A stretch of DNA of 33,916 nucleotides from Candidatus Endomicrobium neocapritermitis (GTDB lineage: Bacteria > Elusimicrobiota > Endomicrobiia > Endomicrobiales > Endomicrobiaceae). Within the stretch, counting starts at the first letter, position 1. Each line of letters starts with the position of its first letter. Below the pieces are notes generated by a model, which did no database searches, was not told the DNA's origin, and saw only the letters and a program-made list of their open reading frames with translations. The translations under genes were made by a program, and so were the position numbers. Positions 1 to 33,916 of this stretch are shown one piece after another. Location: contig WRJZ01000025.1 in assembly GCA_009778325.1 (NCBI GenBank), positions 1 through 33,916 of the forward strand. Direction: 5' to 3'.

Positions 1-230
1 GTTGAATATTCAACGTGCGATACTGCAATTGTTACAATCTTCGTATCGTCTCTTCTTCCCTGCGATTCCGACGCTTTCGCTACCTGATCATACGATATAT
101 ATTCGGCCAATCCTTTATCGCCCAATACTTTCGTTATTGCTGCCGTCAATGTCGTTTTGCCGTGGTCTACGTGTCCTATTGTTCCTATGTTTACGTGCGG
201 TTTGCTTCTGTCAAACTTTGCTTTTGCCAT
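1..230 (-). CDS. tuf: Elongation factor Tu, N-terminal part (cut by window edge)
   Basis: The first 76 codons of EF-Tu, the GTPase that brings aminoacyl-tRNA to the ribosome. The protein begins [20 protein letters not shown] and carries the P-loop GHVDHGKT at about residues 19-26. It sits downstream of tRNA-Tyr, tRNA-Gly and tRNA-Thr on the same strand, the order known from the E. coli tRNA-tufB operon. The switch I segment is odd: the usual RGITIN stretch reads TKIVTIAV, and the segment between DQ and the conserved Thr is about five residues longer than in E. coli EF-Tu. The switch Thr itself is kept, followed by HVEY. The rest of the gene lies outside the window. Identity as a Tu-type GTPase is certain; whether this is the main EF-Tu or a divergent second copy cannot be decided here. 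Confidence 0.95.
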
Positions 231-289
231 TTTGAGTTCCCCCAAATTTTTTTTGGATTTTATATTTTTTGCTGCGGTATAAAGTTATT

Positions 290-361
290 AGCCGAGGATG
301 GGAATTGAACCCACGACCACCTCCTTACCAAGGAGGTGCTCTACCACTGAGCCACCTCGGC
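290..361 (-). tRNA. tRNA-Thr (anticodon GGT)
   Basis: A cloverleaf is visible: acceptor GCCGAGG pairs with CCTCGGC, the anticodon stem CCTCC/GGAGG encloses loop TTGGTAA, and the T loop is TTCAATT. The discriminator base is T. CCA is not encoded. The gene lies directly upstream of tuf and is probably cut out of the same transcript. Confidence 0.95.
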
Positions 362-510
362 ATAAATGATAGAGTTTAGAGTATAGAGAATAGAGTTTAG
401 ATAAAAAGTGTTTTCGCTTCGCGAAAACTAATAATTCGTTTCGGCGGAACTAAGTTCCTGACGAAACACAACATCTACACTCTACACTCTTTAATCTACA
501 CTCTGCCTTT
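362..510. repeat. Intergenic palindromic element E1
   Basis: Arms made of TAGAGTTTAGAGTATAGAGA-type words on the left are complementary to TCTACACTCTACACTC-type words on the right. The centre holds two small hairpins: TTTTCGC-TTC-GCGAAAA, and a nested GTTTCG/CGAAAC with GGAAC/GTTCC inside. The right end is TGCCTTT (504-510), three bases from the 3' end of tRNA-Gly. It separates tRNA-Gly from tRNA-Thr within one tRNA operon. Confidence 0.8.
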
Positions 511-513
511 AAA

Positions 514-584
514 AGCGGGAGACGGGAATCGAACCCGCGTGGCCAGCTTGGAAGGCTGGAGCACTACCATTGTGCTACTCCCGC
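514..584 (-). tRNA. tRNA-Gly (anticodon TCC)
   Basis: Acceptor GCGGGAG pairs with CTCCCGC, anticodon stem CCAGC/GCTGG encloses CTTCCAA (anticodon TCC), and the T arm GCGGG-TTCGATT-CCCGT is complete. The discriminator is T and CCA is not encoded. It is the second tRNA of the Tyr-Gly-Thr-tuf unit. Confidence 0.95.
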
Positions 585-587
585 ACG

Positions 588-770
588 AACTGCTCATGAT
601 GTACGCCTTCGGCGCATGATGTCGCTACGCTAATGATGTATTGCCGCTTTGCGGCAACATGCTGTAATGTGTCCTTGTCTTTAATGTGTACGAAGTACAT
701 ACATCATTTCCGAAGGATACATCATGCACGCAGTGCACATCATGTCCCAAAGGGACACATCATTGCCGTT
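588..770. repeat. Hairpin-array element E2
   Basis: A run of small hairpins with mostly three-base loops, joined by ATGATGT or ACATCAT linkers: CGCC-TTC-GGCG, TGCCGC-TTT-GCGGCA, TGTAC-GAA-GTACA, TCC-GAA-GGA, GCAC-GCA-GTGC and GTCCC-AAA-GGGAC. The right end TGCCGTT (764-770) is five bases from the 3' end of tRNA-Tyr. The first ~85 bases recur at the far end of the window (E17) with two substitutions visible by eye. No coding function seen. Confidence 0.85.
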
Positions 771-775
771 AAGAG

Positions 776-858
776 TGGGGGCGGATGGATTTGAACCACC
801 GAAGGGCAAGCCCGCCAGATTTACAGTCTGGTGCATTAGACCACTCTGCCACACCCCC
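776..858 (-). tRNA. tRNA-Tyr (anticodon GTA)
   Basis: A class II tRNA with a long variable arm (GGGCTTGCCC region). Acceptor GGGGGTG pairs with CGCCCCC, and anticodon stem CCAGA/TCTGG encloses CTGTAAA (anticodon GTA). The discriminator is A and CCA is not encoded. It is the first gene of the tRNA-tuf transcript. Confidence 0.95.
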
Positions 859-911
859 GCGCCAACTTTTTATTAAAAGGAAAAAAGAACTTTTGTAAAA
901 GTAATTCGTTG

Positions 912-941
912 ATTATACAACAAAAATATTTTAAATGTCAA
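912..941 (-). promoter_or_regulatory. Promoter of the tRNA-Tyr/Gly/Thr-tuf operon
   Basis: On the minus strand, a perfect -35 TTGACA (941-936) and perfect -10 TATAAT (917-912) are separated by 18 bases. The start site would be near 905, about 45 bases before tRNA-Tyr. This fits a strong sigma-70 promoter for a stable RNA and tuf unit. Confidence 0.85.
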
Positions 942-944
942 ATA

Positions 945-1049
945 GAAGAATAGAAGTTGGGATGCTGAGAAGCGGAGAGGAGCTGTGGTCGTTAAAGCCT
1001 TTGCCGTTGCTCAGCTTCTCAGCTTCCTAGCTTCCCAACATCTGCCTTT
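945..1049. repeat. Intergenic palindromic element E3
   Basis: Left words AGTTGGGA and GCTGAGAAGC pair with right words GCTTCTCAGC and TCCCAAC. The centre, about 45 bases from GGAGAGGAGC through GTTAAAG to TTGCTCA, closely matches the centre of E8. The right end is TGCCTTT (1043-1049), seven bases from the stop of the membrane protein at 1057. Confidence 0.75.
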
Positions 1050-1056
1050 CAAAAAA

Positions 1057-1671
1057 CTATTTTAAAAGATATTTAAACGCTACAAAGCCAAGAATCAAAA
1101 GAATTAAAAATGCTATTGAAAGAATATTGAAGTATTTTTCGATTACATATTGGATTTTTTTTCCGAACAGTCTTAATGCCAGCGCAACCATAAAGAATCT
1201 TCCAGCGCGGCCTAATAACGAAGCGATAAAAAATGTTGCCAATGGAATCTTAAATATACCTGCCGTTATTGTTATCGCCTTATAAGGAATAGGCGTAAAT
1301 GCTCCCGCAAAAATGGCGATAAACGCGTTATCGGCGTATTTTTCCCCGACAATTGCGACAGCGTTATGAAGATTATAAAAATTTACTATTGCAGCTCCTA
1401 TTGTCTCATAAAAAAGCATGCCTATGGCATAGCCGAAAAAGGCTCCGATTACGGAACCTACCGTACATATAGCCGCTTTTTTCCACCAATTTTTCGGATC
1501 AGCGGCCACTAACGGAATTAAAAGAACGTCAGGAGGAACCGGAAAAAAAGTGCTTTCAATAAGAGATATGCCGAAAAGCGCGTAATCGGAACTTTTTTTA
1601 TTAGCCCAGCCAAGAGTCCAGTCGTACATTCTTCGCATGAGATGAAAAGGATAACGAATTGCTTTTTTCAT
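1057..1671 (-). CDS. VTT/DedA-like (YqaA-type) membrane protein
   Basis: A 204-residue integral membrane protein with about five hydrophobic segments. Residues ~38-60 (IESTFFPVPPDVLLIPLVAA) carry the ESxFFPxPPD pattern typical of the SNARE-associated/VTT family. A second family signature, GAFTPIPYKAITITAG, lies at about residues 123-138, and a glycine/arginine segment (LLGRAGRFF) follows. Related DedA/YqaA proteins sit in the inner membrane and are linked to lipid scrambling or envelope homeostasis; the exact role is unknown. The gene stands alone, diverging from rsmE. There is no clear Shine-Dalgarno sequence, and a possible -10 (TGCTAAAAT, 1689-1681) lies only ten bases before the ATG. The family call is firm, the function is not. 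Confidence 0.8.
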   Translation of the reverse strand: MKKAIRYPFHLMRRMYDWTLGWANKKSSDYALFGISLIESTFFPVPPDVLLIPLVAADPKNWWKKAAICTVGSVIGAFFGYAIGMLFYETIGAAIVNFYNLHNAVAIVGEKYADNAFIAIFAGAFTPIPYKAITITAGIFKIPLATFFIASLLGRAGRFFMVALALRLFGKKIQYVIEKYFNILSIAFLILLILGFVAFKYLLK

Positions 1672-1673
1672 AG

Positions 1674-1709
1674 TTCGCGTATTTTAGCAAATAATGTATA
1701 ATATTGAAA
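1674..1709. promoter_or_regulatory. Possible overlapping divergent promoters
   Basis: On the plus strand TATAAT (1697-1702) has a weak -35 (TTCGCG, 1674-1679) at 17 bases and would drive rsmE through E4. On the minus strand an extended -10 TGCTAAAAT ends at 1681, just before the ATG at 1671. The -10 boxes are good but both -35 boxes are poor. Confidence 0.4.
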
Positions 1710-1737
1710 TACAAAACTCTGAAAGCAACTTCATTCA

Positions 1738-1925
1738 AAGGTGTCATCCTGAACAAGCTTAGCTTGGAACTTGTTTCAGGATCTCGGAAGTTTACTTCCG
1801 TAATTTGTTTCAGCATCTTGTCATTAAAAAGACTAGACCCTGAAACGAGTTCAGGGTGACACATTAGGCGGCACACTGAACGGCATGTCATACTGAACTT
1901 GTTTCAGTATCAGGGTGACACACTA
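1738..1925. repeat. Intergenic repeat E4 (GTCATCCTGAAC type)
   Basis: Contains GTGTCATCCTGAACAAGC, an inner hairpin AAGCTT-AGCTTGG, TTGTTTCAGGATCT, and the inverse CCTGAAACGAGTTCAGGGTG followed by ACA. A partial second copy (GTCATACTGAAC to CAGTATCAGGGTGACA) follows. I recognise this as a family of intergenic palindromes found in many unrelated bacteria. It forms the long leader of rsmE and ends about 17 bases before its start codon. Confidence 0.75.
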
Positions 1926-1941
1926 TACAAAAGGAATTTTT

Positions 1942-2685
1942 ATGCCTCATTTTTACGTAAAACCGGAAAATATAAAAAATGACTCTTTTGTAATGGAAGA
2001 CGAAGCCGCTCATTATGTTTCTGCCGTGCGCCGCTTTAATATTAATGACGAAATAATGATTTTTGACGGAACCGGAAACTCGTATAAAGCAAAAATAACC
2101 GCCTCGTCAAAAGGATATATTGAAGGTAAAATAATTTCGTCTTCTTACAATATGCCCGAGTTTAAAATAAATCTTTTTACGGCAATACCAAAAGGCGACA
2201 GGTTTGAATGGCTTATAGAAAAAGCCGGCGAGCTCGGCATATACGAAATAGTTCCGATAAATACCAAAAGAAGCGTAAACACGTCTTTTTCCCCAAATAA
2301 ACATGAGCGTTATGAAAAAATATCGATTGCGGCAAGTTCGCAATGCGGAAGAAACGATATAATGAAAATAAACGAGCCTGTTGATTTCAAAACAGCCTGC
2401 AAAAAAGCTCTTGCCACATCAAATTTTATAAATATTATTCCATGGGAAAGCGCCGGAACCGAATCTGCTTCATTGGAAAGCGTATTCAAAAACCGGGAAA
2501 CGGCCAAAGGAGCTAATATTTTTATAGGCCCTGAAGGCGGTTTTGAAGACGAAGAAATCGAATTTGCAAAATCGCTGGGAATAAACACAATAACTTTGGG
2601 TGAAAATATTTTAAGAGTAGAAACCGCCGCAATAGTAGCCTGCGTGCTTGTTTTAAACCTTTTCGGGATTTACAAACCAAAATGA
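1942..2685 (+). CDS. rsmE: 16S rRNA (uracil-1498-N3)-methyltransferase RsmE
   Basis: RsmE methylates N3 of U1498 in 16S rRNA, in the decoding region of the 30S subunit. The 247-residue product has the N-terminal PUA-like domain (MPHFYVKPENI, EAAHYVSAVRR) and the C-terminal SPOUT knot with IFIGPEGGFEDEEI and TLGENILRVETAAIVA, the SAM-binding signatures of the family. I chose the ATG at 1942 because it gives the usual MPHFYV start and has AAGGA at 1931-1935; an in-frame ATG at 1915 would add nine residues encoded by repeat E4. The stop overlaps the start of mtaB by four bases (ATGA), so rsmE, mtaB and comEC form an operon. Confidence 0.93.
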   Translation: MPHFYVKPENIKNDSFVMEDEAAHYVSAVRRFNINDEIMIFDGTGNSYKAKITASSKGYIEGKIISSSYNMPEFKINLFTAIPKGDRFEWLIEKAGELGIYEIVPINTKRSVNTSFSPNKHERYEKISIAASSQCGRNDIMKINEPVDFKTACKKALATSNFINIIPWESAGTESASLESVFKNRETAKGANIFIGPEGGFEDEEIEFAKSLGINTITLGENILRVETAAIVACVLVLNLFGIYKPK

Positions 2686-3848
2686 AAACATACTATATAC
2701 ATACCTTCGGATGTAAAGTTAACCAATATGAAACCCAGCTTATTTCGGAAAAGTTTAAAAAAGACGGCTTTACGCAAGCTGCAAAACCGGAAGAAGCGGA
2801 TATTATAGTGTTTAATTCCTGCACTGTTACCGCGGAAGCCGATAAAGAGTGCGAATATTTTTTACGCAAAGCGTCAAAATTTTCCAAACCGGTAAAACTA
2901 ATTGTAACAGGCTGTTTTGCAAGAAATAAAAAAGATTATATTAAAGAAAAGTTTCCCGGCATTAATGTTATAACCGAAAAATTGGAACTTTTTTCCGAGC
3001 CTCAAAAACAAACAATACACGCCTTTGATAAACGTTCCAGAGCATTCGTAAAAATACAGGACGGCTGCAACAGCTTTTGCAGTTATTGCATTGTTCCTTA
3101 CGTACGCAATAATTTGTGGAGCAAACCCGTTGAAATTGTTATTGAAGAAATTAAAAACCTCGTAAATAACGGATACCCGGAAATAGTTTTGACCGGCATC
3201 CACGTTGGTAAATATGAAGGCGGCATTGCGCCGTTAATAGAGCAAATCATAAAAATTCCTTTGGATTTCCGCATAAGAATTTCTTCAATTGAATTAAATG
3301 AAATTAACGATGCCTTGATAGAACTTATGAAAAAAAATCAGGATAAAATATGCCGGCATCTCCACATCCCCCTGCAATCAGGAAGTGATGAAATTCTTAA
3401 GTTAATGAACAGGCATTACACTACGGCAGATTTTGCAAAAAAAGTAAAAAACATAATAACCGAATTTCCCGAACTTGCCCTGACAAGCGATATTATCACG
3501 GGTTTCCCGCAGGAAACTCGGGCGCATCATAAAGAAACTTGTGATTTTATAAAAAGAATGCCGTTCGCAAGATTTCATATATTCAGATATTCCGACCGGG
3601 ACGGAACAAAGGCTTCGTCGTTTTCGGGAAAGGTTGCGCCGGATGAAATAAAAAGCAGATCGAATGACCTGTTTGAAATTGACGCCCTAAAAAGAACGAA
3701 ATTTTTAAGTAAAAATATCGGTAAAAAAAGACCGGCTGTCAGCATAGGGAAAAATAAAGCTTTGACCGACAATTATATTACCGTCAAAATACCCGAAAGA
3801 AAGCCCGGAATTTTCACGCTTGCCGTTACGCAGGAAAGTGAAATATAA
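2682..3848 (+). CDS. mtaB: tRNA (N6-threonylcarbamoyladenosine-C2) methylthiotransferase
   Basis: A radical-SAM methylthiotransferase that converts t6A37 to ms2t6A37 in tRNAs reading ANN codons. The N-terminal UPF0004 domain holds its three cluster cysteines in FGCKVNQYE, NSCTVT and TGCFA. The radical-SAM motif is CNSFCSYC at about residues 127-134, followed by IVPYVRN. LHIPLQSGSDEIL and LTSDIITGFPQET fit the MtaB/MiaB core. At 388 residues it is shorter than the ~430-450 usual for MtaB; the C-terminal TRAM region looks reduced (ending around VSIGKNKALTDNYITVKI) and the linker after the first domain is short. It overlaps rsmE by 4 bp and lies 3 bp before comEC. MtaB is favoured over MiaB by the FGCKVNQYET start. 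Confidence 0.88.
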   Translation: MKTYYIHTFGCKVNQYETQLISEKFKKDGFTQAAKPEEADIIVFNSCTVTAEADKECEYFLRKASKFSKPVKLIVTGCFARNKKDYIKEKFPGINVITEKLELFSEPQKQTIHAFDKRSRAFVKIQDGCNSFCSYCIVPYVRNNLWSKPVEIVIEEIKNLVNNGYPEIVLTGIHVGKYEGGIAPLIEQIIKIPLDFRIRISSIELNEINDALIELMKKNQDKICRHLHIPLQSGSDEILKLMNRHYTTADFAKKVKNIITEFPELALTSDIITGFPQETRAHHKETCDFIKRMPFARFHIFRYSDRDGTKASSFSGKVAPDEIKSRSNDLFEIDALKRTKFLSKNIGKKRPAVSIGKNKALTDNYITVKIPERKPGIFTLAVTQESEI

Positions 3849-3851
3849 AAC

Positions 3852-5648
3852 ATGAAGAATTTTATTATACTCAAACGCCCCGCCATAACAATATTTCTGT
3901 TTTACGCTGCGTTTTTAATTTTCATCAATGCCATAGGCATTTTCAGCCCGCAAAAGCAAAGCTTTCTTTATCATTTCACGCAGTATAACAAACCAGTATC
4001 AATAGAAGGAAGAGTCATATCTTCTCCGGAAAAAATCAGAGACAGCCAAAGGTTTATTCTGAAAGCAGACAAAATAAATGATTTTAAAGTTAATGAAAAA
4101 ATTCTCGTTAACTCTCCGCCCGGATATAAAATCGCTTACGGCGATATAATAAATATCGAAGGCAAAATTTCAAAACCCAAAAGGGCGGACTTTTCTTTGG
4201 TTTTTGATTACAGCCGATATTTGGCAAGGCTCGGAATCTATACTGTTTTCAATGTTTATTCTTTTGAATACATAGAGTCAAAACCTAATCCCGTAAAAAA
4301 ATTCGCATTGGCATTCCGGCATGATATTATAAAAAAGATAGCCCATTATTTTAAAAAAGCCTACGCGGATATCCTCAAATCCGTAATTATAGGCGATAAA
4401 ACTTCTTTGGATTATCAAACAAAAGGAAATTTTGTCGATTCGGGGCTAATGCACATACTTATTGTCAGCGGACTGCACGTAGGTTTTGTAGCAGGAATGA
4501 TTTTAATTATATTTAAATTTTGCGGACTGTCTCTCAGAAAAGCGTCGCTTCTGAGCATCCCTTTTGTCTTTTTATACGCATTGGCAACCGGCGCAAACCC
4601 GCCTGCCCTCAGAGCCGCAATAATGTTTTCTTCCGTTTTAATCGCATTGGCTTTAGACAGAGAGCCTTTGGTTTACAATTCTTTTGCTCTTTCCGCTCTG
4701 CTTATTCTGATTTTCCAGCCGCAGCAGCTTTTCACGGCGTCTTTTCAAATGTCTTACGCCGCGACAATAGGAATAGTCTATTTTTACAGACACGTTTTTG
4801 GGATGTTTCAGAATATAAAAAACAGTATCCTGAAATTCTTCTGCGGAGTTTTCTCGGTTACTGTATCAGCGCAGATTTTTCTGATACCTATATGTATGTA
4901 CTACTTCGGAAGAGTTTCATTAATTTCTTTTTTCTCAAATATAATCGTGGTTCCGCTGGTAGGGATAATAATTCCGCTGGGATTCTTTTTTTACTTTTTC
5001 ACTTTTATTTTTTCTTATATTGCGCTGGCTGTTTCAATAATAGTTTCAATACTTCTGCACTACATTATATCCGTCGCAAATATTTCCGCAAGCTTTTGGT
5101 TTTCAGCCGCGGCAGTCGCAAAGCCGGCGCTTTCGCAGCTGATATTGTTTTATGCTTTCTTCTTTTTTATCACATATTTCAAAGACAAAAGACGTTTTAT
5201 TTTTTCGGGAATATGTATTTTGATAAGTCTTTATTTTATTATTGCTCCGAAATTTACGGCAAGAAACAAACTTATATTTAACATTTACCGCGGACAAAAC
5301 ATTACAACAATACAAACCGCAGACAGAAACAGCCATGCTTTTACGCTTTACCAACATACAGGTAAATATGACAAATCCTACATCAGCTCTTTTTTACAGT
5401 TTTTATCTTTTTCGGGAATAAGAAACCCCAAAATTTCATTTATAGGTTTTAATGAAGCGGACGTGTTAAACCAAATAACAAACAGAGAAGTGATTTTTAC
5501 GGAAGGAAACAAATCAGGCATTTTTAATATGGACGCTGAAGGAAATCAAATTTACTTTGATATGAGAAACGGAATTATTAACATAAATAATGAATATAGC
5601 CTCTACATGAAAAATAACCCTTCGTTTTATTTTTTGATAAGAAGATAA
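3852..5648 (+). CDS. comEC: ComEC/Rec2-type DNA uptake channel, without a metallo-hydrolase domain
   Basis: ComEC is the inner-membrane channel that admits single-stranded DNA during natural transformation. The 598-residue protein starts with a hydrophobic segment and a soluble OB-like region (VSIEGRVISSPEKI, about 48-140). The competence domain follows, with the signatures MHILIVSGLHVGFVAG and ATGANPPALRAAIM and about ten membrane segments to ~480. The last ~115 residues show no HxHxDH motif, so the beta-lactamase-like nuclease domain of B. subtilis ComEC is absent; shorter ComEC proteins of this kind exist. The gene is third in the rsmE-mtaB-comEC unit. The pilins at 9130-10090 could belong to the same uptake machinery, which is inference. 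Its stop codon lies in palindrome E5. Confidence 0.88.
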   Translation: MKNFIILKRPAITIFLFYAAFLIFINAIGIFSPQKQSFLYHFTQYNKPVSIEGRVISSPEKIRDSQRFILKADKINDFKVNEKILVNSPPGYKIAYGDIINIEGKISKPKRADFSLVFDYSRYLARLGIYTVFNVYSFEYIESKPNPVKKFALAFRHDIIKKIAHYFKKAYADILKSVIIGDKTSLDYQTKGNFVDSGLMHILIVSGLHVGFVAGMILIIFKFCGLSLRKASLLSIPFVFLYALATGANPPALRAAIMFSSVLIALALDREPLVYNSFALSALLILIFQPQQLFTASFQMSYAATIGIVYFYRHVFGMFQNIKNSILKFFCGVFSVTVSAQIFLIPICMYYFGRVSLISFFSNIIVVPLVGIIIPLGFFFYFFTFIFSYIALAVSIIVSILLHYIISVANISASFWFSAAAVAKPALSQLILFYAFFFFITYFKDKRRFIFSGICILISLYFIIAPKFTARNKLIFNIYRGQNITTIQTADRNSHAFTLYQHTGKYDKSYISSFLQFLSFSGIRNPKISFIGFNEADVLNQITNREVIFTEGNKSGIFNMDAEGNQIYFDMRNGIININNEYSLYMKNNPSFYFLIRR

Positions 5649-5686
5649 GAGAAGCGCAGTTTCCTATCTTCTTATCTTCTGCCGTT
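5640..5686. repeat. Intergenic palindromic element E5
   Basis: AGAAGATAAG (5640-5649) pairs with CTTATCTTCT (5671-5680). It contains the last codon and stop of comEC on the left. On the right TGCCGTT (5680-5686) overlaps the TAA stop of the opposite gene, read as TAACGGCA on the minus strand. It lies between convergent genes and could end both transcripts, although neither side has a long T-run. Confidence 0.7.
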
Positions 5687-6338
5687 ACTGCATATCTTCA
5701 AAATAAGGATACAGCCCGAATTTTTCATCACCATACGTCAACACCGCAAATTTTAAATTATAACCTTTCTTTGAAGGTCTTATAGCGCCTATTTTATCTC
5801 CGGTTTTAACTATGTCTCCGATATTCACGTCCACATCTCTTAAATAGCCGTAATATATATAAAAATTTTGCGCGGGGTTGTAAAGCCAGACACAGTTTCC
5901 GCTTACGGAATTTAAAGCTCCTTTTTTCGTATAGACAACTATAGCGTTGTTTACGGCAACTATATCTGCCGGCGACGCGGCATTTTTTGTAGAAACTTCA
6001 ATATTAAGATACTGTTGTCCCAAGAACTGCTCTCCGTCAAAAAATTTTGTATCCGAGGCGCTTTCCGCCATGGCGCGGTAAAGTTTTTTTATGTTAGAAA
6101 CATCTTTTACTGAATAACCTTTTATCGGAAAAACCCAGACGGCGTCTTCGGATATATTCTTGTCAGCCGCAAAATCAGCTAAACTCTGCGTAAGCTTTTT
6201 AGCATAAAATTCAGCTTCGACTGCCGCCATACCGCCTTTTCTTAGCTGCGCTTCAAAATCCGCCCAATCTTTGACCGCATCGGCAAAAACAACGGAGCAA
6301 ACAAACATCAAACATAAAACAAAAAAATTCTTTTTCAT
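5685..6338 (-). CDS. Secreted protein with a degenerate LytM/M23-like domain
   Basis: 217 residues with a signal peptide (MKKNFFVLCLMFVCSVVFADA, likely cut after VFA). The C-terminal third matches the M23 fold: NAIVVYTKKGALNSVSGN, CVWLYNPAQNFYIYYGYL, then VNIGDIVKTGDKIGAIRPS, the usual VxxGxxVxxGxxIG hairpin. The zinc ligands of active M23 peptidases are missing: the YAHL position reads YYGYL and the final HxH position reads LKFAV. It is therefore probably not a peptidase; degenerate LytM proteins such as EnvC and NlpD control amidases instead. The 120 residues before it are not recognised. An AAGGCGG ribosome site lies eight bases before the ATG. Convergent with comEC; no operon partner. Confidence 0.7.
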   Translation of the reverse strand: MKKNFFVLCLMFVCSVVFADAVKDWADFEAQLRKGGMAAVEAEFYAKKLTQSLADFAADKNISEDAVWVFPIKGYSVKDVSNIKKLYRAMAESASDTKFFDGEQFLGQQYLNIEVSTKNAASPADIVAVNNAIVVYTKKGALNSVSGNCVWLYNPAQNFYIYYGYLRDVDVNIGDIVKTGDKIGAIRPSKKGYNLKFAVLTYGDEKFGLYPYFEDMQ

Positions 6339-6351
6339 TATAACCGCCTTT

Positions 6352-6441
6352 TTAACGACAATTACGAATTACGAATAAAAGACCGGAAAAGTCTTTTGTC
6401 GTTGATTAGTAATTTGTAATTAGTAATTCGTAATTGTCTTT
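6352..6441. repeat. Intergenic palindromic element E6
   Basis: Left arm ACGACAATTACGAATTACGA pairs with right arm copies of TAATTCGTAATTGTC. The centre has AAAAGACCGGAAAAGTCTTTT, a small hairpin. The ends are AACGACA and TGTCTTT, a compensating variant of the AACGGCA/TGCCTTT ends of other copies. It belongs with E10 and E11. It sits between divergent genes and runs into the nadK promoter. Confidence 0.8.
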
Positions 6442-6463
6442 CCACCGTATTTTTATATATAAT
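6434..6463 (+). promoter_or_regulatory. Likely nadK promoter
   Basis: TTGTCT (6434-6439) and TATAAT (6458-6463) with an 18-base spacer. The start would be near 6470, with a leader of about 45 bases ending in AAGGAAG before the ATG. The -35 box lies in the right end of E6. Confidence 0.65.
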
Positions 6464-6514
6464 ATTTATGAATTATAGCATAAAAGAGTATAAGGCATAA
6501 AGGAAGAAAAAGCA

Positions 6515-7336
6515 ATGAAATACAGCGCCGGCATTATATACAACAAATCCAAACCAAACGCAAAAAAACTTGCTCATGATATAGCCGCTTGGCTCAAAAG
6601 CAATAAGTGCAGGGTTTTTGTATGCGATTCGCATTCGGTAAAAGCAAAAAAAGTTGATTTTGTGCTTTCAATAGGCGGCGACGGAACTATGCTTAAAGTT
6701 GTAAGGACTTTTTCGCCTCTGGCCGTGCCGGTTAAAGGAATCAATCTCGGTTCTTTGGGTTTTTTGACGGATACTGATCCGAATGAAATATATATGCTGT
6801 TAAAAGACATTTTCACATACGGCATTAAAATTGAAAAAAGAGCATTGCTGTCGGTTGAATTCGAACAAAACGGAAAGAAAATCAAAAAAATAGCGACTAA
6901 TGACTGCGTAGTGCGTTCAACTTCGGGAAGCAAGCTTATAAACGTAGCCGTAAGCGTGGATAAAAAATCTACTACCGATTACAAGTGCGACGGAATAATT
7001 TTTGCCACGCCTACAGGTTCAACCGCGTACTCGCTTGCGGCGTCCGGCCCTATTGTAGTTCCGAATCTTTCAGTGTTTATTCTGACTCCCATATGCCCGC
7101 ATACTTTGACTCAGAGACCTATGATACTTTCGGATAAAAATGAAGTTGAACTGAAAGCAAACAACAAAAACAAAAGCGGAAATATTTTGATATCAATAGA
7201 CGGACAGGAAAATTTTTACATTCCCAATGACGGCAAAGTCAGACTTTCTCTTTATAAAAAACAATTGAAACTTATAAAAAATTGCAGCAAGTCATACTTT
7301 GAAACTCTGAAAACAAAATTGAACTGGGGAGTTTAG
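6515..7336 (+). CDS. nadK: NAD kinase
   Basis: Phosphorylates NAD+ to NADP+ in the cytoplasm. The 273-residue length is typical. The catalytic GGDG motif is in LSIGGDGTMLKVVR (about residues 52-65). NLGSLGFLTD, the NDCVV segment (ATNDCVVR), the DGIIFATPTGSTAYSLAASGP signature at ~154-174, and SIDGQENFYI near the C-terminus are all present. The start is supported by AAGGAAG upstream. It is followed after E7 by recN in the same direction, a nadK-recN neighbourhood seen in many bacteria. The stop codon TAG is followed at once by the E7 end AACGGCA. Confidence 0.95.
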   Translation: MKYSAGIIYNKSKPNAKKLAHDIAAWLKSNKCRVFVCDSHSVKAKKVDFVLSIGGDGTMLKVVRTFSPLAVPVKGINLGSLGFLTDTDPNEIYMLLKDIFTYGIKIEKRALLSVEFEQNGKKIKKIATNDCVVRSTSGSKLINVAVSVDKKSTTDYKCDGIIFATPTGSTAYSLAASGPIVVPNLSVFILTPICPHTLTQRPMILSDKNEVELKANNKNKSGNILISIDGQENFYIPNDGKVRLSLYKKQLKLIKNCSKSYFETLKTKLNWGV

Positions 7337-7469
7337 AACGGCAATTAATAATTAACAAATAATAATTAATAATTATTGTGTTTTTGCTTCGCAAAAACCT
7401 GTTAATTATGTTTCGCTTTTGCGAAACACCAAAATTATTTATTGTTAATTGTTAATTATTAATTGTAGT
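7337..7469. repeat. Intergenic palindromic element E7
   Basis: The left arm begins AACGGCAATTAATAATTAAC and pairs over about 22 bases, with two mismatches, with the right arm ending TTAATTATTAATTGTAGTT. Two hairpins lie inside: GTTTTTGC-TTC-GCAAAAAC and GTTTCGC-TTTT-GCGAAAC. It fills the whole gap between nadK and recN and ends a few bases before the recN start, so it is likely transcribed as part of the recN leader. Confidence 0.85.
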
Positions 7470-7475
7470 TGTGTT

Positions 7476-9140
7476 ATGTTACTAAATTTAAACATCAAAA
7501 ATTACGCTTTGATTGAGGATTTGAGTATAGAATTCGGAAACGGGTTTACGGTTATTTCCGGCGAAACCGGCGCAGGGAAATCTATACTTGTAAAATCAAT
7601 AGAACTTTTGACAGGCGCCAGGGCAGACTCGTCAAACATACGCTCGGGATGTTCTATTTGCACGATTTCAGCTTCTTTTGAATTCAAAAATCCGCAAATA
7701 AAAGATTTTTTAGACTCGCTGTCAATACCGCTTGATGACGGAAACGCCATACTTATACGCAGAACTATTGAAAGCACCGGAAAAAGCAAAGCGTATATTA
7801 ATGATTCACAGGTAAGCGTCTCGTCGCTTGCGGCGCTTGGCAATTTGCTAATAGATTTTCATAATCAGGATGAAAAGCACTCTCTTTTAAACACGGATTC
7901 TCAGCTTGAAATTTTGGATAAAGCGGCGCAAACCGGAGAGCTTAAAGAAAAAGCCGGCCAAACGTATGAAAAAGTAAAAGATATAAAATCAAAAATTGAA
8001 GCCATTAATTTATCAGATTCCGAAAGAGAAAGAAAGATTGATTTGTATTCTTTTCAGCTTCAGGAAATAGAAGACGCGAAACTTGAAAACGGCGAAGACT
8101 CAAAACTTGAAAGCGAACTTCCGAAACTTAAGAACGCGGAAAAAATATCTTCTTTGTGCGAAGAAGCCGTAACTCTTTTGTATTCCGGAGAAAATCCGGC
8201 GTTAAGCGCGATAATAAAAGCAAAGAAAAACATTGAAGCAATAAATTCCTTAGGCGCCGACGCCTCGGAAGCTTTATCGCTTATAGAGCAGTCTTATTAT
8301 CAGGCCGAAGAGTCTTACAGAGAAGTTGAAAATATTCTTTCCGAAACGGAAATCGATCCCGAAAAATTAAATGAGACCGTTGAAAGAATAGAACTTATTA
8401 AAAAATTGAAAAAAAAATACGGCTCAACCATTTCCGAAATAGCGCAATATCAAAATGAAATTGAGCAGGAATTAAAAGCTTTGCAGGATTACAAAGAAAA
8501 CACCGGCAAACTTGACCGAGAGCTTCAGATTCATACAAAACATCTGCGAGATATATGCGAAAAGATAAGCCAAAAGAGAAAAAAAGCAGCAGTTGATTTT
8601 TGCAAAGCCGCAGTCGCGGAGCTTGAAGATTTAGGAATGAAAAATGCCGTCTTTGAAATAAGTTTTAAACAAAAAGAGCCGTCGGCAAACGGCTGCGACG
8701 AAATAGAGTTTATGTTTAGCGCCAATAAAGGAGAAAAAATTCTTCCCTTAAAAAACACGGCGTCCGGCGGAGAACTGTCCAGAGTTTTGCTTGCCATAGA
8801 AGTTTCTTCCAAATTAAAAAGCGACCAAACGACAATCTTCGACGAGATAGACACGGGGACCGGCGGAAAAACAGGCGAAAAAATAGGAAAAAAACTCTCC
8901 CAGCTGGCAAAAAATAAACAGGTATTTTCAATAACGCATTTAGCGCAGGTGTCAGCGTTCGCGCAAACGCATATAAAAATTTATAAAGAAATTTACGATT
9001 CCAGAACTTACACAAAAGCAAAAGCGCTTACAAATGACGAGCATATAGAAGAAATTGCCAGAATGATTTCCGGCGAAAAAGTAACAAAATCAGCCGTTGA
9101 ACACGCAAAAGACCTTATAAAAACATCAACTACTCTTTAA
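7476..9140 (+). CDS. recN: DNA repair protein RecN
   Basis: An SMC-like ATPase that acts early in double-strand break repair. Starting at 7476 (MLLNLNIKNYALIEDLSIEF) gives 554 residues, the normal RecN length; the earlier in-frame TTG lies in E7. Walker A is GETGAGKS at 29-36. A long coiled coil rich in Glu and Lys occupies about 150-370. The ABC signature is SGGELSRVLLAIE, Walker B is TTIFDEIDTGTGG, and the THLAQVSAFA switch follows. The FHNQDEKHSLL segment matches the family IHGQHEHQSLL with changes. The ribosome site is weak. Its 3' end overlaps the convergent pseudopilin gene by 11 bp. Confidence 0.95.
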   Translation: MLLNLNIKNYALIEDLSIEFGNGFTVISGETGAGKSILVKSIELLTGARADSSNIRSGCSICTISASFEFKNPQIKDFLDSLSIPLDDGNAILIRRTIESTGKSKAYINDSQVSVSSLAALGNLLIDFHNQDEKHSLLNTDSQLEILDKAAQTGELKEKAGQTYEKVKDIKSKIEAINLSDSERERKIDLYSFQLQEIEDAKLENGEDSKLESELPKLKNAEKISSLCEEAVTLLYSGENPALSAIIKAKKNIEAINSLGADASEALSLIEQSYYQAEESYREVENILSETEIDPEKLNETVERIELIKKLKKKYGSTISEIAQYQNEIEQELKALQDYKENTGKLDRELQIHTKHLRDICEKISQKRKKAAVDFCKAAVAELEDLGMKNAVFEISFKQKEPSANGCDEIEFMFSANKGEKILPLKNTASGGELSRVLLAIEVSSKLKSDQTTIFDEIDTGTGGKTGEKIGKKLSQLAKNKQVFSITHLAQVSAFAQTHIKIYKEIYDSRTYTKAKALTNDEHIEEIARMISGEKVTKSAVEHAKDLIKTSTTL

Positions 9141-9600
9141 TAACCTCATACGGACCTTCCGAAGAGCCTATTAATCTTATTTTTAACATTTTATTAATCT
9201 TGTCAGGATAATAAGCTTCTATAACATAACCGTAGTCACCTGTAACAAAGTTCGCTTTTTCACTAACGTCAGGCACTCTGATTTCAAACTCTCTAAAATA
9301 TTTATTATTATGAGGATAAATATGAAATTCGCCTAAATTTTGGGCACTTCTGTCAAAAGTAAAAGTCGTATCAACAACACCGTAGGTAAAATAACCTGCA
9401 AAAGGATCTTCTCCCTCAGCAGCAAAAGACAGAGCCAAATCCATCTGCTCTTTTATGCTTTGCAGCAAATGCATGCCTTCTTTGTACTTTGCATTGGCAA
9501 TATGTTTTCTGTACACGGCAACGCCTATAACGCTAAGCATTCCTATAATAATTACAGTAACACAAACTTCAACTAATGTAAATCCTTTGTTATTTTTCAT
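9130..9600 (-). CDS. Type IV pilin-like protein (pseudopilin)
   Basis: 156 residues starting MKNNKGFTLVEVCVTVIIIG: a short positive leader, the prepilin peptidase site G|FTLVE and a ~20-residue hydrophobic helix. The rest is a soluble head (about 35-156) with no recognised domain and no disulfide cysteine pair near the C-terminus. It would be processed by PilD and placed in the inner membrane or a pilus as a minor pilin or pseudopilin. It lies downstream of the other pilin on the same strand, beyond a strong terminator, so it may be read through weakly or have its own promoter. No assembly genes are present in the window. Confidence 0.85.
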   Translation of the reverse strand: MKNNKGFTLVEVCVTVIIIGMLSVIGVAVYRKHIANAKYKEGMHLLQSIKEQMDLALSFAAEGEDPFAGYFTYGVVDTTFTFDRSAQNLGEFHIYPHNNKYFREFEIRVPDVSEKANFVTGDYGYVIEAYYPDKINKMLKIRLIGSSEGPYEVIKE

Positions 9601-9621
9601 TTGCGCTTACTCCCGAAAGTC

Positions 9622-9663
9622 CTAATAAAAACAGCCCTTTGCGGATGAATGCAAAGGGCTGTT
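9622..9663 (-). terminator. Rho-independent terminator of the upstream pilin gene
   Basis: A perfect 13-bp stem, AACAGCCCTTTGC (9630-9642) with GCAAAGGGCTGTT (9651-9663), and an eight-base loop. On the minus strand it is followed by TTTTATTAGG. It lies directly after the pilin at 9677 and upstream of the pseudopilin. Confidence 0.9.
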
Positions 9664-9676
9664 AGTTCCAAATAGA

Positions 9677-10090
9677 TTAATCGAGACCGGTAGCTATAGT
9701 TATAATACTACCGCCTTCTACAGCTTGCATAGTAACGCTGATACCTTCTGCGGCAGAACCTATCCTACCTTCTACAATTGAAGTAAAAGTATAACTGTTT
9801 GCAGCACCTGCCGTTGTTACCTTATACGAATCGAAATACTTATTAGATCTTGCATCAATATCAAGTGTCGTATTAAAGGTAACTGAGGAGGAAATCTCAT
9901 AATAGTTGCCGAATTCCGCATAATAAACTCTTTGCGCAGTTGCGATTGAGCCTAAAAGCGCTTTAGCTTCGGTTGCTATAGCTTTCTTTGTGTATCCTCT
10001 GTAAATAGGAACCGCAACAATTGATAAAATACCAACAATAACAATAACGATGATCAACTCTACAAGTGTAAAACCTTTTGATTTTTTCAT
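9677..10090 (-). CDS. Type IV pilin, major-type
   Basis: 137 residues beginning MKKSKGFTLVELIIVIVIVG with a class III (type IVa) prepilin cleavage site G|FTLVE and the Glu5 needed for assembly. The hydrophobic helix is followed by VPIYRGYTKKAIATEAKALL, then a small head rich in Ser, Thr and Gly. It is likely the pilus or pseudopilus subunit, exported and processed by a PilD-type peptidase. A strong promoter, a long leader, an AAGGAGA ribosome site and a strong terminator frame it, suggesting high expression as a single gene. Cysteines are absent from the head. PilA and major pseudopilin (GspG-like) roles cannot be told apart. Confidence 0.87.
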   Translation of the reverse strand: MKKSKGFTLVELIIVIVIVGILSIVAVPIYRGYTKKAIATEAKALLGSIATAQRVYYAEFGNYYEISSSVTFNTTLDIDARSNKYFDSYKVTTAGAANSYTFTSIVEGRIGSAAEGISVTMQAVEGGSIITIATGLD

Positions 10091-10132
10091 GTCTTTCTCC
10101 TTTTGTTTGTTTTGTACGTCTTGTACTCTGGA

Positions 10133-10159
10133 TTAAGGATTCACCTCCTCCACCAGCAT
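10133..10159 (-). other. Tiny leader ORF with an internal perfect Shine-Dalgarno sequence
   Basis: In the pilin leader, ATG-CTG-GTG-GAG-GAG-GTG-AAT-CCT-TAA could encode MLVEEVNP. Inside it AGGAGGTGA (minus strand, 10149-10141) is a full match to the anti-Shine-Dalgarno end of 16S rRNA. It is about 50 bases from the pilin ATG and has no start codon at normal spacing. Whether it is translated is unknown. Confidence 0.35.
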
Positions 10160-10171
10160 GAATTTGAGAAT

Positions 10172-10200
10172 ATTATATAATAATAGTAAAAAATTTGCAA
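10172..10200 (-). promoter_or_regulatory. Pilin promoter
   Basis: On the minus strand TTGCAA (10200-10195) and TATAAT (10177-10172) are separated by 17 bases. The transcript would start near 10165, giving a leader of about 75 bases. Confidence 0.75.
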
Positions 10201-10208
10201 TATTTTTT

Positions 10209-10237
10209 TTTATTTTTCACAAATTGTTTGCTATAAT
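10209..10237 (+). promoter_or_regulatory. Likely promoter of the guanine deaminase gene
   Basis: A good TATAAT (10232-10237) lies so close to the ATG at 10244 that the predicted start site falls on the A of that codon. The -35 region is only T-rich (TTTATT, 10209-10214). There is no Shine-Dalgarno sequence, which suggests a leaderless mRNA. Confidence 0.5.
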
Positions 10238-10243
10238 ATTATC

Positions 10244-10720
10244 ATGACAATGAACAAAAACCGGCTTGCGGATAAAGTTATAGCATTAGCCTTAAAAAAT
10301 GTCAATAACAAAAAAGGCGGCCCTTTTTCCGCCGTAATCGTAAAGAACGGCAAAATAATATCTTCGGCATACAACTGCGTGACAACAAAAAACGATCCGA
10401 CAGCGCACGCAGAAATAGAGGCAATAAGAAAAGCCGCGAAAAAATTAAAAAATTTCGACCTGTCTGGCTGTGAAATTTTTTCATCATGCGAGCCGTGCCC
10501 CATGTGTTTGAGCGCTGTTTACTGGTCGGGAATAAAGAAAGTTTATTATTGCGCCGATACGAAAACCGCATCAAAATACGGCTTTAAAGATGAAGTGATT
10601 TTCAAAGAACTTAAAAAACCGGCAGGCAAAAGAAAAGTCAAACAAATACTTATCAATAATAAAGATAAAAACCTTCCTTTCGAAAAATGGAATTCGCTTC
10701 CTGATAAAAAGAAATACTAA
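10244..10720 (+). CDS. guaD: Guanine deaminase (GuaD-like, cytidine deaminase fold)
   Basis: A zinc-dependent deaminase that would turn guanine into xanthine in purine salvage. The 158-residue length matches B. subtilis GuaD. The zinc site is complete: NDPTAHAEIEAIR (His55, Glu57) and SSCEPCPMCLSAVYW (Cys85, Cys88). GGPFSAVIVKNGKIIS and the C-terminal PFEKWNSLPDKKKY resemble the domain-swapped tail of GuaD, which favours GuaD over TadA. The start is either 10244 or the ATG at 10250; neither has a ribosome site. A monocistronic gene, divergent from the pilin gene. Confidence 0.85.
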   Translation: MTMNKNRLADKVIALALKNVNNKKGGPFSAVIVKNGKIISSAYNCVTTKNDPTAHAEIEAIRKAAKKLKNFDLSGCEIFSSCEPCPMCLSAVYWSGIKKVYYCADTKTASKYGFKDEVIFKELKKPAGKRKVKQILINNKDKNLPFEKWNSLPDKKKY

Positions 10721-10878
10721 ATAGATGAATAGAAGTTTAGCAGCTCAGAAGCCCGGAGGAGCCGTGGCCGTTAAAGTCATTGCCATTGCTCAACTTCTTA
10801 TCATCCTATCATCCCATCTTCTTCCATTCTTGTCTTTGCCGAGCTGCTGAGCTGCCGAACTTCTGAGCTTCTGCCTTT
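10721..10878. repeat. Intergenic palindromic element E8
   Basis: Begins right after the guaD stop and ends with TGCCTTT (10872-10878), two bases from the stop of the opposite gene. Arms with AGTTTAGCAGCTCAGAAGC-type words pair with GAGCTGCTGAGCTGCC and ACTTCTGAGCTTCTGCC. The inner part GGAGGAGCCGTGGCCGTTAA onward is shared with E3. The word TTGTCTTTGCCG lies in the right half. Confidence 0.8.
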
Positions 10879-10880
10879 AT

Positions 10881-11126
10881 CTAAATTTTAACAGAATTAA
10901 CCTTTACGCCTTTTATTTTTTTTAAGTTTGAAATAAGCGCTTTTATTTCAGCCGAAGAAGCTTCCAGTTGAAGTATGATAAGCCCCGTATCGGAACATTT
11001 CCCTTCTCCGCTTTCATGAAGGCCAAGCCTTGTTTTTATAAAACAACCTGATTCCGTCAGAACTTTTTGAACTTTTAACGCAGTTTCTTTTCTTTTTTCA
11101 ACCGACAATATTAAGATGTTTGCCAT
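10881..11126 (-). CDS. TM1266-like ACT-fold protein (putative iron-only hydrogenase system regulator)
   Basis: An 81-residue protein starting MANILILSVEKRKETALKVQ. The pattern of two beta-alpha-beta units, VQKVLTESGCFIKTRLGLHE in the middle and LKKIKGVKVNSVKI at the end, matches the small TM1266 family annotated as a putative regulator of iron-only hydrogenase systems. I chose the ATG at 11126 because of the GGGG ribosome site just upstream; an in-frame start at 11150 would add residues with no match and reach E9. The window has no iron-only hydrogenase genes, so its partners would be elsewhere. Function is by family only. Confidence 0.65.
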   Translation of the reverse strand: MANILILSVEKRKETALKVQKVLTESGCFIKTRLGLHESGEGKCSDTGLIILQLEASSAEIKALISNLKKIKGVKVNSVKI

Positions 11127-11143
11127 TTTTGTCCCCTTTTTTA

Positions 11144-11275
11144 ACAACAATTAACAAATAACAGTTAATAATTATTGTGTTTTTGCAAAGCAAAAACCTA
11201 TTATATTAATATGTTTCGCCCTGGCGAAACACCGACATTGTTCATTGTTATTTGTTAATTGTTAACTGCAGTAAT
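11144..11275. repeat. Intergenic palindromic element E9
   Basis: Left arm AACAACAATTAACAAATAAC pairs with right arm words GTTATTTGTTAATTGTTAAC. Inner hairpins are GTTTTTGC-AAA-GCAAAAAC and GTTTCGCC-CT-GGCGAAAC. It is a close relative of E7 and E15. Its right arm encodes the last residues and stop codon of the deacetylase gene at 11248. Confidence 0.85.
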
Positions 11276-11928
11276 TCGCTTACGGTTACAATCTCAAATC
11301 CCCTTTCCTTTATTTCGTCAATAAAGTCGGGAAGAAAAGAAAGAAGTCTCTCATTATTATTTAAATCATGCATTAAAAAAATAGCGCCGCCTTTTATGCT
11401 TGATTTATACTTTTCATGCATTTCGTCAGCGGTAAGGTTTCTGTCCCAGTCGCATCCGAACGTCCAGTTAATCATCTTATAATTATTTTTCTTTACAACA
11501 GCTTTCGCGTCATCCCTTGAATAGCCGTGCGGAAAACGCACAAGATAAGTTTTTACGCCGACAGCCTTTTCAATGGCGTCCTGACCTTTTAAAAGCTCTT
11601 TTTCCATTTTGTCATTCTTATCTTCGCCTTTATATGAATAGAAATTAACGTGGCCATATGTATGATTTTGAACTTCATGCCCGGCTTCAAAAACTTTTTT
11701 CGCCGTTTCAGGTTTTTCGGCTGCATTGCAGCCAAGCATAAAAAATGTCGCCTTAACGTCTTTTTCTTCAAGTATGGCAAGTATTTTTTCAGTGGCAGAG
11801 CCCGGGCCGTCGTCAAAAGTTAAAGCGACTTTTTTTGAATCCTTTGGGCCGTCTGCATAAAAAACTTTGTTTTCAGCATGGCAAAACGTAAATCCCAAAA
11901 GCAGAAGCAAAGCTGATATATATCTCAT
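11248..11928 (-). CDS. Secreted polysaccharide deacetylase (NodB family)
   Basis: 226 residues with a signal peptide (MRYISALLLLLGFTFCHAEN). It shows the five NodB motifs: TFDDGPGSATEKIL (1), NHTYGHVNF (2, metal-binding His pair), RFPHGYSRDD (3, where RxPY is usual, here RFPH), INWTFGCDWDR (4) and IFLMHD (5). It should remove acetyl groups from a carbohydrate, such as peptidoglycan or an exported glycan, in the periplasm. The start overlaps the permease stop (ATGA). It is the last gene of the envelope operon. The C-terminal residues LQLTINK and the stop are encoded by palindrome E9, so the natural tail may have been altered by the element. Confidence 0.88.
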   Translation of the reverse strand: MRYISALLLLLGFTFCHAENKVFYADGPKDSKKVALTFDDGPGSATEKILAILEEKDVKATFFMLGCNAAEKPETAKKVFEAGHEVQNHTYGHVNFYSYKGEDKNDKMEKELLKGQDAIEKAVGVKTYLVRFPHGYSRDDAKAVVKKNNYKMINWTFGCDWDRNLTADEMHEKYKSSIKGGAIFLMHDLNNNERLLSFLPDFIDEIKERGFEIVTVSELLQLTINK

Positions 11929-13547
11929 TTTTCAATCCTTTTCAACGCGTTATACCCTATGCTTGAAATAATAACAAAGAAAATCACATCAATCAATATA
12001 AGAATGATGCCGTATTGCACAAATGCCGCGGCGGAAGTATAATTTTTTAAATAAAAAAGCCTTAACGGCTGCATGATAATTAATATATTGACTATTATCA
12101 TAAAAAATGAAAAAAGCATAAAAACAAGTCCGCCGAGCGAAGACTCTATCTGCGGAATATTCGAATAATTAAATTTCGGAAGAACCGCGCCTATAGAAAC
12201 CGCGGAACAGCTTATAAGCAGCGACATGGCGGCAGTGGCGGCAATCGTTATTATAAATACGGGTTTTGAAATACCCATCATATAATTTGAAGCAAACATC
12301 AAAATAAGAGACACTAAAACAACAGGAATACTGCCGAACACAATTTTTTCAGCAAACAGCTTAAAGCGGCTTACCGGACTTGTCAGCAAAAACCAAAAAC
12401 TTTCCCCCTCCAAACTTATAAGTGGAAATGAAAGCCTGAGGGAAGCTGCCGTAGCCACAAACCAGACCAGCGCGCAATTTACGACAGCCATTGTGTTATG
12501 CATATGTATAGTTTCAAAAGACAGTCTATACATGCTGAACAAATAAACCAGCACAATAGAAGCGAGTATTAAAACCTGAGACCATTGGCTTGAATCACGC
12601 ACAAACACTTTTATATCTTTTTGAAATATCGCGTAAACAGGGCTTCTGTATTTAAAAGATCTTCTGCGTATATCCGCAGCGGCAAAGGCCTGACCTTCGT
12701 TAAGGCCTTCCATATAATACTTTTTGGCAAGAAATTTTATTACAAGCCACAAAATAACGGCAGTTCCGAAAAGCAAACCCGCATAAATAAAAATTCTGCC
12801 GAAATCTTTTGCTATCAGGCCCGTTACCGCTGAAGTGTACCACCATGAAGGCAAAAATTTTGCCGTCGGCGCGTCCAGATAGCTCAAATACTGCGATAAG
12901 AGCTCAAAACCTTCGGTGCTGATAAATTTTTCAGGCCGTATAAGCCTTATAAACACTAAAACAAAAGTGAAAAATACCATTCCTATAACCAAAACGATAT
13001 TTCTGACCTTTGCGGCAGGAAAAAATCTCATGACAATAATCGTAAAAGCTATGCCTATAAAGCTCGCGCACGCTAAAAAAGGAAATACAAAAACTATGGA
13101 AAAAATGTAGAACCACATATCGGCATTTTTAACAACTCCCAAAGCCGCCATACAGGGTACCAATGCCGCAAAAACCATCCATGAAGCGTAAAAAGAAGAG
13201 TTTACCGCCTTAAAAGAAAAAACTTCTCCTAGTTTTATGGGAGAAGTTACAAGCCATTTTATATCCCTCCCGAAGTAAATTGTCGAAAAAGACACGATTA
13301 TAGCGGACAAAACCGCCATCATAAAAGCGGTTATAAAAACAAAAGCAAGAAGTTTATTGACAATAAGCGGCCCGACAACCGCAACGGAGTTTATATATCT
13401 AAGGAACGAATGAGAAAAGGCGTAAACTATAAAAACGATATTTATGCCTATAAAAATAAATATTGCTGCCTTTAAGTTATCTATAAACTTTAAAGAGTTT
13501 ATGCGGTTTATAAACGAAAGAATGGATATTTTTATAAGGTAACGCAT
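11925..13547 (-). CDS. ABC transporter permease (putative exporter)
   Basis: A 540-residue membrane protein with roughly twelve hydrophobic segments: an N-terminal group of six (about 25-250), a short cytoplasmic region (FAAADIRRRSFKYRSPVYAI, about 290-310), then a second group of six. It resembles large ABC-2-type exporter permeases, with segments such as WLVTSPIKLGEVF and FWFLLTSPVSRFKLF repeated in each half, suggesting internal duplication. It overlaps the ATPase stop by one base (TAATG) and the deacetylase start by four. Substrate unknown; the operon context suggests an envelope lipid or glycan. Confidence 0.75.
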   Translation of the reverse strand: MRYLIKISILSFINRINSLKFIDNLKAAIFIFIGINIVFIVYAFSHSFLRYINSVAVVGPLIVNKLLAFVFITAFMMAVLSAIIVSFSTIYFGRDIKWLVTSPIKLGEVFSFKAVNSSFYASWMVFAALVPCMAALGVVKNADMWFYIFSIVFVFPFLACASFIGIAFTIIVMRFFPAAKVRNIVLVIGMVFFTFVLVFIRLIRPEKFISTEGFELLSQYLSYLDAPTAKFLPSWWYTSAVTGLIAKDFGRIFIYAGLLFGTAVILWLVIKFLAKKYYMEGLNEGQAFAAADIRRRSFKYRSPVYAIFQKDIKVFVRDSSQWSQVLILASIVLVYLFSMYRLSFETIHMHNTMAVVNCALVWFVATAASLRLSFPLISLEGESFWFLLTSPVSRFKLFAEKIVFGSIPVVLVSLILMFASNYMMGISKPVFIITIAATAAMSLLISCSAVSIGAVLPKFNYSNIPQIESSLGGLVFMLFSFFMIIVNILIIMQPLRLFYLKNYTSAAAFVQYGIILILIDVIFFVIISSIGYNALKRIEK

Positions 13548-14314
13548 TAAAGGCCTTCCGGCAGCTCGCCGGCTGCCAGCCCTCCCGTAATATTTAAATA
13601 AATCGATTCCAAATCCGACCCGCCGCTGTCTTTTTTCTGCAAATTTTCAAAAGTGTCCAAAGCGAGAATTTTTCCGTCGTTAACAATACATATTCTGTCC
13701 GCGATTTTCTGCGCTATTTCCAAAACGTGCGTGCACATAAATAAGGTCGTTCCCTGACTTGAAAGCCTTGTGAAAATATCTTTCACTATCCTTGCGCTTT
13801 TCGGGTCAAGCCCTACAAGCGGCTCGTCCAGAAACATGACTTCCGGTTTGTGAAGCAGCACTCCGGATATAACAAGCTTTTGTTTCATGCCGTGCGAAAA
13901 AGAATCGATGATTTTATCCGCCCTGTCATCGAGTGAGAACATTTCAAGAAGCTCCGGAATCATTTTTCGCTGCTGATCCATCGGCACTTTATAAATATCT
14001 CCGATAATTCTCATGTATTCGAAAGCCGTAAGATACGGATACACATAAGGCTGGTCCGGAACAAATCCTATGCGATTTTTTATTGAATCCATCTCGGTTA
14101 AAACATTCATGCCGAGAATTTCAGCCTCTCCGGAAGTCGGTTTTAAAAGCCCTGTTAAAACTTTCACGGTTGTCGTTTTTCCGGCGCCGTTAGGACCTAA
14201 AAAAGCAAAAATTTCGCCTTTTTTAACGTTAAAGCTCACATCATTTACGGCTTTAAAATCGCCGTATTTTTTAACTAAGTTTCTGACTTCTACCGCGTTA
14301 TTTATATTGTCCAT
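13547..14314 (-). CDS. ABC transporter ATP-binding protein
   Basis: 255 residues from the ATG at 14314. Walker A is GPNGAGKTT, Q-loop region GFVPDQPYVYPYLT, signature FSHGMKQK (an ABC-2-type variant of LSGGQ), Walker B VMFLDEPLVGLDP and switch His in MCTHVLE. It is the energy subunit for the permease that follows. I preferred 14314 (MDNINNAVEVRNL) over an in-frame start at 14368, because the longer version would add 18 unlikely residues inside the upstream kinase gene; 14314 overlaps that gene by 13 bases. A GGGAACGG stretch precedes it. Confidence 0.9.
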   Translation of the reverse strand: MDNINNAVEVRNLVKKYGDFKAVNDVSFNVKKGEIFAFLGPNGAGKTTTVKVLTGLLKPTSGEAEILGMNVLTEMDSIKNRIGFVPDQPYVYPYLTAFEYMRIIGDIYKVPMDQQRKMIPELLEMFSLDDRADKIIDSFSHGMKQKLVISGVLLHKPEVMFLDEPLVGLDPKSARIVKDIFTRLSSQGTTLFMCTHVLEIAQKIADRICIVNDGKILALDTFENLQKKDSGGSDLESIYLNITGGLAAGELPEGL

Positions 14315-14895
14315 ATCATCACCGTTCCCAGAAGGGTTAACAACCCCGCGTTTAATATCTGCATCCAAAAATTATCGTTTATAGGCCACGGAACAGCTTC
14401 CACAATTGTGGCGATTGCCGCTCCGGCAAGCGCGAATTTCCAGTTAAATAAAAATAAGCCGGCAATAAGGCACGCTACAAAACACGCGGCGCTTCCTTCA
14501 AGGCTTTTTCCTCCAAAAATTTTGTGTTTCCCGAATGTTTTGCCTATAAGCGCCGCAAAGGCATCCCCGAAAGCAAGATATAAAAAGCTGGCCATTACCA
14601 TATATTTATTGGGGAAAAGCAAAATCGTTATCAAAGCGCCCGAGAGCGTGCCGAGTATCCCGCTTACTTTTTTTGCTTCTTCTTCCCTGTAAAAACCTTT
14701 AAAATTTTTACAGAAAAAATCATTGCACACAGGCACTTTTAACCTTAAAAACTCAAGCGAAGCAACTGCCGCAACGGCTATTGCCAGGCCCAAAATAACA
14801 GTGCTTTTAGGAAGATACCAATACCCGAAAACATAAATCAGCAACAACAAATGAAAACCTTTTCTTTTTAATTCGTCTTTCGGAAAATTAACCAT
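14302..14895 (-). CDS. SEC59/VTE5-type CTP-dependent kinase (dolichol/phytol kinase-like)
   Basis: A 197-residue protein with about six membrane segments. The family signatures are ELKRKGFHLLLL at the N-terminus and FGDAFAALIGKTFGKHKIFG followed by GKSLEGSAACF at about 108-138. Members of this family phosphorylate lipid alcohols such as dolichol, phytol or diacylglycerol, using CTP. It sits in the inner membrane. It lies 19 bp after the M50-like gene and overlaps the ABC ATPase gene, so it belongs to the envelope operon and may make a lipid carrier phosphate. The exact substrate cannot be read from the sequence; a phosphatidate cytidylyltransferase is less likely. Confidence 0.75.
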   Translation of the reverse strand: MVNFPKDELKRKGFHLLLLIYVFGYWYLPKSTVILGLAIAVAAVASLEFLRLKVPVCNDFFCKNFKGFYREEEAKKVSGILGTLSGALITILLFPNKYMVMASFLYLAFGDAFAALIGKTFGKHKIFGGKSLEGSAACFVACLIAGLFLFNWKFALAGAAIATIVEAVPWPINDNFWMQILNAGLLTLLGTVMIWTI

Positions 14896-14914
14896 AAATT
14901 TTTAAACCTCTGTT

Positions 14915-15601
14915 TTATGTCTCTTTAAAAGCAGTAACAACCTGCGTTATACCTTCATACAAAAACATATAAAAATGAACAATATTATAGTACATCTCCG
15001 TAAAAAGGCTCTTCAAATTTACTTCATCCGGAAAAACCAAAGCCATAAGCAGCGAAAAAACAATAACATTTACGGCGATTATAAGAATATAAGAAAAGAA
15101 AACCCCGTAAACTTTCAAATCCGGCTGGCCTATACCTATTATATATATTGTGAGAGCAATATGGAAAGCTATAGAAAGCCCTGCAAAAAAAAGAAAGTAC
15201 GGATACAAAGGTTTTATATCCGTAAACCACCCTAAAAACAAATATACTACTATTACCGCAAAAGTATATATCGGAAAAAAATAAGGCGCAAGGGTTATCC
15301 AAATACTGTCTTTTGTCAAAACCACATGCCCGGACTCACTTCCGACTTTGAACTTTTTAACTCTTGCTCCGCTGAGTATTCCCGCAAAAGCGTGCGTAAG
15401 TTCGTGGCCAAAAACATATGTGCGCATCGGCTTGTAAAAAGCTATCTGAAAAACAATATAAGCCAAAATACCTACCCAAAAAGGAATATGCACATTGGCG
15501 CTTTTTCCGGTAAAATCCAGGAAAGTTTTAATTAACGTATATGCCGCGGCAGCCGCAAGAGGCGTTGCCGCAAAAGCAAAAATATTTCTGATTATTTTCA
15601 T
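14915..15601 (-). CDS. M50-like membrane metalloprotease
   Basis: 228 residues with about five or six membrane segments. Zinc motif HELTH at 66-70 (in FGHELTHAFAGILSGARV), followed by KVGSESGHVVLTKDSIWITL and APYFFPIYTF, a layout typical of M50B-like integral membrane proteases. A possible third-ligand segment is GIGQPDLKVYG near 155. It would cut membrane-embedded or membrane-near substrates. It is the first gene of the five-gene minus-strand operon that continues with the kinase and ABC exporter. The ribosome site is weak. Element E10 begins sixteen bases upstream of its start codon, so its promoter lies in or beyond E10. Confidence 0.75.
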   Translation of the reverse strand: MKIIRNIFAFAATPLAAAAAYTLIKTFLDFTGKSANVHIPFWVGILAYIVFQIAFYKPMRTYVFGHELTHAFAGILSGARVKKFKVGSESGHVVLTKDSIWITLAPYFFPIYTFAVIVVYLFLGWFTDIKPLYPYFLFFAGLSIAFHIALTIYIIGIGQPDLKVYGVFFSYILIIAVNVIVFSLLMALVFPDEVNLKSLFTEMYYNIVHFYMFLYEGITQVVTAFKET

Positions 15602-15616
15602 TATCTAAACTCTTAT

Positions 15617-15805
15617 AACGGCAATTACGAATTACGAATGACGAATTACGAATCAAAGACAAAAGCTTGTGATTACGCAATGATTTTAGCTAATTAAAAA
15701 AATAAAAAAAAGCCCGGGTTAAAAACAATTACGAATTACGAATAACCTGCAAACGACTTTTTTGTCTTTAATTCGTAATTCGTCATTCGTAATTCGTAAT
15801 TGACT
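15617..15805. repeat. Intergenic palindromic element E10
   Basis: The left arm begins AACGGCAATTACGAATTACG and its first ~46 bases are identical to the left arm of E11. The right arm, TAATTCGTAATTCGTCATTC and following, is its near-perfect complement. A third partial arm starts near 15724. TTTTTTGTCTTT and CAAAGAC mark the inner junctions. It lies between divergent genes and stops at the hppA -35 box. Confidence 0.85.
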
Positions 15806-15834
15806 TTGACATAACCCGCCGGAAATCATATAAT
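15806..15834 (+). promoter_or_regulatory. hppA promoter
   Basis: Consensus TTGACA (15806-15811) and TATAAT (15829-15834) with an ideal 17-base spacer. The start is near 15841, with a leader of about 50 bases holding a small ACCC-TTGA-GGGT hairpin and AAGGAG at 15880-15885. Confidence 0.9.
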
Positions 15835-15890
15835 CTTTGTTGATATGTCAAAAAACCCTTGAGGGTAAAATAAGAGATAAAGGAGTAAGT

Positions 15891-18299
15891 ATGCAGCGGT
15901 TATGTAAGTTTTTTTCTTTAAAGAAGTTTGCAGGTATTTTTGCGTTTCTTCTTGCGGCGGCAAGTCAGTCTTTCGCAAGCGAAGCGAATCTTGTCATACC
16001 GGATTTGTCGGCAGTAAGCTTTCTCGGCGGCGCCGTTAACGGTAAAGTTCTTTTGACGTTCGGATTTTTAATATGTATTTTCGGGCTTTGTTTCGGTATT
16101 TACCATTATTTAAATATCAAAAATCTTCCCGTTCATAAATCAATGAAAGATATTTCCGAGCTTATCTACGAAACATGTAAAACGTATCTTATAACGCAGG
16201 GTAAGTTCATGATCGGGCTTCAAATACTCCTGGCGATAATAATATTTGTTTACTTCGGGCTTTTGCAGAATTTTGCCGCAATCAAAGTTACCACGATTAT
16301 TCTGTGCAGCATTGTGGGAATCGCGGGAAGCTATACGGTAGCGTGGTTTGGAATGAGAATAAACACTTTCGCGAATTCAAGAACGGCTTTTGCCAGCCTT
16401 AAAGGAAAGCCTTTTCCGCTTTACGCTATACCGCTTCGCGCGGGTATGAGCATAGGAATGCTTTTGATAAGCATAGAACTTTTTATCATGCTTGTCATAT
16501 TGCTTTTCATACCGAGAGATTTTGCCGGAGCGTGTTTTATAGGTTTTGCAATCGGAGAATCACTTGGCGCTTCCGTACTTAGAATCGCCGGCGGAATCTT
16601 TACAAAAATCGCCGATATCGGTTCAGACCTGATGAAAATAGTTTTTAATATTAAAGAAGACGACGCAAGAAATCCGGGAGTTATAGCGGACTGCACCGGC
16701 GACAATGCCGGCGACTCGGTAGGTCCTACCGCGGACGGTTTTGAAACATACGGAGTTACGGGCGTAGCGCTTATTACTTTTGTCGTTTTAGCCGTACACG
16801 ATCCCGTGATACAGATTAAGCTTCTCGTATGGCTGTTTGCAATACGTTTGATGATGCTTATCGCAAGCGCGCTTTCTTACGCAATCAACGGATTTATCTC
16901 AAAAGGGAAGTACGAGACATCCGACAAAATGAACTTTGAAGACCCTTTGACTTCTCTGGTATGGATAACTTCAGTGGTTTCAATAGGGCTTACATTTTTA
17001 GTTTCAAGGCTAGTAATAGGCGACCTGGGAGACGGCACGCTTTGGTGGAAACTTTCGGCAATCATAAGCTGCGGCACTATTGCAGGCGCAGTTATACCTG
17101 AAATAGTAAAAGTATTCACTTCCGTAAAAAGCGCTTTCGTGCAAAACGTTGTCGCGTCTTCCAGACACGGAGGAGCTTCGCTTAATGTTCTTGCGGGATT
17201 GACAGCAGGTAATTTCAGCGCTTACTGGATGGGGCTTGCCATAATAATCCTTATGACAATAGCTTACGCCATAAGCACTCTCGGGCTTGCATCGCTTATG
17301 CTGGCGCCGGCGGTTTTTGCTTTCGGACTTGTGGCTTTCGGGTTTTTGGGAATGGGTCCGGTTACAATAGCCGTTGACTCATACGGCCCTGTTACGGATA
17401 ATGCGCAGTCGGTTTATGAACTTTCATTGATTGAAAACGCAAAAGATATAGACAAAGAAATAGAAAAAGATTTCGGCTTTAAGCCTGCTTTTGACAAGTC
17501 GAAAACACTGCTTGAAGAAAATGACGGAGCGGGCAATACGTTTAAAGCAACGGCAAAACCCGTGCTTATAGGCACGGCTGTCGTAGGCTCTACTACGATG
17601 ATATTTTCGATTATCGTCATTCTTACGGAAGGTTTAACCACGGGTCTGGGCAATCTTTCAATAGTGCACGCGCCGTTTTTGCTTGGTTTAATCGCCGGCG
17701 GAGCGGTAATTTATTGGTTTACCGGCGCTTCAAACCATGCCGTTACCAGCGGAGCGTACAAAGCCGTGGAATTTATTAAAGATAATATTAAACTTGACGG
17801 CTCTTCGGAAAAAGCTTCTACAGAGGATTCAAAAAAGGTAGTTGAAATCTGCACAAAGTACGCGCAGAAAGGAATGATAAACCTGTTCCTTGTTGTCTTC
17901 TTTCTTACTTTGGCTTTTGCTTTTATCGAGCCTTACTTTTTTATCGGATATCTTATTTCAATAGCTTTGTTCGGTCTTTTCCAGGCAATATTTATGGCAA
18001 ATGCCGGCGGAGCATGGGATAACGCGAAAAAGTATGTGGAAGTTGATTTAAAAGAAAAAGGCACGGAGCTGCATAAAGCAACGGTTGTAGGCGATACTGT
18101 AGGCGACCCGTTCAAAGATACTTCTTCCGTAGCAATGAACCCTATAATAAAATTCACGACACTGTTCGGGCTTCTTGCGCTGGAACTTGCTTTGGCGCTT
18201 ACAAACAAAGGCACGCTTAACGTTATGCTCACCACGACATTTTTTATCATAGCCTCTGTCTTTGTCGTAAAATCATTTACCGATTTGAGAAACAAGTGA
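15891..18299 (+). CDS. hppA: Membrane-bound ion-pumping pyrophosphatase, K+-independent type
   Basis: Hydrolyses pyrophosphate and pumps H+ (or Na+) across the inner membrane. 802 residues from the ATG at 15891, chosen for its AAGGAG site. The N-terminus looks like a signal sequence (FAFLLAAASQSFASEA), followed by about sixteen membrane segments. Catalytic motifs: GGIFTKIADIGSDLMKIVF, EDDARNPGVIADCTGDNAGD then SVGPTADGFETYG, and VVGDTVGDPFKDTSSVAMNP. These differ from the common DVGADLVGKVE and DNVGDNVGDCAG forms. Lys552 in GNTFKA takes the place of Ala in GNTTAA, the known mark of K+-independent enzymes, which are proton pumps. A monocistronic gene with a consensus promoter. Confidence 0.92.
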   Translation: MQRLCKFFSLKKFAGIFAFLLAAASQSFASEANLVIPDLSAVSFLGGAVNGKVLLTFGFLICIFGLCFGIYHYLNIKNLPVHKSMKDISELIYETCKTYLITQGKFMIGLQILLAIIIFVYFGLLQNFAAIKVTTIILCSIVGIAGSYTVAWFGMRINTFANSRTAFASLKGKPFPLYAIPLRAGMSIGMLLISIELFIMLVILLFIPRDFAGACFIGFAIGESLGASVLRIAGGIFTKIADIGSDLMKIVFNIKEDDARNPGVIADCTGDNAGDSVGPTADGFETYGVTGVALITFVVLAVHDPVIQIKLLVWLFAIRLMMLIASALSYAINGFISKGKYETSDKMNFEDPLTSLVWITSVVSIGLTFLVSRLVIGDLGDGTLWWKLSAIISCGTIAGAVIPEIVKVFTSVKSAFVQNVVASSRHGGASLNVLAGLTAGNFSAYWMGLAIIILMTIAYAISTLGLASLMLAPAVFAFGLVAFGFLGMGPVTIAVDSYGPVTDNAQSVYELSLIENAKDIDKEIEKDFGFKPAFDKSKTLLEENDGAGNTFKATAKPVLIGTAVVGSTTMIFSIIVILTEGLTTGLGNLSIVHAPFLLGLIAGGAVIYWFTGASNHAVTSGAYKAVEFIKDNIKLDGSSEKASTEDSKKVVEICTKYAQKGMINLFLVVFFLTLAFAFIEPYFFIGYLISIALFGLFQAIFMANAGGAWDNAKKYVEVDLKEKGTELHKATVVGDTVGDPFKDTSSVAMNPIIKFTTLFGLLALELALALTNKGTLNVMLTTTFFIIASVFVVKSFTDLRNK

Positions 18300-18300
18300 G

Positions 18301-18466
18301 AACGGCAATTACGAATTACGAATGACGAATTACGAATCAAAGACAATAAACGACTAATAACAGCAAACAGCCGATAATAATTTTAATTTATTATCGGCTG
18401 TTTTTAATTGCCTTTGTCGTTCGCCGTTGATTCGTAATTCGTCATTCGTAATTCGTAATTGCCGTT
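18301..18466. repeat. Intergenic palindromic element E11
   Basis: The most regular copy: exact inverted ends AACGGCA (18301-18307) and TGCCGTT (18460-18466), arms made of AATTACG-type words, inner CAAAGAC and CTTTGTC, and a terminator hairpin at the core. It starts one base after the hppA stop and ends three bases before the stop of the convergent autotransporter gene. Confidence 0.9.
18365..18408. terminator. Bidirectional terminator inside E11
   Basis: A perfect 16-bp stem AAACAGCCGATAATAA (18365-18380) with its complement at 18388-18403 and a seven-base loop. TTTTT follows on the plus strand. On the minus strand the stem is followed by TTTGCTG, a shorter T-run. It should end hppA well and the autotransporter mRNA less well. 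Confidence 0.85.
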
Positions 18467-18469
18467 ATA

Positions 18470-21400
18470 TTATCTTTCATAAAAATCCACATAAGTAGTA
18501 GTAAACTTATAGTTGATTCCTATATTGCCGTAAAACCCTGTCTGAGAACCGGCAAACAGCCCGTTAACGTTGGAATAAACGCTCCAGCTTGCGGAAATAT
18601 CATATAAAACGCCAAAGCCTAAAGCAGTTGAAAACAAATCGTTTTCTATGCCTGCAATGCTCAAAGGCTTGTCTGTATTTTCAAATTTTCCTTCAAACTC
18701 TCCGTATCTTCCCGCGGCAAGAAAATTAAACTGCGCTTGCGCGTACCACTTCGCCCTCATTTCGGTTCCGTTGTTTACCTGAAAACCGATATTTGTATTT
18801 ACCCTGTGATAAGAACCGCCGTAAATTGTTAAATCCGCGCTGCTGGCGGCGCCGTCTTCGGTAAAGCCTCTTTCGGTAAACTCCTGAGTAGTTACATAAG
18901 AATAATCCAGACCTAAAAAAGGCCTGAAATAAATATTGCCTTTGTAAAAATAATCATATCCCATTTCAGCGGAGGTATTTACGCTGTAACCGTTAAAATC
19001 GCCGCGCGTTTCTCTTTGTATTTCGCCGTACTCTATCTTTCTTAATGAAGTATAATTTTGCCTTCCGCCCATAAGCATAAGTTTAAGTTCAAGATTATTT
19101 TCAAAGAAAATCGCGCCGTATCCGCCAATGCTAAAGCCCGTAATATCAACCGTATCGCTGTTTTGTTTCGCGCTCGTATTAACATTTCCGATACTCAAGC
19201 CGAAAATCTGCATATCGTTTTTCATTGTGTCAAAACCGGCCTGCAAACCGGAATTTGAGGCGTCAAAATCTCCGGGCGAGTTTTTATCGCCTTTATATTT
19301 ATTGTTTGCGAGATACCCCTGAGCCCAAATATTTCTCTTTATGCTGCTGTCATCATCAATAAAATAACTTCTTCTAAGCCTTGACATAACACTGTCTTTT
19401 GAAATATTCAATGCGGGAAGAGTTATGGCATTGGCATATATATGTCCGGAAAGACTGTTAAGAGCTTTTTTCCTGTCCGCAATGTCAAGAACGTCAATAC
19501 TGTCTATAATCTTAAACAAATCGCCAAGCGCAAAGCCGTACACCTCATCCAGCGCGAGAGCGGTTTGCTTCTGGTTATCGGTCAAGCCTTCTATTGCGTT
19601 AAGCTGGTCTATGCTTAAAACAATATCCACAGACTTCCACGCCGGAGGAACTATACTGCTGCTTACATTCACTCCGTCGGAATATGTCAAATAAGATTGA
19701 ACTCTGGTCATCGTGCTTCCTTCCGCATTGGTATTGTCTATGCGAAGCGCGCCGTAGCCGGAAGTAGAATTAATTATATTGTAAGTTTGTTCGGCGGCTT
19801 CAATTCCGGCTATGCCGGCTTTTATCCATGTGCCGTTCAAGCTCGCCGTTGACGCTGAAATTTTATCCGAAAAGCCTGTGTCGGAATCTATATCAAGATA
19901 TATTTTTCCGTTTGTCGTTGAAGTTAAAACTCCGGATACTACGATATTATCGTTTATATCGCCGTTTCTCATATCAATAACCGTTAATGTTTCAGTGCTT
20001 GCGCTCGTGTTTTGGATGGTGAAATTCACGGCATTAAAAGACGAACCTGAACCCAATACCGCTGTTCCGGAAGTTATGTTCAATGTTTGAAATATAAAAT
20101 CGCCGTTTAAATACAAATTACCGGCACCGTCTTTGTTTACGATATTTCCGGCTGTTGCGGAAGAATATGTTATGCCTCCGTCAAACGTCATGGACGCTGA
20201 CGTACTTACGGTCAAATTCAGAACCGCATTTCCTCCCAAATTAACATCGTTTCTTACGCCGCTCGATATATTATTTGAAAATAATACATCTTTTGACAGC
20301 GCATAAAAATCGCTGGTGCCATCGTGTATATATACTGCTCCGCCTTCACGCGCGGCTTTATTGTAGGTAATTTCAGCGCCGTCGCTTATAGTTAATGTTT
20401 TTGAATAAAACGCTCCTCCGTCGCCATTGCCGGCGGAATTATACACGGCATTTACATAACCGCTAAAAATTATATCGTTTTGCGAAAAAAGGGCGCCGCC
20501 GGAGCCGTCTGTTGAAGCGTTTAAAGATATTGAGGCAGTTCCTGAAGAGTTGTCAAAATTTATACTTCCGCCGGAATAAATCGCTCCGCCGGACGAAGTT
20601 TCAACTTTGTTTAAGGTTATGACTGCCGAACCGGAAAATGTTACATCCGAAACGGCATATATGGCTCCGCCTGAATAAATTGCGCTGTTTTGCCGCAAAT
20701 TTATTGTCATATCTTGATTTGTAAATTCTACGGTTGATGCGGCGTATAAACCTCCGCCTCTGTGTTCCGTACTGGTGCTTCCGCCGACCATCGCAATATT
20801 TTGTTTTATTTCTGCTCCGCCGTCAAAAACAATGTCTTTTCCGGAATATATTCCGCCGCCCAAATATTGGGTAACATTCGAAGATATTATTATTACGGCG
20901 TTTTTATCATAAAAATAAACTCCGCTTGACGCGTATATACCGCCGCCATTACCGGTTCTTGCCGTATTGCTGCTTATATTGGCTTGGCCGCCTATGCTTA
21001 CAGTGCCGCTGCCTGTATAGATACCGCCGCCGTCCCATCCGGATGAATTGCTTTGAAGATTCAAGTAACTGCCGGAACTGAAAACAATATCGCCGCCGGA
21101 ATAAATTGCTCCGCCGTGACCGAGAGCGTCGACGACATAATTTCTTATAAAACTTGCCGAACCGCCAAATGTCGCCGTTCCGGACGCGACATAAACAGCT
21201 CCGCCGTAAGTGCTCGCGCTGCTGGCTTCAATTGAAAAATTCCCATTTAACGTCAATCCCGTACCGCCGACATATATGGCGCCTCCGCCTTCCGTACTCA
21301 GACCGTCATATGCGCCTCTTGTCAAAATTATATTATCTAAAGTTAAAGTATTTCCGCCGGCAACATTGAAAAATCTGTGCGAACCGCCGGATATGAGAGT

Positions 21401-21637
21401 TCTCCATGCTCCTGTGTCTGATTGAAGGGTTATATTATTTGCAGTGATATTTTGGGATGAGGTTAATACTAATGTTCCTGTGATTATACCAGTGCTTCCC
21501 GCGCTGCTGTTTAAAACAGACCACGCCGCCGGATCATCAATATTCGTCTGGTAAAAGATAACAGTTTCAGCGTAAACGACAGACACAAAAATAACGGCAG
21601 ACATTAAAAAAAGCGTGAATAATTTAATAAGTTTCAT
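18470..21637 (-). CDS. Autotransporter with Pmp-like GGAIY repeats
   Basis: 1055 residues. Signal peptide MKLIKLFTLFLMSAVIFVSV ending VYA. Between about 105 and 450 are a dozen repeats with GGAIY, GGGIY, GGAVY, GGALF or GGAFY, as in Chlamydia polymorphic membrane proteins and other beta-helix passengers; FSNNI-type motifs also occur. A linker near 700-780 (DIADRKKALNSLSGHIYANA) leads to a C-terminal beta-barrel domain of about 270 residues (from NIWAQGYLANNKYKGD) with alternating aromatic strands. The protein would be surface-exposed or released, possibly an adhesin. The last residues are VDFYER; the usual terminal Phe/Trp is not the very end. A GGGGA ribosome site precedes the ATG. Single gene. 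Confidence 0.88.
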   Translation of the reverse strand: MKLIKLFTLFLMSAVIFVSVVYAETVIFYQTNIDDPAAWSVLNSSAGSTGIITGTLVLTSSQNITANNITLQSDTGAWRTLISGGSHRFFNVAGGNTLTLDNIILTRGAYDGLSTEGGGAIYVGGTGLTLNGNFSIEASSASTYGGAVYVASGTATFGGSASFIRNYVVDALGHGGAIYSGGDIVFSSGSYLNLQSNSSGWDGGGIYTGSGTVSIGGQANISSNTARTGNGGGIYASSGVYFYDKNAVIIISSNVTQYLGGGIYSGKDIVFDGGAEIKQNIAMVGGSTSTEHRGGGLYAASTVEFTNQDMTINLRQNSAIYSGGAIYAVSDVTFSGSAVITLNKVETSSGGAIYSGGSINFDNSSGTASISLNASTDGSGGALFSQNDIIFSGYVNAVYNSAGNGDGGAFYSKTLTISDGAEITYNKAAREGGAVYIHDGTSDFYALSKDVLFSNNISSGVRNDVNLGGNAVLNLTVSTSASMTFDGGITYSSATAGNIVNKDGAGNLYLNGDFIFQTLNITSGTAVLGSGSSFNAVNFTIQNTSASTETLTVIDMRNGDINDNIVVSGVLTSTTNGKIYLDIDSDTGFSDKISASTASLNGTWIKAGIAGIEAAEQTYNIINSTSGYGALRIDNTNAEGSTMTRVQSYLTYSDGVNVSSSIVPPAWKSVDIVLSIDQLNAIEGLTDNQKQTALALDEVYGFALGDLFKIIDSIDVLDIADRKKALNSLSGHIYANAITLPALNISKDSVMSRLRRSYFIDDDSSIKRNIWAQGYLANNKYKGDKNSPGDFDASNSGLQAGFDTMKNDMQIFGLSIGNVNTSAKQNSDTVDITGFSIGGYGAIFFENNLELKLMLMGGRQNYTSLRKIEYGEIQRETRGDFNGYSVNTSAEMGYDYFYKGNIYFRPFLGLDYSYVTTQEFTERGFTEDGAASSADLTIYGGSYHRVNTNIGFQVNNGTEMRAKWYAQAQFNFLAAGRYGEFEGKFENTDKPLSIAGIENDLFSTALGFGVLYDISASWSVYSNVNGLFAGSQTGFYGNIGINYKFTTTYVDFYER

Positions 21638-21649
21638 ATTTCCCCGTTC

Positions 21650-21742
21650 AACGACAGAGTGAAGATACGTTAACAGCTTTCACTAAACATCCGCGCGAAG
21701 CGCTCATTATCTTCACTTTTCACTCTTAACTCTTCACTCTTG
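21650..21742. repeat. Intergenic palindromic element E12
   Basis: Left end AACGACA, then GAGTGAAGAT, which pairs with ATCTTCAC and several ACTCTTCACTC words on the right. The centre holds CGCGC-GAA-GCGC. Fits the family with variant ends. It lies in the leader of the autotransporter gene. The remaining bases up to 21807 are AT-rich with no clear feature. Confidence 0.7.
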
Positions 21743-21807
21743 TTTCTAAATATAGTGATATTCTATATAGTTTTCTGTATTTTTGCCAGCGATATTATAC
21801 GGCCGAG

Positions 21808-22302
21808 TTAAATTTTTGAATTTACAACCGCTTGAAAAATTATTTTTGAAAGATTAACGGCTGCCGTTTTTACTGATTCGGACATTTCGGCTCCGAACTC
21901 TAAATTTTCAGGCTGAATGCCTATGATCAGCGTTTTTAGAGGATTATCCTTTGAAATATAGTTTATAAAAACATTCATCGGCATCATATGCGTTGAAAAT
22001 GCCGCTCCCTGTATATCGTCCGTTGAAATTACGCTTATTTCACCAGGATTTAAACCGCTGTCGGCGGCATCGCATATTATTAAATGCGACGGAGCGAATT
22101 TCTTTATTTCGCCGGTCAAATTTTCCGGCGCGGTATATCCGAGCATAACTTTAAAACCGTTGGGAAGATTTTCTTTAACAAGCTCGCCGGCAGCAGCAAT
22201 TCCGGCGGCATCGTCGCCTCTGAGTTCAGAACCGACAGCAAGAAAAACAGCTTTTTTGCCGTCTTTTAAAAATTCGTTGAGAATTATTTTGATTTTTTCC
22301 AT
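21808..22302 (-). CDS. hycI: [NiFe] hydrogenase maturation protease (HycI type)
   Basis: A nickel-sensing endopeptidase that trims the C-terminal tail of the hydrogenase large subunit after metal insertion. 164 residues; the three metal-ligand regions are visible: VGSELRGDDAAG (Asp30/31), ICDAADSGLNPGE (Asp78/81) and STHMMPMNVF (His105). Length and order fit the HycI/HybD peptidase family, with HycI favoured by the group 4 hydrogenase next door. It is the last gene of the hydrogenase cluster, separated from the ferredoxin gene by E13. The ribosome site is weak. Confidence 0.9.
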   Translation of the reverse strand: MEKIKIILNEFLKDGKKAVFLAVGSELRGDDAAGIAAAGELVKENLPNGFKVMLGYTAPENLTGEIKKFAPSHLIICDAADSGLNPGEISVISTDDIQGAAFSTHMMPMNVFINYISKDNPLKTLIIGIQPENLEFGAEMSESVKTAAVNLSKIIFQAVVNSKI

Positions 22303-22308
22303 AATTTT

Positions 22309-22423
22309 AAAGGCAGAGAATAGAGAACAGATAAGAGAGAATAGATAATAGCAAATAACATCGCAAAAACTATTATCTTAATGTTAACTATTCTCTATTC
22401 TCTTTTCTCTCTTAACTGCCTTT
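22309..22423. repeat. Intergenic palindromic element E13
   Basis: Exact inverted ends AAAGGCA (22309-22315) and TGCCTTT (22417-22423). Arms of GAGAATAGAGAACAG-type words pair with ATTCTCTATTCTC-type words; the inner part has AATAGCAAATAAC and AACTATTATC. The right end encodes the last residues and stop of the ferredoxin subunit, and the left end is six bases from the hycI start. Confidence 0.85.
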
Positions 22424-22924
22424 TTTAGCTTTTTTGTTTTGAGGGACAAGCTCTTCGAGTTTTACCGTAAGTTTTGAATCCGTATTTTCGGCATCATCAA
22501 TGGCATTATTTTTAGCTGTCTGCTCTTCCTGCTGCTTAATAGGCTCAACACTTTCTGTTTTATGAGCAAACTCTTCAAGCTTTATGGTAAGTTTTGATTT
22601 GTCTATCTGCGCAAGTTCAAAATTATCGGTAGTCTTCAAAGCTTTTTTCGGACATGTTAAAACACATTGCGAACAAAAAATACAGTTCGCAAGAGACAGC
22701 TCGCAACTGAACACTTTATCTTCTTCTGTTTTTTTTATTTTAATCGCGCTTGCCGGGCAGTTTCTTACGCATATGCCGCATCCTATGCATTTTGGCTGCT
22801 CAAAAGATATCATGCCGGCAATGCTTCCGTGAATCGGGCGCTTTTTATACGGATATTCCGACGTAGCCGGTTTTTTAAACAGAGAAGCTAAAGCCTCAAA
22901 AAGCATCTTTCCTAATTTTTTCAT
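22412..22924 (-). CDS. Hydrogenase 2[4Fe-4S] ferredoxin subunit (NuoI/HycF/EchF-like)
   Basis: The electron-wire subunit between ferredoxin and the small subunit. 170 residues. The two cluster motifs are CIGCGICVRNCP (Cys46, 49, 52, 56) and CIFCSQCVLTCP (Cys81, 84, 87, 91). The C-terminal 70 residues are unusual: charged, probably disordered, and carrying a duplicated motif SKLTIKLEEF (110-119) and SKLTVKLEEL (150-159). The ATG overlaps the NuoH-like stop (ATGA). The very end (KGS-stop) lies in element E13. Likely membrane-associated through the NuoH-like and NuoB-like subunits. Confidence 0.88.
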   Translation of the reverse strand: MKKLGKMLFEALASLFKKPATSEYPYKKRPIHGSIAGMISFEQPKCIGCGICVRNCPASAIKIKKTEEDKVFSCELSLANCIFCSQCVLTCPKKALKTTDNFELAQIDKSKLTIKLEEFAHKTESVEPIKQQEEQTAKNNAIDDAENTDSKLTVKLEELVPQNKKAKKGS

Positions 22925-23859
22925 TGTGTGGCAGCCTTTAAAATAATATTAATCGTAATCTGAAGCAAAGCGAGCGGAGCAAGATACTGCCAGCAGAAAC
23001 GTATCATCTGATCCATTCTTATTCTCGCAAAAATTGTCCTGATAACAGCCAAAAGAGAAATAATAAAAGCTATTTTTATCAAGTAAATAAGAATTCCTAA
23101 AATAAAGCCGCTGTTATACCCGAAAGGCATAAACACCGCGGCAAGAAGAGTAGCTACGGCTATCGTCTGTATATTCATCGCCAATTTAAAATACGCGTAC
23201 AAAGGCCCGGTATATTCCGTAAACGTGCCTGCCACGATTTCAGTTTCCGCTTCAGGTATATCAAAAGGAACTTTTTCAAGCTTTCCCTGAACCGCTACCA
23301 GCGCAACACCAAAACCTATAATATTAACTAAAAATAAAAATCCGTTAGCAGAATAAAAATTTATTACCGTCGAAAACGTCCATGAATTTGCAAGGATCCC
23401 AGGAGCCAGAACAGCCATAAGAAGCGGAACTTCATAAGCAAACAGCTGTGTCAAAACGCGCATTGAGCCTATAAGCGAATATAATGACCTCGAATACCAC
23501 CCGCCCAAAAAATAAGTAAGCGTAGGTATTGTCATAATGTAAATTACGGCGACGATATCGCCTTTAAAATTAAACAAGGTATCAGGATTCCACACCGGCA
23601 TGAACAGAAACGCGGTTGTAGCGGCTGCGCAAGCAACAAGCGGCAAAACTTTAAAAATTCTTTTGTCGGCCTCTTCAGGAATAATAAGCTCTTTTGCCAA
23701 AAGTTTTACGAGATCGGCAAAAGGCTGAAACCACGGAGGCCCGATTCTGTTCTGCATTCTGGCATACAGTTTTCTATCCAAATATTCTCCGGCAAGCGCG
23801 AGAATAAGCAGAAATAAAAACCCCGGAAAAATAAAAATCGACAACAATGCTAATAACAT
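22921..23859 (-). CDS. Hydrogenase membrane anchor subunit (NuoH/HycD/EchB-like)
   Basis: 312 residues with about eight membrane helices. It links the soluble hydrogenase arm to the ion-pumping arm. Signatures: EYLDRKLYARMQNRIGPPWF near the N-terminus and EKVPFDIPEAETEIVAGTFT followed by EYTGPLYA in the middle, both diagnostic of the NuoH family and carrying its conserved acidic residues. I chose the ATG at 23859 (AAGGA six bases upstream) rather than the TTG one codon earlier. It follows the large-subunit gene after E14 and overlaps the ferredoxin gene. Confidence 0.93.
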   Translation of the reverse strand: MLLALLSIFIFPGFLFLLILALAGEYLDRKLYARMQNRIGPPWFQPFADLVKLLAKELIIPEEADKRIFKVLPLVACAAATTAFLFMPVWNPDTLFNFKGDIVAVIYIMTIPTLTYFLGGWYSRSLYSLIGSMRVLTQLFAYEVPLLMAVLAPGILANSWTFSTVINFYSANGFLFLVNIIGFGVALVAVQGKLEKVPFDIPEAETEIVAGTFTEYTGPLYAYFKLAMNIQTIAVATLLAAVFMPFGYNSGFILGILIYLIKIAFIISLLAVIRTIFARIRMDQMIRFCWQYLAPLALLQITINIILKAATQ

Positions 23860-23920
23860 CAATTATCCTTTCAGTTTAAATTTGTTTTATGAAATTTAGT
23901 TAAGCACCTTTATATTGTTT

Positions 23921-24016
23921 TGTTGTCGTTGCGAGGAGGAAACTTTGTTTCCGACGCGGCAATCCAGAACTTTATTGTCTAGATTGCTTCGTCATTTCAT
24001 TCCTCGCAATGACGAC
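23921..24016. repeat. Intergenic repeat E14 (GTCATTGCGAGGA type)
   Basis: Contains TTGCGAGGAGGAAACTTTG, hairpin GGAAAC-TTT-GTTTCC, GCGGCAATCCAGA and the inverse AGATTGCTTCGTC, TCCTCGCAATGACGAC. This palindrome type is familiar from many phyla. It interrupts the hydrogenase operon between the large-subunit and NuoH-like genes and lies two bases after the large-subunit stop. Confidence 0.8.
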
Positions 24017-24018
24017 TG

Positions 24019-25239
24019 TCATTTAATATTCAATTTTACCTTACTAAAATCAACGCCTCTGTTCTTTTTGTACCAGTCAATGCTCTGTTCTCTGAGCTGC
24101 TTCCACGTAATTTCAGAAGAAGCCGCGCAGGATTTATCGTTAAGAGCAACTATCATTCTGTCCGTACACGAAAAACAAGGGTCAATTGCCGCGATAACTA
24201 TTGATACATCGGCAAGATAGCCTTTTTCAAGCATAGTTGAAACCGACTGGACATTGGCAAGAGTAGGAGCTCTGAGCTTTACTCTTTCGGGCTTATCCGT
24301 ACCGTTTGAGCGTATATAATGCACGTCCTCGCCCCTTGGCGCTTCGTATCTGCTAACGGCTTCGCCTGCTGTAACTTTTAACGGTGCTGGAACTTTCAAA
24401 GGCGTAGCCGGTAATTTCTTTATAAGCTGTCTTATAATTGAGTATGATTCCATAAGTTCGCCGACGCGAACCAAAGCTCTTCCGTAAACGTCGCAGTGGT
24501 CGTCGGAAATTACTTTAAAATCAATTTCGCCGTAAGCCGCGTACGGATCTTCTTTTCTCGCGTCTCTTGTAATTCCGGACGCTCTGCCCGTAGGCCCTAC
24601 GGCTCCCATTCTTACCGCGTCTTCAGGAGACAAATATCCTACTTTTGAAAGCCTTTTAATTAAAGTTATTTCTTCTGTACAAACCTGAATATAATATTTT
24701 GTTCTCTCTTCAAGAGAATCCATGGCTTTTAAAATCTGCTCTTTTTCGCTTTCTTCAATATCTTTTCTTACACCGCCGATAACATTAACGGCATAGTTGA
24801 CTCTGTTGCCCGTAAGCGACGCAAGCAAGTCCATAATAATTTCCCTGTCGCGCCATGTGTACATAAGCAAAGTGTCAAAACCTATTTCATGGGCGGCAAC
24901 GCCGAGCCATAGGAGATGGCTGTGAATGCGCTCCATTTCGCCGACAATTGAACGTATATACTTTGCCCTCATCGGAACATCCAAACCCGCAAGCTCTTCA
25001 ATAGCCTGAATCATGCACGTGGAATGCGAATGCGAGCATATCCCGCAAACCCTTTCTATCAAATAAATATCGTGAAGATACGGTTTTGTCTCGCAGGCTT
25101 TTTCTATTCCTCTGTGATTGTATCCGAGCTTTACCATTATATTTTCAACTTTTTCACCCTGTAAAGTTACGTCAAAACTCGCCGGCTCTTTTAAAGCAGG
25201 ATGCTGCGGGCCTATCGGTATTACAAGTTTTTTTGTCAT
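24019..25239 (-). CDS. [NiFe] hydrogenase large subunit, group 4 (NuoD/HycE-like)
   Basis: The catalytic subunit that reduces protons to H2 or the reverse. 406 residues. Both metal-binding motifs are intact: RVCGICSHSHS (Cys65, Cys68) and DPCFSCTDR (Cys355, Cys358), so a Ni-Fe centre is expected; true NuoD has lost these cysteines. The start TKKLVIPIGPQHPALKEPAS is NuoD/HycE-like. After Arg361 a 45-residue tail (starting MIVALNDKSC) should be removed by HycI. Unlike HycE it is not fused to a NuoC domain. It overlaps the NuoC-like gene by 4 bp. It belongs with membrane-bound, energy-converting hydrogenases. Confidence 0.93.
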   Translation of the reverse strand: MTKKLVIPIGPQHPALKEPASFDVTLQGEKVENIMVKLGYNHRGIEKACETKPYLHDIYLIERVCGICSHSHSTCMIQAIEELAGLDVPMRAKYIRSIVGEMERIHSHLLWLGVAAHEIGFDTLLMYTWRDREIIMDLLASLTGNRVNYAVNVIGGVRKDIEESEKEQILKAMDSLEERTKYYIQVCTEEITLIKRLSKVGYLSPEDAVRMGAVGPTGRASGITRDARKEDPYAAYGEIDFKVISDDHCDVYGRALVRVGELMESYSIIRQLIKKLPATPLKVPAPLKVTAGEAVSRYEAPRGEDVHYIRSNGTDKPERVKLRAPTLANVQSVSTMLEKGYLADVSIVIAAIDPCFSCTDRMIVALNDKSCAASSEITWKQLREQSIDWYKKNRGVDFSKVKLNIK

Positions 25240-25733
25240 TTGTTTTCCCCCTTTACTTCTTCAGAAGGAGTTTTTTTATCTAATCTGTCCACAGTCCAGT
25301 CTTTTCTCAAAGGATATTCGCCATCCGGCCAGTCATCGGGAAGAGGATACCTTTTTCCTTCCTTCAATCCTTCAATCTTTATGCCGAGCAAATCGTAAAC
25401 TTCTCTTTCCTGCAAATCTGCGGCTGGATACATATCCGTAATCGTTTTAATTGAAAGTTCGCCGTTTTTCGGTATTGATGTCTCTATATTGAGAATAAGC
25501 CCGTTAATGTCAGCCATATGATAAATAAAAGAATAATTTTCTTTATCGTCTAAACCGGTAAGCATGCAAAAAATATCAACTTTCAGATCTTTTGCCGCAA
25601 ACTCCAAAAATTCACGGAACCGGGAATACGGAATCTTCATCCAGATTCTTTTTTCTCTCTGAACTCTTAAGTTTTCAGACAGCTCCGGATATTTAGAAAC
25701 TATTTTTTCGGCTATGGGGTGATTATTTTCCAC
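25236..25733 (-). CDS. Hydrogenase 30-kDa-type subunit (NuoC-like)
   Basis: 165 residues. The middle carries the complex I 30-kDa signature: SIKTITDMYPAADLQEREVY followed by DLLGIKIEGLKEGKRYPLPDDW and then EYPLRKDW. It is a structural subunit that binds the large subunit. The start is GTG at 25733 with GAGGG upstream, overlapping the end of the small-subunit gene by 11 bp; the next ATG in frame would cut off about 30 residues of the domain. In HycE this domain is fused to the large subunit; here it is separate as in EchD or NuoC. Confidence 0.9.
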   Translation of the reverse strand: MENNHPIAEKIVSKYPELSENLRVQREKRIWMKIPYSRFREFLEFAAKDLKVDIFCMLTGLDDKENYSFIYHMADINGLILNIETSIPKNGELSIKTITDMYPAADLQEREVYDLLGIKIEGLKEGKRYPLPDDWPDGEYPLRKDWTVDRLDKKTPSEEVKGENK

Positions 25734-26205
25734 TTTTTGTACCCTCTTTTTCCTCTAAGGCTTTAGCCTCTTTTTCTTCAAAACTCTTCAAAAGTTTAGA
25801 CACTCCGTCAATAATAGCGTCCGGGCTTGTCGGACATCCGGGAATATAGGCGGAAACCGGTATTGCTTCGTCAATGCCCGAAAGCATGTTGTAACAGCCG
25901 TCAAAAATTCCGCCCGAGCATGCGCACGTACCCACGGCAATAACAAATTTAGGCTCAGGCAGCTGCTCATAAATTCTTATAAGCCTGTCTCTTATCTGTC
26001 TTGTGACAGGGCCTGAACACAAAAGGACGTCGGCATGTCTCGGCGTTCCTTTAAGCTGTATGCCGAATCTCTCCAAATCGTACGTAGGAGTAAGCGCCGC
26101 GACTATTTCAATATCGCAAGCATTGCACGCACCGGTATTGAAATGTATTATCCACGGAGATTTAAGGCGTGCCCAGTTAACAAGTTTTTGAACCGATTTA
26201 ATCAT
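25723..26205 (-). CDS. Hydrogenase small subunit (NuoB/HycG/EchC-like)
   Basis: 160 residues; binds the [4Fe-4S] cluster nearest the Ni-Fe site. Ligands: GACNACDIE (Cys27, Cys30), GTCACSGG (Cys94) and PGCPTSP (Cys124). The first pair is spaced CxxC as in [NiFe] hydrogenases; NuoB of complex I has adjacent cysteines, so this supports a hydrogenase and not a quinone reductase. The C-terminal tail is charged (EEKEAKALEEKEGTKSGK). Its start overlaps the NuoA-like gene by 8 bp. Confidence 0.93.
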   Translation of the reverse strand: MIKSVQKLVNWARLKSPWIIHFNTGACNACDIEIVAALTPTYDLERFGIQLKGTPRHADVLLCSGPVTRQIRDRLIRIYEQLPEPKFVIAVGTCACSGGIFDGCYNMLSGIDEAIPVSAYIPGCPTSPDAIIDGVSKLLKSFEEKEAKALEEKEGTKSGK

Positions 26206-26554
26206 TTCTTTCGCTCCGGAATATTATAAGTATGCTTAAACAAGCAGCAACGACAAAAAGCAAGGCCGTTGACAGCGAATCCGTAATCTCTTCCGGAGAA
26301 GTAGCTATTACAAGAACAATCACGTGCATTATGGTAAAGAAAAAAGCAAACGGAAAAAACTCGCTGTAATTCGGACGTATTCTATGCTCTTTAACGTCTT
26401 CGCCGCAGGCATAAGCCTTTGTTTTTCCTTCGGGATTATCAGGGTTTTTATACGATATTTTTTCCGTAAAAAAAGAAAGTATCAGAAAAAATACGAATAT
26501 CAGTAAAAAAACTACCGGAGGCAAAATTATAATTAAAGCATACGGGCAATTCAT
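26198..26554 (-). CDS. NuoA-like membrane subunit
   Basis: 118 residues with three membrane helices (about 7-30, 66-88, 93-112). The loop KTKAYACGEDVKEHRIRPNY holds the conserved CGE of the NuoA family, and SEFFPFAFFFTIMHVIVLVI is the second helix. Where NuoA of complex I usually has FDVE, this reads MHVI, so the conserved acidic pair is replaced. NuoA homologues are absent from Ech and from Hyc/Hyf, so its presence makes this complex more like complete complex I. It starts 2 bp after the NuoK-like gene. Confidence 0.8.
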   Translation of the reverse strand: MNCPYALIIILPPVVFLLIFVFFLILSFFTEKISYKNPDNPEGKTKAYACGEDVKEHRIRPNYSEFFPFAFFFTIMHVIVLVIATSPEEITDSLSTALLFVVAACLSILIIFRSERND

Positions 26555-26556
26555 TT

Positions 26557-26877
26557 TTATCCTTTAATATTTTTTATATTTTCAACGTCTAATGAATTAT
26601 GTTTTTTCGCGATATTTATTATATAACCGGCCGCGATCATCAAAATGACAACTTCAATGACTATCATAGTTATAATTAAAGGCTCCATCAAATGCGGCCT
26701 TCCGTTAAAAAATCCCGCTGCGGCAAGAAGTATCGTTACGCCTTTTGTCATTATTTCAAGGCCGATAATCATCGAAATAATATTTCTTGTGACAATAATC
26801 GCGTAAATTCCGATTACAAACAGTACCGGAGCTGTTATTAAATACAGTTTGAAAAGCATTAAAGCTTCATAGCTCAT
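26557..26877 (-). CDS. NuoK/MrpC-like membrane subunit
   Basis: 106 residues with three membrane helices. ARNIISM-type segment TRNIISMIIGLEIMTKGVTI carries the conserved Glu of NuoK helix 2 (GLEIM), and the third helix has MIVIEVVILMIAAG with a second Glu. It would form part of the proton path. It overlaps the NuoJ-like gene by 4 bp (ATGA). Confidence 0.88.
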   Translation of the reverse strand: MSYEALMLFKLYLITAPVLFVIGIYAIIVTRNIISMIIGLEIMTKGVTILLAAAGFFNGRPHLMEPLIITMIVIEVVILMIAAGYIINIAKKHNSLDVENIKNIKG

Positions 26878-27377
26878 TTTTTGTCATCCTTATTATCTTT
26901 AAACAAAACAACAACGCCGAAAACTCCCGTCAAAATTATTATTATCTGACCTATCAAATCAATCTGTTTCAAGTGCCACATCGCCGCTTTGTCGGAAATC
27001 TCAGCGGCTTCGGAGACGTCAAGAATCGGGATAAAATTAATTCCCTTTGTAAGCATGTAAAAAGACGCGGCGCAAATGATTATTAAAACCGGAAGAAGAA
27101 GGAACTTTTTAAACATATTGTCTCTTTCTTCAAAGCGTTCTTCGACAGTCAGCGGATTTGTTAAGCTTATAACGCTTATAAATATAACAGTTATAAGCCC
27201 GGCACAGACAGAAAGTTCAAATATTGCCGCAAGCGGCATATTTAAAACAAAAAGAACTATTGTGACAAATATGCTTATCGCCGCAAGCATTATTGCCGCT
27301 CTTATCACCCTTGTGCGCACAACGGCAAAAGCCGCGCAGATAATTATTAATGATAATAATAAAATGTGAATAGCCAT
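26874..27377 (-). CDS. NuoJ-like membrane subunit
   Basis: 167 residues with about five membrane helices. VIRAAIMLAAISIFVTIVLF and FELSVCAGLITVIFISVISL match the NuoJ / MbhD-type core. The C-terminal segment LKQIDLIGQIIIILTGVFGV followed by VVLFK forms another helix. The loop TVEERFEERDNMFKKF is cytoplasmic. AAAGGGG precedes the ATG. It is the first gene after E15. Confidence 0.82.
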   Translation of the reverse strand: MAIHILLLSLIIICAAFAVVRTRVIRAAIMLAAISIFVTIVLFVLNMPLAAIFELSVCAGLITVIFISVISLTNPLTVEERFEERDNMFKKFLLLPVLIIICAASFYMLTKGINFIPILDVSEAAEISDKAAMWHLKQIDLIGQIIIILTGVFGVVVLFKDNKDDKK

Positions 27378-27389
27378 TTAACCCCTTTA

Positions 27390-27503
27390 AACAACAGTTA
27401 ATAGTTTCGGTGTTTTCGCGAAGTGAAAACCTAATTAATAGATTTCGGCTTCGCCGAAATACAACAACTATTAGTTATTATCTATTAACTATTAACTGCC
27501 GTT
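27390..27503. repeat. Intergenic palindromic element E15
   Basis: Left AACAACAGTTAATAG pairs with right CTATTAACTATTAACTG and the end TGCCGTT (27497-27503). Inner hairpins: TTTTCGCGAAGTGAAAA and TTTCGGC-TTC-GCCGAAA. On the minus strand the end reads TTAACGGCA and supplies the TAA stop of the NuoN-like gene. It splits the hydrogenase operon between its antiporter and JKABCD parts. Confidence 0.85.
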
Positions 27504-28920
27504 AAATAATTCCCACTGCCGGAAAAATCAAAGTTTTAATTATATAATAAAAACCGATACCCGCAAGTATCGTTATCGCGCATAAAACAACCGCCGGAAC
27601 GGTAAAGGACAAAGGCGCTTCCTTAACATTTTCCACATTTGGCGAAACTTCGCCGAAAAATACTTTCTTCTGCAAATTCAGGAAATATGCCATAGTTAAT
27701 ATGCCGGCAAGTATCGCCACTAAAGCAAAACCTTTATAGTTGGCAGACCACAATGCAATTATAATAAAAAGTTTGCTCCAAAAACCCGATAAAGGCGGAA
27801 ATCCCGCAGCTGATAAAAACGCAATAGCCGTAGTAGCGGAGGTCACGGGCATTTTTGCGCCAAGACCGCCGAAACTGTCGACATCAAGCCTGCCGGTCTG
27901 CTTTTCAACGGCGGCGGCATTCAGGAATAAAAGAGACTTAAATATCGCATGGTTAAAAATGTGAAATACGGCTGCCGCTATGCCGAAAGCAGTTCCCGCG
28001 CCTATTGCCATAACAATATATCCTACCTGGCTTATGCTTGAATAAGCCAAAACTTTTTTAAAATCTTTCTGCGTTATAGCGGCAACCGCGCCGGCTACAA
28101 CCGAAACAGAACCGACTATTAAAAGAACCATCTTTATATTATCATTAAACCCAACAACGGAATAAAAAAATCTTATAAGAGCAAATGTTCCCGTAGTTTT
28201 TGTAACTATGCCGCCCAAAAATATTGAAACTCCGGCAGGGGCAGAAGAGTAAGCGCCGGGAAGCCACGCGTGAAAAGGTATTAATCCGCCTTTTATCAGA
28301 AGACCGCTTACAAAAAGCATTATTGCAAGCAAAATAATCGTATTTCCTCCGAAGTTGTGTACGGCTGCCGATATCTCTTCAAACCCGGTTCCGCCCGCCA
28401 CAAGAAAAAACAGCGCCACGGAAAAAAGCATCATAACCGTGGCAATCGAAGAAATTATAAAATATTTAAAGCCGCCTTCAAGAGAACTTTCTGTCTTATC
28501 CAAAACAATCATTATGTATGAAGCCGCCGCTATCACTTCAATAAATACATAAACCGTAAAAATATCCCGCGCAAAAACTATTCCGTTTATGCCCGCAACC
28601 GCCAAAAGCATAAGATTAGAAAGAGAAAATAATCTGCTGTCATGCTTTACGAATGATTTTGAAGTCATAAGCGCCGTGAAAGCGACAATAGCGGCGGAAA
28701 TAAGCATTATCTTGGATATTCCGTCGGCATAAACATTCAGGCGGAATAGCTTATTTACAACTTCCGCAAGCTGAACCGAACCGAACGTCGGAATAAAAAT
28801 GGCTATAAGCTGGTAAGCAAAAAAAGCCAAAGCAACATAATATGCCGTTTTTCCGGAAAGCCTCGGAATATTAAGCAAAATTACCAAAAGAATAGGAATA
28901 AAAATAAGTGAAACCGTCAT
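27502..28920 (-). CDS. Antiporter-like ion-pumping subunit (NuoN/MrpD-like)
   Basis: 472 residues with about thirteen or fourteen membrane helices of the proton_antipo_M family. VFIEVIAAASYIMIVLD holds the conserved Glu of helix 5; GLLIKGGLIPFHAWLPGAYS the Lys of helix 7; TQKDFKKVLAYSSISQVGYI and VFHIFNHAIFKSLLFL the later signatures. Third antiporter-like gene of the operon. AGAGGAC precedes the ATG. Its stop is supplied by E15. Classification as N, M or L is approximate. Confidence 0.88.
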   Translation of the reverse strand: MTVSLIFIPILLVILLNIPRLSGKTAYYVALAFFAYQLIAIFIPTFGSVQLAEVVNKLFRLNVYADGISKIMLISAAIVAFTALMTSKSFVKHDSRLFSLSNLMLLAVAGINGIVFARDIFTVYVFIEVIAAASYIMIVLDKTESSLEGGFKYFIISSIATVMMLFSVALFFLVAGGTGFEEISAAVHNFGGNTIILLAIMLFVSGLLIKGGLIPFHAWLPGAYSSAPAGVSIFLGGIVTKTTGTFALIRFFYSVVGFNDNIKMVLLIVGSVSVVAGAVAAITQKDFKKVLAYSSISQVGYIVMAIGAGTAFGIAAAVFHIFNHAIFKSLLFLNAAAVEKQTGRLDVDSFGGLGAKMPVTSATTAIAFLSAAGFPPLSGFWSKLFIIIALWSANYKGFALVAILAGILTMAYFLNLQKKVFFGEVSPNVENVKEAPLSFTVPAVVLCAITILAGIGFYYIIKTLIFPAVGII

Positions 28921-28927
28921 CTGTCCT

Positions 28928-30691
28928 CTATACGAAAAATAAAATTATTACCGCTATGCCGCACAAAGCCCAAATTATATATCTGGACATGCTCCCGTTA
29001 TGAGCTTTTTTAAAAAGCTCCGAGCAAAATAAAACGGATTTTACAAAAGCCGTGTCATAAACCCAGTTTAAAGCTTTATCAAAACTGAATGAAGCTTCGG
29101 CAAAATAATTATAAAAATTCATCGCTAAATTGTACGGGTCGGCATTTTCATTTTCATCAAGTTTGTCTATTTTCAAAACCGAAACGACAGGCTTTACAAA
29201 ACCCAGCCCGTTGTTATATTTTTTATATCCGGCAATAAAATTAACAAGAACAACTACAAGAGCCGAAAGCGAAACTATTATAATCAAAAGACTGGCATGC
29301 TCTTGCGCGGGAAAAGGAATCTCGTTATGAATAATCGCAAGCGGAATATCTTTAAATATACCTAACATTAAGCACAATAATGCCGCAGTTACCGTCGGAA
29401 TCATTGAAGTTACCGGATATTCAAAAAATTTGGCGTCATCGTTAAAAAATATTTTCCCGAGCCAGTTCAAAGCAGCGCTTGAGCATAAAAATGTCACAAG
29501 AATCATAATTATATACCAAACAATGCCTAAGTGCAAAGCGCCTTCATAAATCATTTCTTTTGAATAAAACGCCGCAAACAGCGGAACGCCTATAAATGAA
29601 GCTATTGCCAAAATAAAACACATAAATATATACGGATTCTTTTTATATGAAACCGTTTCGGCTTTGCTGTCATCTATAATTCCTGCTGCGAAAAACAAAC
29701 ATGACTTATATATTGTATGCGCCAAAAGATGCAAAACCGCTCCTGCAACTGCCACGGGAAGAGCCGTCAGCATGGCTATCATCATAAAACTGCCCTGGCT
29801 TATGCTTGTATAAATGAGCGTTTTTTTGAAACTCTTCTGGCTGTTTGCCAAAAGAGCCGCAAGAACTGCGCTGACGGCAACAACGCCGATTAATATATAA
29901 GTTATCAAACTGCCGCCGGAAACGCCGAATATTTTCAAAGCTACATACAATATATATATACCTAAAATTTTTTCCGCGGCTGTGGCCATAAAAACCATGA
30001 AAGGGACAGAAGTTTTTTCCGAAGCTTCCGGCATCCAGCTGTGAAAAGGCATCACTCCGAGTTTGCCCGCAGCGCCTATCACTATGAAAATAAACGCGAC
30101 AGCCGGCAAAAAGCCCTCAAGCGAGAGCGAAACTTCGGAAATATTCATTGTTTTTGTCAGGAAGTAAACAATCCCGATTCCCATCATCAAAAATAAATCG
30201 GCTATTGCCGTAATTGTAAAAGCTTTAATAGCGAGCTTTTTATTATTATTTGCCGAAGCCAGTATCATCATAACAAAAGGAATCGCCAAAGCTTCAATAA
30301 AAACTAAAAGAAAGATAAAGCTGTCGGTAATCAAAGCGCCGTTTACGCACGCAAGAGCAAAAAGCATGCCTGCTTTAAAAAGATGCGCTTTCGGATTATC
30401 TTTCATGCTTCTTACGGCAAATATAGCCGCCAGCAAAGCAAAAAACGCCGCAATTACAAGAAAAAACTCTACAAACCTTGTCATTATTACGGAAAAATAA
30501 AAATTAAAAGCCGCCCATTCCAAGTAAATAAAGATATCTTTCGCAAAATAATAACAAACCGCCCATAAATTGAACACAACGACAGTTACGAAAAATACTT
30601 CCTTAAATTTTCTATATTTTTCCGGCGTGAAAAAAAGCGCTATTGAGAATAAAACCGGAATGATGATTAGAAACAGTATCAATACGTTCAT
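28928..30691 (-). CDS. Antiporter-like ion-pumping subunit (longest, NuoL-like)
   Basis: 587 residues, with an N-terminal proton_antipo_M-type core and a long C-terminal extension (about 470-587) ending in a final helix, as in NuoL/HyfB-type subunits. Conserved Glu in LLVFIEALAIPFVMM; Lys in GAAGKLGVMPFHSWMPEASE; NSQKSFKKTLIYTSISQGSF follows. The usual APTPVSALIHA segment after helix 7 reads KTSVPFMVFM, a marked deviation. It overlaps the previous gene by 4 bp and ends 7 bp before the next. Confidence 0.85.
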   Translation of the reverse strand: MNVLILFLIIIPVLFSIALFFTPEKYRKFKEVFFVTVVVFNLWAVCYYFAKDIFIYLEWAAFNFYFSVIMTRFVEFFLVIAAFFALLAAIFAVRSMKDNPKAHLFKAGMLFALACVNGALITDSFIFLLVFIEALAIPFVMMILASANNNKKLAIKAFTITAIADLFLMMGIGIVYFLTKTMNISEVSLSLEGFLPAVAFIFIVIGAAGKLGVMPFHSWMPEASEKTSVPFMVFMATAAEKILGIYILYVALKIFGVSGGSLITYILIGVVAVSAVLAALLANSQKSFKKTLIYTSISQGSFMMIAMLTALPVAVAGAVLHLLAHTIYKSCLFFAAGIIDDSKAETVSYKKNPYIFMCFILAIASFIGVPLFAAFYSKEMIYEGALHLGIVWYIIMILVTFLCSSAALNWLGKIFFNDDAKFFEYPVTSMIPTVTAALLCLMLGIFKDIPLAIIHNEIPFPAQEHASLLIIIVSLSALVVVLVNFIAGYKKYNNGLGFVKPVVSVLKIDKLDENENADPYNLAMNFYNYFAEASFSFDKALNWVYDTAFVKSVLFCSELFKKAHNGSMSRYIIWALCGIAVIILFFV

Positions 30692-32142
30692 TTAACTATC
30701 CCAAACATTTGATTTGCCGCAAGTTCAGCTATAAAAGTAAGTTTGCCGAAAGCCAAACCGCATATTAACGATATAGCGGCAAGCAGAACTACGCTTAAAT
30801 TCATCGGCGACCAAACAGACGATTTATCCGTCTCAAAACTGCCAACGGGCTCTGCCAAAAACACTTTATAAAATACTCTTAGCATATACAGTATAGTCAA
30901 AGTGGCGGCAGCCGTAAAAACTACGGCAACGCCTATATATCCGGCGTCAGCCGCGCCTGTAATAACCATAAATTTACTGAAAAAACCGCCGGTCGGAGGT
31001 ATGCCTATAACAGACATCATGCACAAAAGGAATGCAATATAAGTTACAGGTATAACTTTTGAAAGGCCGCCCATTTTTGTTATATCTTTTGTGTGCGTTT
31101 TATGCTCAATTATGCCGGCGCTGAGGAAAAGACCCGCTTTAGCAACAGAATGCATAAGAATAAACAGCATTGAGCCCGCAAAAGCCAAACGCGTGCCGGC
31201 TGCAAAGCCTAAAAATATAAAAGCAAGCTGGCTTACGGTTGAAAAAGCTATTATTCTTTTTATATCTTTTTCAATAAGCGCTGCTCCGCCCGCTATAAAA
31301 GCGCTCAAAGCTATTATTACAAATACTGTTATTTTTATTGTTTCGGAAGGAATTATCACGCCGTTAAATAATCTCGCGTAAACATAAACGCCTATTTTTA
31401 CAAGAACCGCGGCATGAAGCAAAGCCGTCACCGGCGACGGAGCAACGCCAGCGTCGGCAAGCCAGGTATGAAAAGGAAAAGTGGCTGATTTAGCGAAAAT
31501 TCCGCATAAAATTAAAATAACCGTTATATTCTTAACGGTTCCGGGCGCTATTGCCGTGTGAATAGCGGCAAAATCAAATGATCCGGCCTGCTCGGCAAGC
31601 ATAATAAACCCTGCCAGCATCAGAAACGCGCCTCCTGCCGTAACCATGAAAGCTTTATTGGCGCGCCGTACATAATCTTCTTTCCTGAAAAAACCTATCA
31701 AACGCCATGAAGCAATCGCCGTCATTTCCCAGAAAATATAAAGGAAAATGAGGTTTGCCGAAAAAATTATGCCCATCATTGAGCCTAAAAATAAGAGCAC
31801 TGTAAAATAGTATTCATTCTGGTTTTTATAAGAATCAATGTATTCGAAAGAATAAAAAACTATTATTGCGCTTACAAGAGAAGAAACCAGCGCGCAAAAT
31901 AAGGCAAACGCATCGGCTTTCAATATAAAATTGAGGCCCAAAGGCAAATCATAATAAAATGAAACTATATTTCCCGCAAAAACAGAAGGAGCCAGAAATA
32001 AGCCTAAAATAAACGTGATTAAGGCAAGAGATAAAGCAGAAATATTTCTTGCTTTTACCGAAAACTGGCCGATTACCGGAAGCAGAGATGAGAAAAGGAC
32101 GGGAACTGCAACGATAAGTATTAATAAAATTTCATTTGACAT
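30688..32142 (-). CDS. Antiporter-like ion-pumping subunit (NuoL/NuoM-like), first gene of the operon
   Basis: 484 residues with about fourteen helices. IFLYIFWEMTAIASWRLIGF holds the helix-5 Glu; CGIFAKSATFPFHTWLADAG followed by VAPSPVTALLHAAVLVKIGV is a full L/M-type helix 7-8 signature; EKDIKRIIAFSTVSQLAFIF follows. It begins the transcript behind a leader of about 80 bases. The ribosome site (AGCGGAAC) is weak and far from the ATG. Confidence 0.9.
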   Translation of the reverse strand: MSNEILLILIVAVPVLFSSLLPVIGQFSVKARNISALSLALITFILGLFLAPSVFAGNIVSFYYDLPLGLNFILKADAFALFCALVSSLVSAIIVFYSFEYIDSYKNQNEYYFTVLLFLGSMMGIIFSANLIFLYIFWEMTAIASWRLIGFFRKEDYVRRANKAFMVTAGGAFLMLAGFIMLAEQAGSFDFAAIHTAIAPGTVKNITVILILCGIFAKSATFPFHTWLADAGVAPSPVTALLHAAVLVKIGVYVYARLFNGVIIPSETIKITVFVIIALSAFIAGGAALIEKDIKRIIAFSTVSQLAFIFLGFAAGTRLAFAGSMLFILMHSVAKAGLFLSAGIIEHKTHTKDITKMGGLSKVIPVTYIAFLLCMMSVIGIPPTGGFFSKFMVITGAADAGYIGVAVVFTAAATLTILYMLRVFYKVFLAEPVGSFETDKSSVWSPMNLSVVLLAAISLICGLAFGKLTFIAELAANQMFGIVK

Positions 32143-32171
32143 AAAATTATTGTTCCGCTATCAAATTAGAA

Positions 32172-32209
32172 ACCGCGCATACAAGTTTTAAACTCTTGAT
32201 ATGAGCGGT
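32172..32209 (-). promoter_or_regulatory. Leader hairpin of the hydrogenase operon
   Basis: In the 5' leader, ACCGC pairs with GCGGT, CATA with TATG and CAAG with CTTG around a nine-base AT-rich loop, with one mismatch and one bulge. No T-run follows, so it is not a clear terminator. It may stabilise the mRNA or be a protein-binding site. Confidence 0.45.
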
Positions 32210-32225
32210 ATTTACTTTAATATAA

Positions 32226-32253
32226 TTATTATATATTTAAAATGTTTTGTCAA
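32226..32253 (-). promoter_or_regulatory. Likely promoter of the hydrogenase operon
   Basis: On the minus strand a consensus TTGACA (32253-32248) is followed by an AT-rich stretch with TATAAT at a short 14-base spacing and TAATAA at 16. The exact -10 is uncertain. Confidence 0.6.
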
Positions 32254-32270
32254 ACAAAGGGATGCATTAG

Positions 32271-32361
32271 GAAGTTTAGAGAGCTTAGAGGTTTAGAAGC
32301 TTAGCAAAAACAAAGACAAAGCCGTTACCAAGCTTCTAAACCTCTAAGCTCTCTAAACTTC
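32271..32361. repeat. Intergenic palindromic element E16
   Basis: A perfect 32-bp inverted repeat, left arm 32271-32302 (GAAGTTTAGAGAGCTTAGAG and on) and right arm 32330-32361, with a 27-base centre containing ACAAAGACAAAGCCGTTACC. The arms repeat TTAGAG and TTAGAAG words. It lies about ten bases past the ABC-F stop and just upstream of the hydrogenase promoter. Confidence 0.9.
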
Positions 32362-32372
32362 ATCTTTTTTAT

Positions 32373-33776
32373 CTATAATTCATAAAAATTTGTTATTCCC
32401 AAATCTTTTAAAAAAGCTATGTCATGGGATACTATCACCATTGCTCCCGGATACTCTTTTAAAACCTGAGTAACATGCTCTTTTGTCTCCAAATCTATAT
32501 TATTTGTAATTTCGTCTATAAGTAAAAGTTTTGGAGTTTTAACCGCGATTTTGGCAAGGCTTAAACGGGCTTTTTCTCCGCCGGACAAAAGTTCGACTCT
32601 TTTATTTACTTCTTCATTCTTCCTGAATAAAAATCCGTTTAAAATATCCCTTAATTCGTCATGCGTTTTTTGCGGGCTTGCTTGCGATAATGTTTCAATA
32701 ACGGTTTTATTGTCATCTAAGGTGCCGTAATACTGGTCAAGATAGGCAATATCATCGGCATCCGGCACATCCCAAAAGCCTTCTTTGGTTATTTCCGGAT
32801 AATTTAAAATCGCTTTAAGAAGAGTGCTTTTGCCTGAACCGTTATCTCCGGTTATTGCAAGATGCCCGTTGCCTGATACCGACAAAGTTAAATCATGCAA
32901 AACCGGTTTCCCCGCATAACCGGCGCTTGCATTGCTTAAAGAAAGTATGGTTTTAAAACCGATATCTTTTGCGGTTAATGAAAATTTCGGTTTTAAAATT
33001 TCCGGGATTCTCAATGCGGAAAGCTGTTCGTTTATGCTGCCTCTTCTTTCGCTTATGTTTTCTTTATTTCTGCCGGAAGCTTTTTCCGCGGAGCTTTGTT
33101 TTAAATCGCCGACTGCAGGAAGCCATTTTTTTTGATTTACAAATTTCTCGCCGCGTTCTTTGCTTTTTTTTGCTCTTTTCTGCTCTTTCATCAGAGCTTT
33201 GTGATTTTCTTTTTTTTCTTTTTTCAAACCGGAAAGCTCTTTTTCAAGACTCTGCCTTTTTTGGAACAACTCATTTTTATAATCGTCAAATCTTCCCGAA
33301 AACACGGTAATTTTGCCGTTGTCTATATGCCAAAAAGTATCAATTGAACTTCTTAAAAGCTCCGCGTCATGAGAAACTATGATCAAAGTCCCGTTATAAT
33401 GCTCAAGCATTTTTATAAGAGATTTACGGTTTTTTAAATCAAGGTGATTAGTGGGCTCGTCAAGCAAAAGAGCGTCAGGACGCAGCGATAATGCGGCGCT
33501 CAGCGCCTTATTGAATTTTTGTCCGCCGCTCAGATTTTCATATTCATGTATAAGCTGAGGCACATACCCGAAAATAATATTGCCGTTATTGAGTATTTCG
33601 CCTTCGGAAGGCTGCAGAGTTCCGGAAATTATTTTTAAAAGAGAGGATTTTCCGCTCCCGTTATTGCCTATTACCGCAATACGGCTGCCGGGTTGTATTT
33701 GAGCTGAAAAATTTTCAAAACAGATTTTGTTTGGGAAATACAGACTGATATTTTTTAAAATTATGGATTTGTGCAT
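32373..33776 (-). CDS. ABC-F family ATPase
   Basis: 467 residues with two ABC domains and no membrane part. Domain 1: Walker A GNNGSGKSS, signature LSGGQKFNKAL, Walker B LLLDEPTNHLD. Then a long Lys/Glu-rich linker (about 185-265, KRQSLEKELSGLKKEKKE). Domain 2: GDNGSGKST, LSGGEKARLSL, and LLIDEITNNID, in which the DEPTNHLD box is altered. ABC-F proteins bind the ribosome, rescue stalled complexes or give resistance to ribosome-targeting antibiotics; which applies here is unknown. I chose the ATG at 33776 (MHKSIILKNISLYF); an upstream start would add 16 unrelated residues. Single gene, next to E16 and E17. Confidence 0.9.
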   Translation of the reverse strand: MHKSIILKNISLYFPNKICFENFSAQIQPGSRIAVIGNNGSGKSSLLKIISGTLQPSEGEILNNGNIIFGYVPQLIHEYENLSGGQKFNKALSAALSLRPDALLLDEPTNHLDLKNRKSLIKMLEHYNGTLIIVSHDAELLRSSIDTFWHIDNGKITVFSGRFDDYKNELFQKRQSLEKELSGLKKEKKENHKALMKEQKRAKKSKERGEKFVNQKKWLPAVGDLKQSSAEKASGRNKENISERRGSINEQLSALRIPEILKPKFSLTAKDIGFKTILSLSNASAGYAGKPVLHDLTLSVSGNGHLAITGDNGSGKSTLLKAILNYPEITKEGFWDVPDADDIAYLDQYYGTLDDNKTVIETLSQASPQKTHDELRDILNGFLFRKNEEVNKRVELLSGGEKARLSLAKIAVKTPKLLLIDEITNNIDLETKEHVTQVLKEYPGAMVIVSHDIAFLKDLGITNFYEL

Positions 33777-33831
33777 ATAAACCTCACGACAAACGCATGA
33801 AAGTTCTTGACACCTTGACAGCACAAAGGCA

Positions 33832-33916
33832 TGATGTACGCCTTCGGCGCATGATGTCGCTGCGCTAATGATGTATTGCCGCTTTGCGGCAACATGATGT
33901 AATGTGTCCTTGTCTT
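33832..33916. repeat. Hairpin-array element E17 (second copy of E2, cut by window edge)
   Basis: The last ~85 bases repeat the start of E2, with CGCC-TTC-GGCG, CGCTGCGCT and TGCCGC-TTT-GCGGCA hairpins and GTGTCCTTGTCTT at the edge. Two single-base differences from E2 are seen. It lies upstream of the ABC-F gene. Confidence 0.85.

Follow-up and report, generated by a model that had tools for sequence, protein, structure and literature searches.

The tRNA-Gly and tRNA-Tyr genes of Candidatus Endomicrobium neocapritermitis (contig WRJZ01000025.1, assembly GCA_009778325.1) are separated by a dense series of very small hairpins, which raises the question of what kind of sequence this is and why it lies between two tRNA genes. 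The window analysed is the whole contig of 33,916 nucleotides. An initial annotation, made from the letters of the window, had placed a mini-hairpin array at 585-770, and both the coordinates and the description hold. Five perfect triloop hairpins with a stem of at least 4 bp are found there, a number reached in none of 1000 dinucleotide shuffles (mean 0.9), and exact linkers occur seven times against 0.17 expected from the shuffles (maximum 3). As RNA, the array folds better than 200 of 200 shuffles (z = -6.3).

Positions 596-763 consist of eight 7-base linkers, four of the ATGATGT type and then four of the ACATCAT type, and seven mini-hairpins, of which each half contains three and the centre one of another kind. 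The linker around all hairpins, first reported as the same throughout, is indeed a constant heptamer but is inverted as a set, with ATGATGT in the first half and ACATCAT in the second, and the sequence is therefore one symmetric element rather than a simple array. The minus strand of the window is taken as the sense strand, and its 5′ end faces the 3′ end of tRNA-Tyr (Table 1). The motif at this end is common to the copies of the element and to other inverted heptamer arrays.

Table 1. Features of the window; names and motifs of the element follow the sense strand.
Feature	Positions	Strand	Remarks
Whole element	595-772	-	boundaries by comparison of copies; related segments elsewhere in the genome
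Sense 5′ end motif	764-772	-	TTAACGGCA (TAAMGRCA as consensus); the 3′ end of tRNA-Tyr is 2-4 nt away
Linker F1	757-763	-	ATGATGT
Hairpin H1	744-756	-	GTCCC-TTT-GGGAC
Linker F2	737-743	-	
Hairpin H2	726-736	-	strong covariation
Linker F3	719-725	-	
Hairpin H3	708-718	-	
Linker F4	701-707	-	
Hairpin H4	684-700	-	687-691 pairs with 695-699; strong covariation
Centre motif	667-674	-	GGACACAT, complementary to 753-760 (sense 5′ end and 5′ arm of H1)
Linker R4	659-665	-	ACAGCAT here (ATGCTGT on the plus strand), usually ACATCAT
Hairpin H5	640-658	-	
Linker R3	633-639	-	
Hairpin H6	623-632	-	short stem
Linker R2	616-622	-	
Hairpin H7	603-615	-	
Linker R1	596-602	-	
Second copy	33830-33916	-	truncated by the contig end
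tRNA-Tyr	775-858	-	just upstream of the element in transcription
tRNA-Gly	514-584	-	next gene after the element
Inverted arrays	363-504, 952-1043, 6348-6447, 7333-7474, 10729-10866		
Further inverted arrays	11142-11268, 15585-15812, 18294-18473, 22308-22424, 32264-32368		

A single strand of the element can fold as a fishbone, in which four 7-bp linker helices alternate with opposed triloop mini-hairpins. In an alignment of 20 copies from the genus, this fold, which combines the linker helices with the local hairpins, has pairing in 97.3% of its cells and 31 doubly changed pair cells, and its score is matched by none of 500 shuffles. The long rod-shaped hairpin of minimum energy has 87.2% of cells paired and 3 double changes, and was rejected because covariation favours the fishbone. 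Most of the covariation comes from H2, whose stem occurs as GCAC/GTGC, GTGC/GCAC and GCGC/GCGC, with GTAC/GTAC in a subtype, and from H4. When H1-H4 are read on the plus strand and H5-H7 on the minus strand, the loops are restricted to GAA, GCA, GTA, AAA and tetraloops of the GNRA type. Substitutions in the linkers do not keep pairing within the genome itself, so that the linker helices rest on the symmetry of the element and on a concerted linker change in the congener G003, not on independent covariation.

Compensatory changes in stems do not always require selection for a fold, since quasi-palindrome correction can yield them by itself. The element could on this ground be a passive product of replication, in which slippage makes heptamer arrays and fold-back template switching creates the inverted half and perfects the stems, with neither a trans-acting factor nor a function. 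About ten other inverted arrays, with a period of mostly 7 or 8 bases, lie in the same window and agree with such an origin. Inverted degenerate heptamers are also reported to form the P6b stem in the tRNA-Leu intron of Nostoc, where the elements inserted or deleted do not conform to the heptamer (Costa 2002, via PMC3488679). That case concerns one site within a group I intron, not copies dispersed with a fixed polarity, and no mini-hairpin between every heptamer is described for it.

Dispersal to many loci, for which passive replication leaves no account, is extensive. A genome-wide search for linker-hairpin units, proposed in the initial annotation, was made with the pattern ACATCAT-gap-ACATCAT and gave 100 matches against none in the reversed control; by our count these form 29 segments, and others are found in three congeners. 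Since 17 of the 29 lie at contig ends, where near-identical repeats are expected to lie, the real copy number is between about 21 and 29; repeat copies also explain assembly breaks in such genomes. Tandem dimers exist among the copies. In a search that covered the phylum with 341 genomes, hairpin-bearing arrays are, among the matches listed, confined to the genus, where four genomes out of five have them; the remaining pattern matches lack hairpins. The fifth genome (G004), estimated to be 100% complete, has no element, and a spacer of only about 14 nt, free of the element, separates its tRNA-Tyr gene from its tRNA-Gly gene. Several relatives have another inverted heptamer array in this spacer, after tRNA-Tyr (L075, L026, L029, L034, L042), and G004 has none. 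The subtype of G003 has the linkers ATGATAC/GTATCAT, while its H1, H3, H5 and H7 are homologous to those of the ATGATGT subtype, and in G001 and G003 an extra mini-hairpin is nested in the H7 loop between duplicated triplets. A further subtype in G000 (L056, L066, L067) has an enlarged centre with three more hairpins, which recalls the core of the heptamer arrays. The element is thus neither limited to this locus nor devoid of structure or conservation.

The copies are not placed at random with respect to genes. Among 19 copies with a known 5′ end, there are 10 in which a tRNA or tmRNA gene lies 0-4 nt from that end, two of these adjacencies being taken from tmRNA coordinates, while the opposite end is near such a gene in none of 20 copies. 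The genes at these ten ends are those for tRNA-Tyr, Met, Leu (two), Glu, Ala, Ser and Pro and the tmRNA gene, which is flanked by fishbone copies on both sides in opposite orientation (L057 2074-2819, G000:C35). The adjoining tRNA end is mostly the 3′ end. Most of the remaining copies are beside protein genes, and some begin near stop codons or just ahead of Shine-Dalgarno-like stretches. The tRNA context singled out at first is consequently meaningful, but the element itself is genome-wide and found at unrelated genes as well. Likewise, the proposal that it must be tolerated or used during tRNA processing stands as far as tolerance is concerned, with a preference for tRNA 3′ ends, and nothing shows a role in processing.

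The dispersed copies, the complete relative that has none, the tandem dimers and the polarity of the targets, taken together, are best read as signs of a non-autonomous mobile element. The sequence is probably a structured, non-coding miniature element that has moved and settled at transcript ends; we put this reading, whose mobility is inferred, at a probability of roughly 0.55. The same polarity toward tRNA 3′ ends and terminators, combined with covarying stems and loops restricted on one strand per half, would also suit an RNA with a function of its own, either a small RNA or a 3′ trailer element, transcribed, folded and kept to protect or regulate the 3′ ends of tRNAs and other transcripts. 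This is rather unlikely, given many near-identical copies beside unrelated genes and none in the complete congener. Moreover, wobble is kept mainly on the plus strand, the strand opposite tRNA transcription, where stem deviations comprise 10 G.T types against 3 A.C types, an excess that is only suggestive at these small numbers.

The linkers give further insight. At variable positions their identity is 0.97 within an array and 0.56 between arrays of one genome, a difference reached in none of 5000 permutations. Because the hairpins between the linkers differ, slippage cannot make the linkers homogeneous; that separated linkers change together, and that H1, H3, H5 and H7 stay homologous across the ATGATGT and ATGATAC subtypes, makes passive replication quite improbable. 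Eight linkers that lie apart yet change in concert ask for a factor that reads them, and a direct experiment could look for one. One reader protein per subfamily would also fit if the arrays were clustered DNA sites for a heptamer-reading regulator or nucleoid protein, as proposed for Geobacter. In Geobacter metallireducens, tandem 7-8-mers with their inverse nearby occur in many copies per genome, and tandem octamers that are paired across the two strands carry an annotation as sites of global regulators (PMC2700814). They differ in being linked to IS elements and not to tRNAs, and are described without mini-hairpins (PMC2700814). Protein sites of this kind are very improbable here, for they have no need of hairpins with covarying stems, of a polarity to tRNA 3′ ends, or of the complementarity between the 5′ end and the centre described next.

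In the centre of each element lies a stretch of 6-13 nt that is complementary to the 5′ end of that element and to the 5′ arm of its H1, even where both sequences differ between elements. The analysis used 18 manually delimited elements and excluded L497 (weak, at about 6 nt) and L477 (unclear); the complement is 8-13 nt long in 17 of the 18 and 6 nt in one. Its mean length is 10.1 nt with the element's own centre and 4.3 nt with the centres of other elements, and none of 20000 permutations reached this. For example, in L065 of the same genome the change of GTGTCC to GTATCC is paired with that of GGACAC to GGATAC, and in G003 the 5′ end and the centre have also changed together. Outside the 18, an element on a viral contig (L292) has such a complement as well, GATGTTTGCC with GGCAAACATC. 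An alternative fold, with the 5′ end paired with the centre, is thus possible. No earlier description of either the concerted linkers or this complement was found.

Relatives are also found outside the phylum. A scan of 84,980 genomes for a triple-linker pattern was filtered for hairpins in both gaps, which were present in 43 of 427 parses among the matches listed, some of the 43 being coding; most raw matches listed from the public collections were discarded as chance or coding repeats. The clear arrays among the matches listed are from Clostridia of the gut, in many cases the ruminant gut. Nine Clostridial genomes have 2 to 132 triple-linker matches each, with linkers of the form RTGAWRT, and complete elements follow the four plus four plan of the window. 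A covariance model built from the genus only (R1) finds the Clostridial elements on the expected strand with E-values from about 1e-14 upward, scores that are partly circular because the loci were chosen by their linker pattern; plain heptamer arrays from elsewhere in the order gave no match to R1. That plan and 5′-end complement recur in distant hosts, which further counts against a passive replication product.

In Clostridia, too, the elements lie at transcript ends. The T-run of a terminator ends at most 8 nt upstream in 17 of 26 positions against 82 of 2000 random positions by an automatic test, and by eye intrinsic terminators precede more than 17 of the 26; a tRNA on the same strand lies 32-43 nt upstream in 11 of 27 positions. 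A start after the terminator speaks against a kept RNA, as transcription would need read-through or a promoter of its own. The element of the viral contig mentioned above (IMGVR_UViG_3300018475_000391, 14193-14321) also stands directly behind an intrinsic terminator. A blastn search of a phage and a plasmid collection gave no match that would indicate such an origin by DNA similarity.

An Rfam scan of the window led to a known family. Gut-1 RNA (RF01706) matches in register on the minus strand at 765-696 with 22.1 bits (E 0.023), well short of the gathering score of 50 required for membership; two further elements, L051 and L064, score 29.0 and 22.6 bits. Gut-1 is made of three mini-hairpins joined by the constant heptamer GUGAAAU, in the register and strand of the sense 5′ half, and the window element likewise has three consecutive mini-hairpins with a constant 7-nt linker between them, ATGATGT in place of GTGAAAT. 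The Rfam model covers only 77 nt and includes neither the inverted half nor the pairing of the 5′ end with the centre. The one match above the threshold (L160:4775-4848, 66.9 bits) continues through one more hairpin and a centre to four inverted linkers, being the first part of a four plus four array with GTGAAAT and ATTTCAC linkers behind the terminator of tRNA-Trp; R1 does not find this true Gut-1 element at E 0.05. Intermediates score on both models and connect the window element with accepted members: L144, a Clostridial ATGATGT array, has 39.9 bits on Gut-1 and 62.6 on R1, and L115, with ATGATGT and GTGAAAT in one array, has 45 and 47 bits on Gut-1 and 36 on R1. In view of the full element at L160 and the mixed linkers at L115, Gut-1 can be read as a model of one fragment of this architecture, and the element in the window, a non-member by Rfam's rule, as a distant variant. 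Rfam types Gut-1 as "Gene; sRNA", which favours the explanation by a functional RNA; a literature search found no Gut-1 paper and no stated function. If Gut-1 belongs to a symmetric repeat that can reach dozens of copies in a genome, the proper object of study is a probable mobile element rather than an isolated sRNA, and one that would have a defined target preference and a self-complementary centre.

As a non-autonomous mobile element, the sequence would be moved in trans by some factor, which may recognise the folded single strand, the linker heptamer or both. Insertion at transcript ends would do the least harm, tRNA maturation would trim the element off, and pairing of the 5′ end with the centre would give the 5′ half an alternative fold used in recognition or copying. 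As in MITEs, short non-coding copies are dispersed and a relative with the site unoccupied exists. As terminal inverted repeats, the ends TAAMGRCA(A)TGATG and CATCATG..CCGTT are imperfect and short, and no target-site duplication is obvious at the junctions read, with few clean empty sites. Searches for the Y1 transposase and RVT_1 families revealed no transposase, integrase or other partner that could serve as the mobilising enzyme. RVT_1 (PF00078) is present in 2 of the 14 genomes searched and absent from all five genus genomes and seven of the nine Clostridial hosts, so that retrotransposition, as by a group II-type retroelement, is not supported as the general mechanism. The richest host (G345) has no Y1 transposase, and neither do G346, G347, G002 and G003; RAYT/Y1 transposition is not supported as the general mobiliser for this reason and because the RAYT-like genes of G000 are flanked by GGGGACGGAGGAATTGAC-type repeats and not by the fishbone element.

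Similar elements are known elsewhere. REP, BIME and REPIN sequences are small, dispersed, non-autonomous extragenic palindromes, often in inverted pairs, but REPs are 20-40 bp long, bear GTAG/CGTC tags and have a RAYT gene (PMC3116915, PMC3733652). The repetitive hairpin elements of sponge mitochondria are dispersed, probably mobile intergenic mini-hairpins that also occur as double or multiple units, but they are organellar and have neither heptamer linkers nor a symmetric four plus four plan (PMC2800124).

The remaining inverted arrays of the window have units such as AATTACG, TTAACAA, AGAGAAT and CAGCTCAG-like sequences; many end in TAAMGRCA and some have a core of two mini-hairpins. Many tRNA spacers of the genome are filled by inverted arrays with this end. 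The fishbone resembles a heptamer array in which each junction bears a mini-hairpin, and may be akin to them. Gut-1, the fishbone and perhaps the plain TAAMGRCA-ended arrays might even form one self-complementary class across phyla, with an unknown mobilising system, a preference for transcript 3′ ends and concerted rewriting of linkers, although we regard so broad a class as doubtful. RAYT-like Y1 transposase genes are present in G000 (L379, L381, L383) and G001 (L380, L382), several with flanking GTCAAGGGGACGGAGGAATTGAC-type inverted repeats, and L381 in addition comes after an AATTACG heptamer array, which overlaps the upstream ORF at its end. In the window, positions 1741-1920 hold TCATCCTGAACAAGCTTAGCTTGGAACTTGTTTCAGGATCT-type repeats with inverted copies, a separate repeat family.
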